Of a stretch of 64,000 bases of DNA, positions 1-64,000 are shown piece by piece. The stretch is from the NCBI RefSeq assembly GCF_001544075.1, contig NZ_BCNT01000008.1, forward strand, positions 124,001 through 188,000, read 5' to 3'. The notes under the pieces were generated by a model. That model saw nothing but the letters and a program-made list of their open reading frames with translations, was not told where the DNA came from and did no database searches. The translations under genes were made by a program, and so were the position numbers. Within the stretch, counting starts at the first letter, position 1; each line of letters opens with the position of its first letter. The DNA is from Comamonas terrae (lineage in GTDB: Bacteria > Pseudomonadota > Gammaproteobacteria > Burkholderiales > Burkholderiaceae_C).

Positions 1-63
1 GCAAGCAGTCTGTCATCTCAACCCTCCCAACATTCTGGGAACTGGCTTTTCAAAGGGACGATC

Positions 64-762
64 ATGAAAAAATCTCTGATTGCTATGGCTGTCATCGCCG
101 TGGCCGGCATGGCCTCGGCAGCTGTCAGCAGCTCCAGCATTGCCGCAACAACGACCTCGACCAGTTCGTCGTCGGGTACGGTGTCTACAGCGGGCAGTTC
201 GGGCAATGGCAGTGCGCTGAGCCTCAACAGTGCGACGTCTGACGCCGGCGCCACTGCCCATGCCAGCGGTGGCTCCTTCGCGGTTCCCGGTTTTGCTGCT
301 GGCAGCGCCGGGGTGAGCGGCAGTGCCACCACCTCCGGCACGGTGCATAGCCTGGCCGTCACTTCGGGCAATGGCGCGGCCTTGGGAGGCGCACAAGCCA
401 CCTCCTCCGCAAATTCGGGCGCAATTGCCGGCTATGGCTCCAGCGCTCCTGGCGCTTCGGTCAGCGGCGTGGCATACGGAGGAGCGCAATCCAATACCAA
501 CAATATGGCAGTGACTGCTGCAGGGCCTGGCGGAGGCATTGCCGTGGTCAACAACACTTCCGGCACACAGTCGGGCTACGGTGCAACGTCCGCAGCCATC
601 TCGGCTCCTGGTGGTACCTGGACTAACACGACTTCCGGAGCAGGATCGACGGGCTCCAGCGTGTTCCAGAACACCGGTGTCGCAGGCAATGCCGCGGCCT
701 GGTCCAACGGAGGCGGAACTTCGGGCTCTGCAATTGCCGGCTCGCTGGCAAACGCCCACTGA
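64..762 (+). CDS. Secreted Ser/Gly/Thr/Ala-rich low-complexity protein
   Basis: 232 aa. Residues 1-19 form a clear Sec signal peptide (MKKSLIAMAVIAVAGMASA). The rest is almost entirely Ser, Gly, Ala, Thr and Asn with scattered aromatic residues, no Cys and few charges. This composition suits an extracellular fibre, a surface adhesin or an amyloid-like subunit, but I recognise no named family. It is the first of three same-strand genes for exported proteins (next starts at 836 and 1577), so a shared export or surface-structure role is likely. The start is supported by the signal peptide. Function is inference only; presence of the gene is well supported. Confidence 0.75.
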   Translation: MKKSLIAMAVIAVAGMASAAVSSSSIAATTTSTSSSSGTVSTAGSSGNGSALSLNSATSDAGATAHASGGSFAVPGFAAGSAGVSGSATTSGTVHSLAVTSGNGAALGGAQATSSANSGAIAGYGSSAPGASVSGVAYGGAQSNTNNMAVTAAGPGGGIAVVNNTSGTQSGYGATSAAISAPGGTWTNTTSGAGSTGSSVFQNTGVAGNAAAWSNGGGTSGSAIAGSLANAH

Positions 763-835
763 GACCTTTCGCTGCACTGTTGTGCCCGCACCTTGGCCAG
801 TCCCTACGGGCTGGCCGGGGGCCAAGGAGAAGATC

Positions 836-1543
836 ATGAGAGTGCTAATTGGTTTGCTGGGACTCTTCGTCAGCCTGGGCGGTCTTGCCCAAACGCCTGA
901 GACGAGCGAGAGCATGGCGAGCAGCAACGCTGTAGGAAATCAACAGTCTGTTACTTTCGTGACGCCGCCGGTACAGACCATCGACAGCCGCTCGGACCAG
1001 AACATCACCACCAGCGGAACGACCACGCAGAACGTCAATACCGTCGCGAGCGGCACTACGAGGAACATCGTTCAATACACGGGCAGCTACACCATGAAAA
1101 ACGTGCCCAGTGTGAATGGTCCCAATCTGACAACCAGCAACGACACCTGCATGGGCAGCAGCAGCGGGAGCGCCAATGGTGCAGGGTTTGGCGTGAGCTT
1201 TGGCACCACCTGGACCGACGAGCATTGCAAACGCCTCAAGATGAGTCGTGAACTCTGGAACAAGGGCATGAAGGCTGCATCGCTGGCCATGGATTGCATG
1301 GACCCCTCGGCCCGGGTTGCACTGGAGATCACAGGGACCAAATGTCCCCAATCCATGACGTTGCAGGAGCGGCGTGCCAACTATGGGCCCGATGCTTCGG
1401 CAGAGGGCATTACCGCCAGCACGGCCACAGTCTCAGCCCGTTCTTCCGACATGGCCTTGACCGGTCCTGTCGGTGCACCGGAAGGCGCAGCGGCCCTGTC
1501 CGTGACGGAGGACCCGCGAACTTCGAGTCTCTACAACAACTGA
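836..1543 (+). CDS. Secreted protein of unknown function, second gene of the secreted module
   Basis: 235 aa from the ATG at 836, which has AAGGAGAAG just upstream. Residues 1-19 (MRVLIGLLGLFVSLGGLAQ) are a signal peptide. Residues 20-80 are Thr/Ser/Asn-rich. A more structured region follows (about 80-170) with the segment YTMKNVPSVNGPNLTTSNDT and four cysteines (in DTCMG, EHCKRL, MDCMD and TKCPQ), so two disulfides are possible. I have the impression that similar proteins occur beside other secreted low-complexity genes, but I cannot name a family. It sits 73 bp after the first secreted gene and 33 bp before the third. Confidence 0.75.
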   Translation: MRVLIGLLGLFVSLGGLAQTPETSESMASSNAVGNQQSVTFVTPPVQTIDSRSDQNITTSGTTTQNVNTVASGTTRNIVQYTGSYTMKNVPSVNGPNLTTSNDTCMGSSSGSANGAGFGVSFGTTWTDEHCKRLKMSRELWNKGMKAASLAMDCMDPSARVALEITGTKCPQSMTLQERRANYGPDASAEGITASTATVSARSSDMALTGPVGAPEGAAALSVTEDPRTSSLYNN

Positions 1544-1576
1544 CAGGCCGCATTCTCTGCCTGTACGGAGACCATC

Positions 1577-1972
1577 ATGCCCAGATCCCTGTTTCCGCGC
1601 CTTCCGCTGCTGGCTCTTTGGCTGGTCGGCGGCGGATTGCCGGCCTGGTCGGCCATGCTGACGCCGCCAGCAACCAATGCACCTCTCACCATCGACCGCA
1701 TGCCATTTGGCAGCGGCGAGCAAAGCAAGGCAGGCGAGGACATTGCCCAGCCCGTGGGCAACTACGGCGTCTGGCACGTGCCCCAATACCTGCCAGGCTA
1801 TCCCACCTCGGCCACCATTTGGCCCAGGGCCGTCATCGTCAAATGCAGGAGCCAGCACTGCCAGGGCTATGTCATCACACCGGAAATGGGCCCCGGCGAG
1901 TATCTGTTCTTCATTCCCTCGGAAGATGAAGCCGGGCCGGCCAGCCATCCGGGCAACGCTGCTACGCAATAG
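1577..1972 (+). CDS. Small secreted protein, third gene of the secreted module
   Basis: 131 aa. The N-terminus is a signal peptide (LFPRLPLLALWLVGGGLPAW, cleavage near residue 26). The mature part is rich in Pro, Gly and aromatic residues (for example YGVWHVPQYLPGYPTSATIW) and has one close cysteine pair (VKCRSQHCQGY), probably a disulfide. No known family is recognised. Spacing of 33 bp from the preceding gene suggests one transcript for all three. It could be an assembly or anchoring partner for the low-complexity protein at 64-762; that is inference from position only. Confidence 0.7.
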   Translation: MPRSLFPRLPLLALWLVGGGLPAWSAMLTPPATNAPLTIDRMPFGSGEQSKAGEDIAQPVGNYGVWHVPQYLPGYPTSATIWPRAVIVKCRSQHCQGYVITPEMGPGEYLFFIPSEDEAGPASHPGNAATQ

Positions 1973-1998
1973 TCACAGGAGTTGCAGCCCTGACGGCG

Positions 1999-2214
1999 TC
2001 AGCAGCCGCGATCAGGTATGCAGTTGCGCGAGTCCCACTGCCCATCCGGACCGAAACCATCGCCCGAGCGCATGTCAGGGCTCGGTTTGCGGCTGTATTC
2101 GCCGCCCTGGTCCCTTTCTCCCTGATCTTGCCCTCCATGCCTGTGGTCGGGGGGCGACGCGATGCAGCCTGCCAGCGACAGCACGGCTGCAGCCAGGAAC
2201 AGAAGCTGTTTCAT
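1999..2214 (-). CDS. Small lipoprotein
   Basis: 71 aa. The N-terminus has a lipoprotein signal with lipobox LAGC near residue 17 (MKQLLFLAAAVLSLAGC), so it should be lipidated and anchored in an envelope membrane. The mature part is short, very hydrophilic and rich in Gly, Asp, Arg and Gln, and two further cysteines lie close to the C-terminus. It is convergent with the secreted module. No function can be assigned. It is probably real because of the good signal sequence, but it is short. Confidence 0.6.
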   Translation of the reverse strand: MKQLLFLAAAVLSLAGCIASPPDHRHGGQDQGERDQGGEYSRKPSPDMRSGDGFGPDGQWDSRNCIPDRGC

Positions 2215-2335
2215 GGCAATCCCTTCTCATATGCAGCTTCAGTCTAGGCACCGTGGGTTGACAGGCTGTAAACCGATGTACCGGCTGGACACAGCGACGG
2301 CCGGCTGCAACGGACAGCTTGCCACCTCAGGAAAA

Positions 2336-2355
2336 TACTGTATAAAATAACAGTA
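2336..2355 (+). promoter_or_regulatory. LexA (SOS) box upstream of the small-ORF cluster
   Basis: Sequence TACTGTATAAAATAACAGTA. It contains the CTGT-N8-ACAG core with a wholly A/T spacer and symmetric TA flanks, matching the E. coli-type LexA consensus. The same core heads two DNA-repair operons in this window (17158-17173 and 35230-35245). The only plausible genes downstream on the same strand are the tiny ORFs at 2418-3039. Confidence 0.8.
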
Positions 2356-2417
2356 TCAGTATCCCGCCTGGCACAGACCAGGCCCATCAGCACAGAGCGT
2401 GGTTCAACCAGAACCGG

Positions 2418-2642
2418 GTGTGGATCGAGGCAGCCTGGATGCTGCCACCGATAGACCCCAAGCCGGGTGCCCCGCTCTTTTTCCTGATGGAGAACCAAAC
2501 GATCGAAGCATGCCTCGGCGCTTATGCATCAAGCATCTGGCGCCATCACCAAGGAGCAAATAGCCATGAAAACCTGCCTCGTCACCATAGGCTGCCTGCG
2601 ATACACAGGCCTGTTCCGTTCCAGTGCCATGGCCGTGCTTGA
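2418..2642 (+). CDS. Possible SOS-controlled small ORF (GTG start)
   Basis: Open frame of 74 codons beginning with GTG 63 bp after the LexA box; an internal ATG at 2487 would give a shorter product beginning MENQTIEACLGAY. The first part is hydrophobic and proline-rich (AWMLPPIDPKPGAPLFFLM). The last 77 bases overlap the better-supported ORF at 2566 in another frame. Third-position GC is moderate (roughly 70% by eye), better than the competing frame starting at 2399. No ribosome-binding site stands out. This may be a real leader peptide or small protein, or an untranslated leader. Confidence 0.25.
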   Translation: MWIEAAWMLPPIDPKPGAPLFFLMENQTIEACLGAYASSIWRHHQGANSHENLPRHHRLPAIHRPVPFQCHGRA

Positions 2643-2697
2643 CGCCATGTACCGCTATCCCGATGCACGGGCCATCAGCGTGCGGGTGATGCCGTGA
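2566..2697 (+). CDS. Small protein of the SOS-linked cluster, ORF A
   Basis: 43 aa, starting MKTCLVTIGCLRYTG and ending VRVMP. An AAGGAG ribosome-binding site lies about 10 bases upstream of the ATG, and codon third positions are strongly GC-biased like the host genes. The fold looks like a short beta-strand pair followed by a helix (FRSSAMAVLDAMYRYPDAR). I recall small proteins of this general pattern in Burkholderiales and their phages, but I cannot name a family. Its stop overlaps the start of the next ORF (GTG at 2694), which suggests translational coupling. Likely expressed from the LexA-boxed promoter. Confidence 0.5.
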   Translation: MKTCLVTIGCLRYTGLFRSSAMAVLDAMYRYPDARAISVRVMP

Positions 2698-2822
2698 ATC
2701 CTGCCCGCAATGGTCATCCCCTCCTCTGCGGGCTGGTGCTGGCCACTACCTGGCTGGCCGTGGCAGGCGTGTCATTGCTTTTCGCCTGGACATGGCTTCA
2801 AGTGATTGCCCTGTATGGCTGA
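2694..2822 (+). CDS. Small single-span membrane protein of the SOS-linked cluster, ORF B
   Basis: 42 aa, GTG start overlapping the TGA of the previous ORF. Residues about 10-36 form one strongly hydrophobic transmembrane segment (LLCGLVLATTWLAVAGVSLL, then FAWTW) preceded by a short polar, positively charged N-terminus. The size and layout resemble SOS-induced membrane peptides such as TisB in E. coli only in a general way; no sequence similarity is claimed. Its end overlaps the next ORF (ATG at 2815) by 8 bases. Overlapping starts and stops on both sides argue that the frame is really translated. Confidence 0.45.
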   Translation: MNPARNGHPLLCGLVLATTWLAVAGVSLLFAWTWLQVIALYG

Positions 2823-3039
2823 AAACTTCAGGGAGCGCCCTCTGCTGACGGGCATGCGCAGGCCCGTACTGCCCAGTCAGGGCGGACTGCTGGACCGCAG
2901 CTTTGTCTATCGCTCGGCCAGCAAGACCGATGTGCGCCTGACCTGGGCCCAAGCGAAAAACGCTTCACGCTCCGTGATCGGAAAGAGGCATGCCGACATC
3001 TTCCCGGAAAGCCGGGCAGAAGACGCGCAGGACACTTGA
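2815..3039 (+). CDS. Small basic protein of the SOS-linked cluster, ORF C
   Basis: 74 aa from the ATG at 2815, which lies inside the end of ORF B, so coupled translation is likely. The protein is hydrophilic and basic (MAENFRERPLLTGMRRPVLP at the N-terminus; many Arg and Lys, acidic tail). Codon third positions are GC-rich as expected for a real gene here. It ends 100 bp before a tRNA gene on the other strand. No family recognised; a nucleic-acid-binding or regulatory role would fit the charge but is speculation. Confidence 0.45.
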   Translation: MAENFRERPLLTGMRRPVLPSQGGLLDRSFVYRSASKTDVRLTWAQAKNASRSVIGKRHADIFPESRAEDAQDT

Positions 3040-3138
3040 AATGGCAGGATCCGTCGCCTGCGGTGCGCCGAAGCTCCATCCGGGACCACATGGAAACGAC
3101 GAAGAGGCCTGGCCGGCCTTGCTCTGGATCCAGCAATC

Positions 3139-3212
3139 TGGAGCGGGCGATGGGAATCGAACCCACGTCATGAGCTTGGGAAGCTCAGGTCCTGCCATTG
3201 AACGACGCCCGC
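3139..3212 (-). tRNA. tRNA-Gly (anticodon CCC)
   Basis: Read on the minus strand, the gene begins GCGGGCGTCGTTCAATGGCA and ends in an encoded CCA. The acceptor arms GCGGGCG and CGCCCGC pair fully, the anticodon stem GAGC/GCTC encloses a TTCCCAA loop (anticodon CCC), and the T arm is GTGGGTTCGATTCCCAT. The discriminator base is U, as usual for bacterial tRNA-Gly. All elements are visible, total length 74 nt with CCA. Confidence 0.95.
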
Positions 3213-3760
3213 CTGTGGCATGCACTTCGCAGGCCTGAAGTGCATGAAGAAGAAATCGCCGCCGCCGGCGCATCCGGCAGCAGCGAGTCGCTATCGTACC
3301 TCAAGCCAATGGCGTGCCAAGCCAATTCGAGGGGATTCTTGCGTTGGCGAATGCTCCCCTGCCAAAGAGCAGGCGCGCCGAACCCGTCCCGCAGGGCTGC
3401 TGCGCATTAGGACAAATTGTCCTAGGCGCTCCCATGCTGCATTAGGGGCACTCAAAACGAGAGTGCTTTGCCAGAAATGGCACAGGTAAAATTGTTCCGG
3501 ATCAAACATCCGCCCTTTTTTACCTGACGGGCCTGTGCAATGTTCTGCTTTTTCAGATCCACGCCAGCTTCAGCCGTCTCTGTTCTGCTTGAACAGGCGT
3601 GAGGGAGAGGGCATGCATTGGCCCTTTTCCGCTGCCCCGCCATTTTTTCAGACCGCAACAGACGGCCGCCCTTGTCCACCATGTCCTGCCTTTCCCGCGA
3701 GAGTTCTTTTGCCGCCCGATGCCGGATGTCGCCAGGCGCCGACGCAGACAAGGCAGTTGC
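3213..3760. other. Non-coding stretch with inverted repeats upstream of ctaA
   Basis: About 550 bp with no convincing gene. It holds a perfect 17-nt odd palindrome at 3408-3424 (TAGGACAA-A-TTGTCCTA), then a hairpin-forming GCACTC/GAGTGC pair at about 3448-3466, and a short GCCA-GAAA-TGGC hairpin right after it. Together they form a compact candidate regulatory region for the haem A genes downstream. Confidence 0.45.
3408..3424. promoter_or_regulatory. Perfect odd palindrome, candidate operator
   Basis: TAGGACAA-A-TTGTCCTA, eight-base arms around a single central base. It looks like a binding site for a dimeric regulator. It lies about 340 bp upstream of ctaA and about 200 bp from the tRNA on the other side, so the target promoter is not certain. 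I cannot assign a regulator. Confidence 0.4.
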
Positions 3761-4936
3761 ATGTCCCGCGGATCAGACATGACGCCGGCCGCTTCCTCGC
3801 TCTACAACCTCGCGCCGGTGCTGGAGCTCATGTGCCTGGGCCTGCTGCTGGCCCTGGGCCCGCTGGCCTGGGTCTGGTGGCGCAACCGCAGCCGGGGAGC
3901 GCATGCCAGGCTGCAGGCCCTGTGCGTGCTCACGCTGTTTCTCACCTTCGACCTGGTCCTGTTCGGTGCCTTCACACGGCTGACGGACTCCGGCCTGGGC
4001 TGCCCCGACTGGCCCGGCTGCTACGGCAGCTCCAGCCCCATCGGCGCGCAGGCGCAGATTTCCGAAGCCCAGGCTGCCATGCCCACAGGCCCCGTCACGC
4101 ACGGCAAGGCCTGGGTGGAGATGATCCATCGCTATCTGGCCACCGCAGTGGGTGTGCTCATCATTGCGATCACGGTGCTTACCTGGCTGGCGGCCCGGCG
4201 CGTACGCCGCGAAGGTCGCTCCTGGCCCGGCGGCTCTCTCAGCCCGTGGTGGCCGACCGCCGCCCTGGTCTGGGTCTGCATACAGGGTGCCTTTGGCGCG
4301 CTCACGGTCACGATGAAGCTCTTTCCTGCCATCGTGACGCTGCACCTGCTCGGCGGCACGTTCCTGCTGGCGCTGCTGTGCATTCCCGCCTCGGCGCTGA
4401 GCCTGCAGGCGGCCGGGCGGACGCTGGTTTCGGTCGCACGCAGGCTGCGCTGGCTGCTGTGGCTGGCGCTGGTGCTGCTGGTGGCCCAGGTGTCGCTGGG
4501 CGGCTGGGTCAGCACCAATTACGCCGTGCTGGCCTGCACCACCTTCCCGACCTGCCAGGGCAGCTGGTGGCCGGCCATGGACTTTGGCCAGGCGCTGCAG
4601 CTCTGGCGGCCGCTGGGCCTGCTGGCCGACGGCAGCCACATCAGCTTCGAGGCGCTGACCGCCATCCACTATCTGCATCGCCTGGCGGCCTATGGCGTGA
4701 TCGCGGTGCTGGCCGGCCTGTGGGCGGCACTGCGCCATGCACCGGCGCTGGCCGCGCAGCGCCGGCTGCTGGGCGGATTTCTGATACTGCAGGTGCTGAC
4801 CGGCCTGTCCAACGTGGTGCTGGACTGGCCGCTGGTGGCCGCCGTGCTGCACACGGGCGGTGCCGCCGCGCTGGTGACCATTGTGGTCTGGTGCCTGGCC
4901 GTCACCAGGGCCGATGCCAACCCTCAACGGGCCTAG
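3761..4936 (+). CDS. ctaA: Haem A synthase (COX15/CtaA family)
   Basis: 391 aa from the ATG at 3761 (AAGG seven bases upstream); an in-frame ATG at 3779 is an alternative. It converts haem O to haem A for cytochrome c oxidase in the inner membrane. The protein is built from about eight transmembrane helices. The two extracytoplasmic cysteine pairs typical of the family are present (GCPDWPGC and CTTFPTC), as are the conserved histidines in helices (EMIHRYLA, TLHLLGGT, AIHYLHRLAAYG, VLHTGG). The next gene, ctaB, makes its substrate haem O and lies 127 bp downstream on the same strand. Identification is secure. Confidence 0.95.
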   Translation: MSRGSDMTPAASSLYNLAPVLELMCLGLLLALGPLAWVWWRNRSRGAHARLQALCVLTLFLTFDLVLFGAFTRLTDSGLGCPDWPGCYGSSSPIGAQAQISEAQAAMPTGPVTHGKAWVEMIHRYLATAVGVLIIAITVLTWLAARRVRREGRSWPGGSLSPWWPTAALVWVCIQGAFGALTVTMKLFPAIVTLHLLGGTFLLALLCIPASALSLQAAGRTLVSVARRLRWLLWLALVLLVAQVSLGGWVSTNYAVLACTTFPTCQGSWWPAMDFGQALQLWRPLGLLADGSHISFEALTAIHYLHRLAAYGVIAVLAGLWAALRHAPALAAQRRLLGGFLILQVLTGLSNVVLDWPLVAAVLHTGGAAALVTIVVWCLAVTRADANPQRA

Positions 4937-5063
4937 CCGCTTGCCGCCGCCAAGCCCGCACAAAGGAGAACAGGACTGACGCCCAGCCCGCATGCATACA
5001 AGGCGCCTCCCCAGGGAATGCGCCTTGCCGTTGCCGGATCTGCGCAAGTCGTGGAGTGTTTAC

Positions 5064-5972
5064 ATGAGTAGTAGCGACGTTTTTTCCGATAGCCATACCT
5101 CGCGCTGGAGCCAGTTCTACGCGCTGACCAAGCCGCGCGTGGTGCAGCTGATCGTGTTCTGTGCCCTGATCGGCATGGTGCTGGCCGTTCCCGGCTGGCC
5201 CAGCGGCAGCCAGTGGCTGCACATGGCCCAGGCCTGCCTGGGCATCTGGCTGGTGGCCGCCGCGGCCGCGGCCTTCAACTGCCTGGTGGAGCGCCATATC
5301 GATGCGCGCATGAAGCGCACGGCCTGGCGCCCCACGGCGCGCGGCGAGCTTTCGAGCCAGCAGGCCCTGGGCTTCTCGGCCATTCTGTGCACGGCGGGCG
5401 CAGCGGTGCTGCTGGTCTGCACCAATGCGCTGACCATGTGGCTCACGCTGGCCACCTTCGTCGGCTACGCGGTGATCTACACCGTGGTGCTCAAGCCGGC
5501 CACGCCGCAGAACATCGTGATCGGCGGCGCATCGGGCGCCATGCCGCCCGTGCTGGGCTGGGCCGCGATGACCGGCGACGTCGGCCCCGAAGCGCTGATC
5601 CTGTTCCTGATCATCTTCCTGTGGACGCCTCCCCATTTCTGGGCGCTGGCGCTGTACCGCGTCGAAGACTACCGCAAGTCCGGCCTGCCCATGCTGCCCG
5701 TGACCCACGGCAGCGAATACACGCGGCTGCAGATCCTGCTGTACACGCTGGTGCTGTTCGCGGCCTGCCTGCTGCCCTTCATGTACGGCATGAGTTCCTG
5801 GCTGTATCTGGTGGCCGCCGTGGTGCTGGGCGCGGGCTTTTGCGGCTATGCGATCGCGCTGTGGCGCAATTATTCGGACGAGCTTTCGCGCCGTACCTTC
5901 CGCTTCTCGCTGATCCACCTGAGCCTGCTGTTTGCGGCCCTGCTCGTGGACCACTACATCTGGCTGGGCTGA
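5064..5972 (+). CDS. ctaB: Protohaem IX farnesyltransferase (haem O synthase)
   Basis: 302 aa, membrane prenyltransferase of the UbiA superfamily that adds a farnesyl group to haem B to give haem O. The start at 5064 has GGAG seven bases upstream. The first aspartate-rich motif with its conserved RT..RP tail is seen as [13 protein letters not shown], and the second conserved region as [15 protein letters not shown]. Around eight to nine hydrophobic helices cover the rest. It works directly with CtaA upstream. A strong terminator follows at 5993. Confidence 0.95.
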
Positions 5973-5992
5973 TGCCTTGCCGTCCTGCATCC

Positions 5993-6019
5993 AGCCCGGC
6001 CCTTGCGCCGGGCTTTTTT
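5993..6019 (+). terminator. Rho-independent terminator after ctaB
   Basis: AGCCCGGC / GCCGGGCT stem of eight base pairs with a six-base loop, followed by a run of T. It lies 20 bp after the ctaB stop codon. Confidence 0.85.
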
Positions 6020-6097
6020 CATGCCAATTGCAATGCAGCCTACGGAAACCATGGCTGCCCGCGCATTCTCCATGTGTCCTTGAAGCCAGGCAGACAT

Positions 6098-6129
6098 AAA
6101 AAAGCCAGCCCCGTGAAGGACTGGCTTTT
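6098..6129 (-). terminator. Terminator of the cytochrome c operon
   Basis: On the minus strand a stem of AAGCCAG with CTGGCTT is followed by a T run (A run at 6098-6103 on the plus strand). It lies about 20 bp beyond the stop of the tsdA-like gene. The A/T runs on both sides mean it could also act on plus-strand transcripts. Confidence 0.7.
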
Positions 6130-6149
6130 CGGCGGCAGCCCGGCGGCGC

Positions 6150-7136
6150 TTAAAGGCCCTTGAGCAGCTTGCCGTTCACTTCCTTGCCGTACATGGAGTA
6201 CGGACCGCCATGGAACTTCTCGGCCGTGGCCTGCACACTGCCCGTGAAACGCGGATCCTGGCCGCGCTCCTGGCTGTTGATGTAGGTGGAGACATCCCAG
6301 GCCTGCTGGTCCGTCAGCGTGGCATTGCCGTAAGGCATGTTGTTCTTGATGAAGTTGGCCGCCTTGTCGATGTCGTGCATGCCCGCGCCCCAGTTGTAGG
6401 AATCCTTGCCCCATAGCGGCGGGAATACGGCCACGCCGTCCACCTTCTGGCCCTGGCCGTCGGCGCCGTGGCACAGTGCGCACTTGGCTTCGTAAACCTG
6501 GGCCCCGCGCTCGTAGCTCGGCGTCTCGGCCGGCTCGCCGGCCTTCTTGAAGCCCGCGCCCGGCAGCTTCTCGCCCGTCGGAGCCTTCTGCGCCATCCAG
6601 TAGGCATAGGACTCCAGCGCGACCAGGATGTCATGGCCGTCGTCGGGCGCCTTGCCGTTCATCGAATACATGAAGCAGCCGCGGATGCGCTCGGCGAACG
6701 TGTCCACATGGTCGGTCTTCTTGCGGTAGGCCGGGTACAGCGGATAGGCGCCCCACATGGGGGCCGAGCCCTTGAGGCGGCCGGCATCCAGGTGGCAGTT
6801 CACGCAGTTGAGCGAGTTGCCCGAAAAACCCACGGCATTGGCCGGCGTGCGCATGAAGATGGCTTCGCCGCGGCGTATCCACTCGCCCATGGGGCCGTCG
6901 GGAATATCGCGCGCATCCGGCGGGGCGAACGCACCGCCGGGGGGCGACGTGCTGACGGACGTGGCAACGGCTGCCGCGGCAGGCGCCGGCGCTGCAGCCG
7001 CCGTGGCCGGGGCTTTTTCAGGCGTGCTCACATGCATGCCGTACCAGAGTGCACCGCCCAGACCGGCAAACAGGCTGGCCACGACGGCGTATTCGGCCAG
7101 GTTGGAGCTTTTCGAAGTGTGTTCTTGTTTCGCCAT
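6150..7136 (-). CDS. tsdA: Dihaem cytochrome c, thiosulfate dehydrogenase (TsdA)-like
   Basis: 328 aa, exported and probably held by the N-terminal hydrophobic segment (residues 15-34), followed by an Ala/Pro-rich linker (40-70). Two c-type haem motifs are present, CVNCH (111-115) and CALCH (219-223). A cysteine at 154 in RGCFMYSMNGKAP matches the unusual cysteine axial ligand of haem 1 in TsdA, and AANFIKNNMPYG matches the haem 2 ligand region. TsdA joins two thiosulfates into tetrathionate and passes electrons to its partner TsdB. The upstream gene encodes a dihaem cytochrome of TsdB type, which supports the call. A GGGAG site precedes the start. Substrate is inferred from the family. Confidence 0.8.
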   Translation of the reverse strand: MAKQEHTSKSSNLAEYAVVASLFAGLGGALWYGMHVSTPEKAPATAAAAPAPAAAAVATSVSTSPPGGAFAPPDARDIPDGPMGEWIRRGEAIFMRTPANAVGFSGNSLNCVNCHLDAGRLKGSAPMWGAYPLYPAYRKKTDHVDTFAERIRGCFMYSMNGKAPDDGHDILVALESYAYWMAQKAPTGEKLPGAGFKKAGEPAETPSYERGAQVYEAKCALCHGADGQGQKVDGVAVFPPLWGKDSYNWGAGMHDIDKAANFIKNNMPYGNATLTDQQAWDVSTYINSQERGQDPRFTGSVQATAEKFHGGPYSMYGKEVNGKLLKGL

Positions 7137-7153
7137 ATGCAACTCCCGTGGCT

Positions 7154-7870
7154 TCAAGGTTTCGCCGGCGCTGCCTGGGGGGCTGCGCCGCCGTGCAGTC
7201 GCTGGTAATAGGTGGCCACGGCCTGGATGTCCTCGGCCGTGAGCTTCCTGGCCACGGCCCCCATCAGGCCCAGCGGTCCGGCGTCGCGCTGGCCCTTGTT
7301 CCAGGCGTCGACCTGCGCCTGCATGTAGTCGGCCGTCAGGTGGCCGATGGCCGGGAAATCCTGGCCCACGCCCACGCCGCCCGGGCCGTGGCACTGCGCG
7401 CAGGCCGGGATGCCGTCGGCCCAGCGGCCGCGCTCCACCAGCCAGGCGCCGTCGTCGTCCTTCTTGCCGGGCAAGGGCCCGCGCACCGGCTTGATGGAGA
7501 GCTTGAGGCTGGCGTAATAGGCCGCCACATCGGCGCGCTCCTGCTCGGACAGGGCCTTGGCCATGGGCGCCATGACGGGATTCTGGCGTGCCCCCGAGGC
7601 CAGCTGGTTGAGCTGGCGTACCAGATAGCCGGCATGCTGGCCGGCCAGCGCGGGAAAGCCGGCCTGGCCTTCGCCGTTGGCGCCGTGGCAGCTGGCGCAG
7701 GCGGCAGCGCCGCCGGCCGAGCCCGCGCGCGCGATCTTCTCGCCGGCAGCGGCCTGGCCTTGCAGCGCTGCCTTGGCATTGTCCTGTGCCCAGGCGGCGG
7801 TCGCCATCAGCATGCAAATGCCGGCGGCCACCCAGGCCCGTGGCAGGGTCTTCGTGTTCAAGCGGTTCAT
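7154..7870 (-). CDS. tsdB: Dihaem cytochrome c4-like electron acceptor (TsdB-like)
   Basis: 238 aa from the ATG at 7870, giving a typical signal peptide ending AWA (residues 1-28). Two haem-binding motifs, CASCHG (58-62) and CAQCHG (157-161), define two cytochrome c4-like domains in the periplasm. It lies 17 bp upstream of the tsdA-like gene on the same strand. In bacteria with a tsdBA pair, TsdB is the immediate electron acceptor of TsdA, so it should carry electrons from thiosulfate oxidation into the respiratory chain. A longer open frame runs upstream but lacks a sensible signal sequence. Confidence 0.8.
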   Translation of the reverse strand: MNRLNTKTLPRAWVAAGICMLMATAAWAQDNAKAALQGQAAAGEKIARAGSAGGAAACASCHGANGEGQAGFPALAGQHAGYLVRQLNQLASGARQNPVMAPMAKALSEQERADVAAYYASLKLSIKPVRGPLPGKKDDDGAWLVERGRWADGIPACAQCHGPGGVGVGQDFPAIGHLTADYMQAQVDAWNKGQRDAGPLGLMGAVARKLTAEDIQAVATYYQRLHGGAAPQAAPAKP

Positions 7871-8153
7871 TGTGGGAGGAGAAAAGTGCATGCCGCCCGC
7901 TGCCAGGGAAGCGGCAAACGGCACAGAATCGACGGCCGCCCCGGGCGGAACGGCCGTATCCAAACGTATGCTGCACGATAGGCAGGCAGGATTAAGCAAG
8001 CATTAACAGGCGGGCGGCGGCCCGTGTGCGGGCCTGCATCTTGCTACATCATCAATAGCATATAGCGCTTCTCATGCCTTGTTTCCAGAAGCATTTATGC
8101 GGGAAACCGATGGCCAGCAAGCGCCAGACGCTATGAATTCCGCAAGTCCTACC

Positions 8154-9824
8154 TCAGCCATCATCGAGACCGCAGCCCGGGACCCGCAGATAAAGGCGCG
8201 CCACCAGGCCGGACGTGGCGGCCGGCCCGCCCTCTTGCAGCCCCGCAGGCACCGCTTCGGCCAGCCACTGGGCGCGCGTCAGCAGCTGCAGCTGGCCGCC
8301 GCTGCAGCGCGCAATGCGCTGGACGATGGCCAGCCCCAGCCCGCTGCCATGGGCCTGGTGCTGCTTGCGCCAGAAGCGCTGCACGGCCACCTCGCAGTCG
8401 GCGGCGCTCAGGCCGGCGCCCTGGTCGGCCACGGTGAATTCCGCATAGCCGCAGGGTGCGGCGGCCACACTGCCCGCCATGGCGGCGGATTGCGCCAGGC
8501 CCGGCGGCAATGCGGCCACCTGGCGCAGGCCCAGGTGCACGGGTGTGGGCAAGCCGTCGGCCCCGCAGGTATCGGCATGGCGCAAGGCGTTTTCAAGCAG
8601 ATTGCGCAGCGCGGACACCAGCAGCGGCTGGGGCACGACCACCTGCAGGTCTTCCAGCCGCGCATCGTCATGCGCCTGGCCGGGCAGCCACTGCAGCCGG
8701 CGCTGCCCTGCCGCAATCGCCGTGGCCGCCAGCTCCCAGGCCTTCTCCAGCGCTTCCAGCGCCATGCCCGGCTCGGCGCCGCAGACCACGGCACCGGAGC
8801 GGGCCGCATCGCGCTCGCCGGCGTCGGGTTGGCATTCCAGCCGCGCCAGCAGCAGCAACTGCTCCATGGTGTGCTGCAGATGTTCCACCCCCTCGCCGGC
8901 CTGCAGCAAGGCGTCGCGCGCCATATTCCATTGCGGCGTTTCGGCAATCGGGATCGGCACGGGCGGCGCCTCTTCCGTGGCCGGCTGCGCCGCAGGGTCC
9001 AGCACCAGCTGCCGGCTGGCACTGGCCACCGCCATCTGCGCCACCTGCACATGGGTCTTGACGGCCGTCAGCGGCGTGCGCAGCTCATGGGCCGCATCGT
9101 CGCTCCAGCGGCGCTCGCGCTCGATGGCGCCATGCACGCGCTGCAGCATCTGGTTCACGGCCTGCACCAGCGGCGCCAGCTCCTTGACCTTCGCGCCCTG
9201 CGTGACGGGGGCATCGTCGCCGGGCGGGCGCCGCGCCAGTTCGCGGCGCAGCGCGTCCAGCGGCCGCAGCCCGCGCGTCACGGCCCACCACATCAGCGCC
9301 ATGCTGGCCAGCAGCGCCAGCGCAAACGGCACGACGATGGTGTAGGCAAAGCTGCGGATCAGATGCTCGCGCACATCGATGCGGTCGGCCGTGGCAATGC
9401 GCACGCCCTGCTCCTCCAGCACATAGGCGCGCCACAGGCGCCCGCCTTTTTCCATGGTGGAAAAACCCAGCGGCAACGGCGCCTGGAAGCCCGGCCCGCC
9501 TTCGGTGCGGGCCAGAATCCGCGCAGGCCCCGGCCCCGTGGCGGCGACGGCGCGCACCTCGCTGCGCACCATGCTGACCTCGCAGGCCACGCCGTCGCGC
9601 GCCACCACGTTGAGCACCGAGCTCCAGTCCTGCGGCGCTCCATGTGCCGGGCGGAACTGGTGCACGATGCCGGCCACCATGCGGGCCGAGGCGATCAGGC
9701 GCTCGTCCAGCATATGGCGCAGATCGTGGCGCATGTCCGCGAACATCCAGGCAGCCACCGCGCCCCACAGGGTGCACAGCGCCAGGCTCAGCCCCACCAC
9801 CAGGCGTACGCGCAGACTGCGCAT
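8154..9824 (-). CDS. Sensor histidine kinase, QseC/PmrB type
   Basis: 556 aa. Layout: transmembrane helix at about 8-30, periplasmic sensor of about 140 residues, second helix (IVVPFALALLASMALMWWAV), HAMP region, phosphoacceptor box DAAHELRTPL, N box LLENALRHAD, and ATP-lid/G boxes DQGAGL and GSGLGLAIVQRI. It autophosphorylates and passes phosphate to the response regulator encoded just upstream. An Ala/Pro-rich insertion follows the H-box region (about residues 275-300). The signal sensed cannot be told; relatives answer to metals, cationic peptides or envelope changes. Confidence 0.9.
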   Translation of the reverse strand: MRSLRVRLVVGLSLALCTLWGAVAAWMFADMRHDLRHMLDERLIASARMVAGIVHQFRPAHGAPQDWSSVLNVVARDGVACEVSMVRSEVRAVAATGPGPARILARTEGGPGFQAPLPLGFSTMEKGGRLWRAYVLEEQGVRIATADRIDVREHLIRSFAYTIVVPFALALLASMALMWWAVTRGLRPLDALRRELARRPPGDDAPVTQGAKVKELAPLVQAVNQMLQRVHGAIERERRWSDDAAHELRTPLTAVKTHVQVAQMAVASASRQLVLDPAAQPATEEAPPVPIPIAETPQWNMARDALLQAGEGVEHLQHTMEQLLLLARLECQPDAGERDAARSGAVVCGAEPGMALEALEKAWELAATAIAAGQRRLQWLPGQAHDDARLEDLQVVVPQPLLVSALRNLLENALRHADTCGADGLPTPVHLGLRQVAALPPGLAQSAAMAGSVAAAPCGYAEFTVADQGAGLSAADCEVAVQRFWRKQHQAHGSGLGLAIVQRIARCSGGQLQLLTRAQWLAEAVPAGLQEGGPAATSGLVARLYLRVPGCGLDDG

Positions 9825-9835
9825 GGCCACCGTCC

Positions 9836-10510
9836 TCAAGCCCCGGCCCGGGCAGCTCGCCCCAGCCGGAAGCCCACGCCGCGCACGGTTTCCACCAGGT
9901 CCGCGCCCAGCTTGCGGCGCAGATGGTGCACATGCACGTTCACGGCATTGCTCTCCACATCCTGGCTGTAGCCGTACAGGCTGTCGCACAGCTGCTCCAG
10001 GCTCAGAATGCGCCCGGGCGACTGCAGCAGCGCGCGCAGCAAGGCCCATTCGCGGCGCGACAGGTCCACGCCCATGCCGGCCCGCTGCGCCCGGCCCGCG
10101 GCCAGGTCGATGCGCACATCGCCCAGCGTGATCCAGTCCACGCTGCGGCCCGCCGCCCGGCGCAGCAGCGCATGCAGGCGCGCGGCCAGCTCGTGCAGGT
10201 CGAAAGGCTTGACCAGATAGTCGTCCGCGCCGGTCTGCAGCCCCGCAATGCGCTGCTCCACCGCATCGCGCGCCGTGAGCACCAGCACCGGCAGCTCCAC
10301 GCCCTGGCGGCGCCAGCGCTCCAGCAGCTGCAGGCCGTCCTCGTCGGGCAGGCCCAGGTCCAGCACGCACACATCGAAGTGCGAGGACTTGAGCGCCGCG
10401 TCCGCCTGGGCGGCCGAGCCCACCACATCCACGCCAAAGCCCTGCAGGCACAGGCCTGCCTTGATTCCACTGGCGACCAGGGCGCTATCTTCAACTACCA
10501 GCACATGCAT
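9836..10510 (-). CDS. OmpR-family response regulator, QseB/PmrA type
   Basis: 224 aa from the ATG at 10510. N-terminal receiver domain (1-115) with acidic pair VVEDS, phosphoacceptor Asp in VLDLGLPDEDG, conserved Thr in VLTARD and Lys in LVKPFDL. C-terminal winged helix (125-220) with the DNA-recognition region SNAVNVHVHHLRRKLG. It pairs with the kinase 11 bp downstream. A TTAA-N7-TTAA site at 10592-10608 upstream of the gene has the spacing expected for PmrA/QseB-type regulators, so autoregulation is likely. Confidence 0.92.
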   Translation of the reverse strand: MHVLVVEDSALVASGIKAGLCLQGFGVDVVGSAAQADAALKSSHFDVCVLDLGLPDEDGLQLLERWRRQGVELPVLVLTARDAVEQRIAGLQTGADDYLVKPFDLHELAARLHALLRRAAGRSVDWITLGDVRIDLAAGRAQRAGMGVDLSRREWALLRALLQSPGRILSLEQLCDSLYGYSQDVESNAVNVHVHHLRRKLGADLVETVRGVGFRLGRAARAGA

Positions 10511-10591
10511 CGTCGTATCGTGCGGCCCCGTGCCGGCCGCTTCTTGCTCCATCCAAAGCGGTCGAGCATCGCAGATTTACCTTTTGCAACC

Positions 10592-10608
10592 ATTAACGGA
10601 CCGTTAAT
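10592..10608. promoter_or_regulatory. Putative QseB/PmrA-type binding site
   Basis: ATTAACGG-A-CCGTTAAT is a perfect palindrome and also shows TTAA half-sites 11 bp apart, the spacing used by PmrA/QseB response regulators. It lies 82 bp upstream of the response regulator start and about 140 bp before the divergent gene at 10751, so it could serve either or both. Confidence 0.5.
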
Positions 10609-10750
10609 TCCCGATCCCCACAATCGGCAAGCCATGCGCGCCCTCTGCCCTGGCAGCCCGCAACCACTGCCGATCTGCATGCAGAATCGGCCCCAAGCTC
10701 CCGGCCGGCAAGCGCCGGCCGCTATCGCCATCAAAGCAGACCCTCCGACC

Positions 10751-11113
10751 ATGCCCACCATGCCCGACTGGAACACGCTGTTTCCCGCCCGTCCTGCGGC
10801 GCCTCCCCTGCGCATTGCCCTGCATGCACCCACGCCCGCCAGCCTGGAGCGTGCGCAAAGCAATCTGCGCAACCTGCTGGCCAGCCAGCCCCATGCCGAA
10901 ATCTGGATCGTCGCCAACGCCCAGGCCGTGCGCGCCGCCGTGCAGGCCCCCGAAGCACTGGGCGAACAGGCGCGGGCGCGCATGCTGCTGTGCCCGAATA
11001 CTCTCCAGAACATGGGTCTGGCGCCCGCGCCCGGCATGCATGTGCTGCCCCAGGGCGCGGTGGAGTCACTGGTGCTCATGCAGCAGCAGGGCTGGGCGTA
11101 TATCCGCTGCTGA
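10751..11113 (+). CDS. DsrE/F-like conserved protein
   Basis: 120 aa, soluble and cytoplasmic. The sequence alternates strands and helices in a pattern like the DsrE/DsrF sulfur-relay fold (RIALHAPTPASLERAQSNLR, then EIWIVANAQAVRAAV, CPNTLQNMG, VLPQGAVESLVLMQQQGWAY). The single Cys before NTLQNMG is at the position of the reactive cysteine in some DsrE members. It is divergent from the two-component operon. The DsrE assignment is from overall pattern, not a clear motif. The start could also be the ATG three codons later. Confidence 0.65.
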   Translation: MPTMPDWNTLFPARPAAPPLRIALHAPTPASLERAQSNLRNLLASQPHAEIWIVANAQAVRAAVQAPEALGEQARARMLLCPNTLQNMGLAPAPGMHVLPQGAVESLVLMQQQGWAYIRC

Positions 11114-11150
11114 GGGCCATGGCCGTCTATCCGCAAGCGAGGGAAGACCG

Positions 11151-12344
11151 TCAGGCCGGCCGGAGTTCCGGCAACGCCGGCACACCCGCCTGGCCTGAAT
11201 CGGCTTCGGCCTCGCAAATGCAATTGCGGCCCTGCTTCTTGGCCTGGTAGAGGGCGCGATCGGAACGATCAAGCAGGTGGAAAAGCCCGTCGCCCTCGTT
11301 CGCATACGCAATGCCGAAACTGGCGGTGGGGTGCATTTCCCCATTCACCAGGCCCGCGGATATTGCATTGAACGAAGCCTGGACATCTTGGGCATATTTC
11401 CGCGCGGATAGGGAATTGTCCGCCATGAGGAAGACAGCAAACTCCTCGCCACCGAGCCGGCCTATGAGGGTTCTAGGGGGCGCATTTTCCTTGAGCTTGT
11501 CGGAAAATGCGCGTATTACCCTGTCGCCCGCGAGATGCCCGAAGCTGTCGTTTATCTTCTTGAAATGATCCAGGTCGCACATGACCATTGCCGCCGGCCT
11601 GTCCGAGGTTTCACCGAACAGCACGGCATCCGCACGCTTTTCGAACCCTCTGCGGTTCAGCAGGCCCGACAATGAATCGGTAAGCGCTTCCGCCTTGATT
11701 TTCTCCATGACATCGGAGGCCATGACGGCAAAAATACCCACAGCCAGCGCGACGCTGACGATGGCATCGGATACGGAGGTGAAAATCCAGTAGAAGTCCG
11801 GGTAATCCATCTCGAAAAAGGCACTGCCCAGGATGATGAGCGGCCTTGCAAGGGTCATGGCGCCGGCAATCACCACCTGTATGCCCAGGAACTGCGCCAC
11901 AGGGTTTTCATCTCCGGCCTTTCTTATATGACCGAGGAACACCAGGAAAATGGCGAACAATCCCAGATTGATGACAACACCTCTTTCCTGCAACCCGCTG
12001 TCCATGGACATGAAATACTGCAGCCCGGCCATGGTCACGGTGAAAATAAAAGCCAGTAACTTGAATCTTGGCGCCTGATGGGAACGCTGCGCATAGGCAA
12101 TGACCAAAAGCGCGGTGGTGATCAGTATCATGGCATTGGAGATCTGCCGCAACACCATGTCGCTGTATTTCAGCGAAACATAAAGAATGAGAAAGCACAA
12201 GGCCCGCATCAGGTATGAAAAGACCAAAATAGCAATGAATCTTGATTTTTTCTGCGTGCGCCATAGCAAATAGAATCCAGCCGCAAAAAAAGCAGACATG
12301 ATGGGATTAAATATCAGAAATACTATATTCAATTCCTTGCTCAT
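11151..12344 (-). CDS. Membrane-bound diguanylate cyclase (GGDEF)
   Basis: 397 aa. The first 210 residues hold about seven transmembrane helices and no recognised soluble sensor. The C-terminal half is a GGDEF domain: substrate-binding region SGLLNRRGFEKRAD, metal region VMCDLDHFKKINDSFGH and the active-site motif GRLGGEEFAVF. The inhibitory RxxD motif usually found just before the active site is replaced by PPRT, so product inhibition may be absent. It makes cyclic di-GMP at the inner membrane. Two HD-GYP proteins at 35-38 kb may do the opposite reaction. Bases 12345-12610 upstream are AT-richer than average and hold no further gene. Confidence 0.9.
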   Translation of the reverse strand: MSKELNIVFLIFNPIMSAFFAAGFYLLWRTQKKSRFIAILVFSYLMRALCFLILYVSLKYSDMVLRQISNAMILITTALLVIAYAQRSHQAPRFKLLAFIFTVTMAGLQYFMSMDSGLQERGVVINLGLFAIFLVFLGHIRKAGDENPVAQFLGIQVVIAGAMTLARPLIILGSAFFEMDYPDFYWIFTSVSDAIVSVALAVGIFAVMASDVMEKIKAEALTDSLSGLLNRRGFEKRADAVLFGETSDRPAAMVMCDLDHFKKINDSFGHLAGDRVIRAFSDKLKENAPPRTLIGRLGGEEFAVFLMADNSLSARKYAQDVQASFNAISAGLVNGEMHPTASFGIAYANEGDGLFHLLDRSDRALYQAKKQGRNCICEAEADSGQAGVPALPELRPA

Positions 12345-12610
12345 TGCTTGCCTCTTTTGAAAATCTATCGACTCAAATTTCCATTCGCCTGAAAATTAAT
12401 ATTAGAAATACGGACAAACCATGAAAATCTGATGATTTTTGCATTTTCACGCCGATCGTTAAATGCGAACTCCAGCTGAACCACAAAATTTTGCATTCCC
12501 CGTACTGACCGAGGACAGTTCGGCCATGGCCTTCCTGCCCACCCCCGCGGCCTTCCGGCGTCCGCGCCAGCCCATGCTATAAGTCCCGATTTCACCCCTG
12601 CAAGCCACCC

Positions 12611-13096
12611 ATGCAGCACGAGACCATTGCCATGCGCGCCATAGGCCGTGTGCACAGCCCCTTCCGAAGCACTCTGGGCATGCCCATACAGACCGTGGCT
12701 GCCGGCCGGCATCAGGGAAAGATCGAGGTGTTCGAGACCTTTGCCCCGGGCCTGCGCGACGTGCAGGAGTTCCAGTACCTCATCGTGCTCACGCATCTGC
12801 ACGAGGCGGTGGAAAAGCTGGAAGTCACTCCCTTCATGGATACGCAAAGCCACGGCGTGTTCGCCACGCGGGCGCCGGCGCGGCCCAATCGCATTGGGCT
12901 GTCCATCATCGAGCTGCTGCGCCTGGAAGGCCGCATGCTGCACTTTCGCGGCAACGACATGCTGGACGGCACGCCGGTGCTCGACATCAAGCCCTATGTG
13001 CCCCGGCTGGACGTGCGCGAGACCGGGCGCATAGGCTGGTTTGCCCAGGGCCTGCAACAGCTGCCTGGCAAGCTTTCAGACGACAGAATGCAATAG
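12611..13096 (+). CDS. trmO: tRNA (adenine-N6)-methyltransferase TrmO/TsaA family
   Basis: 161 aa, a single TrmO (YaeB/VirR-like) beta-barrel domain. Characteristic segments are AIGRVHSPF near the N-terminus, FQYLIVLTHLHEA, the signature FATRAPARPNRIGLSIIELL, and MLDGTPVLDIKPYVP. The enzyme uses S-adenosylmethionine to methylate N6 of t6A37 in certain threonine tRNAs. It stands alone between divergent and convergent neighbours. The length is short compared with E. coli TrmO (235 aa), because the C-terminal extension is missing, as in many bacterial homologues. Confidence 0.88.
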   Translation: MQHETIAMRAIGRVHSPFRSTLGMPIQTVAAGRHQGKIEVFETFAPGLRDVQEFQYLIVLTHLHEAVEKLEVTPFMDTQSHGVFATRAPARPNRIGLSIIELLRLEGRMLHFRGNDMLDGTPVLDIKPYVPRLDVRETGRIGWFAQGLQQLPGKLSDDRMQ

Positions 13097-13160
13097 AAAA
13101 ACACGCTTTTCTCTTATCGGCAAAGCGTTTCACGCTCTTTATTAAATAGCAAACCTCGTA

Positions 13161-15461
13161 TCACTCCACCCGCCACCAGGCAGGCAGCAGCGCGCGCACC
13201 TGGGCGCGGCGAAAACGGTCGTCGATCAGGAACACCACGCCTTTGTCCTCTTCCGTGCGTATCACGCGGCCGGCCGCCTGCACGACCTTGCGCAGCCCCG
13301 GATACAGATAGGTGTAGTTGTGGCCCTTGCCCGCGCCAAAGCGCCGCGCCATGGCCTGCATCATGCGTTCGTTGACGGGGTTGACCTGCGGCAGGCCCAG
13401 CGTGGCGACAAAGGCGCCGATCAGGCGCCTGCCCGGCAGGTCCACGCCCTCGGAAAACGCGCCGCCCAGCACGGCAAAGCCAATGCCGCGGCCCTCCTGC
13501 GCAAACCGCTCCAGAAACTCCGCGCGGCCCGCATCGTCCATGGCCGAGGTCTGCAGCCAGATGGGCAGGCCCGGATGGCTGGCGCGCATGCGCTCGGCCG
13601 TGCGCTGCAGATAGTCGAAGCTGCTGAAAAAGCACAGGTAGTTGCCGGGCTGGCGCGCGTACTGCCGGGCCACCAGGTCCACGATGGGCTGCAGCGAACG
13701 CTCGCGGTCGCGCCAGCGCGTGGAGATATGGCCGGCAATGCGCACCTGCAGCTGCTCGGCCTGGAACGGTGCGGGCACATCGATCCAGCGCGTGCCTTCG
13801 GGCAGGCCCAGCATGTCCCGGTAGAAATCCGGGGGGCTCAGCGTGCCCGAGAACAGCACCGTGGCATGGGCCGCCGCATGGCGCGGAGCCAGATGCGGCG
13901 CCGGAACCACATTGCGTATGCACAGCGTGGAAGCCGGTGTGCTGCGCGCGCCGGCGCCTGCCGGTGCCAGGCTCACATCGAACAGCGCATGCGGCCCGAG
14001 CTGCTCGGCCAGCGCCATGAACTGCAGCGCCTCCAGATAGAAGTCGAGCACGGCATCGCCGGGCAGCATGGGGCGGTCGGCATTTTCCTCGGCCATCGCG
14101 CCTACGGCGCGCTGCACCGCGGCCAGCAGTCCGGCCGGAATTTCCTCATGGGCCCGGTAGGCCAGCTGCGCGGCCTGCTGCTCCCTGTTGATGGCGTTCC
14201 AGCTGCGCTGCAACCTGTCCAGCGCCTTCCGGACCGCGCCGGATGCATTCTTTCGCGCAGCGGCCAGCGCGAACTGCGACAGCTGCGCGGTGTACATGCG
14301 CCGGGCGCGCTCGGGCAGGTTGTGGGCCTCATCCACCAGCACACCCACGCGCCACTGGCCGGCCTGGGCCAGCGCATGCAGCATGGCCGAGCTGTCGTAG
14401 TAGTAGTTGTAGTCGCCCACCACCACGTCGCTCCAGCGCACCAGCTCCTGCATCAGGTAATAGGGGCAGATGCGGTGCGCCAGCGCCACCTCGCGCACGG
14501 CCGGCGCATCCGCCTGCCCGGGCTGTTGCAGGGCCTGCCGGCGCGCGGCCGGCAGGCGGTCGTAAAAGCCCTGGGCCAGCGGGCAGGATTCCCCATGGCA
14601 GGCCTTGTCCGGATGCTCGCAGCTCTTGTCGCGGGCCCGCAGGTCGAGCACGCGGATACAGGCTGCGCCCTGCCGTGCCAGGCTTGCATTGACGGCGGCC
14701 AGCGCCTGCAGGGCCAGGCCATGGCCCGTGCCCTTGGCCGTGAGAAAGAAGACCTTGTCCAGCCCCTGCCCGGGGCAGGCCTTGAGCAGGGGAAAAATCG
14801 TGCCCAGCGTCTTGCCGATGCCCGTAGGCGCCTGTGCCATCAGGCAGTTGCCACCTTCCTCGGTGCGCGTGCTGCGGTACACGGCCACGGCCAGTTCGCG
14901 CTGGCCCGCGCGAAAGCGCTCGAACGGAAAGGCCAGCTGCGCCAGCGCCGCATCGCGCGCCCGGCGGTGTTCGGCTTCGCTGCGCGCCCAGGCCAGATAG
15001 CGCTCGCACTGCTGCCCGAAGAACGCCTGCAGCTCGGCCGCGTCGAAGCGGTCTTCCAGCACGGTTTCCTGCTGCGTGCCCACATTGAAATACACAAGGG
15101 CGATGCACAGCTGCGCCAGGCCGCGTTCGCGGCACAGCAGGTGGCCGTAGACCTTGGCCTGCGCCCAGTGCAGCGCGCGGTGGTTGGCGCGCACGCCATC
15201 GAGCGCGCCGCGGTAGGTCTTGATCTCTTCGAGCCGCTGCAGCGCAGGATCGAAGCCGTCGGCACGGCCGCGCACCAGCAGGTCCTCGTGCCGGCCGGAA
15301 AGGCTGATCTCGGTTTCGTAATCCTTGCCGCGGCGGGAGGCGACGAGCTGGTGGCCCGCAATGCCTTCAAGCGCCGTGGGTGCCGGCGTGAAGCGCAGGT
15401 CCAGATCGCCGGCGCGGGCCGTGAATTCGCACAGCGCACGCACGGCTACCACCTGGCTCAT
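13161..15461 (-). CDS. XPD/DinG-type Fe-S helicase with N-terminal PD-(D/E)XK domain
   Basis: 766 aa. The first 190 residues look like a Cas4/RecB-type nuclease: Asp68 in RGRADGFD followed by Glu79-Ile-Lys81 in LEEIKTYRG. A superfamily 2 helicase follows, with Walker A APTGIGKT, DEAH box VLVDEAHNLPERA, and four cysteines for an iron-sulfur cluster (CEHPDKACHGESC and ICPYY). Late motifs include GGAFSEGVDLPG and QAAGRVIRTEED. It should unwind DNA 5' to 3' and cut it. It overlaps the upstream FAN1 gene by four bases and shares the LexA-boxed promoter, so both should act in damage repair. Confidence 0.9.
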   Translation of the reverse strand: MSQVVAVRALCEFTARAGDLDLRFTPAPTALEGIAGHQLVASRRGKDYETEISLSGRHEDLLVRGRADGFDPALQRLEEIKTYRGALDGVRANHRALHWAQAKVYGHLLCRERGLAQLCIALVYFNVGTQQETVLEDRFDAAELQAFFGQQCERYLAWARSEAEHRRARDAALAQLAFPFERFRAGQRELAVAVYRSTRTEEGGNCLMAQAPTGIGKTLGTIFPLLKACPGQGLDKVFFLTAKGTGHGLALQALAAVNASLARQGAACIRVLDLRARDKSCEHPDKACHGESCPLAQGFYDRLPAARRQALQQPGQADAPAVREVALAHRICPYYLMQELVRWSDVVVGDYNYYYDSSAMLHALAQAGQWRVGVLVDEAHNLPERARRMYTAQLSQFALAAARKNASGAVRKALDRLQRSWNAINREQQAAQLAYRAHEEIPAGLLAAVQRAVGAMAEENADRPMLPGDAVLDFYLEALQFMALAEQLGPHALFDVSLAPAGAGARSTPASTLCIRNVVPAPHLAPRHAAAHATVLFSGTLSPPDFYRDMLGLPEGTRWIDVPAPFQAEQLQVRIAGHISTRWRDRERSLQPIVDLVARQYARQPGNYLCFFSSFDYLQRTAERMRASHPGLPIWLQTSAMDDAGRAEFLERFAQEGRGIGFAVLGGAFSEGVDLPGRRLIGAFVATLGLPQVNPVNERMMQAMARRFGAGKGHNYTYLYPGLRKVVQAAGRVIRTEEDKGVVFLIDDRFRRAQVRALLPAWWRVE

Positions 15462-17125
15462 GCGGCCTCCCCCAGAGACTCTGCGCGCCAGCGCACATGG
15501 CAGACGCTGGCCGGAATGCCGTGCGCGCCGCAATACTGCAGCCAGCGGATCTGGTTGTCCTGCAGCTTGTCGCCCGGCCCCTTGACCTCGACGAACGCGT
15601 AGCGCCTTTGCGCCGGCCAGAACCGCACCAGATCGGGAAAGCCCGTGCGATTGGCTTTTACATCGCGCAGCAGGCGCGTGAACAGCAGCTTCAGGTGCGC
15701 GGCGGGAATGCAGTCCAGCGCCAGCGCCAGCAACGCTTCGTCCACCGTGCCCCAGAACACGAATGGCGACTGCACGCCGTTCTTCTCTGCATGGCGCTGC
15801 AGGATTGCTTGCCGGTAGGCGCCCGTGTCCAGCAGCTCCAGGCATGCGTTGAACAGGGCCGCGCGGCGCGCGGCAAAGTCCGGCGCGCCCAGGTCGGCGG
15901 GCCCGCTCTGGAACGGGTGAAAGAACGCGCCCGGCAGCGGCGCAAAGATAGCCGGCCAGCACAGCAGGCCGAACAGCGAATTGACCAGCGCATTCTCCAC
16001 ATAGAACACCGGAGCCTCGGCCGTGTGCCAGTGCGCACGCAGCACATATTCCACGGCCGTGGGCACGGCAGGCGTATCCAGCTCCAGCGTGACGGTCTCC
16101 AGGGAGCCTGCCGCTTCCGGCGCGGATTTGCGCGTCGTGCCGCCCTGCCCCAGGCTGCGCCGCAATCGCGGCAGCATGCGTGCCACGCGCTGGCTTTCCT
16201 CGTCGCTCTCGGGCGCCTGCTGGGCCGCCAGCGCCAGGGCCAGAGCATCCTCGAAGCGCTGCATGCGCTCGTACACGCGCATGCGCCGGTGGCGCGCCCC
16301 CGGATAGCCGCATTGCAGATAGGCGCGCTCGGCCTGGCTCCAGTCCTGCGCCCGTTCGCAGGCCTGGCCTATGCGCAGCAGCAGCCTGGCGCGGCGCTTT
16401 TCCAGCCAGGGATTGGCGCTTTCGCAACTGGCCACGGCCTGCAGCAGGACTTCGGCATCCTCGCCTTCGTCCAGCGCCTGCCGCAAGGCGCTCAGCGCCA
16501 GATAGCAGTCGACGTCGGCCCGCGACTGGAAGGCGCGCGAATCCGCATCGAAGGCCACGCTTTCGTATCTGAAGATGCCCAGGTCGGCCAGCACGAATTC
16601 CGACCAGTCCTGATGCAGATTGCCGAAGAACATCAGCCGCAGGCGCTCGCACAGCTCGCCCACCATCACGCGCCAGACCGGCTCCCGGGCAGCCGGGTTC
16701 CACTGCGCATAGGTTCGTGGCGCCGCATGGCCGGCCTGCAAGGCTTGCAGCAGCGCACTCTTGCGCAGGCCGCCCGGCAGTCCCGCGCCGGCAAACAGCT
16801 GCAGCAGCTCGGGCTTGGTGTGCAGCGCAAACAGCTCGTCCAGCTCCATGGGCTCCTGCGTCGCCAGCCAGCCCACCTCCTGCAAGGGCGCCGCGGCTGC
16901 GGCCACGTCCGGGATTTCCTCGTAGACCAGCTTGCCGGCGCGGAACCAGGGACCGCGCCGCATCAGCATGCGCACCATCAGCGCCTGGGACAGCTGCGGC
17001 AGCGCTGCAAACTGCGCGAGAAAACACTGCTCGTCGGCAGCCAGCAGGTCGCCATGGCGTTCGCCTATCCAGTCCAGCGCCTGCCGGAAATTGTGCAGGT
17101 AGTAGTAGCGATGGGGAGCAAGCAT
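15458..17125 (-). CDS. FAN1-family structure-specific nuclease (VRR-NUC)
   Basis: 555 aa from the ATG at 17125; a TTG at 17137 is possible. The C-terminal VRR-NUC domain is clear: GFPDL with Asp at about 498, then FVEVKGPGDKL with the Glu-x-Lys pair at 513-515, then NQIRWLQY. The N-terminal part (FRQALDWIGERHGDLL, then MVRMLMRRGPWFRAGKLVYE) matches the SAP-like region of FAN1, and the middle is helical repeats. Bacterial FAN1 (studied in Pseudomonas aeruginosa) is about this length and resolves interstrand crosslinks by stepwise 5' flap cutting. First gene of an SOS operon: a LexA box lies 33-48 bp upstream. Confidence 0.88.
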   Translation of the reverse strand: MLAPHRYYYLHNFRQALDWIGERHGDLLAADEQCFLAQFAALPQLSQALMVRMLMRRGPWFRAGKLVYEEIPDVAAAAAPLQEVGWLATQEPMELDELFALHTKPELLQLFAGAGLPGGLRKSALLQALQAGHAAPRTYAQWNPAAREPVWRVMVGELCERLRLMFFGNLHQDWSEFVLADLGIFRYESVAFDADSRAFQSRADVDCYLALSALRQALDEGEDAEVLLQAVASCESANPWLEKRRARLLLRIGQACERAQDWSQAERAYLQCGYPGARHRRMRVYERMQRFEDALALALAAQQAPESDEESQRVARMLPRLRRSLGQGGTTRKSAPEAAGSLETVTLELDTPAVPTAVEYVLRAHWHTAEAPVFYVENALVNSLFGLLCWPAIFAPLPGAFFHPFQSGPADLGAPDFAARRAALFNACLELLDTGAYRQAILQRHAEKNGVQSPFVFWGTVDEALLALALDCIPAAHLKLLFTRLLRDVKANRTGFPDLVRFWPAQRRYAFVEVKGPGDKLQDNQIRWLQYCGAHGIPASVCHVRWRAESLGEAA

Positions 17126-17157
17126 GGGCGCGGGCAAGGCAAAGAAAATCGCAATGA

Positions 17158-17173
17158 CTGTATTTATATACAG
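17158..17173 (-). promoter_or_regulatory. LexA (SOS) box of the FAN1-helicase operon
   Basis: CTGTATTTATATACAG, an exact CTGT-N8-ACAG site with an all A/T spacer, 33 bp upstream of the FAN1 start. This places the nuclease-helicase pair under SOS control. Confidence 0.88.
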
Positions 17174-17228
17174 CCATCATAGCAAGCCGCCGTTGTGCCC
17201 GCTGCACGCCGGGTTGTTGGGCCGGGGG

Positions 17229-18095
17229 CTAGGAAACTCGGGGCCCCAGCTCGGCCGCAGCAAGGGACGGACCGGGAATCCACTGCGCACGCACGGCATC
17301 GAGCGCCACGGGCTTGCGCTGCGGCGGTGCCTGGGCAATGCGGCCCAGGCTGATGAAGCCGGCCAGCCATTCCGTGGATGCCAGGCCCAGCTCGGCACCC
17401 AGCACCGCATCGAAGCAGCGTTCGCCGCTGAGCACGATGCCGCCGAAGCCGAGCTGGTGGGCGGCATTCATGAAGTTGCCCAGGGCCGCGCCCGCGGCCA
17501 GCCACTGCTCGCGCAAGGGCACCTGCGTGCGCGCCCTGGGCGAGACTACAAAGCCCAGCAGAGCCGGCGAGCGCGTCGCATGCTCGCGTGCCCGTTCGAT
17601 ATCGCTGCGCGGCGCCAGCGGGTCGCGGCGCAGCTTTTCCTGCTCGAACAGATCGGCCAGCCGGGCGCGGTGCTCCTGCGCGAACACCAGCACGCGCCAG
17701 GGATGCAGGCTGCCATGGTCCGGCGCATGCAGGGCCGCCTCGATCATCAGGTCGATCTCGGCCGCGTCGGGGCCCGGCCCCGTCAGGCGCTTGGGCGAGA
17801 CCGAGCGGCGCTGCAGCAGCGGCGCAACCACGGATCTCCGGCGTGATTCGGCAAAGCAGCGCTGCAGCGCATCGACGGCGCCGGCCAGTTCGCGCGCCCG
17901 GGCCACCAGTTCCTCGCCTGCGGCGGTGAAGTCCACATGCCCGTTGCCGGCCACGACCAGCACCTGGCCGTATTCGCGCTGCGCATGCTGCACGGCCCGG
18001 CGCAATTCGGCCTCGGTCAGGCCGCAGTCCCGGGCTGCCTGCAACCAGTCCCGCGCGCCATGCAACGCCAGCAGATAGGGAAGAAATTCCTGCAT
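17229..18095 (-). CDS. Nitroreductase-like protein with N-terminal LysR-type HTH
   Basis: 288 aa. The start at 18095 has a strong GGAGGTGGAG site. Residues 1-60 read like a LysR-type helix-turn-helix (MQEFLPYLLALHGARDWLQA, then GLTEAELRRAVQHA, then FTAAGEELVARARELAGAV) but no effector domain follows. From about residue 90 the protein is a flavin nitroreductase of the YdjA type (RRSVSPKRLTGPGPD, EAALHAPDHGSLHPWRVLVF, AGAALGNFMNAAHQLGFGG, GFISLGR). It probably binds FMN and reduces nitro compounds or quinones with NAD(P)H. The HTH may let it act as a redox-sensing regulator. Confidence 0.8.
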   Translation of the reverse strand: MQEFLPYLLALHGARDWLQAARDCGLTEAELRRAVQHAQREYGQVLVVAGNGHVDFTAAGEELVARARELAGAVDALQRCFAESRRRSVVAPLLQRRSVSPKRLTGPGPDAAEIDLMIEAALHAPDHGSLHPWRVLVFAQEHRARLADLFEQEKLRRDPLAPRSDIERAREHATRSPALLGFVVSPRARTQVPLREQWLAAGAALGNFMNAAHQLGFGGIVLSGERCFDAVLGAELGLASTEWLAGFISLGRIAQAPPQRKPVALDAVRAQWIPGPSLAAAELGPRVS

Positions 18096-18337
18096 CAAAC
18101 TCCACCTCCAACGGACAACGGCGAGCCGATCCAGGCGCCTCGCTATATATCGCTGAATATACTGCCTGAATCCGGGATGCAAGGGCTTGCCGCAGGAGAC
18201 CCGCAGGCCCATGGCGCATGCCGCTATGGCTTGAATAGCTGCTGCCGCTTGAATACTCTTGCTTTCAGCGCGCAAACCCCATAAAAACCATGGATGCCCG
18301 GCGAAAACAGCTCATGTGCCGATAGCAGCCCACTCCC

Positions 18338-18793
18338 ATGACACGCCCCATCCCGGAAGAAACCCTCCAGGCCTGGAACAGCGGCCGCAAGGTGCAGGCC
18401 ATCGAGCTGCTGCGCGAGCAAAGCAGGCTGGGCCTGGCCGAAGCCAGGCAGCTGCTCGAATCCCCCGACGGGGCGTCGCCTTCCCTGCCCGGCGATGCAC
18501 CGCCACCGCCCGGCCTGGAGCTACGCATTGCCGCCGAGCTGGCGCGGGACCGCAAGATCGAGGCGGTCAAGCTGCTGCGCGAGGCTTGCCACCTGAGCCT
18601 GGCCGAGGCCAAAAGGCGTGTCGATGCCGCCGAACAAGGCGAGGCGCTGGACCTGCGCAGCGAAGTGCCCCGCGCCCCGTCAGCCGGCCTCGTGCCGGGC
18701 GAAGTGCCGCGCGGCAGTGCCCTGGGCTGGATGGCGCTGGCGGCGGCCGCCGCCGTGGCCTACGGCGTCTGGCGTTATTTCGGACTGCCCTGA
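18338..18793 (+). CDS. Membrane-anchored protein with two ribosomal L7/L12-like motifs
   Basis: 151 aa. Two copies of a helical motif resembling the L7/L12 C-terminal domain: KVQAIELLREQSRLGLAEAR at about 17-36 and KIEAVKLLREACHLSLAEAK at about 70-89, each like the KAVREITGLGLKEAK region of L7/L12. A proline-rich linker separates them, and a C-terminal transmembrane helix follows (WMALAAAAAVAYGVWRYFG). It is not the ribosomal stalk protein, which is longer in its hinge and not membrane bound. Tail-anchored in the inner membrane with domains in the cytoplasm. The function is unknown; binding a translation factor is a guess. Confidence 0.7.
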   Translation: MTRPIPEETLQAWNSGRKVQAIELLREQSRLGLAEARQLLESPDGASPSLPGDAPPPPGLELRIAAELARDRKIEAVKLLREACHLSLAEAKRRVDAAEQGEALDLRSEVPRAPSAGLVPGEVPRGSALGWMALAAAAAVAYGVWRYFGLP

Positions 18794-18824
18794 ATGCCGG
18801 ACGCGCGCGGCCGGGCCGCCCTGT

Positions 18825-20258
18825 TCATTTCGCCGCGGCCGGTGCCGCCGGCGGCGTCTGCCAGCCGCCGCCCAGGGCCTGGTACAGCGCCACGGCGTTC
18901 TGCAGCTGGGCTTCGCGCAGCTTGATGACTTCCTGCTGCACCGCATACAGATTGCGCTGGGCGTCCAGCTCCTCGAGGTAGCTCGCGTAGCCGGCCTCGT
19001 AGCGGTCCTTGGCAAAGCCCAGCGTGCGTGCCAGCACCGCCTCGCGCTGGCGCGCATGCTCCCACTGGGCCTGCAGGCGCTTGGCCGACAGCAGCGCGCC
19101 TTCCACATCGGCAAAGGCCTTGACGACCACGCCCCGGTAGGCATAAGCGGCTTGGTCGCGCTGGGCCGAGGCCGCATCGAACTGGCCCTGCAGCCGCCCG
19201 CCGTTGAACAGCGGCGCCAGAATGCTGCCGCCCACGGACCAGACCGTGGCCGGGTGGTAGTCCAGCGCATTGATGAGCAGGTTGCCCACGCTGGCGCTCA
19301 GGGTGACCTGGGGCAGGAAGGCCGCGCGCTGGGCCGCGAGGTTGCTGTCGCTGGCCGCCAGCTGCAGCCGGGCGCGCGCGATGTCGGGCCGGCGCTCCAG
19401 CAGGGCCGAAGGCATGCCGGCGGACGGCACGGCCGGCAGGGCCACGGCGTCGAAGCTGCCCTGCCCGAGGGTTTCGCGCATTAGCGCCTGGGCCGCTTCG
19501 TCGCCCGCGCCACCGACCAGCTGCAGCAGGCTCAGGCGCTGGCGTTCCAGTGCCAGCGACAGCTGCTCCACGGCCTGCTGCACGCTTTGCAGCTCGGCCA
19601 GCGCCTGGCTTTGCTGCAGCTGCGAGATATAGCCCACGCGCACCTGGTCGTCGGCCAGGCGCACCGCATCCTGGCGCGAACGCACCGTGCTTTGCGCCGC
19701 CGCCAGCTGGGCCTGCAGCGAGCGCAGCGCGATATAGGCCTGGGCCGTGGTGGCGGCCACCGCGAGGCCCACCGCATCGCGGTCGGCCTGCGTGGCCTGC
19801 AGGCGCAGGTCGGCAGCATTGCGCAGCTGGCTCAGGCGGTTCCACAGGTCGATCTCCCAGCTGGCCTGCAGCCCGGGCTGGAGGGAGCGCGTCTGCGTGA
19901 GGCCGCGCGCGCCCAGGCTGCGCCCGGCCGACAGCGGCGCCGTGGCCGACACCTGGGGCAAGGCGGCCGAGCCTGCCAGCTCCAGGTTGGCGCGCGCCTC
20001 GTCCACGCGGGCCATGGCGGCCAGCACATCGTTGTTGCGCTCGGCGGCCAGCGCCATCCAGCGGTCCAGCAGCGGATCGCCAAAGGCCTGCCACCAGGCG
20101 GCCTGCACCGCCTGCTGTCCCTGGCTGGCTGGCTCGCCCGGCCAGGCGGACGGGATGGCGGGCGCGGCCCGAGCCGGGGCTTCGGTGATGGCCGGCACGC
20201 TGCAGGCGCTCAGCACGCCGCAGGCTGCAAGGCAGGTTGCCAAGGTCTTGAGGCTCAT
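18825..20258 (-). CDS. Outer-membrane efflux lipoprotein (NodT/OprM family)
   Basis: 477 aa. Lipoprotein signal with lipobox LSAC near residue 18, then two repeated outer-membrane efflux domains of the TolC fold (each with long helical hairpins, such as NDVLAAMARVDEARANLELA and GYASYLEELDAQRNLYAVQQ). It forms the outer-membrane channel of a tripartite pump. Its start overlaps the stop of the EmrA-like gene by four bases. It is the last gene of a TetR-EmrB-EmrA-OMF operon. Confidence 0.93.
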   Translation of the reverse strand: MSLKTLATCLAACGVLSACSVPAITEAPARAAPAIPSAWPGEPASQGQQAVQAAWWQAFGDPLLDRWMALAAERNNDVLAAMARVDEARANLELAGSAALPQVSATAPLSAGRSLGARGLTQTRSLQPGLQASWEIDLWNRLSQLRNAADLRLQATQADRDAVGLAVAATTAQAYIALRSLQAQLAAAQSTVRSRQDAVRLADDQVRVGYISQLQQSQALAELQSVQQAVEQLSLALERQRLSLLQLVGGAGDEAAQALMRETLGQGSFDAVALPAVPSAGMPSALLERRPDIARARLQLAASDSNLAAQRAAFLPQVTLSASVGNLLINALDYHPATVWSVGGSILAPLFNGGRLQGQFDAASAQRDQAAYAYRGVVVKAFADVEGALLSAKRLQAQWEHARQREAVLARTLGFAKDRYEAGYASYLEELDAQRNLYAVQQEVIKLREAQLQNAVALYQALGGGWQTPPAAPAAAK

Positions 20259-21469
20259 GGCTTGGCCTTTTCCGGGTCTGGCTGCTTCTGAGCGTTTTCA
20301 GCCTCGGCCCCTTGCCGGTCCTGCGCAGCCTGCTCCTTTTTCTGCGCGGTATCGAGGCGCACGACCACCGACATGCCCGGACGCAGGCGTGCGGCCAGCG
20401 GCTGGCCTTCGTCGACGGAGATCTTCACGGGCAGACGCTGCACGACCTTGGTGAAGTTGCCCGTGGCATTGTCAGGCTTGAGCACGCTGAACTCCGAGCC
20501 CGTGGCCGGCGCGATCTCCAGCACATGCCCCCTGAGGCGCGCGCCGCCCAGCGCATCCACGCTGAAGCTCACGGCCTGGCCGATCTGCACATGGGCGGTC
20601 TGGGTCTCCTTGAAATTGGCCATCACCCAGAATGGCGGCGGCACCACGTACATGAGCTGGGTGCCGGCGGCCACGTACTGGCCCTTGCGCACCGAGACTT
20701 CGCTGACCTGGCCGCTGCTGGGCGCGTAGACCACGGTGTTGTCCAGATTGATCTGGGCCTGGCGCAGCTGGGCCTCGGCCATCTGCACCTGGGCCTTGAG
20801 CGATTCGCGGCCCACGGTGGTGGCCTTGATCTTCTCCTGGTTGATCTCGATGTCGGCCTGGGCCTTGGCCACGTTGGTGCTGGCCAGGCGCGCGGTGGCG
20901 CGCACCTTGTCGCGCTCGTTGAGCGAGACCGAGCCACGCTCGGCCAGCTCCTGCACGCGCCTGAGCTCGGCCTGGGAGCGCTCGGCCTCGGCCTGCACGG
21001 CCGCCAGGCCTGCGCGGCTGGCCGACAGCGTGGCGCGGTTCTGGGCCTGGGTCTGGTCGGCATTGGCCAGCTGGGCCCGGGCATTGGCCAGCTGGGCCTC
21101 GGCCTGGGCCAGCGATGCCTCGTAGGTACGGCGGTCGATGCGCACCAGGGGCTGGCCCGCCTGCACCTGCTCGTAGTCCCGGACCAGCACCTCGGTCACA
21201 TAGCCGTTGACCTGGGGTGCCAGCACGGTGACGGCACCGCGCACATAGGCGTTGTCCGTGGAGACCACCGAGCTGTTGAACGGCCACTGGTTCCAGGCGC
21301 GCAGCACCAGCAGGATGCCGGCCAGCGCCACCACGGCCATGACCAGCACGCTGCGCCGCGAAGGCTTGATCTTCTTGGGCGTGGGCGGCAGCGTGGCCGC
21401 CGGTGCGGCAGCGGGCGCAGCGGATGCTGCGGGCGATGAGGATGGATTGTGGGTCTGGTTTTCGCTCAT
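20255..21469 (-). CDS. emrA: EmrA/HlyD-type membrane fusion protein
   Basis: 404 aa from the ATG at 21469. Single inner-membrane helix (SVLVMAVVALAGILLVLRAW, about 40-60), first half of the lipoyl domain (VTVLAPQVNGYVTEVLVRDY), long Ala/Gln-rich coiled-coil hairpin (about 125-245), second lipoyl half (VYAPSSGQVSEVSVRKGQYV) and beta-barrel region. The tail ends in a charged Gln/Glu/Lys-rich segment. It bridges the inner-membrane pump EmrB and the outer-membrane channel encoded next. Only 25 bp separate it from emrB. Confidence 0.93.
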   Translation of the reverse strand: MSENQTHNPSSSPAASAAPAAAPAATLPPTPKKIKPSRRSVLVMAVVALAGILLVLRAWNQWPFNSSVVSTDNAYVRGAVTVLAPQVNGYVTEVLVRDYEQVQAGQPLVRIDRRTYEASLAQAEAQLANARAQLANADQTQAQNRATLSASRAGLAAVQAEAERSQAELRRVQELAERGSVSLNERDKVRATARLASTNVAKAQADIEINQEKIKATTVGRESLKAQVQMAEAQLRQAQINLDNTVVYAPSSGQVSEVSVRKGQYVAAGTQLMYVVPPPFWVMANFKETQTAHVQIGQAVSFSVDALGGARLRGHVLEIAPATGSEFSVLKPDNATGNFTKVVQRLPVKISVDEGQPLAARLRPGMSVVVRLDTAQKKEQAAQDRQGAEAENAQKQPDPEKAKP

Positions 21470-21494
21470 GGGAATCGATGGGTTCGCTGCTGCG

Positions 21495-23651
21495 TCATTC
21501 GGTACGGTGCGGCGGCTCGGCATCCGTGGTCTTGCCGGGCTTCTGCGGGGCGGCGGGCGGCGCGCCCTCGCCTTGCGGGGTTTCGGAACCCGGGTGCTGC
21601 CTGAGTTCGGCTTCGAGCTCGCTTTCCAGCTCCAGCACCTGCTCGTTGTCGCGCAGCGGGTCGGCGCTGTCCAGCGCCTGCTGCTCGCCGGCTTCGGCCG
21701 CCTGCATGGCCTCGCTCAGATGCCGGGCCTGGGCGCCGCCCAGCACCATGCTGCGCTGGCGTGCCGCAGCGGCCGTCCCGGCGCCAGCGGGAAGGCCTGT
21801 CTCATCCGAGGCGTCGCTGCCGCTGTCGTCGACGATCACGGTCAGCGCGCCCGGCGGCTGCGCATCCGGGCCGGCCTGGTGCTGCGCGGCCACCGAGGGC
21901 GCGCGCTGCGGCGCGCCGTCGGTGGCGGCCGCGGCCGTGCCCTGGTTGCCGCTCTGGCGCGTCATCAGGCGCACCATGGCGGCGGCGCGGCGCACGCGCA
22001 CCGAGGCAGCCAGGCTCCACAGCAGGTACAGCAGCGCAATCGCGCCCGTGAGCGCAAAGACATCGTTGTAGGCCCGCACGTTGGCTTCGCGCCGCACGAT
22101 CTGCGAAAGCTGCAGCGTGCCCTGGCCGGCACGCAGGGCCGGGTCCACCGTGACGCGGCCGTAGACCTGGCCCTGGATGCGCAGCCGATCGGCCACCACG
22201 GGGTCGGTCGGGTCGATCTGCGACACCAGCGCGGTCGAATACACCTGCTCGCGGTGGGTCTGGTAGGTGCTCAGCAGGGCCGAGCCCATCAACCCGCCCA
22301 TGGACTGGGTCATGGAGATGGTGACGATGCAGGTCAGCATGTGGTTGGGGCCGAACTTGAGCCCCTGGATGACGCCCGTGAGCATCAGCGGCCCCATGAA
22401 GATGCCAGCCCCCATGGCCAGCAGGAACTGGCTGTAGTAGAAATCGGCGGGCCGGTCCAGGCTGGTGCGGTGGTGGTCCAGGAAGGCGGCCACGGCAAAC
22501 AGCGCGATGGACGCGAGAATCTGCTTGCCCATGTGGGGCACGCCGAAGGTGAGCGCCGACAGGGCGATGCCAGCCACCGTGCCCAGCAGGATGACGCCGA
22601 ACAGCGGCTGCATCTGGTCGGGCGTCATGCCCAGCGTGCGCATCAGGCCCACCATGCCGTAGGTCTGCTCGGTGGTCAGGAAGCGCAGCAGCACGGCACC
22701 GATCACGAAGCGTATGGTCGGCCCCTGCACGAACCAGCGGGTCTGCAGCATGGGATTCTTGCGGTGGTGTTCTATGTACAGGGCAGTGCACAGCAGCACG
22801 ATGGAGCCGACCAGCAGCCAGGCCAGCCACGGCGTGTCCAGCCACCAGCGCGTGTAGCCCTGCACCAGCACGGCAATCAGCATGCCCAGGCCCGGCACCA
22901 TGAGGAAGAAGGTGACGAAGTCCAGCTTCTCGAAGGTCTTGATATAGAGGCCCGGCGGCAGCTTGAGCACGACCACGCCCGCGAACGAAATCAGCGCCAG
23001 CCCGGCCTCGAAGATGTAGAGGTTGTGCCACTCGCTGTTGTAGAGCAGGCCCGGCGACAGCATCCAGGCCAGCGGCGTGGCGATCTGCGACAGGCCCACG
23101 CCTATCACCAGCATCTTCATCACGTATTTGCGCGGAGCCGATTGCAGCAGGTACAGCGTGCCCAGCGACGAGCAGGCCGAGGCCGTCAGCCCGCTGGCCG
23201 CACGCAGCAGCAGCAGGCTGTCGTAGCTGCCCAGCAGCAGGTGCAGCACGCACAGCAGGGCATAGGCGCCCAAGCCGATCTCGGCGAACAGGCGCATGCC
23301 GAACTGCTGGCGGAACTTGTAGACCAGCAGATTGGCCGTCATGTTGAGCATGACGTAGCTGCCGGTCAGCCAGCCGGCCTCGGCCGGCGTCAGCCCCATC
23401 TGGCCCTGGATGGTGGGCAGGTTGGCCGTGAACAGCGCATTGCCCAGGCCGCCCGTGATGGCCACCAGCACGGCGATGAGCCCATAGGCCACGCGCACCA
23501 TGGGTGCGTGCACCGGCATGGAGGGCGATCCCGGCAGGCTGGGCTTCTCATGCTCCTCCCAATCGGGCGGGCGGCGCAGGTAGACCAGCGCCGGCTGGGG
23601 TGCGGGCATGGCGGCCTGCGCGGAGGCGGAAGTGTCTTGGGCCTGGCTCAT
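21495..23651 (-). CDS. emrB: EmrB-type DHA2 drug:proton antiporter with long C-terminal extension
   Basis: 718 aa. Residues about 30-540 show the usual 14 transmembrane helices of the DHA2 family, including motif C-like glycine-rich helices. The following 165 residues are unusual: hydrophilic, rich in Ala, Gln, Glu and Pro, with a predicted acidic helix (NEQVLELESELEAELRQHPG) at the end. Standard EmrB proteins end near residue 510-530, so this tail is an added cytoplasmic domain of unknown role. It follows tetR by three bases and precedes emrA. The pump exports hydrophobic toxic compounds using the proton gradient. Confidence 0.9.
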   Translation of the reverse strand: MSQAQDTSASAQAAMPAPQPALVYLRRPPDWEEHEKPSLPGSPSMPVHAPMVRVAYGLIAVLVAITGGLGNALFTANLPTIQGQMGLTPAEAGWLTGSYVMLNMTANLLVYKFRQQFGMRLFAEIGLGAYALLCVLHLLLGSYDSLLLLRAASGLTASACSSLGTLYLLQSAPRKYVMKMLVIGVGLSQIATPLAWMLSPGLLYNSEWHNLYIFEAGLALISFAGVVVLKLPPGLYIKTFEKLDFVTFFLMVPGLGMLIAVLVQGYTRWWLDTPWLAWLLVGSIVLLCTALYIEHHRKNPMLQTRWFVQGPTIRFVIGAVLLRFLTTEQTYGMVGLMRTLGMTPDQMQPLFGVILLGTVAGIALSALTFGVPHMGKQILASIALFAVAAFLDHHRTSLDRPADFYYSQFLLAMGAGIFMGPLMLTGVIQGLKFGPNHMLTCIVTISMTQSMGGLMGSALLSTYQTHREQVYSTALVSQIDPTDPVVADRLRIQGQVYGRVTVDPALRAGQGTLQLSQIVRREANVRAYNDVFALTGAIALLYLLWSLAASVRVRRAAAMVRLMTRQSGNQGTAAAATDGAPQRAPSVAAQHQAGPDAQPPGALTVIVDDSGSDASDETGLPAGAGTAAAARQRSMVLGGAQARHLSEAMQAAEAGEQQALDSADPLRDNEQVLELESELEAELRQHPGSETPQGEGAPPAAPQKPGKTTDAEPPHRTE

Positions 23652-23654
23652 GGT

Positions 23655-24203
23655 TCAGTCCGCCAGCCCGTGCCAGATGATCTGCAGCGCGCGCCGCGCG
23701 AGCTTCTTGCGCTGCTGCGCCGTCTCGCCGCGCAGCGAGCCGCCCAGCATGCCGAACACCAGCGACAGGTCCTGAAAGCTCAGCACCTGCCTGCACAGAC
23801 CGGCCTCCACCGCGCGCTTCATGGGCCCCTGGAAGGCTTCCCACATCTGCCGGCGCGCCTGGGCGATCACCTCGTCGCCGCGCTCCACGGCGCGCCAGTA
23901 GTCCACCAGCGGCGCGGAGACAGCGATGCGGTCGGCCACCAGGGCCAGCAGCTTGAAGAAGGCCTGGTCGTCATCGCCCAGGGCCTGCGCTGCCTGGCGG
24001 GTTTTCTCCAGGGAACGCTCCAGCAGCGCCAGCATGATGGCCTTGCGGTCGGGAAACTGGCGGTACAGCGTGGCGCGGCCGACCTGCGCGCGCTCGACGA
24101 TCAGGTCCAGCGGCGCCGTCACGCCATGTTCGGCAAACACGGCATCGGCCGCGTCCAGCAACTGGGCGCGGCGTTCGGCGGGAGCGGGACGCTTGGCATT
24201 CAT
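23655..24203 (-). CDS. TetR-family repressor of the efflux operon
   Basis: 182 aa. N-terminal HTH at about 10-55 (RRAQLLDAADAVFAEHGVTA, then VGRATLYRQFPDRKAIMLAL) and a variable ligand-binding helical domain. It is the first gene of the four-gene operon with emrB, emrA and the outer-membrane channel. An inverted repeat at 24216-24231 lies just upstream of the start, so it most likely represses its own operon until a pump substrate binds. Confidence 0.92.
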   Translation of the reverse strand: MNAKRPAPAERRAQLLDAADAVFAEHGVTAPLDLIVERAQVGRATLYRQFPDRKAIMLALLERSLEKTRQAAQALGDDDQAFFKLLALVADRIAVSAPLVDYWRAVERGDEVIAQARRQMWEAFQGPMKRAVEAGLCRQVLSFQDLSLVFGMLGGSLRGETAQQRKKLARRALQIIWHGLAD

Positions 24204-24215
24204 GCGGACAATTAT

Positions 24216-24231
24216 CGGACAAAAATGTCCG
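24216..24231. promoter_or_regulatory. Operator of the TetR-efflux operon
   Basis: CGGACA-AAAA-TGTCCG, an inverted repeat with perfect six-base arms and a four-base spacer, 13 bp upstream of the tetR start codon. A third CGGACA copy lies just beside it at 24205-24210. The location over the promoter fits autorepression. Confidence 0.7.
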
Positions 24232-24330
24232 AATAAGTGTCACGTTTGCGCATTCCCTACTCGCATGAAGGGCGCCCTCCTACCGCCATGCAGACTTGCC
24301 GCAGAGGCCGTGGCGCAGCCTGGCAGGTGT

Positions 24331-25245
24331 TCAGCCGGGCAATGCCAGCAGGCTGCGCCGGCTCGCGAACGCGCGCGGCTGGCCGGTCAGCGGATCGTCG
24401 AAGGCCAGGCTGCGCGCCAGCAGCTGCAGAGGATTGGAGTAGTCGCCGGGCTCGGGATCGTTGACCTCGGGATAGAAGGCGTCGCCCCTGAGCGGCAGGC
24501 CCAATGCCGCCATGTGCACGCGCAACTGGTGGCGCTTGCCCGAGACCGGCTCCAGCCGATAGCGCGCCCAGCGGCCGTTGTGCTCGATGATGTCCATGCG
24601 CGTGCGGCTGTTGGGCTCGCCGGGCACCTCGTGCATGCGAAAGAAATGGCCGCTTTCCTCGAGGCGGCTCGCATGCTCGCGCGGGAACGCCAGGTCGGCG
24701 CGGTACGGGGCCACGGCCTCGTAGACCTTGTGGATGGCCCGGTCGCGGAACAGCGCCTGGTAGATGCCGCGCGTGGCGCGCTGCACCGAGAACACCACGA
24801 GCCCCGCCGTGTCGCGGTCTATGCGGTGGATGGGCGACAGCTCGGGCAGGTCCAGCATACGCTTGAGCCGCACCAGCAAGGTGTTCTGCAGATACCGGCC
24901 CGCCGGTACCACGGGCAGGAAGTGCGGCTTGTCGGCCACCAGCAGATGCTCGTCCTGGTACAGCACCTCGGCGGCAAACGGGATCTCCGGCTCGCGCTCG
25001 AGCTCGCGGTAGTAGTAATAGCGCAGCCCCGGTGTGAACGGCGTCTGCGGCGTGGCCGCCTGACCCCGCTCGCTCACCACCTCGCGGGCCTGCATGCGCC
25101 GCAGCCAGTCCGCATGCGTGACCGCGGGCAGGCGCCGGGCGAGAAAGTCGATCAGCAGCCCCTGGCCCTGGCTGGGCAGGACGACGCAGCTGGGGCTGAC
25201 GCCGTCACGCAGCGGCAGTACCTTGGGATCGTGGGAGTTATGCAT
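24331..25245 (-). CDS. RluA-family pseudouridine synthase
   Basis: 304 aa. The catalytic motif HRIDRDTAGLVVFS is present (family HRLDRxTSG, catalytic Asp in the middle), together with LLVADKPHFLPVVPAG and the C-terminal GKRHQLRVHMAALGLPLRGD. It converts uridine to pseudouridine in rRNA or tRNA. The HRIDRDTAG form and the arrangement resemble the subgroup often labelled RluA-like pseudouridine synthase; the exact target base cannot be read from sequence. Monocistronic, convergent with nothing on the same strand. Confidence 0.9.
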   Translation of the reverse strand: MHNSHDPKVLPLRDGVSPSCVVLPSQGQGLLIDFLARRLPAVTHADWLRRMQAREVVSERGQAATPQTPFTPGLRYYYYRELEREPEIPFAAEVLYQDEHLLVADKPHFLPVVPAGRYLQNTLLVRLKRMLDLPELSPIHRIDRDTAGLVVFSVQRATRGIYQALFRDRAIHKVYEAVAPYRADLAFPREHASRLEESGHFFRMHEVPGEPNSRTRMDIIEHNGRWARYRLEPVSGKRHQLRVHMAALGLPLRGDAFYPEVNDPEPGDYSNPLQLLARSLAFDDPLTGQPRAFASRRSLLALPG

Positions 25246-25394
25246 GGCGCGGCGATTCTAGACCGGCCGGCAGTCCGTTCCCGCTGGTGCATACTGGGCG
25301 GCGCCTTTCACTCGCCGGGCCGCTCCGGGAGGCAGCCGCAGGGCAGCGACCACCCGCGCCATGGAGCGCCATTTTTCAGCTTTCACCAGAAACC

Positions 25395-25718
25395 ATGAGC
25401 ATCGCCGTCTTCTATCTTCGCAACCGCAGCCCCGAAGGGGAGGCGCCCGTCTGGCAGCCGGAGTGCGTTTCGTACGGCGACGCCCAGATGGGCGAAGCCC
25501 TGGCGCGGTGCCAGGCGCTGCGCGGCGACCCGCGCCATGCGCATGTGGTCATCTCTTCCGAGCTGCGCGACATGGTGGGGCAGATCGGCGTGGCCGCCGT
25601 CGAGGACGGGCTTACGCCCGACGGCCAGGCCTACGAATGGAGCAAGGCCGGCCGCGCCGGCGCCAGCCGCAGGAATGCAGCGCAGCCGCCGGTGCAGCGC
25701 AAGGATATGGATGTTTGA
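25395..25718 (+). CDS. Conserved hypothetical protein
   Basis: 107 aa from the ATG at 25395. Small soluble protein: starts MSIAVFYLRNRSPEGEAPVW, then a helical middle (ALARCQALRGDPRHAHVVIS) and a basic tail. Good codon bias supports a real gene. No family is recognised. It stands alone between the divergent pseudouridine synthase gene and the AsmA gene. Confidence 0.65.
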   Translation: MSIAVFYLRNRSPEGEAPVWQPECVSYGDAQMGEALARCQALRGDPRHAHVVISSELRDMVGQIGVAAVEDGLTPDGQAYEWSKAGRAGASRRNAAQPPVQRKDMDV

Positions 25719-25902
25719 GCCCTGGGCGGCTATGCCGCTCCCCCGGCGGGGCCGCCTACCCTGGCGCAGGCACCACCGACAATCCTGCAAGGCGGGGCCT
25801 CGTACACGCTTGTAGGACATGCCTGCGCAGAACTGACGGGCTCGCAAGGTATTCGTGCAGCCCATAGACCGCTAGCATGGGCCTTCACAGGCTGAATGAC
25901 CC

Positions 25903-28116
25903 ATGGACGATACCGCACAACAACCGGCCGCCCCGGCCACCTCTGCCGCCCCCGCCTCCTCGCACGCCAGGCCCCGGCTGTGGCTGCGCCTGCTGGCTGC
26001 CGTGCTGGGCACGCTGGTGGTGCTCGTGCTGGCCGTGGCCGCCACCATCGCGCTGATGGACTGGAACCGCTTCAAGCCCTGGGTGAACGAGAGGGTCAGC
26101 ACCGCCACGGGCCGGGAATTCGCCGTCGATGGCGACCTGCAGCTGCGCTGGACCTGGCCCCAGCCGCTCGATGACGGCTGGCGCCACTGGATTCCGGGCG
26201 TGACCGTCATTGCCACCAATCTGCGCCTGGGCCAGCCGCCGGGCTGGCGGGTGCCGGAGGCACCGGAAAAGAACGGCAGCGAGCTGCCTGCCCTGCCCGC
26301 CGTGCCCCGGGAGCTCAACGCGGGCCGGTTGCCCGGCGCAGGAAAAGCGGCTTCCGTCCCACCGTCTGCAGGTGAGGCGGATGCCGACGCCATTGCCCCG
26401 GCCCAGGAACAGCCGCCCGAGCGCACGCCGGAAACCATGGCCACGGCGGCACGCGCCACGGCCAGCCTGCGGTTGTGGCCGCTCATGGCCCGCCATGTGC
26501 AGCTCGACCAGGTGGTGCTGGAAGCGCCCGACATCGTGCTGGCGCGCAAGCCTGGCGGGGACAACAACTGGACTTTCCACTCCCCCGAAAGCAGCGGCCC
26601 GCGCTGGAGCGTGGAGCTGGGCCAGCTGCGCATACGCCACGGCGTGCTGGGCTGGGCCGACGGCGTCAAGAACCTGGCCGTGCGCGCACGCGTGGACAGC
26701 CTGCGCAGGCCCGTCAGCGAGGACCATCCCTACGGCCTGCGCTTCGGCCTGGTAGGCCATATGGGCAAGGCGCAGATCCAGGCCCAGGGCCTGACCGGGC
26801 CGGTGCTGGACCTGCGCCGGGACAAGCTGCATTTCCCGCTGCGCTTGTCCGCGCGCGCCGGCAGCATCCAGGCCCAGGCCGAAGGCTTTCTGGACAATCC
26901 CAAGGCGCTGGACGGACTGGACTTCGAAGTGCGGCTGCGCGGCAACAGCATGGCCGACCTGTTCCCTCTCACCGGCCTGCTGCTGCCGCCCACCCCGCCC
27001 TTCGAAACCAGCGGCCACCTGATCGGCAGCCTGCAGCCCGGCAAGGCCGTGTGGGATTACCGCAAGTTCCAGGGCAAGGTCGGCCAGAGCGACCTGCGCG
27101 GCGATCTGCACTATGTCTCGGGCCAGCCCCGGCCCCGGCTCAGCGGCGAGCTTGCTTCCAGGCAGCTGCGGCTGGTCGACCTGGGACCCGTGATCGGCGC
27201 TGCCCCCTCAGGCAGCAGCAAGCCCAAGGCCGTCAACGGCAAGGTGTTGCCGCAGACCCGCTTCAAGACCGCCAACTGGGATGCCATGGACCTGGACCTG
27301 CGCTATGCCGGCGACCATATCCTGCGCCCCGAAGCGCTGCCGCTGCAGAATTTGAGCGTGCATGCCGTGCTCGACAACGGCAAGCTCGTGCTGTCGCCGC
27401 TCAAGTTCGGCCTGGCCCAGGGCACGCTGACCCTGGACGCCACGGTGGACAGCCATGCCAGGCCCGTCAGGGCGCAGCTCAAGGGCCAGGTCAGCGGGCT
27501 GCGGCTGTCGGCGCTGTTTCCCAAGGTCGAGGCCATGAAGAAAAGCCTGGGCAGCCTGGACGGTGCCATGTCCATGCAGGGCCGCGGCGAATCCGTGGCC
27601 CAGTGGCTGGGCTCGGGCGACGGTTCGATCCGGCTCTATGTGCGAGAAGGCACCTTCAGCCGCCAGCTGCTCGATCTGGCGGGCCTGAACCTGGGCTCCG
27701 TCATCGTGGCCAAGCTGTTCGGCACCGACAAGGAAGTGCAGCTGCGCTGCGCCGTGGCCGACTTCAATGTGCAAAACGGCCTGGCCACGCCCCGCATCGC
27801 CAAGCTGGCCACGACCGAGGCCATCGTGCAGGCGACCGGCCAGGTCAACCTGGCGAAGGAAACCCTGGATCTGCGCATCGTGCCCGAGTCGCTCAAGTGG
27901 AAGTTCTTCTCGCTGCGCACGCCGCTGTATGTGCGCGGCAGCTTTGCCCAGCCCGACGTGGGCCTGGAAGCGGGCCCGCTGCTGGCGCGCGCCGGCGCGG
28001 CCGTGGCGGCCGTGGTTGCAGCGCCCGTGGCCCTGGCCCTGGTGCCGCTGACCGTGCCGGCGGCCGAGGACGATGTGAACTGCAGGCAGCTGCTGACCCA
28101 GGTTCACGCAAAGTGA
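25903..28116 (+). CDS. AsmA-family protein
   Basis: 737 aa. N-terminal transmembrane anchor (residues about 24-50: LRLLAAVLGTLVVLVLAVAA) followed by the AsmA N-terminal signature (WNRFKPWVNERVSTATGREF, then GDLQLRWTWPQPL). A Pro/Ala-rich stretch (about 110-175) interrupts the first domain. The C-terminal AsmA domain contains QNLSVHAVLDNGKLVLSPLK and the segment GSLDGAMSMQGRGESVAQWL, typical of the family. AsmA proteins form long beta-grooves in the periplasm and move phospholipids between membranes. No operon partner is visible. Confidence 0.88.
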   Translation: MDDTAQQPAAPATSAAPASSHARPRLWLRLLAAVLGTLVVLVLAVAATIALMDWNRFKPWVNERVSTATGREFAVDGDLQLRWTWPQPLDDGWRHWIPGVTVIATNLRLGQPPGWRVPEAPEKNGSELPALPAVPRELNAGRLPGAGKAASVPPSAGEADADAIAPAQEQPPERTPETMATAARATASLRLWPLMARHVQLDQVVLEAPDIVLARKPGGDNNWTFHSPESSGPRWSVELGQLRIRHGVLGWADGVKNLAVRARVDSLRRPVSEDHPYGLRFGLVGHMGKAQIQAQGLTGPVLDLRRDKLHFPLRLSARAGSIQAQAEGFLDNPKALDGLDFEVRLRGNSMADLFPLTGLLLPPTPPFETSGHLIGSLQPGKAVWDYRKFQGKVGQSDLRGDLHYVSGQPRPRLSGELASRQLRLVDLGPVIGAAPSGSSKPKAVNGKVLPQTRFKTANWDAMDLDLRYAGDHILRPEALPLQNLSVHAVLDNGKLVLSPLKFGLAQGTLTLDATVDSHARPVRAQLKGQVSGLRLSALFPKVEAMKKSLGSLDGAMSMQGRGESVAQWLGSGDGSIRLYVREGTFSRQLLDLAGLNLGSVIVAKLFGTDKEVQLRCAVADFNVQNGLATPRIAKLATTEAIVQATGQVNLAKETLDLRIVPESLKWKFFSLRTPLYVRGSFAQPDVGLEAGPLLARAGAAVAAVVAAPVALALVPLTVPAAEDDVNCRQLLTQVHAK

Positions 28117-28175
28117 GAGCGTGCCCCTGAGCGCCACATCGCGGAGGGTGTGGAGTCGTGCTAAGAAACGCGTGC

Positions 28176-29213
28176 TCAGGGATGGGCGCAGGCGCCGTCC
28201 AGGCCTGCCATGCCCGCGAGCTTTTGCAGGCTGGAGCGGTTGTCCAGGCAGGCCTGGTGCCGGGCTTCGGCCGCCTTCTGCTGCGCCAGGCTCGCGGCCT
28301 TGGCGCGCTCGGCCTGCAGCTGGGCCACGCGCTCGCGGATCCTGGGCATGACCGCCATCGCGGCCTTCTCGCCCTCCACGATGGCGCTGGCGCGCTGGCT
28401 GAAATCGGCAGGCCCGATATCGAGCACCTTGGGGCGGATGGTGATGTCGGCACGCGCCAGCTCGGCCTGGCCCAGCTTCTGCCCCATGATGGCAATCGAC
28501 TGGCCCAGGGCGCCCAGCATGTTCTCGGGCGTCTTGCCGCGCGCCTTGTTGGAGATGTCCACGGCGATCACGATGTCGGCGCCCAGCTGGCGCGCCGCAT
28601 CCACGGGAACGGGACTGGTGATGCCGCCGTCGACATAGTGGGACTTGCCGATGCCCACGGGCTGAAACACGCCCGGCACGCTGCTGGAGGCACGCACGGC
28701 CTGGCCCGTGTTGCCGCGGGCGAACACGGTGCGCTCGCCGTCCTCCAGCCGGGTGGCCACGGCCACAAAGGGCTTGGCCAGCTGCTCCAGGGGTTTGCGC
28801 TGTACCTGCTCGTTCACATAGTCCTCGAGCTTCTGGCCCAGCACCAGGCCGCCCGAGGACAGCTGCAGGTCGCGGATCTTGGCTTCGTCGAGGGCCACGG
28901 CCTTTTCCTGCAGCTCGAAGGCGTTCATGCCGCTGGCATACAGCGCACCGACCACGCTGCCCGCGCTGGTGCCGGCCACCACGGCGGGCGTGAAGCCGTT
29001 GGCCTCCAGCATCTTGATCACGCCGATATGGGCAAAGCCCTTGGCTGCACCGCCGCCCAGGGCAACGCCGATCCTGACCGGCGCAACGCCGGGCGCGGGC
29101 GCTGTGGGCGTGGCCTCGGGAGCCGCCGATTTGACGGGCGGGTTGCTGCCGCAGCCGGACAGGGCGGCCAGACCGGCCAGCCCCAGGTACACCAAAGAAT
29201 TCTTCAAACGCAT
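28176..29213 (-). CDS. Patatin-like phospholipase lipoprotein
   Basis: 345 aa. Lipobox LSGC near residue 21. The patatin oxyanion segment GVALGGGAAKGFAHIGVI, the nucleophile motif GTSAGSVVGALYASG (catalytic Ser) and the Asp motif YVDGGITSPVPV are all present, so the Ser-Asp dyad is complete. The C-terminal 50 residues are helical and charged. It belongs to the RssA/YchK-like group of bacterial patatins, here exported and lipidated. It probably cuts acyl chains from phospholipids or lipoproteins in the envelope; the substrate is unknown. Confidence 0.88.
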   Translation of the reverse strand: MRLKNSLVYLGLAGLAALSGCGSNPPVKSAAPEATPTAPAPGVAPVRIGVALGGGAAKGFAHIGVIKMLEANGFTPAVVAGTSAGSVVGALYASGMNAFELQEKAVALDEAKIRDLQLSSGGLVLGQKLEDYVNEQVQRKPLEQLAKPFVAVATRLEDGERTVFARGNTGQAVRASSSVPGVFQPVGIGKSHYVDGGITSPVPVDAARQLGADIVIAVDISNKARGKTPENMLGALGQSIAIMGQKLGQAELARADITIRPKVLDIGPADFSQRASAIVEGEKAAMAVMPRIRERVAQLQAERAKAASLAQQKAAEARHQACLDNRSSLQKLAGMAGLDGACAHP

Positions 29214-29432
29214 GACAGGAAATCCTGCTTTTTCATCGGGGCGGGCAGTATAGCGGCAGGCGCGATGGCACTGCGGCCAGGGTCATGGCACATGGCCCTG
29301 CCTGGGCTGTACGCCACCGGCAACAGACATCGGGTCTCGCCTGCCGGGGCGAGTCCCGGCCGGATGCCGCCAGCCCAACCTCGGCCTTGCACACCGGCGG
29401 GACCACCATGGCGCCCATCAGCAGCCAGCAGC

Positions 29433-32400
29433 TCAATGGAAATCCCGGCTGCTCAGCCCGGCGCCCGCCAGACGCCCAAGCCAGGCCGTCATGTCCCTGG
29501 CCCGTTGCACTACCAAATGATGAGCTGCCGGCGCTTTTCTCTTCTGGGTTTCAGGCGAATTTCGCTCAAATTCCTCATCGGCATCGCGCGACCAGTTCGC
29601 GCTGCTTTGCCAGACGCCCTCCACCGCCAGCAGGCGCGATCCGAGCAGGGCGGCCTGCCAGCGCGCAAAGGCCCTGGCCCAGACCACCAGGTTGACCACG
29701 CCGGTTTCGTCCTCCAGCGTGATGAACAGCGTGCCGCCGGCCGTGGGCGGGCGCTGGCGCACGGTGACGATGCCGCAGGCCCGCACCTTCTGGCCCGGCA
29801 GGGCGTTGCGCAGCTCCACGGCCGTGCGCATGCCGTGGCGGGCCAGACGCTCGCGCAGCAGGGCCAGCGGGTGGCGGCGCAGGGTCAGGCCCGTGGCTTC
29901 GTAGTCGTGCAGGATTTCCTCGCCCTCGGGCGCCTCGGCCAGCTGCACCGAGCCTTCGTTCACGGGCACGCCGGCAAACAGGGGCGGCAGCGCGGCATGC
30001 GCCGCCGCATCCCACATCTGCTGGCGCCGGTGGCCGGACAGGCCGCTCAGGGCATCGGCGGCGGCCAGGGCCCGCAGGTCGCCCGGGCTCAGGCTGGCGC
30101 GCAAGGCCAGGTCCTGCGTGCCGGTCCATGGGGCCTGGGCGCGCTGCGCCTCGATGCGCAGCGCCGCGGCCTCGCCCAGGTTCGCCACCAGGCGCATGCC
30201 CAGGCGCACGGCGGGCTGCAGCGCCTGCACGCCGGGCACGGGCTGCAGCGGCTCTTCGAGCGTGCAATCCCAATGGCTGTGGCGCACGTCCACGGGCAGC
30301 ACGCGCACGCCGTGGCGGCGCGCATCCTGCACCAGTTGCGAGGGCGAGTAAAAGCCCATGGGCTGGGCATTGAGCAGGGCCTGCAGGAAGATGGCCGGCT
30401 CGTGCCGCTTGAGCCAGGCGCTGGCGTAGGCCAGCGAGGCAAAGCTGTAGGCATGGCTTTCCGGAAAGCCGTATTCGCCAAAGCCCTGCATCTGCCTGAA
30501 GATGGCCTGGGCAAACTCCAGCCGGTAGCCGCGCGCGACCATGCCGTCGATCAGCGGCCGCTCGAAGCGGTGCACGCCGCCCTTGCGCTTCCAGGCGGCC
30601 ATGGAGCGGCGCAGCGCATCGGCCTGGTCGGGCGTGAAGCCCGCCGCCACCATGGCGATCTGCATGACCTGCTCCTGGAAGATGGGCACGCCCAGGGTGC
30701 GCTCCAGCGCATCCTCCAGTGCGGCCTTCTCGTCCGGTTTCTCGAAACGCGAGCGTTCCAGCACCAGCGGCTCGCCGCGCCGCCGGCGCTCGCGGGCCTG
30801 CAGATAGGGGTGGACCATGCCGCCCTGGATAGGCCCGGGCCGCACGATGGCCACCTCCACCACCAGGTCGTACAGCGTCTCGGGCCGCAGGCGCGGCAGC
30901 ATGCTCATCTGGGCGCGGCTCTCGATCTGGAAGGTGCCCACGGTGTCGGCGCGCTGGATCATGGCGTAGGTGGCCGCATCTTCCGGCGGAATCTGGGCCA
31001 GGCTCCAGCGCTCGCCGCGCCAGGCCGCGCGCTCGTCCAGGCTGTGGCGCAGCACGGTGAGCATGCCCAGGGCCAGCACATCGACCTTGAGCAGGCCCAT
31101 GGCATCCAGGTCGTCCTTGTCCCACTGGATGACCGAGCGGTTCTTCATGGCCGCCGGCTCCACGGGCACCAGGCGCGTGAGCTTGCCATCGGTCAGCACA
31201 AAGCCGCCCACATGCTGGCTCAGATGCCGGGGGCTGTCCTTGAGCTGCCAGGCCAGCTCGATCCAGAGCCGCAGCTGGCGCGGCGTCAACGCATGGGACT
31301 GGGCCTTGGCCAGGGCCTGGGCTTCGAGGAACTTGCGTTCCACCCAGTCGTCGGGAAGTGCTTCGGGTCGGGGCTCGGGCAGGTCCTGTTCGCCCTCTGC
31401 CTCGGCGCCAGCCCCCTGCTCCGCTGTTTCGCTGAACCAGTACTGGCCCTTGGCCAGCGCATCCACCAGCGGCGGGGGGATGCGCAGCGCCTTGCCCACG
31501 TCGCGCAGGGCGCTGCGGCTGCGCCAGCAGCTGACCACGGCCGTGAGCGCCGCGCGCTCGCGCCCGTACTTGGTGTAGATGTACTGGATGACCTGCTCGC
31601 GGCGCGCATGCTCGAAATCCACGTCGATGTCGGGCGGCTCGCCGCGCACGCGGCTGATGAAGCGCTCGAACAGCAGGTGCTTGCCCTCGGGGCTGACCTC
31701 GGTGATGCCCAGGCAGTAGCAGACCGCCGAATTGGCGGCCGAGCCCCGGCCCTGGCACAGAATGCCTTCGCTGCGCGCATAGCGCACGATGTCGTGCACG
31801 GTGAGGAAGTACATCTCGTAGCGGCACTCGGCGATCAGGTCCAGCTCCTTGTGCAGCTGCTCCTGCACCTTCTGCGGAATGCCTTGCGGATAGCGGCCCG
31901 CCGCACCCTGCCAGGTGTGCCAGGCCAGGGTCTGTCGTGCATCCATGCCGGACAGCACGCTTTCCTGCGGGTAGTGGTAACGGATCTCGTCGAGCGTGAA
32001 GCGGCAGCGCGCCGCCAAGCGCAGCGTGGCCTCCAGCAAGGCCTTGGGGTACAGGCTCGCCAGCCGCAGGCGCGAGCGCAGGTGGCGCTCCGCATTGGGC
32101 TGCAGCGCAAAGCCGCATTCGGCCACCGGCCGTCCCAGGCGTATGGCGGTGGCCACGTCCTGCAGCGGTTTGCGCGAGCGCGCATGCATGTGCACATCGC
32201 CGCAGGCCACCAGCGGAATCCCCAGCGCCGCGCCCACCTGCTGCAGGGTCTGCAGCCACAGGCTGTCGTCGGGCGCCAGGTGCAGCTCCACGCCCAGCCA
32301 GATGCCGGCCTGCGGGCATTCCTGGGCAAAACAGGCCGAAACGCTTTGCACGCAAGCGCGGACCGCTTCCAGATCGGAAGCACCAAGCACCTCCCGCCGG

Positions 32401-32897
32401 GGCAGCACAATGCATTCGCAGCTGCGCGCCAGCGCCTGCCAGGGACTGCAGGCATCCACCACATAGCCGCCCTTGCCGCTGCGGCCGCGCGCGGCGGAGA
32501 TGAATTCGCACAGGTCGCCCCAGCCCGCGAGGTCGCGCGCCAGCACCACGATGCGCGCCCCCTCCTGATCGGCGAGAGCGAATTCGCTGCCGTGGATCAG
32601 CGTCAGGCCGCAGTCCCTGGCCGCCTCGTAGGCGCGCACGGCACCGGCCACCGAGCATTCGTCGGTCAGCGCCAGCGCCGCATAGCCCAGGCTCTTGGCG
32701 CGCTGCACCAGTTCCTCGGGCGAGGAGGCACCGCGCAGAAAGCTGAAATGCGACAGGCAATGCAGCTCGGCATAGGCCAGCGGCCCGTGGCCTGCGCCCC
32801 AGGCGCCGGGCGGCGCAGGCATGTCTCCCGGCGGCGGCACCGGCGGAGAAGCCAGCCGGACCGCAGGACGGTTCCAAACGGCGGCCTGCTCAGCCAT
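29433..32897 (-). CDS. dnaE2: Error-prone DNA polymerase DnaE2
   Basis: 1154 aa from the ATG at 32897, which overlaps the imuB stop by eight bases. The N-terminal PHP domain is seen as YAELHCLSHFSFLRGASSPE and ALALTDECSVAGAVRAY. The polymerase active-site aspartates lie in PPDIDVDFEHARREQVIQYI. Later helix-hairpin-helix and OB-fold regions (VRACGIVTVRQRPPTAGGTL) complete the C-family polymerase. DnaE2 copies past DNA lesions with low fidelity and depends on ImuA and ImuB. It is the last gene of the LexA-controlled mutasome operon. Confidence 0.96.
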   Translation of the reverse strand: MAEQAAVWNRPAVRLASPPVPPPGDMPAPPGAWGAGHGPLAYAELHCLSHFSFLRGASSPEELVQRAKSLGYAALALTDECSVAGAVRAYEAARDCGLTLIHGSEFALADQEGARIVVLARDLAGWGDLCEFISAARGRSGKGGYVVDACSPWQALARSCECIVLPRREVLGASDLEAVRACVQSVSACFAQECPQAGIWLGVELHLAPDDSLWLQTLQQVGAALGIPLVACGDVHMHARSRKPLQDVATAIRLGRPVAECGFALQPNAERHLRSRLRLASLYPKALLEATLRLAARCRFTLDEIRYHYPQESVLSGMDARQTLAWHTWQGAAGRYPQGIPQKVQEQLHKELDLIAECRYEMYFLTVHDIVRYARSEGILCQGRGSAANSAVCYCLGITEVSPEGKHLLFERFISRVRGEPPDIDVDFEHARREQVIQYIYTKYGRERAALTAVVSCWRSRSALRDVGKALRIPPPLVDALAKGQYWFSETAEQGAGAEAEGEQDLPEPRPEALPDDWVERKFLEAQALAKAQSHALTPRQLRLWIELAWQLKDSPRHLSQHVGGFVLTDGKLTRLVPVEPAAMKNRSVIQWDKDDLDAMGLLKVDVLALGMLTVLRHSLDERAAWRGERWSLAQIPPEDAATYAMIQRADTVGTFQIESRAQMSMLPRLRPETLYDLVVEVAIVRPGPIQGGMVHPYLQARERRRRGEPLVLERSRFEKPDEKAALEDALERTLGVPIFQEQVMQIAMVAAGFTPDQADALRRSMAAWKRKGGVHRFERPLIDGMVARGYRLEFAQAIFRQMQGFGEYGFPESHAYSFASLAYASAWLKRHEPAIFLQALLNAQPMGFYSPSQLVQDARRHGVRVLPVDVRHSHWDCTLEEPLQPVPGVQALQPAVRLGMRLVANLGEAAALRIEAQRAQAPWTGTQDLALRASLSPGDLRALAAADALSGLSGHRRQQMWDAAAHAALPPLFAGVPVNEGSVQLAEAPEGEEILHDYEATGLTLRRHPLALLRERLARHGMRTAVELRNALPGQKVRACGIVTVRQRPPTAGGTLFITLEDETGVVNLVVWARAFARWQAALLGSRLLAVEGVWQSSANWSRDADEEFERNSPETQKRKAPAAHHLVVQRARDMTAWLGRLAGAGLSSRDFH

Positions 32898-34338
32898 ACA
32901 CGCCCTGCCCATACCAGGCCACCGATGGCCCGGATGCGCCGCCCGCCCCGGCCTCGCGGACAGGCAGCTGGACCCGCTCGCGGTAGATCCAGACATGGCC
33001 TACCGCCTCGTTGTAGCCTACGAAATAGTCGCGTACCGCGGCTGCGCCCTCCTCGTCCCACCAGCCCGCCTCCAGCCGGTAGGGGCCGGCGCGCAGCTGC
33101 AGCGGCCCGTGCCAGCAGGGGCGGTTGCGCTCCAGCGGCAGCGGCCTGGGCTGCGGCAGCAGCCAGGGGGGCCACAGCCCCTGCCAGGGATCGGCGCAGC
33201 CCGCAGCGGGGCTTCGCCTCGCAGCGGCATGCTCCGGCGGTGCCGCTGCGGCAGGGATCCATTGCTGCATGGCCTCGGGCCGGTGGTCGGCACAGGGCAA
33301 GGGAATCTGCACGCAGTCCTCGCCCCAGCGCGCGCCGACCCGCTCCACCCATTCATGCCATTGCAGGGACGCAGCCCCTGCGCCGTCCCGCGTGCTTGCC
33401 GGTCCGTCCTGCCCATCCTGCAGGGACGGCGGCAGGCAGCTCAGCGCCTCGGCCGCAAAGGCCGTGGTTTCCGGCGCCTGCAGCTCCAGCATGTCCACGG
33501 GTGCGCGCCAGCTCAGGCGCGCGATGCGCTCGCGCAGCAGCCGCTCCAGATGGGCCATGGCCTGCGTGGGCTGCGCCGTGCGGATCTCCAGCGCATCCCA
33601 GGGCGGCAGCGCCTCTCCGTCCATGCGCCGCAGATCATGGTGCCAGCGCAGCTGCAGGGCCAGCACGCCATGGTGGCGGGCCTGCAGCCACAGCTGCAGC
33701 GAGCGCAGCAGGGGCCGGGCCGCCTGCAGCACGGCCGCCGCATCATGGGCCGGATAGCCGAGGTCGTGCCGCAGGACGAAACGCTCGGGCCAGCTCAGCC
33801 ACTCATGGGCTTCGGGCAGCAGCCCATAGGCTTGGTCCAGCACCTTCATGGATGCTGCGCCCATGCGGCGCGCCAGGCCCGCGCGCGGCAGGGCCCGCAC
33901 ATCGCCCCAAGAGCGGCAGCCCAGGCGCTGCAGCACCGGCATATGCGGCTGCAGCGCGGACAGCGTCCACAGCGGCAGCGCATCGGCCCCCACCAGGGCC
34001 GGCCTTGCAGCAGGAAAGCGCTGCGCCAGCCGCAGCCGCGCCAATGCCAGCCAGGCCGTGGCGCCCTGCGCCCAGACAAAGTCCGGCGGCTGCGCCGGGG
34101 CATGCATCTGCAACTGCTGCCGCACTGCATCGACCAGCGCGTCCAGTCCGCCCCACAGGCGCAGCACGCTGGCGGTTTCCATCAGCACGGCTTCTTCGAG
34201 CACCACCACGCGCGGGGAAAACTGCAAGGCCCAGCAGGCGGCGCTGAACAGCGCATCGCTGCCAGCCTCCTGCCCGCCCGCCGCAGCCGTCCCCTGCCCG
34301 TGGGGCCATGCAATCCAGTGCCGCTCCATGCCGTCCAT
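32890..34338 (-). CDS. imuB: ImuB, Y-family polymerase-like mutasome protein
   Basis: 482 aa from the ATG at 34338, which has GGGAGG four bases upstream. It resembles Y-family polymerases but belongs to the ImuB group known to lack catalytic acidic residues; here the N-terminal region reads HWIAWPHGQG with no DxD metal site at the usual place. Fingers/palm segments include SPRVVVLEEAVLMETASVLR. ImuB acts as an adaptor joining DnaE2 and ImuA to the sliding clamp at blocked forks. It lies between imuA (17 bp gap) and dnaE2. Confidence 0.92.
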   Translation of the reverse strand: MDGMERHWIAWPHGQGTAAAGGQEAGSDALFSAACWALQFSPRVVVLEEAVLMETASVLRLWGGLDALVDAVRQQLQMHAPAQPPDFVWAQGATAWLALARLRLAQRFPAARPALVGADALPLWTLSALQPHMPVLQRLGCRSWGDVRALPRAGLARRMGAASMKVLDQAYGLLPEAHEWLSWPERFVLRHDLGYPAHDAAAVLQAARPLLRSLQLWLQARHHGVLALQLRWHHDLRRMDGEALPPWDALEIRTAQPTQAMAHLERLLRERIARLSWRAPVDMLELQAPETTAFAAEALSCLPPSLQDGQDGPASTRDGAGAASLQWHEWVERVGARWGEDCVQIPLPCADHRPEAMQQWIPAAAAPPEHAAARRSPAAGCADPWQGLWPPWLLPQPRPLPLERNRPCWHGPLQLRAGPYRLEAGWWDEEGAAAVRDYFVGYNEAVGHVWIYRERVQLPVREAGAGGASGPSVAWYGQGVYG

Positions 34339-34355
34339 GCCGCCTCCCTGCTCCG

Positions 34356-35213
34356 CTATGCGCCCGCATGCGCGGCAGCCGCCGCTGTGGCCGGGCGTCC
34401 GCCCATCGAGTGCCCGTGCAGCAGCAAAGCGGCTTCCCTGTGCTGCGCGGCCTGGCGCATGGCCTGGGCCTGCATGACGGGCAGCCAGCCCCAGGAGGTG
34501 CGGGGCAGCAGCAAGGCCTTTTCCAGTGCCGGGCCCTTGCGCTTGAGCAGGCGCACCTGCAGCGTGCAGTCCTCTGCAATTTCGAGCTGCAGGCGCAGGG
34601 CTGCGGGCGAGCTGCGCCGGCTTGCCTCCAGTCCGCCCCACAGCCACAGCGGCCGCCCCTGGGAAGCAGCGGCCAGTTGCAGGCGCCGCAGCACGGGCAC
34701 CGGCAGATCGGGCAGCCAGGCCAGCACGGCCAGCACATCCCGGCAATGCAGCGCCTGCTCGCAGGCCCAGGCCAGGTCGACACTCCAGGAGGCAGCCCTG
34801 GCATTTGCCGCCTTCTGCACGCAGCACAGGCGCTCGGGCGCTATGCCCGCAGCCTGCAGGGCCGGCACGAACGGCAGAAAAGGCGGCGCCACCAGCACCA
34901 GCCGCCGGTGGCCGCCCCCGGCCGCCCGGGCCTTGCCTTCCTGCATGCGGGCCGCCAGCGCCGGCAGCAGCAGCGGCCATTCGGCATGGGCATGCGCGGG
35001 CTGCAGCACTTCGATCAGCGCATTGGCCGGCCAGCCGCCGCCGGGCAGTTCGGCATCCAGTACGCCATAGCCCGTGGGCCAGGCCCTGCCGCCGCCTCTC
35101 TCATGCCAGTCCGAGCCGCGCCAGACGCCCGCCACCTGGGGCATGGCGGCCGCAGTCCGGCCTCCAGGCTCCTGGGGCAGAGGCGGCAAGGCGATGGAAG
35201 AAAGAGCAGGCAT
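34356..35213 (-). CDS. imuA: ImuA, RecA/SulA-like mutasome protein
   Basis: 285 aa from the ATG at 35213, with AGGA seven bases upstream and a LexA box just beyond. The family pattern is clear: WPTGYGVLDAELPGGGWPAN near the N-terminus, then ALIEVLQPAHAHAEWPLLLP, a degenerate RecA-like ATPase core (RLVLVAPPFLPFVPALQAAG), and ALRLQLEIAEDCTLQVRLLK. ImuA partners ImuB and DnaE2 in SOS mutagenesis. A longer open frame continues upstream through the LexA box, but the promoter position rules it out as the start. Confidence 0.92.
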   Translation of the reverse strand: MPALSSIALPPLPQEPGGRTAAAMPQVAGVWRGSDWHERGGGRAWPTGYGVLDAELPGGGWPANALIEVLQPAHAHAEWPLLLPALAARMQEGKARAAGGGHRRLVLVAPPFLPFVPALQAAGIAPERLCCVQKAANARAASWSVDLAWACEQALHCRDVLAVLAWLPDLPVPVLRRLQLAAASQGRPLWLWGGLEASRRSSPAALRLQLEIAEDCTLQVRLLKRKGPALEKALLLPRTSWGWLPVMQAQAMRQAAQHREAALLLHGHSMGGRPATAAAAAHAGA

Positions 35214-35226
35214 GCAAAAATCCTGG

Positions 35227-35248
35227 TAACTGTATAAATATACAGTTA
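35227..35248 (-). promoter_or_regulatory. LexA (SOS) box of the imuA-imuB-dnaE2 operon
   Basis: Core CTGTATAAATATACAG at 35230-35245, extended by TAA on the left and TTA on the right to an almost perfect 22-nt palindrome. It sits 14 bp upstream of the imuA start codon, over the expected promoter. Confidence 0.92.
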
Positions 35249-35338
35249 TTCGGTTTTTGCAGCCAGCAAAGCCGGCGCAGGCATGAAAAATGCCGGCATG
35301 GCCGGCATCGCTTGAACGGTCGTGCTCTGCCGCCCGGC

Positions 35339-36703
35339 TCAGGGTGCCTGCAGCACGGGCGGCATCTGCGCGGGCTGGTCCGGCTGGATCTGCATGCAGG
35401 CCTCGCACCACTGGGCCACGGCCGCATCCACGGCGTTCTCGCGCCGGCTCACGGACGGCCATTGCTGCAGGCATTTGTCGACGATGGACTGCAGCTGCCA
35501 CAGCGCCTCGCGGTTGACCAGGGCCAGCTCCTTCATGCCCTGCGCATCGTCCCGCAGGCAGCTCCACAGGTCGGTCTGCTGGTCGGGATGCGCGCCCGCC
35601 TCGGCCAGCTGTTTCTGCAGCTGGCCTATGCCGGCGTCCACAAAGACCGCGGCCTGGTGGTCCGGCATGCTCTGCCACAGCGCGGGAAAGGCCTGGCTGA
35701 GCGTGGCCCACATCTGGAACGCCGCGGCCAGCGCGTTCACGCTGTGGCCGACCTCGGCCTGCAGGGGCGGCAGCGGCATGCCCGGTTCGATTTCGTCATA
35801 CAGCAGCGGCAGGATGATCTGCACCAGTGGCGCGGGGTAGCGCTGGTGGTTCATGCGCAGCATCAGCGACAGTCGCTGGCCAGGCAGCTCGGGGAATTTC
35901 TCGAAGAAGGCAGCGATGACCTCGGCCAGCATCAGCACCTGGCCCATGGCGGAGATATTGCGGCCTTGCACGCCGCGCGGATAGCCCGAGCCGTCCATGC
36001 GCTCGTGGTGCTCGAGGATGGCCAGCTCCACCGCCTGCGAATAGGTGTCGGCGCTGCGCACCATCAGCATGGAGGTGACCGAATGCGCCACCAGCTGCTT
36101 GCGCTCCTCGCCCGTGAGCCGGTAGCTGGCATCGGTCCAGGCCGGGTCCATGTACAGCATGCCCAGGTCGTGCAGCAGCGCCGCCGTGGCCAGGGGCACG
36201 CATTCGCGCTCGGTCCTGCCGCTTTGCAGCGCCAGATAAATGGCCACCATGCTCATCTGCAGGCTGTGGATGAACAGCTCGTGGCGCTGCTCGCGCATGA
36301 CGGTGAGCTTGAAGGCGATGCGCGGCGCCAGCACGATGCCGCGGACCGGCGCCAGCAGGCGCTCGGCATCCCCGATGGAGCGCACCAGACGCTGGAGCAG
36401 CTCCACGGTCCGGCATTGCTCCCGTGCCGTGGCCTCCAGCTCGGCCACATCGACGAGATGGTCCGTGCTCAGATGCCAGTCCACCGGATAGCGCAGGGGA
36501 TACAGGGCCAGTCGCTCGTACATGCGGCTGTCGATGCGCAGTCCCTTTTCCACGAGCTTGATGCCTTTGTGCGTATAGATCGCCTCGTTGGTCACCACCA
36601 GGCAGTGGTCGGCCATGTCGGTGACGGCACGCAGATAATGCACACCGTCATCGCGCCATTCGACGCTATCCGACTGCGGACTTTGCGCCATCTTCTCGTT
36701 CAT
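35339..36703 (-). CDS. HD-GYP domain protein, paralogue 1
   Basis: 454 aa from the ATG at 36703. An N-terminal region of about 130 residues of no named fold is followed by an HD-GYP domain: HD at 178-179 in ALLHDLGMLYMDP, HHE at 232-234 and GSGYP at 238-242 in EHHERMDGSGYPRG. The usual Lys after HDxG is Met. HD-GYP enzymes break cyclic di-GMP. A helical C-terminal region of about 170 residues follows. It is about half identical by eye to the next gene on the same strand, so the pair arose by tandem duplication. Confidence 0.87.
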   Translation of the reverse strand: MNEKMAQSPQSDSVEWRDDGVHYLRAVTDMADHCLVVTNEAIYTHKGIKLVEKGLRIDSRMYERLALYPLRYPVDWHLSTDHLVDVAELEATAREQCRTVELLQRLVRSIGDAERLLAPVRGIVLAPRIAFKLTVMREQRHELFIHSLQMSMVAIYLALQSGRTERECVPLATAALLHDLGMLYMDPAWTDASYRLTGEERKQLVAHSVTSMLMVRSADTYSQAVELAILEHHERMDGSGYPRGVQGRNISAMGQVLMLAEVIAAFFEKFPELPGQRLSLMLRMNHQRYPAPLVQIILPLLYDEIEPGMPLPPLQAEVGHSVNALAAAFQMWATLSQAFPALWQSMPDHQAAVFVDAGIGQLQKQLAEAGAHPDQQTDLWSCLRDDAQGMKELALVNREALWQLQSIVDKCLQQWPSVSRRENAVDAAVAQWCEACMQIQPDQPAQMPPVLQAP

Positions 36704-36961
36704 GCGGACTTTCCCAAGGCTTGGTACGCGGATAGCTTCGTACACAAAATATACAAAATTATCATTTGATTACAAATAAGACATGTGCCCGGCCTGAAAG
36801 ACTGTGTCTTTTTGTAGGTCAAACATGCCTAGTATCGCCTATCGGAAAGCGCTGGCAGCTATCAAATCCATTGCTGCCCACAAAGCGGGTGAATACCCTG
36901 ACTGCAAAGCAGCGTCCCAGGAGCGGGGCCCCCGCCCCTTGCTTGCAGGCGCCATGGCACG

Positions 36962-38314
36962 CTATGCGTTGCCGGCAGGCTCCTGCAGCGGTGGCACGGC
37001 ATCGATCCGCAGGCTGGCCTCGCACCACTCCATGACGGCAGCATCCAACGCATGCCTGCGCGCACCGGTGTCGGGCCAGCGGTGCAGGCATGCATTGACA
37101 ATGGCCTGCAGCTGCCATCGGGCTTCCCGGCTGACCAGGGCCAGCTCCCCCATGCCCAGGGCATCGTCCTGCAGGAAAGCCAGCAGCTCGGACTGCTGGC
37201 CCGGATGCAGGCCGGCTTCGGCCAGCTGCTTTTGCAGCCCCCTCAGGCTGGAGTCGATGAAGATGGCCGCCTGGTGGTCGGGCATGTCCTGCCAGCGCTC
37301 GGGAAACTGCCGGCTCAGCGTGCGCCACAGCTGAAAGACCGCCGACAGTGCCGTCACGTTGTACGTGAACTCGGCCTGCAACGGCTGCAACGGGGCGCCC
37401 GGCGCGCTTTCGTCGTACAGCAGCGGCAAGACGTGGCGTACCAGATGCGCCGGATAGCTGCGATGGTTCATCCGAAGCATCAGCGACAGCCGCTGGCCGG
37501 GCAGGTCCCGGAATTTGTCGTAAAAGGCCGCGACCACTTCGGCCAGCAACAGCACCTGTCCCATTGTCGATATCGCGTCGCCCCGGCTGCCGCGCGGGTA
37601 GCCTGAACCATCCATGCGCTCATGATGGTCCAGCACCGCCATTTCCACCGCCTGGGGATAGACGCCGCAGCTGCGGACGATGAGCATGCCCGTGACCGAG
37701 TGCGCGACCAGATGCCGCCGCTCGGTACCCGTCAGCCAATGCTCGGTGTCTGTCCAGGCCGGATCCATATGGAGCATGCCCACGTCATGCAGCAACGCCG
37801 CCGCAGCCAGCAAAGCGCAGTCGTGCCCGCTCCAGCCATTCTTTTGTGCCAGGTACACGGCCACCAGCATCATCTGGATGCTGTGCGCGAACAGGCCGGG
37901 ACGCTGCTCGCGCATGACCGTGAGCTTGAAGGCCAGCTGCGGCGGCAGCACGATCTGGCGCACCGGCGCCAGCAGGCGCTGCGCCCCGTCCAGCGCCCGT
38001 GCCATGCGGCGCATCAGCTCCATGGTTTCGATCTGGTCCATGGCACGGGCCCCGATCTCCTGCACGTCCACGCAACCGTCCACGCTCAGATATTTTTCGA
38101 CAGGATCGCGCAGCTTGTGCTCCACCAGACGCGCATAAACACGGCTGTCGATGCGAGCCCCCTTGTCCAGCAGCTTGACGCCCTTGTCGGTATAGATGGC
38201 CTGGACTGCCACCACGCGACGGCGGTCCGCCATATCGGTCACGGCACGCAGGAAGTGCACGCCATCCTCGTGCCATGCCTGCTGCGCCAGCAGCCCTGCC
38301 CGGCTGTCGCTCAT
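36962..38314 (-). CDS. HD-GYP domain protein, paralogue 2
   Basis: 450 aa, co-linear with the neighbouring paralogue from end to end. The N-terminus HEDGVHFLRAVTDMADRRRV aligns with HYLRAVTDMADHCLVV of the other copy. HD at 176-177 (ALLHDVGMLHMDP), and HHERMDGSGYPRG intact; again HDxGM instead of HDxGK. It probably hydrolyses cyclic di-GMP. It lies upstream of paralogue 1 on the same strand with a 258-bp gap, so each may have its own promoter; AT-rich DNA at 36740-36790 fits a promoter for paralogue 1. Confidence 0.87.
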   Translation of the reverse strand: MSDSRAGLLAQQAWHEDGVHFLRAVTDMADRRRVVAVQAIYTDKGVKLLDKGARIDSRVYARLVEHKLRDPVEKYLSVDGCVDVQEIGARAMDQIETMELMRRMARALDGAQRLLAPVRQIVLPPQLAFKLTVMREQRPGLFAHSIQMMLVAVYLAQKNGWSGHDCALLAAAALLHDVGMLHMDPAWTDTEHWLTGTERRHLVAHSVTGMLIVRSCGVYPQAVEMAVLDHHERMDGSGYPRGSRGDAISTMGQVLLLAEVVAAFYDKFRDLPGQRLSLMLRMNHRSYPAHLVRHVLPLLYDESAPGAPLQPLQAEFTYNVTALSAVFQLWRTLSRQFPERWQDMPDHQAAIFIDSSLRGLQKQLAEAGLHPGQQSELLAFLQDDALGMGELALVSREARWQLQAIVNACLHRWPDTGARRHALDAAVMEWCEASLRIDAVPPLQEPAGNA

Positions 38315-38436
38315 AGAAAAGCTCCCTTGCCCCTGATCGCTGCAATATACGCGCTTCGCCTCCGATCACAGCGCCCGCAGCTGCTGCCTCTTGACCGGGA
38401 GCAAGCTCGAAGGCGGCTTCCGGGCGCAACGGCCGG

Positions 38437-39228
38437 TCAGGCTCCCGTGATGCGGCGCACGGCAGAAAAGTACCAGCCGTCGGGCAGACAGCGCAGAAGC
38501 CGCATCCAGCGCGTGAAGCGCCGCGGAAAGTTCATTTCGAAATGGCCCTGGGCCCAGCCCTGCAGCATGTGCCGCGCGGCTTCTTCGGGAGTGATGAGCG
38601 CAGGCATGCGAAAGCGGTTCTGCGCCGTCAGCGGCGTCTCGACGAAGCCCGGGTTCACGATGGAAACACCCACCCCCCGCGGATGCAGGTCGAGATACAG
38701 GTTCTCGGCCAGATTGTTGAGCGCGGCCTTGGTGGGACCGTAGGCCAGCGACATCGGCAGCCCCCGGTAACCGGCCACACTGCCCACCAGGGCCAGGTGG
38801 CCGTGGCCGGCCTCCAGCAGCATCGGAAGCACGGCATCCAGCAACTGCAGGGCACCGACATAGTTGACCGCCAGATGATGCTGCATTTCGGCAAGGTCGA
38901 ACTCGGTGGCGCGCAGGGGCCGGTAAAGGCCCGCGCAATACAAGACCAGATCCGGAGCTCCTCCCGCATGGGCCTGCACGGCCCGGGCGGCCTCCGCCAC
39001 GGTTTCGGGCCGGGTCACATCCAGCGGCAAGGCCACGCATCCGGGATGGCCTGCGGCGAATGCCTGCAGTGCAGCGGCATCCCTGGCCGATACGATCACA
39101 CGGGCGCCCTCGGCATGAAGGGCCTCGGCAGTGGCCTTCCCTATGCCTGAAGAGGCACCGACAATCCAGGCGCATTTCCCCTGCCAGCGGGCCATCGGCG
39201 GATTGAGCCTGGCGTTCAGCAGCGACAT
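38437..39228 (-). CDS. Short-chain dehydrogenase/reductase
   Basis: 263 aa. NAD(P)-binding motif IVGASSGIGKATAEAL, the structural NYVGAL region, catalytic Ser in LVGSVAGYRGLP and YxxxK as YGPTK. A classical single-domain SDR. It is the last of seven coupled genes on the minus strand (45024 to 38437) concerned with membrane lipids. SDR genes occur at the same place in related lipid-modification clusters, so it may act on a modified acyl chain; the substrate is not known. Confidence 0.88.
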   Translation of the reverse strand: MSLLNARLNPPMARWQGKCAWIVGASSGIGKATAEALHAEGARVIVSARDAAALQAFAAGHPGCVALPLDVTRPETVAEAARAVQAHAGGAPDLVLYCAGLYRPLRATEFDLAEMQHHLAVNYVGALQLLDAVLPMLLEAGHGHLALVGSVAGYRGLPMSLAYGPTKAALNNLAENLYLDLHPRGVGVSIVNPGFVETPLTAQNRFRMPALITPEEAARHMLQGWAQGHFEMNFPRRFTRWMRLLRCLPDGWYFSAVRRITGA

Positions 39229-39233
39229 GGCGG

Positions 39234-39794
39234 CTACTCCCTGGTGAAGGACAGCGTCACATCCCCCAGATGGATGCCGAACTTGCTCATTGCCGCGCGG
39301 TTGAGCATGGTGCGCCCATCCATCAAGTACATCCAGTCATCCATGCTGACGTTCCAGACCTTTCCGTTCACCGGCAGGGCCAGGACATAGTTCCAATGGA
39401 AGGCATTGCCGGCACTCTGGCCGCGCGCCTCTCCCACCACATCGTCGGCACGCCCGGTGTAGCGGCCTTCGCCCAGGTACTTCAGATGCCAGATGCGCTG
39501 CTGAGTGCTGCCGTCGCTGTAGACGAAGTGCTCGTCGAGCGTGCCTTCGTCGCCGCTCCAGCGGCCCGTCATGCGCACGGTGAAGCGCTTCACCACTTTT
39601 CCGGAGCGGTCCGTGAACACTCCATGCGCCAGCAGCGGTCCATTGAAGTACTGGCGCAGATCCAGTTCGGGGCGCTCCCTGGCATATTCCTGGACCGACG
39701 GGCCCGCGCAGCCGGCCAGCATTCCCATGAGCGCCAGCCACACCCCGGCACGCCGCAAGGGCAGGAAAGAACGAGTGCTTACCATGGACTTCAT
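39234..39794 (-). CDS. DUF3833 family lipoprotein
   Basis: 186 aa from the ATG at 39794 (GGAGG five bases upstream), overlapping the transporter stop by four bases. Lipoprotein signal with lipobox LAGC near residue 26. The mature part matches the DUF3833 pattern: LDLRQYFNGPLLAHGVFTDR, VKRFTVRMTGRWSGDEGTLD, HWNYVLALPVNGKVWNVSMD and WMYLMDGRTMLNRAAMSKFG. The family is of unknown function and is found repeatedly beside cyclopropane synthase, DUF1365 and flavin amine oxidase genes, as here. Confidence 0.85.
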   Translation of the reverse strand: MKSMVSTRSFLPLRRAGVWLALMGMLAGCAGPSVQEYARERPELDLRQYFNGPLLAHGVFTDRSGKVVKRFTVRMTGRWSGDEGTLDEHFVYSDGSTQQRIWHLKYLGEGRYTGRADDVVGEARGQSAGNAFHWNYVLALPVNGKVWNVSMDDWMYLMDGRTMLNRAAMSKFGIHLGDVTLSFTRE

Positions 39795-41083
39795 ATCAAC
39801 CTCCAGGACATGTGCAGGCGCTCGGCACGCCAGAGGCACGCCGCAGCCATCAGTTTGAGCAGGCAGGGCAGGCCTGCGTAGGCCCATGCCAGCGCCTGCA
39901 GGCCGGCAGGGTCGGTTGTGCCGCTGCGATAGCCCGCAGCGGAAAGAAGCGGCAGGCCCAACCCGGCCGCCAACGCCAGATTGAGCTTGGCGGCGCAGGC
40001 CCACCAGCCCAGATAACGGCCTTCACCCGAACCGCCCTGCCCCGACTCGTGGATCACTCCGGTCAGCAAAGCGCCGGGAAGCGCCAGATCCGCTCCCAGG
40101 GCCAGTCCGCTGACAAGGCAGATGGCGGCGAAAGCCCCGCCATCGCCCGCCCCGAGCCAGGGCGTGAAGCAAAAGGCAATGACGCTCGCCAGCATGCCCG
40201 CACGCCAGCTGGGTGCCAGGCCCCAGCGGGAGACTGCCGTGACCCACAGCGGCAGACCTGCAGCGGCGGCGCCGAAGTAGCACAGCAGAAACAGCGGCTG
40301 CAATTCCTGTGCGTGCAACCGGTCCGCCACGAAGAACGGCAAGAGGGTGGCGGGTATGGCAGCGGCTACGCCATTGAGCATGAAGACCGACAGCAGGCGG
40401 CGGAAACCTGCATCTGCCCAGGGCGCCGGCCGCGCGCTGGCTCCGCGCGGCTGCCCGGTGAATGCCGGTGCTGCAGCGGGCCCACGCAGGCGATGCAGTC
40501 CTGCAAGGCCCAGGGCAAGCCCTGCCGCGAGCACACCGCTGGTTGCATCATGGCCCAGCCATGCAGGCAGCACGCTGGCGAGCACCACGCCGGCAAGGGT
40601 GGCGCCTTCCCGCCAGGCCGTCACCCGCGTGCGCCATGCAGGATCGCCCCCCCAGCGCGTGCCCCAGGCCTGGTGCAAGATGCCCACGGCGCTGTAGGCC
40701 AGCGTGCATACCAGCAGGCTGGCAGAAAGCCAGCCCAGCAACCGGCCGGGACCTCCGGCGGGCGGGTGCCACAGCGCGGCGAAACCCAAGGCCATGAGCA
40801 CGCTGCCCAGCGCCGCCGCGAACCAGGCCGGGCCCGATCCGCGATGCAGAAGGCGATCGGCCATGCGCCCCAGGGCGGGATCCAGCACGGCATCGAGCGC
40901 GCGGGTGGCGAGCAGCACGGCACCGAGGCCAGCCAGCGGTGCCCCTGCCACCGCGGCGTAGTGATGGGGCAAGGTGACGTACAAAGGCAGCGACACAAAG
41001 GCCAGCGGCGCCGCCAGTCCGCCATAGGCCAGCCCCGTGCGCCAGGACAGCGGTGTCGGGCGGGGGTGCGACGGCGCGTTCAT
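39791..41083 (-). CDS. GPH-family MFS transporter
   Basis: 430 aa with about twelve transmembrane helices. The N-terminus (LAYGGLAAPLAFVSLPLYVT) and the segment ATRALDAVLDPALGRMADRL are the signature of the glycoside-pentoside-hexuronide:cation symporter family. The conserved charged residues of the first loop are present. Members in this genetic setting are not sugar transporters by context; a role in moving lipids or their precursors is possible but unproven. It overlaps the DUF3833 gene by four bases and lies 15 bp after the chalcone-isomerase-like gene. Confidence 0.87.
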   Translation of the reverse strand: MNAPSHPRPTPLSWRTGLAYGGLAAPLAFVSLPLYVTLPHHYAAVAGAPLAGLGAVLLATRALDAVLDPALGRMADRLLHRGSGPAWFAAALGSVLMALGFAALWHPPAGGPGRLLGWLSASLLVCTLAYSAVGILHQAWGTRWGGDPAWRTRVTAWREGATLAGVVLASVLPAWLGHDATSGVLAAGLALGLAGLHRLRGPAAAPAFTGQPRGASARPAPWADAGFRRLLSVFMLNGVAAAIPATLLPFFVADRLHAQELQPLFLLCYFGAAAAGLPLWVTAVSRWGLAPSWRAGMLASVIAFCFTPWLGAGDGGAFAAICLVSGLALGADLALPGALLTGVIHESGQGGSGEGRYLGWWACAAKLNLALAAGLGLPLLSAAGYRSGTTDPAGLQALAWAYAGLPCLLKLMAAACLWRAERLHMSWRLI

Positions 41084-41098
41084 GGGGCGCAGATCCGA

Positions 41099-41668
41099 TC
41101 AGCCCTGGCCGAGCAAGGCAGCGCGCAGCGCCGGCGCGGACGTCTGCTCGGAGAGCCAGATGCCGAAAAACAGGCGCGCATATTCCGCATCCCGTATCCG
41201 CCCGGTTTCACGGCCGTTATGGAAAAAGCCCACGCCCCCCGCTCCATCGCTGAGGCCCAGCAGGCGATCCTGCGCAGCCACATCGGGAAAGGCCTTCTTC
41301 ATCAAGAGCAGCCACTGGCGTGCCTGTTGATCGGAAAAGCCGCCCACACGCCGCATCTCGGCGACCGAACGCTCGGCGATCGCCTCGCCCTCCAGCTTGC
41401 GGTCGTAGATCAGTTCCAGAGCGAACGGCTGGCGCGCATAGTCCGCTGGCTCGAAACCAGGCGGCGCCCAAAGGCGGGCTTCATACACGCGCAGTCCAAA
41501 GAAGCGCAATACGCCGCTGCCGACAAGGCGGGCCGAGGGCAAGGCAGAACGCAGCTCTGGCGGGAGGGCAGGCACAGCGGCCGGAAGATCGTGGGTCATT
41601 GCAGCAAGAATAGGAGCAAGAAAGCTGGCGCTCCAGGCCAGGGCTTGGCGGCGCCGAACGTCAATCAT
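41099..41668 (-). CDS. Chalcone isomerase-like secreted protein
   Basis: 189 aa from the ATG at 41668, overlapping the cyclopropane synthase stop by eight bases. A hydrophobic N-terminal segment (ALAWSASFLAPILAA) suggests export. The rest matches the bacterial chalcone-isomerase-like fold: GSGVLRFFGLRVYEARLWAP, FALELIYDRKLEGEAIAERS, FHNGRETGRIRDAEYARLFF and GIWL. These bacterial proteins are related to the fatty-acid-binding plant proteins and lack proven isomerase activity. The context argues for binding an acyl chain or lipid. Confidence 0.82.
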   Translation of the reverse strand: MIDVRRRQALAWSASFLAPILAAMTHDLPAAVPALPPELRSALPSARLVGSGVLRFFGLRVYEARLWAPPGFEPADYARQPFALELIYDRKLEGEAIAERSVAEMRRVGGFSDQQARQWLLLMKKAFPDVAAQDRLLGLSDGAGGVGFFHNGRETGRIRDAEYARLFFGIWLSEQTSAPALRAALLGQG

Positions 41669-42932
41669 GGCCGGGCCTGCGCAAGGTGAACTGGACGACA
41701 TCGGTGTTGCCCATGTCGAACGCGGCTTCGCAATAGGCCAGGTAGAACCTCCATATGCGGATGAAGCGCTCGTCGAAACCCTGGCCTCGTACGGCGTCGA
41801 GGTTCTCCTCGAAGGAGCTGCGCCAGCGCCTGAGGGTTTCGGCATAGTCCTTGCCGAAGCCCATCCTGTTCTCCACGATCAGGCCTGCGTTCAGCGCCTC
41901 CCTCTCGAAAGCAGGAATGCTGGGCAGCAGCCCTCCCGGGAAGATGTACTGCTGGATGAAATCGGTGGAGCGCAGGTAGCGCGCAAACAGGTCCTCGCGC
42001 AGCGTGATGGTTTGCAGGCAGGCATGGCCCCCGGGCTTGAGGCAGTCGCGCAGCATCTGGAAATAGCTGCGCCAATATTCATGTCCCACGGCCTCGAACA
42101 TCTCGATGGAAACAATCGCATCAAAGGGCCGTTCGGCATGCCGGGCGGCCAGATCCCGGTAATCCTGGTAATGCAGCTCGACCTGCCCCTGCAGACCGGC
42201 CTGCGCGATGCGCTGCACGCCCCACTGCAGCTGCTCGCGCGACAGCGTCACGCCGGTGACGTGGGCGCCGAACTCGGCGGCCGCAGTCTGCGCGAGAGCC
42301 CCCCAGCCGCAACCGATTTCCAGCAGGCGCTGGCCGGGCTGGAGTCCCGCCTCGCGCAGCGCACGCCTCATCTTGGCCTGTTGCGCCTGCTGCAGGTCGG
42401 CCTGTTGCAAGGCCTCGCCGTCGAGCCCCCCGAACCAGGCGGCGCTGTAGCTCATGCTCGGATCCAGCCAGAGCCGGTAGAAGTCATTGCCCAGGTCATA
42501 GTGGGCATGGATGTTGCGGGCGCTGCCCGCCCGCGTGTTGCGATGCAGCAGGTGACGCAGCCTGAAGCCCATTCTTCCCCACCAGCTGCCATATACCAGC
42601 TGCTCCATATGGTCGCGATTGCCGATGCACAGCCGAAGCAGCGCGCTGAGGTCCGGGCTGTCCCATTCCCCTTCTATGTAGCCTTCGGCCAGCCCGATAT
42701 CGCCGGAACGCAGGATGCGCTCCAGGGCACTCCATTGCTGGATGGTGCAGCGCGCATCGGCTTCCGCAGGGTTCTTCCCCGGAAAATGCAGCACTCCCCC
42801 CTGCGGCAGCTGCACGTCCAGGTGGCCGCATGGCAGGCGCTCCAGCAGTTTCATGACGCGGCGCGCGCTGCGAGGCATGGAGCGCGGCGCAGCGGAGGAC
42901 GGACTCAATACGGGGGCGGTGGTCGTGTTCAT
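41661..42932 (-). CDS. cfa: Cyclopropane-fatty-acyl-phospholipid synthase family methyltransferase
   Basis: 423 aa. SAM-dependent methyltransferase: segment HYDLGNDFYRLWLDPSMSYS, glycine-rich SAM site LEIGCGWGALAQTAAAEFGA, and later SIEMFEAVGHEYWRSYFQML and FIQQYIFPGGLLPS. It adds a methylene group across double bonds of membrane phospholipid acyl chains, or a methyl branch in some relatives. The neighbouring DUF1365, flavin amine oxidase, DUF3833 and SDR genes fit clusters where the modified chain is processed further. Coupled to DUF1365 upstream by a four-base overlap. Confidence 0.92.
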   Translation of the reverse strand: MNTTTAPVLSPSSAAPRSMPRSARRVMKLLERLPCGHLDVQLPQGGVLHFPGKNPAEADARCTIQQWSALERILRSGDIGLAEGYIEGEWDSPDLSALLRLCIGNRDHMEQLVYGSWWGRMGFRLRHLLHRNTRAGSARNIHAHYDLGNDFYRLWLDPSMSYSAAWFGGLDGEALQQADLQQAQQAKMRRALREAGLQPGQRLLEIGCGWGALAQTAAAEFGAHVTGVTLSREQLQWGVQRIAQAGLQGQVELHYQDYRDLAARHAERPFDAIVSIEMFEAVGHEYWRSYFQMLRDCLKPGGHACLQTITLREDLFARYLRSTDFIQQYIFPGGLLPSIPAFEREALNAGLIVENRMGFGKDYAETLRRWRSSFEENLDAVRGQGFDERFIRIWRFYLAYCEAAFDMGNTDVVQFTLRRPGHD

Positions 42933-43681
42933 CGTGTGACGAAGCGCTTGGGCTCGGAAGGTTTGCGGTGGAAAGGCAGGCGCTTGGCCCAGAGGCGAAG
43001 CGCCTGCCAGTGAATGCGGAAGATGACCCCCAGCGTCATCAGCGGCATGCCGAAGAAAGCGCGGCGCACATGGGAAATGCTCAATGGCTGCAGCGCGCCT
43101 TCCACGCCGGTGCACAGCAGCGGGCCTGCCTCGTCATGGAGATCCACCCGCACCACGGCGCGGTCTTCGCTGCGCTCGAAACGGAAGCGGTACTCTCCTC
43201 GCACCTCGCAGAACGGCGATACATGGAACTGCTTGCTTGCCGCCTGCTCGCGCCCCCAGGCGAGGTCAGGCCCTGCAAGAAGATAGGCATGCCGCTCGCC
43301 GAACGTGTTGTTGACTTCGGCCAGGACCGCCGCCAGCGAACCGTCGGCCCTGTGCGCATACCAGAAACTTACCGGCTTGAATGCATAACCCAGCACACGG
43401 GGAAAGGTATGCAGCCAGATCTCGCCATCGGCACCGTCAATGCCTTCTTCCCGGAGCAGCTGCTCGAACCAGGCCAGGCAATCGTTGCCGCCATCGCCGT
43501 GATCGCAATCATGAAAGCTCATCCAGCCGGGCCGGTTGCGGTGCAGCAAGGCATCGGGATGCTCGCGCAGGCTGCGCATGGGCAGCAGCAGAAAATATCC
43601 CGGGTAACGGAATGCATGCGTCACCGGCCGCAGCCGGCGATGCCAGACATGGCCGAACCCGATCAGCGGACGCAAGTTCAT
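42929..43681 (-). CDS. DUF1365 family protein
   Basis: 250 aa. It shows the DUF1365 pattern: GHVWHRRLRPVTHAFRYPGY near the N-terminus, LHTFPRVLGYAFKPVSFWYA, VLAEVNNTFGERHAYLL and FHVSPFCEVRGEYRFRF. A C-terminal segment (PLMTLGVIFRIHWQALRLWA) resembles an amphipathic or membrane-associated helix. The biochemical role is unknown, but the family is almost always paired with an FAD amine oxidase and a cyclopropane synthase, exactly the neighbours here, with four-base overlaps on both sides. Confidence 0.9.
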   Translation of the reverse strand: MNLRPLIGFGHVWHRRLRPVTHAFRYPGYFLLLPMRSLREHPDALLHRNRPGWMSFHDCDHGDGGNDCLAWFEQLLREEGIDGADGEIWLHTFPRVLGYAFKPVSFWYAHRADGSLAAVLAEVNNTFGERHAYLLAGPDLAWGREQAASKQFHVSPFCEVRGEYRFRFERSEDRAVVRVDLHDEAGPLLCTGVEGALQPLSISHVRRAFFGMPLMTLGVIFRIHWQALRLWAKRLPFHRKPSEPKRFVTR

Positions 43682-45024
43682 ACGGCCTCCGCCACGGCGG
43701 CACGGGAAATTGCGGAGGCGCTGCGAGCGAGCGAATCCGACACGGCTTCGGCAGCCCTGAGACCCGAGCGCAGGCCGTCCTCGTGGAAGCCATAGCCGCA
43801 CCAGGCGCCGCAGAACCAGGTGCGAAGATGTCCCTGCAATTCGCCCACCCTTGCCTGGGCCGCAATCGCGGCCTGGTCGAAGACGGGGTGGCTGTACTGG
43901 ATGCGCGCATGGACCTTGTCTTCTGCGATCGCACGCGCAGGATTGAGCGACACCAGCACCGGCTGCTGCCACGGCAGGGGCTGCAGCCGGTTGATCAGGT
44001 AATGAAGGCAGACTCCGGCTTCCTCATCCGAGGAGGAAGCGGCTCGCTCATAGTTCCAGGCAGCCCACGCCGCAGTGCGCTGCGGCAGCACGCCCTTGTC
44101 GGTATGCAGCACCGCCTCGTTGGGTTGATAGCGGATGTTCCCGAGCACCGCGCGCTCCTGCTGCGTCGCATCCTCGCCAAGCAGCTGCAATGCCTGATCG
44201 CTATGGCAGGCCAGCACGACGGCGTCAAACCACTCCGCCCCATGGGCCAGCTGCACCAGGACGCCATGCCTTTCCCGCCGGATGCCCAGCACCGGGGAGT
44301 TCAGCCTGGCTTCGTGGCGGGCATCGTGCTGCAGCCGCGCAACCATGCGCCGCACATATTGCCGCGAGCCTCCGCGCACCGTGTACCACTGAGGCTGGCG
44401 CGTGATCTGGAGGAGGCCATGGTTGTGGCAAAAGCGGATCAGCGTGGCGACGGGAAAACGCAGCATCTGGTCCGTGGGACAGGACCAGATGCTGCCGATC
44501 ATCGGCAACAGATAGTCGCTGCGAAAGGCCTTTCCGAAGCCGTGCCGGTCCAGGAAATCGGCGATGGAAGCCGTGAGCTGCGCCTCGGTTTGCCGCCGGG
44601 CGATGTCCGTTGCAAGCCGGTTGAAGCGCAGGATCTCTCGCAGCATGCCCAGAAAGCGGGGCCTGAGCAGATTCCGCCGCTGCGCAAAGACGCCTGCCAG
44701 AGAGCCGCCACTCCATTCAAGTCCCCTGCGGCCATCGGCCTGGGGCACCTGGACGGAAAACGACATCTCGGAAGCCGCGGTCTCCACCTTCAGTTCATCG
44801 AGCAGTCGCGTCAGCAGCGGATAGGTCCGGTGATTGAATACCAGGAACCCCGTATCGACTGCGTGGCCGACGCCATCGAGATGAAGGTCCACCGTATTCG
44901 CGTGGCCTCCGAAATGGCTGCCGCCTTCCAACAGGCACACGCTGAACGGCATCTGCCCGTCCGCCAGGCGCCATGCGGCCGCCAGACCGGAAACACCCGA
45001 ACCAATGACAGCTATACGATGCAT
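43678..45024 (-). CDS. Flavin-dependent amine oxidase/desaturase-like protein
   Basis: 448 aa. The FAD Rossmann motif is at the N-terminus (IAVIGSGVSGLAAAWRLADG), followed by GGHANTVDLHLDG and VDTGFLVFNHRTYP, features of the NAD(P)/FAD amine-oxidase group found beside DUF1365. The C-terminus GAWCGYGFHEDGLRSGLRAA is the second flavin contact. Probably redox chemistry on a lipid acyl chain. It is the first gene of the seven-gene operon; a perfect palindrome at 45080-45095 lies 56 bp upstream. Confidence 0.9.
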   Translation of the reverse strand: MHRIAVIGSGVSGLAAAWRLADGQMPFSVCLLEGGSHFGGHANTVDLHLDGVGHAVDTGFLVFNHRTYPLLTRLLDELKVETAASEMSFSVQVPQADGRRGLEWSGGSLAGVFAQRRNLLRPRFLGMLREILRFNRLATDIARRQTEAQLTASIADFLDRHGFGKAFRSDYLLPMIGSIWSCPTDQMLRFPVATLIRFCHNHGLLQITRQPQWYTVRGGSRQYVRRMVARLQHDARHEARLNSPVLGIRRERHGVLVQLAHGAEWFDAVVLACHSDQALQLLGEDATQQERAVLGNIRYQPNEAVLHTDKGVLPQRTAAWAAWNYERAASSSDEEAGVCLHYLINRLQPLPWQQPVLVSLNPARAIAEDKVHARIQYSHPVFDQAAIAAQARVGELQGHLRTWFCGAWCGYGFHEDGLRSGLRAAEAVSDSLARSASAISRAAVAEAV

Positions 45025-45079
45025 GAAAGCCCCTTGAAATAGTCGCCAGTCACCCGGATAGACCCAGAAGAACAAACAA

Positions 45080-45095
45080 TGAACTAATTAGTTCA
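45080..45095. promoter_or_regulatory. Perfect palindrome between the lipid operon and tetR
   Basis: TGAACTAATTAGTTCA, a perfect 16-bp inverted repeat in the 145-bp AT-rich gap between the divergent operon start (45024) and tetR (45170). Size, symmetry and place are those of a TetR-family operator. It is positioned to control both promoters. Confidence 0.75.
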
Positions 45096-45169
45096 CACTA
45101 TAAACTACAAATATCAAAATTGCACTACAAAGTATCCGACCTGACCTCGCGCGTCATAAAATACGGCTC

Positions 45170-45826
45170 ATGAATGCTCGCTCATCAATCAGGGAACAGA
45201 TCCAGCGCGTGCGCGAAGAGGCCATCGTGACCGCCGTCAACCGGCTTCTGGCCACCAAGGGCTACGATGCGATGACGGTGGACGAGGTGGCTGCGGAGGC
45301 CGGCATGGCCAAGGCCAGCCTGTACAAGCTGTTCACCTCCAAGGAAGAGCTGGCAGGCGCCGCGATGGTCGGAGTGCTGGACCGTGCACTGGGCTTTGTG
45401 GACGGCTTGCGCAGCGCGGCCGAGCAGGCCGCCGAAGCAGGCCAGCCCGTCCGGGCGCTGGACCAGCTCAAGGCCGTCACCCGATGGGCCATGCAGACCC
45501 AGCTGGAGGGAGAGATGCCCTCCCTTCCCGCCCAGAATTCCAGCCTCAGCGCCTCGCTGCAATCCAACGACGAGTACATGGATCGCCTCATAGCCCTGAG
45601 CAACCGGCTCAGCACCTGGATCACAGAAGCCCAGACAGGCGGTCAGCTGCAAATGCAGCTACCGGTGGAGTTGGTGCTTTACACGCTGTTCGCGCGCGCC
45701 TGCGATCCCGTCGTGGGCCTGCTCAAGGAATCAGGCCAGTACACGCATGAACAGATCATCGAATGGGTGACCAGCACTACCTTCGATGGTTTGGCCACCT
45801 CGGGTTCCGCCCCCTCTTCGCCCTAG
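45170..45826 (+). CDS. TetR-family regulator of the lipid operon
   Basis: 218 aa. HTH at about 15-62 (IVTAVNRLLATKGYDAMTVD, then AEAGMAKASLYKLFTSKEEL) and a helical ligand domain with no obvious named subfamily. It is divergent from the seven-gene operon starting at 45024, and the palindrome at 45080-45095 between them is the likely operator. A fatty acid or oxidised lipid would be a reasonable ligand, by analogy only. Confidence 0.9.
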   Translation: MNARSSIREQIQRVREEAIVTAVNRLLATKGYDAMTVDEVAAEAGMAKASLYKLFTSKEELAGAAMVGVLDRALGFVDGLRSAAEQAAEAGQPVRALDQLKAVTRWAMQTQLEGEMPSLPAQNSSLSASLQSNDEYMDRLIALSNRLSTWITEAQTGGQLQMQLPVELVLYTLFARACDPVVGLLKESGQYTHEQIIEWVTSTTFDGLATSGSAPSSP

Positions 45827-45896
45827 CCCCATACGGCTTTCGGCATGCCGGCGGCGGCCGGACCGGGAGAACGCTGCGTATCTCTCCCTGCCATCC

Positions 45897-46394
45897 TCAG
45901 GATGGCGAACCCTGCGCATGCACAGTCTTTGAGGAGCTGGACGCCGTACGGCGCAGCCAGCGCATCAAGGCGCCAAGCAGCGGCAACTTCTCGTACAGCT
46001 CTTCTGCGGCATCCCAGTAATCGCGATGATGTACCACACGGCCCTGGGCGTCGAAACGCAGGGACGAGGCACCGCGGATGCACTGTTCGACTTCAGGCCG
46101 CCAGCGCCGCAACCGGAAGCGAAATTCCCACTCCAGGAAGGCCCTGTCGCCCCGCACCAGCTTCTGCGTGACGACAAAGCGCGGATCCTGCAGCGAAGCA
46201 AACATGTGCTCGAAGATGCGCGTGATCGCGGGCACCCCGCGCACTTCATTGAAGGGATCCTTGAAGTAGGCATCGGGCGCATAGTAGGCACCCAGCCCGG
46301 CCAGATGCTCCGGTGCCAGTTCTTCGTACAGCCGGACCAGCCTGTGCACGGCAGAATCGACATCACGGCAAGTCAGGGACAAATCGGCAGTCAT
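45897..46394 (-). CDS. NTF2/SnoaL-like protein
   Basis: 165 aa from the ATG at 46394. The cone-shaped NTF2 fold is suggested by the helix VHRLVRLYEELAPEHLAGLG, the strand FKDPFNEVRGVPAITRIFEH, then RFVVTQKLVRGDRAFLEWEF and RVVHHRDYWDAAEELYEKLP. Proteins of this type accompany DUF1365/cyclopropane synthase clusters in other bacteria, so it may belong functionally to the neighbouring operon though tetR separates them. Enzymatic or ligand-binding role unknown. Confidence 0.8.
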   Translation of the reverse strand: MTADLSLTCRDVDSAVHRLVRLYEELAPEHLAGLGAYYAPDAYFKDPFNEVRGVPAITRIFEHMFASLQDPRFVVTQKLVRGDRAFLEWEFRFRLRRWRPEVEQCIRGASSLRFDAQGRVVHHRDYWDAAEELYEKLPLLGALMRWLRRTASSSSKTVHAQGSPS

Positions 46395-46570
46395 GGGAGC
46401 GCGGTCTGGTGATTTTTTGCGTTGGCGGGAAGACGCAAGCATAGGGCAACATCGCCGTGCGTCCGTTTTCCTGCAGGCACGGCAGGTGCGGGAAATCCGT
46501 CGGCGGCGGGGCCTCCACCTCACCGTTACCCCAGGCCTGCGACAGACACAGCCCAGGCATGAAGGGCAAT

Positions 46571-46597
46571 AAAAAACGCAGCCCGGGGCTGCGTTTT
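46571..46597 (-). terminator. Bidirectional terminator after the CoA-transferase genes
   Basis: AAACGCAGCC / GGCTGCGTTT stem with a three-base loop and A/T runs on both sides, 23 bp after the scoB stop. It can end minus-strand transcripts and block read-through from the other side. Confidence 0.85.
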
Positions 46598-46619
46598 TGC
46601 GTCCGACAGGAGGCCGGAT

Positions 46620-47258
46620 TCAGCGGATCAGCTCCACGCCCGTCTTGGACTGGATTTCCTCGAAGCTCACATCGGGTGCCAGCTCCACCAGCTTCAGTCC
46701 CTCGGGAGTCACGTCCATCACGCCCAGATCGGTGATGATGCGGTCCACCACGCCCACGCCGGTCAGCGGCAGCGTGCAGGCGGGCAGGATCTTCAGGTCG
46801 GTCGTGCCGTCCTTCTTGCGGGCCACATGCTCCATCAGCACGATAACGCGCTTGACGCCGGCCACCAGGTCCATGGCGCCGCCCATGCCCTTGACCATCT
46901 TGCCCGGAATCATCCAGTTGGCCAGGTCGCCCTTCTCGGACACCTGCATGGCACCCAGGATGGACAGGTTGATCTTGCCGCCGCGGATCATCGCGAACGA
47001 CTGGTCCGAGCCGAAGATGGACGAGCCCGGCAGCGTGGTCACGGTCTGCTTGCCGGCGTTGATCAGGTCGGCATCGACCTGGTCTTCGGTGGGGAACGGG
47101 CCGATGCCCAGCATGCCGTTCTCGGATTGCAGCCACACTTCCTTGTCGCCCGTGTGGTTGGCCACCAGCGTGGGAATGCCGATGCCCAGGTTCACGTAGA
47201 AGCCGTCTTCCAGTTCTTGCGCCGCGCGCGCGGCCATTTGGTCTTGCGTCCAGGGCAT
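46620..47258 (-). CDS. scoB: 3-oxoacid CoA-transferase subunit B
   Basis: 212 aa. Characteristic [13 protein letters not shown] and the catalytic Glu in [14 protein letters not shown] are present, as is [20 protein letters not shown]. With subunit A it moves CoA from succinyl-CoA to acetoacetate or another 3-oxoacid, feeding ketone or aromatic degradation products into central metabolism. It starts three bases after scoA ends. The exact 3-oxoacid (acetoacetate or 3-oxoadipate) cannot be decided from sequence alone. Confidence 0.93.
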
Positions 47259-47261
47259 GGT

Positions 47262-47969
47262 TCAGGCTCCTTTTTTCTCGGTCAACGTGCGCTTCTCGAT
47301 GCGCTTTTCAGGATGGGGGTTGTGCACGATGCGGTGCACATAGATGCCGGGCAGATGGATGTCGTCGGGCGCGATTTCGCCAACCTCGACGATCTCCTCC
47401 ACCTCCACGATACAGATCTTGCCGGCCGTGGCCGCAGCGGGGTTGAAGTTGCGCGCCGTCAGGCGGAACTGCAGGTTGCCGCTCTTGTCGGCGCGGTGCG
47501 CCTTGACCAGGGACACATCGGGCACCAGCGAACGCTCCATCACATAGGTCTCGCCGTCGAACTCGCGCAGCTCCTTGCCTTCGGCCACGATGGTGCCCAC
47601 GCCGGTCTTGGTGAAGAAGGCCGGGATGCCGGCGCCGCCGGCACGCAGCTTCTCGGCTAGCGTGCCCTGGGGCGTGAATTCCAGCTCCAGCTCGCCTGCC
47701 AGGTACTGGCGCTCGAACTCCTTGTTCTCGCCCACATAGGAGGAGATCATCTTCCTGATCTGGCGGGTCTCCAGCAGCTTGCCCAGGCCGAAGCCGTCCA
47801 CGCCGGCATTGTTGGAAGCCACCGTGAGATTCTTCACGCCGCTGGCCACCAGTGCATCGATCAGGGCCTCGGGGATGCCGCAGAGGCCGAAACCACCCAC
47901 AGCCAGCAATTGCCCGTCAGCCACGACGCCCTGCAGCGCCGCTTGTGCGGATGGATAGAGCTTTTTCAC
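47262..47969 (-). CDS. scoA: 3-oxoacid CoA-transferase subunit A
   Basis: 235 aa. The subunit A glycine motif VGGFGLCGIPEALIDAL, the segment NLTVASNNAGVDGFGLGKLL and the C-terminal HLPGIYVHRIVHN are typical of the SCOT/PcaI family. It forms the active enzyme with subunit B encoded next. The promoter lies in the 76-bp gap to the divergent PAS-LuxR gene, across a 22-bp palindrome, so that regulator probably controls it. Confidence 0.93.
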   Translation of the reverse strand: MKKLYPSAQAALQGVVADGQLLAVGGFGLCGIPEALIDALVASGVKNLTVASNNAGVDGFGLGKLLETRQIRKMISSYVGENKEFERQYLAGELELEFTPQGTLAEKLRAGGAGIPAFFTKTGVGTIVAEGKELREFDGETYVMERSLVPDVSLVKAHRADKSGNLQFRLTARNFNPAAATAGKICIVEVEEIVEVGEIAPDDIHLPGIYVHRIVHNPHPEKRIEKRTLTEKKGA

Positions 47970-48003
47970 ACATGTCTCCTTCTTGAATCGGATGCGCTAC
48001 GAT

Positions 48004-48025
48004 ACTACGTACTTGAGTAAGTAGT
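48004..48025. promoter_or_regulatory. 22-bp palindrome between scoAB and the PAS-LuxR gene
   Basis: Left arm ACTAC-N-TACT and right arm AGTA-N-GTAGT around a two-base centre; nine of eleven positions in each half match. It lies 35 bp upstream of scoA and 21 bp upstream of the regulator start, so a bound LuxR-type dimer could control both. Confidence 0.7.
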
Positions 48026-48045
48026 TTTTCGTAAAGAGCAGCACC

Positions 48046-48588
48046 ATGGCGGTTGATTATCGGTTGGCGTTCGAAGCAGCCCCAGTGGGCCTGGTGATCT
48101 CGCGCAACCGCACCATGATCGACTGCAACCTGCAATTGTGCGAGATGTTTGCGGCCTCGCGCGAACTGCTGATCGGCCAGTCCTTCCAGGTGCTCTACCC
48201 CAGCGCCGACGAATACGAACGCCTGGGCGCGCGCATCGCGCCCATCCTCAACGCCAAGGGCTTTTATTCGGACAACCGCATCATGAAGCGCGCCAACGGC
48301 GAAACCTTCTGGTGCCATGTCTCGGGGCGCACGCTGGACCGCAACAATCCCCATGCCTCGGGTATCTGGAGCTTCGAGGACCTCTCGGCCCAGCGCCCCG
48401 TCAAGGCCGAACTCACGGGCCGCGAGCGCGAGGTCGCGGCCCGCCTGCTCGAAGGCCTGACTTCCAAGGAAATCGGCAAGGCCCTGGCCATCAGCCACCG
48501 CACGGTGGAGATCTACCGCGCGCGGCTGATGCGCAAGTACGGCGCTTCCACCGCAGCCGATCTGGTGCACAAACTGGTGGCCGGCTGA
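48046..48588 (+). CDS. PAS-LuxR transcription regulator
   Basis: 180 aa. A PAS sensor domain fills about residues 5-110 (LAFEAAPVGLVISRNRTMID, FWCHVSGRTLDRNN) and a LuxR/FixJ HTH fills 118-178 (LTGREREVAARLLEGLTSKE, then IGKALAISHRTVEIYRARLM). No receiver domain. Divergent from scoAB across a palindromic site, so it is probably the local activator of CoA-transferase expression in response to a small molecule bound by PAS. The ligand is unknown. Confidence 0.9.
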   Translation: MAVDYRLAFEAAPVGLVISRNRTMIDCNLQLCEMFAASRELLIGQSFQVLYPSADEYERLGARIAPILNAKGFYSDNRIMKRANGETFWCHVSGRTLDRNNPHASGIWSFEDLSAQRPVKAELTGREREVAARLLEGLTSKEIGKALAISHRTVEIYRARLMRKYGASTAADLVHKLVAG

Positions 48589-48749
48589 AGACGGCCGCCC
48601 CTCCCTGCCCGCGCGGCGCTCCATGCATGCATTGCTCTTGCGCTGCATCACGGATCGGACCGATATTTATCGCTATGGTGAACTTGGATTTTTTCAATCG
48701 AAAACACCTTGTCTCATTGATAGCTTAAAAACATAATGAATTCAATTTG

Positions 48750-48764
48750 ATAGTCAACAGCTAT
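48750..48764. promoter_or_regulatory. OxyR-like ATAG-N7-CTAT element upstream of katG
   Basis: ATAG-TCAACAG-CTAT, the half-site pair of the OxyR recognition pattern, lies 79 bp before the katG start in an AT-rich leader. The second pair expected in a full site is not well conserved, although another ATAG occurs at 48720. The position before a peroxidase gene supports OxyR control. Confidence 0.45.
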
Positions 48765-48830
48765 TAAATATTCATTGCGTTGCCGCTACCAGCAGGTATC
48801 CATCGCTTGTCCCCCGAAACGACTCGTTGA

Positions 48831-51053
<2,223 letters not shown>

Positions 51054-51100
51054 TAAAGGGCCGGCCGGGGCTTTGAGCTTCGGCTGGTTTCCGGAAATGG

Positions 51101-51125
51101 AAAACGCCCGCAGGGGCGTTTTTTA
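51101..51125 (+). terminator. Terminator after katG
   Basis: AACGCCC / GGGCGTT stem with a short loop followed by a run of T, about 50 bp after the katG stop codon. It also marks the end of the GC-rich backbone before the low-GC island. Confidence 0.85.
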
Positions 51126-51308
51126 TTGGCTGCTAGTGACTGTGGATTCAACCGATCAACCCAAAGCGGTATTCTAAAAATATTGACTCTAAGCCGGAAA
51201 TCAGACATTCCTGATTGGCTCGTCCCGGCTGCAATCAAAGGCCGATATGTGTATAAACTGACATTCATTACATACAGCGTTCAAGATTGCCTTCGTCGGC
51301 AAGCTTGC

Positions 51309-53219
51309 TCAAAGTACTTTGATTCTGTCAGCAATTACTGAAATTTCCTCTTGGGCAAACTCTGGTAATTCGTGCCAATACTCTGTTGAGATGAGGCGAA
51401 TCAGCTTGTCAAGTTGCTTGGACTTGTAGCCTTCCGGTAGATACGACTCCAGGCTGCCTCTAGATAGGACAAAGATATGCTCGAGCCGTTTAGCAACGAT
51501 ATAGTCGCGGATCGTGTGCTGCTGGTGATCATTCAGGTCCGTTTGCAACCGACCTCTGCGCAACTTGATGTGCTCCCAAAGTGACCTCAAGCGATCAAGA
51601 TCGCCAGTTGAAACGGCGTGATCGAGCTGAACCAACAATGAATCACCGTCTGTGCTGGTCGGATCATCAATGACTGCTTTCTTGAACTCGTTTTCGTGAA
51701 GAGTAAAGAATCCCTTGATTTCCGGCGACCCTATCTGTTTCAGGTAGTCACGATCCGCGATGACTGCATAAGGGACTTTGCAGGCTTCAAGGAGGGCCGC
51801 ATAAGGTGCAAAAAAACCCTTCCCTCCAACGCTGATCACTTCACAAGTACGGATGGTGCCCGATGTCACACCAAGGCGATTGAAAACGGATTCGAAAAAT
51901 ATCCGATCTGAAATGCCTTCAACGAGAACGACCTTGTCAGCAAAGAACATCCGCTCGTTGTTCTGACTGTTGACAATGGCAAACAGATGCTTGGGTTCGG
52001 GCAAGCTGCTGTTGTTGAGACGAACAATCGCACTTCGTTGCTCAGTGCTGTAGACACGCGATACGTACTCGATGGACGACGGCGACACAAAGACGGCTGA
52101 GTGCGTTGCCAGCAGGAATTGGTTGCCAGTTTCCAAAGCCAGCCGTTCAAAAAGCCCCAGCAATGTTTTTTGCCAGCGCGGGTGCAGATGCAGCTCCGGT
52201 TCGTCGATGACAATCAGCGCATCTCTCACATTGAGAGCATATATGGCGAAGAGGTAGGTCAGTAACTCTTTCTCGCCCGAAGATGCGTTTCCTGCCAAGA
52301 ACTTCGATCCCTGTTTCTCCAACTGGATGTCGTAGCTGTTATTCATGGGATCGGTACAGACAAGATCCCATGCATAGCCCAAATCCAACAAGACGGCAGT
52401 CAGCGATTGAATCGCTGGATCATTGCGGAAATCTTTCTTGGCGCTCCCGTTGTCCTTGATTTCCAGCAGTCGGTATTTCTTGGCAATTCTTCCCACCGCG
52501 AGGCTCATCGTCGAAGCTCCCAGTCGGGAGGATGCAGCATCCACGGAACGCTTGTAGTCAAATTCGTTGTATCCAGACAGATTGACCGAGGATTGAACGC
52601 CATTGGATGCACGGTTGATGGGCATCGAGAGCATAGGCGTAGACAGGCTGGCCATTCCCAACTCCCCTCGCAGCCACGCGTCGACCTCGTAAAGCGCCAG
52701 ATAGCGCTGATAAATGTGTTCGGCTGAATCGCTTGTGCCTTGAAGCCCGCTGTTGACGATTCGGTAGACGAACCGCTGGCCTACTCGAAGCAAGGACAAG
52801 TCCCATTCAGCAGCCTCCCGAATCGATGCACCGACGTACTTGCGCTCGGTCCTGGCTGCCACATCATGAGCCGATGCCTTCATGGATGCCATGTTTTCAA
52901 TGTCGCGGCTCGTAACTTCTAGCTCTAGCTCGACTACTTGCTCGCGGCCCTTACCCTGACTATGCGGCTCCAAGGAAGTGCTATGCAACATGTCATTGGC
53001 AACGAACTCATGCCGATCAGGGTTGTCTGCCGTAGCCGATTTTCTGGGGATGATGGATGAGAGCAAATGCCTGCGCAGTATGGTGGTCGTCGTATCTAGC
53101 AGATTGGTCTTGCCGCCGCCGTTTGGACCAATGATGATGGAAATGTCTCCTTCAAGCAGTAACTCTGCAGGTTCAAGGAAACTCCTGACGTTTTCCACCC
53201 GCACACGACGTAGCTTCAT
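51309..53219 (-). CDS. OLD-family ATPase with TOPRIM nuclease domain
   Basis: 636 aa. SMC/RecF-like ABC ATPase: Walker A GPNGGGKTNLL at 31-41, signature region NASSGEKELLTYL, Walker B LIVIDEPELHLHPRW and H-loop LLATHSAVFVSP. A C-terminal TOPRIM domain follows, with Glu in VVLVEGISDRIFFESVF and the Asp pair in YAVIADRDYLKQ. This is the layout of class 1 OLD nucleases, which include anti-phage proteins. GC content and codon use are visibly lower than in the flanking genes, a sign of transfer. It lies at the head of a gene island and is divergent from the receiver/HATPase pair. Confidence 0.88.
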   Translation of the reverse strand: MKLRRVRVENVRSFLEPAELLLEGDISIIIGPNGGGKTNLLDTTTTILRRHLLSSIIPRKSATADNPDRHEFVANDMLHSTSLEPHSQGKGREQVVELELEVTSRDIENMASMKASAHDVAARTERKYVGASIREAAEWDLSLLRVGQRFVYRIVNSGLQGTSDSAEHIYQRYLALYEVDAWLRGELGMASLSTPMLSMPINRASNGVQSSVNLSGYNEFDYKRSVDAASSRLGASTMSLAVGRIAKKYRLLEIKDNGSAKKDFRNDPAIQSLTAVLLDLGYAWDLVCTDPMNNSYDIQLEKQGSKFLAGNASSGEKELLTYLFAIYALNVRDALIVIDEPELHLHPRWQKTLLGLFERLALETGNQFLLATHSAVFVSPSSIEYVSRVYSTEQRSAIVRLNNSSLPEPKHLFAIVNSQNNERMFFADKVVLVEGISDRIFFESVFNRLGVTSGTIRTCEVISVGGKGFFAPYAALLEACKVPYAVIADRDYLKQIGSPEIKGFFTLHENEFKKAVIDDPTSTDGDSLLVQLDHAVSTGDLDRLRSLWEHIKLRRGRLQTDLNDHQQHTIRDYIVAKRLEHIFVLSRGSLESYLPEGYKSKQLDKLIRLISTEYWHELPEFAQEEISVIADRIKVL

Positions 53220-53697
53220 TGTAATCTCTCTTGCTTGTTAATGTGGCACCAGCTTGGTGGTGGCACTTTTTGTGTATTGGCCTTCGAGTGATTCAATTTT
53301 AGATAGCAGTCATTTCCCGATGACCCCAACTGGCCGGTAGTGTAAGTGCACGGATGTGCCAGGAAGCGGACACACTCGATCCGCGAGCCTAACCGGAGAA
53401 GTCAGCTGTCAGCGAGGTCTACGAACTGGTGCTGTCGGCCATTAGGGCAGCCTTACCCAAGGTCGGCTTTGCGGGTAGCGCATCTTCCACCTCGACAGTT
53501 AGGGGCCAGCAGGAGGAGAGCCCACACTGGTCGGTGTGTACTACAAGCTCGATCTCATCCCGCGTGGGGAGCATCAATTTTGCCGCCAGTACGGTGTGCT
53601 ATCTTTAAATGTAAACAATTGCTTCAATTCCTATAGATACTTGGCGCCAATGAGACTGGAACGTCATAAGCCACTTTTTGATATCTATAAATGATTG
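53220..53697. other. Long divergent intergenic region of the island
   Basis: About 480 bp between the OLD gene and the receiver gene. It carries the two divergent promoters at its AT-rich edges. The middle (about 53330-53560) is GC-richer than the genes beside it and holds only broken short frames, which suggests a decayed fragment of older DNA. No known gene, RNA or repeat is recognised in it. Confidence 0.4.
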
Positions 53698-54348
53698 ATG
53701 TCTCAAACTCAACCATCATCTCTTTTTATGACCGAATTCACCCTCGACACCGTCAATAAAATTGTCTCCGTCATTGCAGGCTTGCTTGCGATAGGAGGCG
53801 CCATCCTCTTGCGGCTCCGCAAGAAACGTTCGGAAGATACTCAGGCCGATAACCCGTCAACGGCCAGCAGTACGACCAACCAGACTGTGACGGTAACTGT
53901 TGGGAGCCCAGCGGAACCGCAAATGCTCGTATCTACGACACAACCGCCTACGCCGAATGACGTGGTAGAGCTTAAACGAACTTCGCAGATCCTCTTTATT
54001 GACGATGATCGCGGATTTAAAATTGTTGGCATACTTAAAAAGATGGGCTGGGAAAACACAAAGCTCGTCACTGACATATCCTCACTCGAGCAATCTCAAT
54101 TACTTAATGCCGACGTAATTTTTGTAGATATTCAGGGTGTTGGCCGGATCATGCAATATAGTGACGAGGGGCTAGGACTGGCGCTTGCCATAAAGCGTAG
54201 ATATCCAGCAAAAAAGGTAGTGATTTATTCGGCAGAAGAAAAGGGGGCACGCTTTCACGAAGCACTACAAGAGGCAGATTATTCACTCCCCAAAACAGCG
54301 GAGCCAATTAGATTCGAGGACACTATTGTTCGAGTTCTCTCCAAATGA
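53698..54348 (+). CDS. Membrane-anchored receiver-domain protein
   Basis: 216 aa. One transmembrane helix (21-40: KIVSVIAGLLAIGGAILLRL) is followed by basic residues, a Ser/Thr/Pro-rich linker (45-94) and a complete receiver domain (95-213): acidic triad IDDD at 101-104, phosphoacceptor Asp144 in VIFVDIQG, Ser178 in VVIYSAEE and Lys199 in SLPKTAEP. There is no DNA-binding or enzyme output domain, so output must come through the membrane anchor or a partner. It overlaps the HATPase gene by four bases. Low GC like its neighbours. Start at 53698 is preferred; ATG at 53728 is possible. Confidence 0.75.
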   Translation: MSQTQPSSLFMTEFTLDTVNKIVSVIAGLLAIGGAILLRLRKKRSEDTQADNPSTASSTTNQTVTVTVGSPAEPQMLVSTTQPPTPNDVVELKRTSQILFIDDDRGFKIVGILKKMGWENTKLVTDISSLEQSQLLNADVIFVDIQGVGRIMQYSDEGLGLALAIKRRYPAKKVVIYSAEEKGARFHEALQEADYSLPKTAEPIRFEDTIVRVLSK

Positions 54349-55367
54349 AAAATCCGACCCAGATCACAATTTGGATTGCCAATCGCAGCGAACCCCTGCT
54401 TAGCCAAATCCCCCAGGCAGTCCTGCAGCAATGCGTTGAGCAGTTGCCGTCGGCAGGTACTTTAACTACTGTGGTTGAAGGTAAGAAGTCCCGCATCCTT
54501 CGAAAATCAGTGGATGAGTACTCGGCAATCGCTTTCTCAGTCGATGTAGATCGAATAAAGAGCAAGAAACTTCTGGAGTCAGAGATTGATGCCATGCTCG
54601 CAGTGGCTCCGACTGTGGAGTTGTCCATTCAACGCTCCGAGGGAAGAACGCGAAGACTCCTTCACAATCTAAAGTCTCTAACGGCGAAGACTTCGCAGGA
54701 AGTATTCTTACTTGCGCAGCAAGATCGACTCATTGGGAATCCAAGAGAGGTAGTCCCATATCTCGCATCAGAGATTCGAGACAACCTAGAAGGAACGGCA
54801 CGCGCACTGCTTGAAATACTGAAGCACCAAGCTGCGCAGAAAGCAGAGTACACCGCGTTTGATCGCCTTTCCGGAAAACTGGAAAAAAGCAATTCCGAGA
54901 TGCATGATGTACATCGCGTCTTAATGAATGTCTTCTATCTCTTTTTTGGCGAGTTTATCGCCAAGAAGGTTCGCGCAGAAGTTGAGCGCACGCGTATTCA
55001 GGCTCGCTTTGACTACGACTCCATCCATGTCTGCATCTATTATCTCGTTGAGAATGCGGCTAAGTACACGCGTCCTGATAGCGATTTTTCGGTCTCTGTA
55101 TCCCAGAGCTCCGACGGATTCGTTGATATTCGCTTTGTCATGGAGAGTCTCGCTATCAAACCAGACGAGCAGGATTTAATTTTTGAGGAAGGCTACTCCG
55201 GTTCAAACGCGATTGACTCGAAGCTCCACGGAGCCGGTCTCGGACTATATCTCGCCCGCTCAATGGCTCGAATTAACTATGGGAATCTAAACGTCTTGGC
55301 GGGACTCCCTCTTCGCGGCTCCCAATACGCGAGGAACACCTTTGTTCTCACGATTCCGGGAAATTGA
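54345..55367 (+). CDS. Soluble histidine-kinase-like HATPase protein
   Basis: 340 aa. The C-terminal third is an HATPase domain: N box YYLVENAAKYTR (Asn237), acidic switch LIFEEGYSGSNA, and G box HGAGLGLYLARSMARINYGN (296-300 Gly-rich). A possible phosphoacceptor His107 lies in RRLLHNLKSLTAKTS, and the region between looks helical. No transmembrane segment and no known sensor domain. It overlaps the receiver gene and is its obvious partner: a cytosolic kinase coupled to a membrane-tethered receiver. The N-terminal 100 residues could be a sensor of no known family. Confidence 0.78.
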   Translation: MKNPTQITIWIANRSEPLLSQIPQAVLQQCVEQLPSAGTLTTVVEGKKSRILRKSVDEYSAIAFSVDVDRIKSKKLLESEIDAMLAVAPTVELSIQRSEGRTRRLLHNLKSLTAKTSQEVFLLAQQDRLIGNPREVVPYLASEIRDNLEGTARALLEILKHQAAQKAEYTAFDRLSGKLEKSNSEMHDVHRVLMNVFYLFFGEFIAKKVRAEVERTRIQARFDYDSIHVCIYYLVENAAKYTRPDSDFSVSVSQSSDGFVDIRFVMESLAIKPDEQDLIFEEGYSGSNAIDSKLHGAGLGLYLARSMARINYGNLNVLAGLPLRGSQYARNTFVLTIPGN

Positions 55368-55374
55368 GCGTGCG

Positions 55375-56700
55375 CGGAGAGACATCTCACCTCGAACGTT
55401 AAGCACCCGCTTTGACAGCTCATCTCACCCAAGCCAGCTTCCGCTCAGGGTCGACATGAGCCTGCTGGGCACGCAGAAGCGGTAATTCGAGCCGGTACGC
55501 AGTGAGCCGCGCAATCGAGCGGCGGCTCCCAAGGATGAAGCTGATCTTGCCCCCGTAGTTCCGGACACCGTCCAGTCGCTAAGGTAGCCCTGATGGGCCG
55601 GGTGACTCTGCTGTCGTCGGAACTCCCTGGGCGACATCATCTTCAAACTCGAATGCGAGTGGATTTCGTTGAAGTGCTCGAACGCACCCGGCAATTGCGC
55701 CAACACGGTCGGCGCATCGCGCAGGTCCATGCAGCTCATGTAGTCACGCTTGAAGGTGTTGACGAAGCTCTCGGCCATTCCATTGCTTTGCGGGCTGCAT
55801 ACCGGCGTATTGATTGGCTTGAGCCCCAGTGACTTGGCAATACCCCGCGTCTCGTGCGCGATATAGGCGCTGCCGTTGTCAGTGAGGAACTCCAATTCAC
55901 GCTCCAGGGGCACGGCTTCAACCGTGCCAAAGCGCCGCTCCACGGCTTCCACCAGCATGTCGCGCACAGGCTCTCCCGCAAGTCCCTTGCCCTCCCAAGC
56001 CCGCCAGGCCAGGATCTCCCGGTCGCAGCAGTCCTTGGCGAAGGTGGCTGTGACCGTCTCGCCCGAATCGCGCTTGAACTCAAAACCGTCAGAGCACCAG
56101 CGCATGTTGCTCATCGGCACACTGACCTAGCCATCATGAATACGGCTCGAATGCCGTCGCTTGGGCGCCTTGGGCAACAGCAGTCGATGCTGCGCCATGA
56201 CCCGGTAGATGCGCTTGTGGTTCAGCACCTGTTGACCTTGCGAACGTCGCTCTCGATTGAGCAGCGCACCGGCGCGGCGATAGCCATAGGCTGGGCAACT
56301 CGGCAATGTGGCGCCGCAGGTCAGCCAGCAAGAGCTCATCCTGGACCGGAGTGCGGCCTCTGCGGTTGTCCTGCCAGTGGCCAGAGCGGTGATACCGCAC
56401 ATGCAGATTCGAGCGCGCCACGCCCAGCACCGAGCAGACCGACTTCATCGGTCGTCCCCAGGCAACAAGGGCGAGCGCGCAATCCACTTTTTTGCTGCGG
56501 CGAGCTCCACGGCTTCCTTGAGGATCTCGTTCTCCAAAGTCTTTTTTCCCAGCACACGTTGCAGCTTGGCGATCTCGGCGCGAGCTGCGGCCATTTCCGG
56601 AGGTGACGCAACCGGGCCAGATAAGCGCGGCGCTCAGCGACAGGTGTTAGCGATTGCTGCCATTCATGTACAGGATTGCGAGTGACTCAGATCAGCCTGT
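55375..56700. mobile_element. IS3-family insertion sequence remnant
   Basis: The transposase pseudogene with its short flanks, lying at the right edge of the low-GC island. Exact ends are not resolved because no convincing inverted repeats or target-site duplication are visible. Its place next to the OLD and receiver genes fits a history of insertion and rearrangement in this region. Confidence 0.6.
55425..56690 (-). pseudogene. Inactivated IS3-family transposase (orfA/orfB)
   Basis: Read on the minus strand, the end of OrfA is seen as [20 protein letters not shown], followed by [11 protein letters not shown] and an overlapping OrfB starting [20 protein letters not shown]. OrfB then carries an extra C near 56290 after HIAELPS (the frame should continue SYGYRRAGALL), and an in-frame TAG at 56127-56129 where Lys is expected after SSRIHDG. 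The rest (FLTDNGSAYIAHETRGIAKS, ESFVNTFKRDYM) is the integrase core with its DDE residues. Two separate lesions make the element dead. Terminal inverted repeats were not found. Confidence 0.85.
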
Positions 56701-56745
56701 AGCTGACCCCGACACCTTCGTTGAAAACACCGCTTCACCCAAATA

Positions 56746-56771
56746 AAAAGCGCTCCACGGAGCGCTTTTTC
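56746..56771 (-). terminator. Terminator of the DUF6882-like gene
   Basis: AAAAAGCGCTCC / GGAGCGCTTTTT nearly perfect hairpin with a two-base loop and T-run on the minus strand, about 20 bp after the gene end at 56792. Confidence 0.85.
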
Positions 56772-56791
56772 CATATCCACACCACAACGCC

Positions 56792-57319
56792 TCAATTGGG
56801 CAACTGTTCCTCCCCCATCGCCACCTGCAGATGCAGGATGCTGAAGTACAGCGTCACATCGCCCTGCTTGTCGACGAAGGTGCCCAGCGCGCGCTGCAGG
56901 CGGGCGGCGATGCACAGGCATTCCGTGGCTTCGGGGCGGCCGCCCTGGATGCGGGGGGTGGTCAGCAGGGCAAGATGGTGCTCGCGGCCGAAGTCGTGTA
57001 CGACTTCCAGGGCTTGGCCGTGCTGCCGGGGAATCGCCTCGTTGGCCCAGCTCCACAGAAAGCTGCCTTCGCTGTCGCTGGTGGTGCCGACCAGGCATAC
57101 GGTGGCCACGACTTCGTGCAGCGGGCCTTCGAACACCAGGGTGGCGCTGTCCAGGTCCCAGCGGTAGGCGGGAGAGCCTTGCAGGCCGAACTGGCGCGGC
57201 CATTCGGCGTTGCGCTGCATCATGGTTTCGACGGCCTCGCGGCTCCAGGCGGCCCAGTCGGTGGCCGTGCCGCAAGCGGCGCCAGGGGCGGTATTGTCGG
57301 CGGAAGGGGTTTCGCTCAT
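56792..57319 (-). CDS. DUF6882-like conserved protein
   Basis: 175 aa from the ATG at 57319. Soluble. The pattern MMQRNAEWPRQFGLQGSPAY, then FLWSWANEAIPRQHGQALEV and SILHLQVAMGEEQLPN resembles the DUF6882 family of bacterial proteins, whose function is unknown. The WSWAN segment is the best marker. It ends at a strong terminator and lies 41 bp upstream of the hydrolase gene in map terms but on the same strand, so the hydrolase may read into it. Confidence 0.7.
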   Translation of the reverse strand: MSETPSADNTAPGAACGTATDWAAWSREAVETMMQRNAEWPRQFGLQGSPAYRWDLDSATLVFEGPLHEVVATVCLVGTTSDSEGSFLWSWANEAIPRQHGQALEVVHDFGREHHLALLTTPRIQGGRPEATECLCIAARLQRALGTFVDKQGDVTLYFSILHLQVAMGEEQLPN

Positions 57320-57360
57320 TCGCTGTCCAGTTTCTCGAATGGACCAGATTGTCGGCCAAT

Positions 57361-58266
57361 TCAGGCCTGGCTTTCCCCCTGGAGAAACGGCAACACCTGC
57401 TCCAGCAGCAGCGCGGGCGCCTCCTCGGCAATGTAATGGCCGCAGGGCAAGGGCCGGCCGCGCACGTCGTCGGCCAGTTTCTGCCATTCCTCGAGCGGCT
57501 CGAAGCAGCGGTACACCACGCCCTGCTCTCCCCATAGCGCGAGCACCGGCATCAGCAGCTTTCGGCCGGCGGCGCGGTCCTCGCGCTCATGCTGCAGGTC
57601 GATACCGGCCGAGGCGCGGTAGTCCTCGCAGATGCCGTGCGCGGCGCCGGGCAGCGCCAGGCAGCGCATGTATTCGGCCAGGGCCCGCGCATCGAACGGC
57701 GCCAGGCCCGCGCTGCGCCGGCCCATCACGTCGCGCACATAGGCGGCAGGGTCGGCCGCTATCAGCCGCTCGGGCAGCGGCTGCGGCTGGATCAGGAAGA
57801 ACCAGTGCCAGTAGGCGGTGGCGAAATCCTGGCTGGTCTGCTCGTACATGGCCAGCGTGGGCGCCACGTCCAGCAGGACAAGGCGCCGCACGGCGTCCGG
57901 ATGGTCCATGGCCAGCCGGTGCGCCACGCGCGCGCCGCGGTCGTGGGCCAGCACGCTGAACTTGCGGTGGCCCAGCGTCTGCATCAGCGTCAGCAGGTCC
58001 TGCGCCATGGTGCGCTTGCTGTAGTTGGCGTGGTCGGCATCGCCCTGCGGCTTGCTGGAATCGCCGTAGCCGCGCAGATCGGCCAGCACCAGCGTGAAAT
58101 GCCTGGCCAATCGGGGCGCCACCTTGTGCCAGATGGCATGGGTTTGCGGATGGCCGTGCACCAGCAGCAGCGGCGGGCCTTCGCCGCCCGTGCGCACGTG
58201 CAGCGCCGCATCGGCGGCCACGGAGATGCGGGAAGTGGAAAAGCCGGGAAACAGATCTTCATCCAT
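57361..58266 (-). CDS. Alpha/beta hydrolase, haloacetate dehalogenase-like
   Basis: 301 aa. Alpha/beta hydrolase fold: oxyanion HGHPQTHAIWHKVAP, then ADLRGYGDSSKPQGD, nucleophile Asp in LAHDRGARVAHRLAMDHPD and catalytic His near the C-terminus in CGHYIAEEAP. The Asp nucleophile with HDRGAR and the Trp/His-rich cap (ATAYWHWFFLIQPQPLPERL) match fluoroacetate dehalogenase DehH1-type enzymes, while some relatives are epoxide hydrolases. It likely hydrolyses haloacids or related esters. Divergent from a LysR gene at 58418 that may control it. Confidence 0.85.
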   Translation of the reverse strand: MDEDLFPGFSTSRISVAADAALHVRTGGEGPPLLLVHGHPQTHAIWHKVAPRLARHFTLVLADLRGYGDSSKPQGDADHANYSKRTMAQDLLTLMQTLGHRKFSVLAHDRGARVAHRLAMDHPDAVRRLVLLDVAPTLAMYEQTSQDFATAYWHWFFLIQPQPLPERLIAADPAAYVRDVMGRRSAGLAPFDARALAEYMRCLALPGAAHGICEDYRASAGIDLQHEREDRAAGRKLLMPVLALWGEQGVVYRCFEPLEEWQKLADDVRGRPLPCGHYIAEEAPALLLEQVLPFLQGESQA

Positions 58267-58417
58267 GGTCGTGCGTGATTCTCCTGCGTAAACGGCCGAC
58301 GGCCGGCATGCCCGAGCCTGCGGCATCCATCATAGAAGTGCGCCGGATACACATAATTCGCCAGTTTTTATTTCATTCTTCAGTTGAGCTGAAGAATCAG
58401 CCATATCCGGGGGACTT

Positions 58418-59326
58418 ATGGACGGCTATTCCGATCTGCGCTTCTTCCAGCAACTGATACAGGCCGGCAGCCTGGCCGCCACGGCCCAGGAGCAAGGCCT
58501 GTCTCCGCCCGCGGTCAGCAGGCGTTTGAGCCTGCTGGAGCAGCGGCTGGGGGTGCGCCTGCTGCAGCGCACCACGCGCCGCATGCGGCTCACGCCCGAG
58601 GGCGAGACCTATCTGCTCGAAGGTACGCGCCTGCTGCAGGCGCTCGATGCGCTGGAGCGCGAAGTCTCCGGTGCGCGCAGCACACCGCGCGGGCTGCTGC
58701 GCCTGGCCTGCACGCTGGGCTTCGGCAGCAAGCGGCTGGCGCCGGCACTCTCGGCCTTTGCGCGCGAGTATCCGGAGATCGAAGTCCGGCTGCACCTGAC
58801 CGAGCGTCCCGTCCATCTGGTGGAACAGGGTTTTGACGCCATGGTCTGCTTTGGCGATCCGCCCGACTCGCGGCTCACCGCCCGGCGGCTGCTGCACAAC
58901 CGGCGCGTGCTGTGCGCGGCCCCCGCCTACCTGCAGCGCCACGGCCGGCCGCGCAGCCCCGCCGATCTGGGCACCCACCGCTGCATCGTGCTGCGCGAGG
59001 CCGACGAGCGCTACGGCACCTGGCATCTGCAGCGGGACGGGCAGACGCATAGCGTCAAAGTCGCGGGCCCCATGAGCACCAACGACGGCGAAACCGCCCT
59101 GCTCTGGGCGCTGGACGGCCACGGCATTCTGCAGCGCTCGCTATGGGACGTGGCGCCGCTGCTGGCAGGCGGGCAACTGCAGCAGGTGCTGCCGGACTGG
59201 CAGTTGCCGGGCGCCGACATCTATCTGCTGCATGCCACGCAAACCGAGCTGTCGGCGCGCATCCGGGCGCTGTCGGAATTTCTGCAGGCCTGGTTCGGCC
59301 GCGGCGAAAACCACTGCGGCGCCTGA
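58418..59326 (+). CDS. LysR-family transcription regulator
   Basis: 302 aa. N-terminal HTH (LRFFQQLIQAGSLAATAQEQ, then SPPAVSRRLSLLEQRLGVRL, then RTTRRMRLTPEG) and a periplasmic-binding-protein-like effector domain. GGGGA ribosome-binding site precedes the start. It is divergent from the dehalogenase-like gene across a 151-bp gap, the usual LysR arrangement, so that gene is the likely target. Confidence 0.92.
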   Translation: MDGYSDLRFFQQLIQAGSLAATAQEQGLSPPAVSRRLSLLEQRLGVRLLQRTTRRMRLTPEGETYLLEGTRLLQALDALEREVSGARSTPRGLLRLACTLGFGSKRLAPALSAFAREYPEIEVRLHLTERPVHLVEQGFDAMVCFGDPPDSRLTARRLLHNRRVLCAAPAYLQRHGRPRSPADLGTHRCIVLREADERYGTWHLQRDGQTHSVKVAGPMSTNDGETALLWALDGHGILQRSLWDVAPLLAGGQLQQVLPDWQLPGADIYLLHATQTELSARIRALSEFLQAWFGRGENHCGA

Positions 59327-59346
59327 AGTTCCCCTGCCGCCAGCTG

Positions 59347-60312
59347 CTACGGCAGCGGCCATGTCTGCGCCATCTGCGCCAGCAGCCAGTCGCACAGCTG
59401 CCGCGCCGCACTGTCCCCGGCCCAGGGCTGGCGCGCCAGCAGGCAGTACTGCGAGCCATCGGCCGCAAAGCCCAGCGGCGCGGCCAGCCGGCCGGCCTGC
59501 ACATCGTCCTGCACCAGCAGCTGCGGCCCCATGGCCACGCCCAGGCCGGCCGCGGCGGCCTGCAGACTCAGGTAGAAATGCTCGAGCATCAGACTGCCTG
59601 CTGCCGGCGCAAGCCGGGCCTGGGCTTTCTGCTGTTTTGACCAATCACTCCAGGCATGGGGGCGCGTCTTGCTGTGCAGCAGCGGCGCATCGACGCGCAG
59701 CCGGTAGCTGCCCTGTCCGTCGTCTTCAAAGAACCGGGCCAGTTGGTCCGGCTGGCAGACCGGCCCCATGCGCTCGGCGCACAGCGGCACGGCATGGATG
59801 GTGCGGCCCCAGTCGAAGTCGTTGCGGCGAATGGCAAGGTCCAGCCCCGCTCCCCAGTCCACGGGGCCGCCGCCGGCCACCAGGTGCACCTTGTGCTGCG
59901 GATGGCGGGCCTGGAAGTCGCCCCAGCGCGGAATCAGCCAGCGCATCAGCAAGGTGGGCTCGCACGACAGCAGCAGCGGCCGCTGGGACGCGCGCCGGCG
60001 CACGGCCTCGGCCGCCTCGGACATGCGGGCCAGGCCCGCGTGCACGCCGTCGAACAGCACGCGGCCGTGGTCGTTGAGGTAGACGCGGCGGCTCCTGCGC
60101 TCGAACAGCGGCACGCCCAGTTCGTCCTCCACCGTCCGCACGGCCCGGCTTACGGCGCCATGGGTGAGGTGCAGCTCGTCGGCCGCGCGGCTGAAACTCT
60201 CCAGCCGCGCCGCGGCCTCGAAGCAGCGCAGCGCCACCAGCGACGGCAGGCGCCGCGCGCCCGGCGCATCGCCATATTGTGACTCCAGCTCACTTTTTTC
60301 TTGAGAAATCAT
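59347..60312 (-). CDS. LysR-family regulator, GcvA-like
   Basis: 321 aa. HTH segment LVALRCFEAAARLESFSRAA, then LTHGAVSRAVRTVEDELGVP and FERRSRRVYL, as in the GcvA subgroup. Effector domain follows. It is divergent from the LysE-type exporter at 60422, which is probably its target; LysR-LysE pairs of this layout commonly control amino-acid export. Effector unknown. Confidence 0.92.
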   Translation of the reverse strand: MISQEKSELESQYGDAPGARRLPSLVALRCFEAAARLESFSRAADELHLTHGAVSRAVRTVEDELGVPLFERRSRRVYLNDHGRVLFDGVHAGLARMSEAAEAVRRRASQRPLLLSCEPTLLMRWLIPRWGDFQARHPQHKVHLVAGGGPVDWGAGLDLAIRRNDFDWGRTIHAVPLCAERMGPVCQPDQLARFFEDDGQGSYRLRVDAPLLHSKTRPHAWSDWSKQQKAQARLAPAAGSLMLEHFYLSLQAAAAGLGVAMGPQLLVQDDVQAGRLAAPLGFAADGSQYCLLARQPWAGDSAARQLCDWLLAQMAQTWPLP

Positions 60313-60421
60313 CGTTATTCAAGCAGCGGTGTTATGCCTAGAGTTCTTTCCTATCAAGCGCTGCAGCCATTCCCTCTTCAGAAAAGGCCAGCAGATATTG
60401 TGAACCCAGATCACTTTTTCC

Positions 60422-61054
60422 ATGCATACCTGGCCCACCGTCATTCTTGTCACCACCCTGGCCGTCATCAGCCCCGGCGCGGATTTCGCCATGGTCACGC
60501 GCACCAGCCTCATGGTCTCGCGCCGCGCGGGCCTGCTCGTGGCCCTTGGCATAGGCTGCGGCGTGCTCGTGCATGTGGGTTATACGCTGCTGAGCCTGGG
60601 CGTGCTGCTGCACCGGCTGCCCTGGCTGTTTTCGGCACTCAAGTGGCTGGGTGCCGGCTATCTGGTCTGGCTGGGCCTTGCGCTGTGGCGCCAGGCCGGC
60701 GCTGCCGCCCATGCAGATGCAGATGCGAACGCAGCCGCGCCAGCGCCCGGGCTTGCCGCCCGGCATTGGTGCCGGGGGTTCCTGACCAATGCGCTCAATC
60801 CCAAGACGGCGCTGTTCATCCTCAGCCTGTTCACGCAGGTGACCGGGCCCGAGGTGGCCGTGGCCACGCAGCTGGCACAGGGCCTGTTCATCGCCATCGC
60901 CCATGTGCTGTGGTTTGCGCTCGTGGCCTGGTGCTTTTCCGCACCCGCGCTGCAGCCCCGGGTGCAGGCCATCCGCCCGTGGATAGACAAAAGCCTGGGC
61001 GGCGTGCTCATGGGCCTGGGCATGCTGCTGATCGGCACGGCACTGCCGCAGTGA
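60422..61054 (+). CDS. LysE/RhtB-family exporter
   Basis: 210 aa, about six transmembrane helices. The family signature PGADFAMVTRTSLMVSRRAG and GLLVALGIGCGVLVHVGYTL at the N-terminus, and GFLTNALNPKTALFILSLF in the middle, are clear. It exports amino acids or related small metabolites. A short Ala/Asp repeat (AHADADANAAA) lies in the central loop. Divergent from the GcvA-like regulator. Confidence 0.93.
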   Translation: MHTWPTVILVTTLAVISPGADFAMVTRTSLMVSRRAGLLVALGIGCGVLVHVGYTLLSLGVLLHRLPWLFSALKWLGAGYLVWLGLALWRQAGAAAHADADANAAAPAPGLAARHWCRGFLTNALNPKTALFILSLFTQVTGPEVAVATQLAQGLFIAIAHVLWFALVAWCFSAPALQPRVQAIRPWIDKSLGGVLMGLGMLLIGTALPQ

Positions 61055-61228
61055 CGGTGGCGAAATCCTCAAAATCCATAGCTTCCAGCGCTTTCCAGCA
61101 CTGCGCCAGAGGCCATTTTCATCCCCCATGGGCTTGCATCAGCGGCAGCATCTGCAACGCAGACGACAGCTTTGCTCCGGCCGGCCATGCCATGCTCTGG
61201 CCGGATTCCATCAATACAGGAGACAGGC

Positions 61229-61810
61229 ATGAGCCAGGCGCGCTACCCCTTTCCGGATTTGAACACCCTGCCCCAGGACATCAGGGAACGCATCCAGCAG
61301 GTGCAGGAGAAATCGGGCTTCATTCCCAATGTGTTCCTGGCCTTTGCGCGCCGCCCGGCCGAATGGCGCGCCTTCTTTGCCTACCACGACGCGCTGATGC
61401 TCAAGGAGGAAGGCAGCCTGACCAAGGGCGAGCGCGAGATGATCGTCACCGCCACCAGCGCCGCCAACCAGTGCCTGTACTGCGTGGTGGCCCACGGCGC
61501 CATCCTGCGCATCTACGAGAAAAAGCCGCTGATCGCCGACCAGGTGGCGGTCAACTACCGCAAGGCCGACATCAGCCCGCGCGAACGCGCCATGCTGGAC
61601 TTTGCGATGAAGGTCTGCCAGCACAGCCAGGAGATCACGGATGCGGACTTCGAGGCCCTGTACCCCCATGGATTCGACGACGAGGACATCTGGGACATCG
61701 CGGCCATCACCGCTTTCTTCGGCCTGTCCAACCGCATGGCCAGCTTCGCGGGCATGCAGCCCAATCCCGAGTTCTACCTGATGGGCCGCGTGCCGCGCGA
61801 GAAGAAATAG
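61229..61810 (+). CDS. AhpD/CMD-like peroxidase-related protein
   Basis: 193 aa from the ATG at 61229, with CAGGAGACAGG upstream. Residues about 75-95 carry the CxxC-type motif of the AhpD/carboxymuconolactone decarboxylase fold (ATSAANQCLYCVVAHGAILR, Cys pair plus His). The C-terminal part matches the uncharacterised peroxidase-related subgroup (AITAFFGLSNRMASFAGMQP). Probable thiol-based peroxide or alkylhydroperoxidase role. Monocistronic. Confidence 0.88.
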   Translation: MSQARYPFPDLNTLPQDIRERIQQVQEKSGFIPNVFLAFARRPAEWRAFFAYHDALMLKEEGSLTKGEREMIVTATSAANQCLYCVVAHGAILRIYEKKPLIADQVAVNYRKADISPRERAMLDFAMKVCQHSQEITDADFEALYPHGFDDEDIWDIAAITAFFGLSNRMASFAGMQPNPEFYLMGRVPREKK

Positions 61811-61817
61811 CAGGCTG

Positions 61818-63260
61818 TCAGGCCGGGGCGGTGCTCCGCGCCAGTTCCCGGCACAGTTCGCCGATCTGCCCCACGGCCCCGAGCAGGCGGGGCGTGGGCT
61901 CGTTGGCGCAGTTCAGGCGCAGGTGGCTGGGCAGGTCGGCCTGCGGCGAGAACAGCTGGCCGGGGCTCACGCCTATACCCAGCTCCAGCGCGCGGCGGTG
62001 CACCTCCAGCGCATTCACCTGGCGCGGCAGTTCCACCCACAGCACAAAACCCTCGCATGGCATGGAGATGCGCGTGCCGGGCGGGAAACTGGCTTCCACC
62101 CGCGCCGTGACGGCTTGCACCGCAGCCTGGATACGGGTTTTCAGGCGCCGCAGATGGCGGTCGTAGTCGCCGCTGGCCAGCACCTCGCCCACGGCGGCCT
62201 CCAGCAGCGGCGCACCGGCCCAGTCCCCGGCCAGCCGCGCCTTCAATACCTGCGCATGAAAGCGCCCCGGCGCAATCCAGCCGATGCGCCAGCCCGGCGC
62301 CAGGGTCTTGGACACCGAGCTGCAGTACAACACGTTGCCGCTGCCGTCGAAGGCCTTGCAGGCCGGCGGACGCTGGCCGTCTCCAGCCAGGTCGCCATAC
62401 ACATCGTCCTCGATCAGCGGCACGCCGGCCTGCTCCAGCAGCGCCACCAGCGCGCGCTTGCGCTCCACGGGCATGCTGGCGCCCAGCGGGTTCTGCACCG
62501 TGGGCGAGGCCAGCACCGCCGCGGGCCTGTGCCTTGCCAGGGCCTCGGCCAGCGCTTGCGGCAGCAGGCCCTCGCGCGGATCGGTCGCGACCTCCAGCGC
62601 CTTCAGGCCCAGGTCTTCCAGCAGCAGCAGCGTGCCGAAATAGGCTGGCCGCTCGATGGCCACCACATCGCCGGGCTGGCATACAGCGCGCAACGCCAGC
62701 CGCACGGCCTGCGTGGCGCCGGAGGTAAGAATCAGATCGTCGGGACCGAAGCGGCCGCCCCATTGCGCGGCCCGCGCCGCGATCGGGCCGCGCAGCTCTG
62801 CCCGGCCCGGAGGCATGCTGTAGCTCTGGCCCTGGGCCTGCAGGCGCCGGCCTGCGGCCTGCAGCGCGCGCTGCAGCGTGGCCGCGGGCAACCAGGCGGG
62901 GTCGGGCAGTGCGGCGCCCAGCGGGATCAGCCGCGCATCGGCACTGCTGAACAGCGAGCGCGCCAGGCCCGCCATGGTCACGGGCATGGGGTGCGGCGAC
63001 GGGCGCGAGGGCGGCAAGGCCGCGACCGGGGCCTGCTGGCGCACAAAGTAGCCCGAGCGCGGCCGCGCGACGATCAGCCCCTGGGCTTCGAGGCTGCGCA
63101 GCGCTTCCAGCGCCGTGGGCAGGCTGACCCGTTCGCGCTCGGCCAGCTTGCGCGCGGAGATCACACGGTCGCCGGGTCGCAGCGCGCCCGAAGCCAGGGT
63201 CTGGCGCAGCATCCCGGCAATGCGCAGATAGTGGGGCAAAGAGGCGTCGGGGCTGTCCAT
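61818..63260 (-). CDS. MocR-type GntR/aminotransferase regulator
   Basis: 480 aa from the ATG at 63260. GntR winged HTH (LASGALRPGDRVISARKLAE, then RVSLPTALEALRSLEAQGLI) fused to a fold type I PLP aminotransferase domain (SGATQAVRLALRAVCQPGD, DDVYGDLAGDGQRPPA, and the PLP lysine segment YCSSVSKTLAPGWRIGWI). MocR proteins sense PLP or amines. An upstream start at 63302 is open, but direct repeats at 63279-63315 in that stretch look like the operator, so 63260 is preferred. Divergent from the acetyltransferase gene. Confidence 0.9.
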   Translation of the reverse strand: MDSPDASLPHYLRIAGMLRQTLASGALRPGDRVISARKLAERERVSLPTALEALRSLEAQGLIVARPRSGYFVRQQAPVAALPPSRPSPHPMPVTMAGLARSLFSSADARLIPLGAALPDPAWLPAATLQRALQAAGRRLQAQGQSYSMPPGRAELRGPIAARAAQWGGRFGPDDLILTSGATQAVRLALRAVCQPGDVVAIERPAYFGTLLLLEDLGLKALEVATDPREGLLPQALAEALARHRPAAVLASPTVQNPLGASMPVERKRALVALLEQAGVPLIEDDVYGDLAGDGQRPPACKAFDGSGNVLYCSSVSKTLAPGWRIGWIAPGRFHAQVLKARLAGDWAGAPLLEAAVGEVLASGDYDRHLRRLKTRIQAAVQAVTARVEASFPPGTRISMPCEGFVLWVELPRQVNALEVHRRALELGIGVSPGQLFSPQADLPSHLRLNCANEPTPRLLGAVGQIGELCRELARSTAPA

Positions 63261-63278
63261 GGGCAGGGGCGAAAGAAT

Positions 63279-63315
63279 CTGTACAGGTGGATTTTCATCC
63301 ATTCTGCCTATACAG
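63279..63315 (-). promoter_or_regulatory. Direct repeats, putative MocR operator
   Basis: On the minus strand CTGTATAG and CTGTACAG occur 29 bp apart (plus-strand 63308-63315 and 63279-63286). MocR regulators bind direct repeats near their own divergent promoters, and this pair lies between the MocR gene and the acetyltransferase gene. Confidence 0.45.
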
Positions 63316-63373
63316 CGGAGGCCGCCCATGCCCTATCGTCCGGACTGCAACCTACGCAAGGACTTTTTTCCAA

Positions 63374-64000
63374 ATGCACGCCAGCAATTTCGACCTGCCC
63401 ACCTATCTGCAACGCATCGGCCACACCGGCCATGCCGGCCCCGACACCGCCACGCTGCACGCCCTCATGCGCCGGCAGCTGTTCACCGTGCCCTTCGAGA
63501 ACCTGGACGTCCAGGCGGGCAGGATCGTCTCGCTGGTGCCCGAGGACATTGCCGACAAGATTCTCCGCCAGGGCCGCGGCGGCTACTGCTACGAGGTCAA
63601 CGGCCTGTTCGCCATGGCGCTGCAGGCCCTGGGCATTGCCTACCGCTTTGTCGCGGCCCGGCCCATGTTCTACCCCGCCCGCCGGCCCCGCACCCACATG
63701 GCCGTGATCGCCGAGGTCGAAGGCCGGCGCTGGCTGTGCGACCTGGGCTTCGGCAGCTACGGCATCCGCGCGCCGATGGACCTGGACGCCGTGGGCGTCG
63801 AGGTCGCGCAGGACTGCGACACCTTCCAGCTCACGCTGGACGAACGCGGCGAATACGTGCTCAAGGCCAGGGTGGAGGGCCAGTGGGCCAACCAGTACGC
63901 CTTCGACCTGTCGCCCCAGGAATGGATCGACTTCGTTCCCGCCAACTACCTGAACTCCACCCACCCCGAAGCCATCTTCGTGCAGAAGCTGCTGGTGGTG
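63374..64000 (+). CDS. nat: Arylamine N-acetyltransferase (3' end cut by window)
   Basis: First 209 residues visible; the gene runs off the end of the window. The catalytic triad is complete: Cys72 in RGGYCYEVNG, His108 in RTHMAVIAEV and Asp123 in WLCDLGFGSYG. The enzyme moves acetyl groups from acetyl-CoA to aromatic amines and hydrazines. An AAGGA site precedes the ATG at 63374. It is divergent from the MocR gene, which probably regulates it. Confidence 0.93.
   Translation, partial: MHASNFDLPTYLQRIGHTGHAGPDTATLHALMRRQLFTVPFENLDVQAGRIVSLVPEDIADKILRQGRGGYCYEVNGLFAMALQALGIAYRFVAARPMFYPARRPRTHMAVIAEVEGRRWLCDLGFGSYGIRAPMDLDAVGVEVAQDCDTFQLTLDERGEYVLKARVEGQWANQYAFDLSPQEWIDFVPANYLNSTHPEAIFVQKLLVV

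What the first reader, a model, noticed from the sequence alone, without database searches (positions are those of the whole stretch)
51309..55367. Low-GC island: OLD nuclease divergent from a membrane-tethered receiver and a soluble HATPase kinase
The three genes are compositionally distinct from the flanking core and end in a dead IS3 element. OLD-family TOPRIM ATPases are established anti-phage proteins. The second unit is a minimal two-component pair in which the receiver is anchored by one helix and has no output domain, while the kinase has no membrane or known sensor domain. Two-component-like defence systems (for example Detocs) exist, but this architecture is different as far as I can see. 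It may be a new defence or signalling module.
Basis: partly seen in the sequence, partly recalled or inferred. Interest (0 to 1): 0.75.

Follow-up and report, generated by a model that had tools for sequence, protein, structure and literature searches.

The report
Mobile kinase-receiver pair beside OLD nuclease
A small foreign-looking stretch of this bacterial chromosome carries a single DNA-cutting defence-type gene and, next to it, a two-gene signalling pair that a public tool already lists as an untested candidate anti-virus system; relatives of the pair ride on plasmids and inside a dormant virus without the nuclease.

Summary
51309-53219(-) is an intact-looking OLD nuclease, 53698-54348(+) a 216-aa membrane-tethered receiver, 54345-55367(+) a 340-aa soluble histidine-kinase-like protein, in the lowest-GC segment of the window. 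The island fills a site behind katG that is empty in two same-genus genomes and holds other genes in three.

The pair is already catalogued: PADLOC-DB 2.0.0 matches PDC-M43A (1.7e-86) and PDC-M43B (2e-98), a phage-defence candidate whose name no paper in the searched library contains. OLD is a separate unit: no OLD match near the pair in eight other loci.

New here: the two genes are adjacent in 9 of 9 loci, and lower in GC than their surroundings in 8 of 8 measured. They are nearly the only cargo of a 6.2-kb plasmid and sit between portal and head-protease genes of a prophage in a same-genus genome. The receiver keeps its phosphorylation residues. The kinase keeps its H, N and G2 boxes, but 9 of 9 members lack the Asp/Asn of the G1 box that 42 of 42 comparison kinases have.

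Likely a mobile anti-phage signalling pair; defence, phosphotransfer and a membrane effect are inferred.

The parts
51309..53219 (-). OLD-family nuclease (ABC ATPase + TOPRIM), 636 aa; independent single-gene unit of the island
   Evidence: AAA_21 3e-25, OLD-like_TOPRIM 2.7e-17; PADLOC Old 3.8e-32; closest solved relative 6p74 OLD endonuclease 5e-16; Walker A 31, signature-like SSGEKE 313, Walker B 335, TOPRIM VEG 433 and DRD 489 present
53698..54348 (+). PDC-M43A: receiver domain (about residues 96-214) on one N-terminal transmembrane helix (about 20-40) and a linker; no output domain
   Evidence: PADLOC PDC-M43A 1.7e-86; invariant D102, D103, D144, K199 in 8 sequences; hydropathy
54345..55367 (+). 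PDC-M43B: soluble histidine-kinase-like protein, H107 in the H box, N237/K240/Y241 in the N box, G296/G298/G300 in the G2 box, G1 box degenerate (VMESLAIK)
   Evidence: PADLOC PDC-M43B 2e-98; HATPase_c 3.4e-9; alignments
53220..53697 (.). 478-bp divergent intergenic region between OLD and the pair (promoters of both presumed here, not tested); no match in plasmids, single copy in the genome
55425..56611 (-). decayed IS3-family transposase at the right edge of the island
   Evidence: broken frames; IS3-family plasmid matches over 55542-56593
51054..56796 (.). whole variable segment between katG and the DUF6882 gene; nearly empty (0.13-0.22 kb) or with other genes in same-genus genomes

Best explanation
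The island is a horizontally acquired segment in a variable site behind katG that carries two independent defence-type units: a single-gene OLD nuclease, and a PDC-M43 pair. The pair is a self-contained, mobile signalling module. A soluble kinase-like sensor (M43B) and a phosphorylatable receiver held at the inner membrane (M43A) are made from overlapping genes. Most likely phage infection changes M43B activity, this changes the phosphorylation state of the M43A receiver, and the membrane-bound receivers change their assembly at the membrane, so that the receiver protein itself is the effector (membrane damage or growth arrest). Shown here: family membership, gene coupling, conserved catalytic residues of the receiver, conserved H box, N box and G2 box with a family-wide change of the G1 box in the kinase, the single membrane helix (by hydropathy), mobile settings, and no recurring third gene. 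Inferred: autophosphorylation, phosphotransfer, the trigger, the membrane effect and phage defence itself.
For: Both proteins match PADLOC phage-defence candidate PDC-M43 over nearly full length. Adjacent receiver-kinase genes in 9 of 9 loci, gaps -8 to +10 nt. Pair GC is below the rest of its locus in 8 of 8 measured loci. No third protein recurs within 8 kb: all-against-all comparison of the ORFs of nine loci gave only two matches outside the pair, an IstB/DnaC-like ATPase (L035, L146) and an EAL-type protein (L036, L066). Sporadic: 2 of 53 genomes of the genus, 1 strong match in 200 of the family, 3 of 369 in the class, own genome counted each time. Setting: three plasmids, two conjugative and one of 6.2 kb that carries little else; a prophage late operon between portal and head protease; about 4-6 kb from CBASS-type genes on the Shewanella plasmid and 5 kb from a PDC-S60-like protein on the E. 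coli plasmid. Empty and alternative sites in the same genus. Receiver active-site residues invariant; kinase H box aligned to that of a solved sensor kinase. All 5 close receivers have an N-terminal hydrophobic helix; the 4 distant ones lack it.
Against: No direct evidence of defence: PDC-M43 is a computed candidate, and two other PADLOC candidates, PDC-M63AB and PDC-S04, showed no activity in one native-host test (PMC12409345, passages). One distant pair lies beside metal-efflux-like genes (L065), one mostly beside core genes (L067), and in two others I recognised nothing defensive (L066, L068); these neighbours were only read, not scanned. 5 of 10 plasmid neighbours scanned gave no PADLOC match. 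The G1 box of the kinase is degenerate, so phosphotransfer may not happen. No known effector domain was found. The four distant pairs match the PADLOC models only weakly (best model per protein 7.6e-8 to 1.1e-16). Defence-island enrichment was not measured.
Confidence: 0.58

Rival explanations
1. The pair is an ordinary accessory stress- or signal-transduction module with a membrane-docked receiver as a phosphate sink or docking partner for a host protein. It spreads on mobile elements but is not antiviral.
For: Receiver catalytic residues and kinase H box are conserved as in ordinary two-component systems; one distant pair lies beside heavy-metal-efflux-like genes (my reading).
Against: No output domain, no recognisable sensor; low-GC mobile settings and a PADLOC candidate name; a prophage and a 6.2-kb plasmid carry it, the latter as near-sole cargo.
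Confidence: 0.25
2. OLD, receiver and kinase form one composite system in which the two-component pair controls the nuclease by signalling or by transcription from the shared intergenic region.
For: Head-to-head arrangement in one low-GC island with a 478-bp shared intergenic region.
Against: No OLD match near the pair in the fetched DNA (6-20 kb each) of 8 of 8 other loci; no DNA-binding or other output domain found in the pair; the OLD protein itself has no relative at 1e-20 in 199 other family genomes (at most six candidates scored per genome).
Confidence: 0.08
3. The kinase is a pseudokinase: with the adenine-reading G1 box lost it binds another nucleotide or none and acts only as a partner or lock of the receiver, so the pair works like a toxin-antitoxin or nucleotide-sensing switch and not by phosphotransfer.
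For: 9 of 9 members lack Asp or Asn at the G1 position, 42 of 42 other kinases retrieved have it.
Against: H107, the N box and the G2 box are invariant and the receiver keeps D102, D103, D144 and K199, which a pure protein-protein switch would not need; a solved sensor kinase (7zp0) also departs from DxGxG in this box (VENPGTPI).
Confidence: 0.3

Closest known systems
PDC-M43 (PADLOC-DB 2.0.0 phage-defence candidate, genes M43A and M43B)
   Same: Both proteins match at 1.7e-86 and 2e-98 over nearly full length.
   Different: No difference found: this is a member. The PADLOC rows give only a name; the settings, residues and membrane anchor described here come from this work.
Detocs (defensive two-component system; three genes, best-described effector a PNP domain)
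   Same: A kinase-like protein working with a receiver that has no output domain (this comparison is partly recalled).
   Different: Two genes instead of three, no receiver-effector fusion or PNP gene seen in the island, receiver membrane-anchored. No Detocs name among the PADLOC matches of receiver and kinase; whether PADLOC 2.0.0 holds Detocs models was not checked.
OLD-family nucleases and Gabija GajA
   Same: The divergent gene has the ABC ATPase and TOPRIM domains; its best solved relatives are 6p74 (OLD) and GajA.
   Different: No GajB-type helicase gene beside it; unrelated to the kinase-receiver pair.
Classical two-component systems
   Same: H box, N box, G2 box and receiver active site conserved.
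   Different: No membrane sensor in the kinase, no output domain in the receiver, degenerate G1 box.
cRec domains of phage and conflict systems (PMC7824862, passages)
   Same: Receiver-like domain with catalytic aspartates in a conflict setting.
   Different: cRec is stated never to occur in histidine-kinase systems; this receiver has a kinase-like gene beside it in 9 of 9 loci.

Membership tests
PDC-M43 (PADLOC) | M43A protein | tested here: met
   PDLC04645 1.7e-86, residues 10-216 of 216
PDC-M43 (PADLOC) | M43B protein | tested here: met
   PDLC04647 2e-98, residues 11-338 of 340
PDC-M43 (PADLOC) | the two genes adjacent | tested here: met
   4-nt overlap; PADLOC's own system rule was not seen
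PDC-M43 (PADLOC) | protects against phage | not testable with these tools
   no paper in the library contains the name
Detocs | three-gene system with an ATP-degrading effector (best-described form) | tested here: not met
   definition from a passage of PMC11249213; between katG and DUF6882 I see no gene besides OLD, the pair and the IS3 remnant; Pfam on OLD and the pair shows no PNP domain
Classical two-component system | phosphoacceptor His in a DHp-like H box | tested here: met
   H107 invariant in 7 sequences and aligned to the H box of 7zp0; activity not tested
Classical two-component system | N, G1, F and G2 boxes of the ATP-binding domain | tested here: not met
   N and G2 met; G1 Asp/Asn absent in 9 of 9 against 42 of 42 others with D (33) or N (9)
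Classical two-component system | receiver with acid pair, phosphoacceptor Asp, Ser/Thr and Lys | tested here: met
   D102, D103, D144, K199 invariant, S178 Ser or Thr in 8 of 8
Pseudo-receiver | lacks key residues for phosphotransfer | tested here: not met
   residues present; definition from the start of the abstract of PMC12632262 in the listing
cRec | never with a histidine kinase | tested here: not met
   kinase-like gene adjacent in 9 of 9 loci; definition from passages of PMC7824862
OLD nuclease | ABC-type ATPase plus OLD TOPRIM with VEG and DxD motifs | tested here: met
   motif roles recalled
Gabija | GajB helicase gene beside GajA | tested here: not met
   neighbours are katG and the receiver gene

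The most novel reading that the evidence does not exclude
PDC-M43 is a distinct kind of immune signalling: a soluble histidine-kinase relative whose adenine-reading pocket has been remodelled family-wide, so that it uses or senses a nucleotide other than plain ATP, sets the phosphorylation state of a receiver that sits in the membrane and is itself the effector. It would be a two-component system without a sensor domain and without an output domain, carried by plasmids and by a prophage as a weapon against rival phages.
Probability: 0.17. Interest if true: 0.78.

Novelty: new member of a known kind. Interest (0 to 1): 0.45.

Why it matters
The pair is a PADLOC candidate that has a name and, as far as my searches went, no description. 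Finding it in a prophage late operon, as almost the sole cargo of a 6.2-kb plasmid, and as two coupled genes in every locus examined suggests that two genes are the whole unit, which makes it easy to test. If it defends, a receiver that is its own membrane-bound effector and a kinase with a remodelled nucleotide pocket would add a signalling logic different from Detocs.

Tried and rejected
Three-gene system with OLD: rejected, no OLD match near the pair in 8 of 8 other loci.

Collection scans for relatives: both genome-contig scans and four viral-contig scans gave no close relative; one search gave two remote HATPase matches, L040 and L041. No match in 50,697 phage records or, by DNA with the E. 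coli plasmid copy, in the 5,426-genome E. coli collection. Plasmids gave three.

Family searches with PDC-M43B are swamped by ordinary kinases (193 of 200 genomes, 11 of 14 controls) and were not used for counting; PDC-M43A was used instead (0 of 14 controls). In one search, 23 of 398 genomes matched but only 3 below 1e-8; the other 20 were not followed up. In some searches (37 of 78 and 6 of 48) only the starting genomes G740 and G455 match strongly; I take the rest for ordinary response regulators and did not inspect them one by one. The second match (G047, 3e-5, 46 positions) was judged chance; its region L070 was fetched and its ORFs listed, but no family-library search was run on it.

Structure prediction: both single-sequence models were poor (mean pLDDT 44 and 45), so no fold search was run.

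The distance-matrix correlation of kinase and receiver (r 0.53, 19 of 5040 permutations) may mostly reflect the split into close and distant groups.

G1-box control: 63 aligned rows; 12 duplicates and one row without the box (the N-terminal piece of the L037 kinase) were dropped, 50 kept. Five family copies (L001, L038, L039, L043, L044) were printed among the 47 'other' kinases because of a naming rule in my script; they are removed in the 42 quoted. The 42 come from the session's searches and are not a random sample.
Full report
OBSERVATION. The 636-aa minus-strand protein carries AAA_21 and OLD-like_TOPRIM domains, matches PADLOC 'Old' best (3.8e-32) and the solved OLD endonuclease 6p74 (5e-16), and keeps Walker A, a signature-like SSGEKE, Walker B and the TOPRIM VEG and DRD motifs (motif roles recalled). 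The 216-aa protein is a receiver behind one hydrophobic helix, the 340-aa protein a soluble HATPase protein. The two genes overlap by 4 nt. The lowest-GC 4-kb segment of the 64-kb window is 51251-55250.

ISLAND. In 26 genomes of the genus the DUF6882 neighbour was found in 19, the own genome included; I fetched its surroundings from 16 of the 18 others. katG was found in the fetched stretch in five of the 16. Two of these have katG and DUF6882 about 0.13 and 0.22 kb apart (L093, L094), and three have 1.3-2.5 kb of other genes there, which I read as ABC-F plus VOC, an APH-like gene plus an RtcB-like gene, and a DUF2314-like gene (names from my reading, not searched). In the other 11 no katG match appeared in the fetched stretch; one of them (L099) has the next neighbours of katG there. 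So the 5.7-kb segment is an insertion at a variable site between the katG terminator and the DUF6882 gene, with a decayed IS3 element at its right edge.

IDENTITY. PADLOC-DB 2.0.0 names the pair PDC-M43A and PDC-M43B. PDC stands for phage-defence candidate, found by 'guilt-by-embedding' and not experimentally validated at release (PMC10855318 and PMC12988326, passages). No paper in the library holds the string PDC-M43; the library lacks most subscription papers and bioRxiv. DefensePredictor (PMC13092281, figure legends and passages) lists HATPase and REC among the abbreviations of its figure of untested predictions; whether that is this family I could not see.

DISTRIBUTION. With receiver models, own genome included: 2 of 53 genomes of the genus; 2 of 200 in the family, one of them a weak 46-position match; 3 of 369 in the class; in the phylum 3 of 398 below 1e-8 and 23 of 398 at 1e-3. 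In another order, 1 of 318, the seed genome itself. Three of 72,556 plasmid records, none of 50,697 phage records. Searches used one receiver model, another, so the numbers are not strictly comparable.

NINE LOCI. Close group: the window; Shewanella baltica pSBAL11701 (L035); an E. coli IncF plasmid (L036); a 6,175-bp Kosakonia cowanii plasmid (L037); the same-genus genome G954 (L146). Distant group: G356, G455, G740, G886 (L065-L068), which match both PADLOC protein sets more weakly. In all nine the receiver gene lies directly upstream of the kinase gene, with gaps of -8 to +10 nt. The five genome loci L065-L068 and L146 were found by the receiver alone, so the partner is an independent finding there; the plasmids were found by the kinase and each has the receiver. 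Pair GC is below the rest of the locus in 8 of 8 measured, from 34.5% against 40.2% (L035) to 27% against 54% (L066); L037 was not measured. An all-against-all comparison of ORFs within 8 kb of the nine pairs found only two matches outside the pair, an IstB/DnaC-like ATPase in L035 and L146 and an EAL-type protein in L036 and L066 (names), so no third gene recurs.

SETTINGS. In G954 the pair (PDC-M43A 1.1e-72, PDC-M43B 7.9e-117) lies between a lambda-type portal gene and a head-protease/capsid gene, with terminase, tail and tape-measure genes around it; in a public phage whose protease gene matches weakly, portal and protease genes overlap directly. The Kosakonia plasmid has, besides the pair, only Rop, a helix-turn-helix protein, DUF2442 and one small hypothetical annotated. 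On the Shewanella plasmid a cyclase C-terminal part (9e-61) and two 2TM effector proteins of CBASS type lie about 4-6 kb upstream of the pair, and on the E. coli plasmid a NACHT protein similar to PDC-S60 (6e-14) lies about 5 kb away; one more Shewanella protein gave a weak PtuB match (5.9e-5), and 5 of the 10 neighbours scanned gave no PADLOC match. Against a defence setting: L065 lies beside metal-efflux-like genes, L067 beside a toxin-antitoxin-like pair but otherwise core genes, and in L066 and L068 I recognised nothing defensive (reading; not scanned).

CHEMISTRY. Receiver: D102, D103, D144 and K199 are invariant in eight sequences and S178 is Ser or Thr; the close group keeps this with G954 included. 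This is the full set for phosphorylation (general knowledge of receivers). Kinase: H107, N237, K240, Y241, G296, G298 and G300 are invariant in seven; a profile of these aligns H107 to the H-box His of the solved sensor kinase 7zp0. The G1 box is different: Met or Ser stands where other kinases have Asp. That this Asp reads the adenine amino group is general knowledge of GHKL ATPases. Solved 7zp0 itself departs from DxGxG, so loss of the strict motif does not prove loss of activity.

ANCHOR. All five close receivers have an N-terminal hydrophobic helix (best 19-residue hydropathy 1.70-2.33) followed by a linker. The four distant receivers have no such helix and a C-terminal extension instead.

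MECHANISM AND VERDICT. Nothing apart from kinase and receiver recurs across loci, so the effector must be one of the two or a host protein. The membrane-anchored receiver is the best candidate; this is inference. The OLD gene is an independent defence-type neighbour: no match near the pair elsewhere, no relative at 1e-20 in the 199 other family genomes, where at most six first-look candidates per genome were scored, and one remote relative on plasmids. The finding is therefore a real island with two separate units, one of them a known but undescribed candidate system.

Noticed in passing
L146:8545-10228 (G954, same genus): PDC-M43 pair inserted between portal and head-protease genes of a prophage, same strand as the late genes, GC 34% against 61%.
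   Followed up: yes
L037 (Kosakonia cowanii 6,175-bp plasmid): Tiny Rop-type plasmid whose only substantial cargo is the PDC-M43 pair; the kinase gene crosses the record start and so is not in PLSDB's gene table.
   Followed up: partly
L092, L096, L100 against L093, L094: The katG 3' end is a variable insertion site in this genus: nearly empty in two genomes and with three different sets of genes in others.
   Followed up: partly
L035:826-3112 (Shewanella plasmid): CBASS-type genes: a cyclase fragment (profile positions 149-295 only), then a 2TM effector, a gene annotated diadenylate cyclase, and a second 2TM effector.
   Followed up: no
window 11151-12344: A second low-GC dip (about 49% at 11501-12500) coincides with a protein that reads like a membrane GGDEF diguanylate cyclase.
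   Followed up: no
window 53346-53636: Stretch with an open frame inside the OLD-receiver intergenic region, no match in plasmids and single copy in the genome; perhaps a remnant of another element.
   Followed up: partly
L065-L068 receiver C-termini: The four distant receivers lack the N-terminal helix but have a C-terminal extension with a mildly hydrophobic tail (hydropathy 0.80-1.53).
   Followed up: partly
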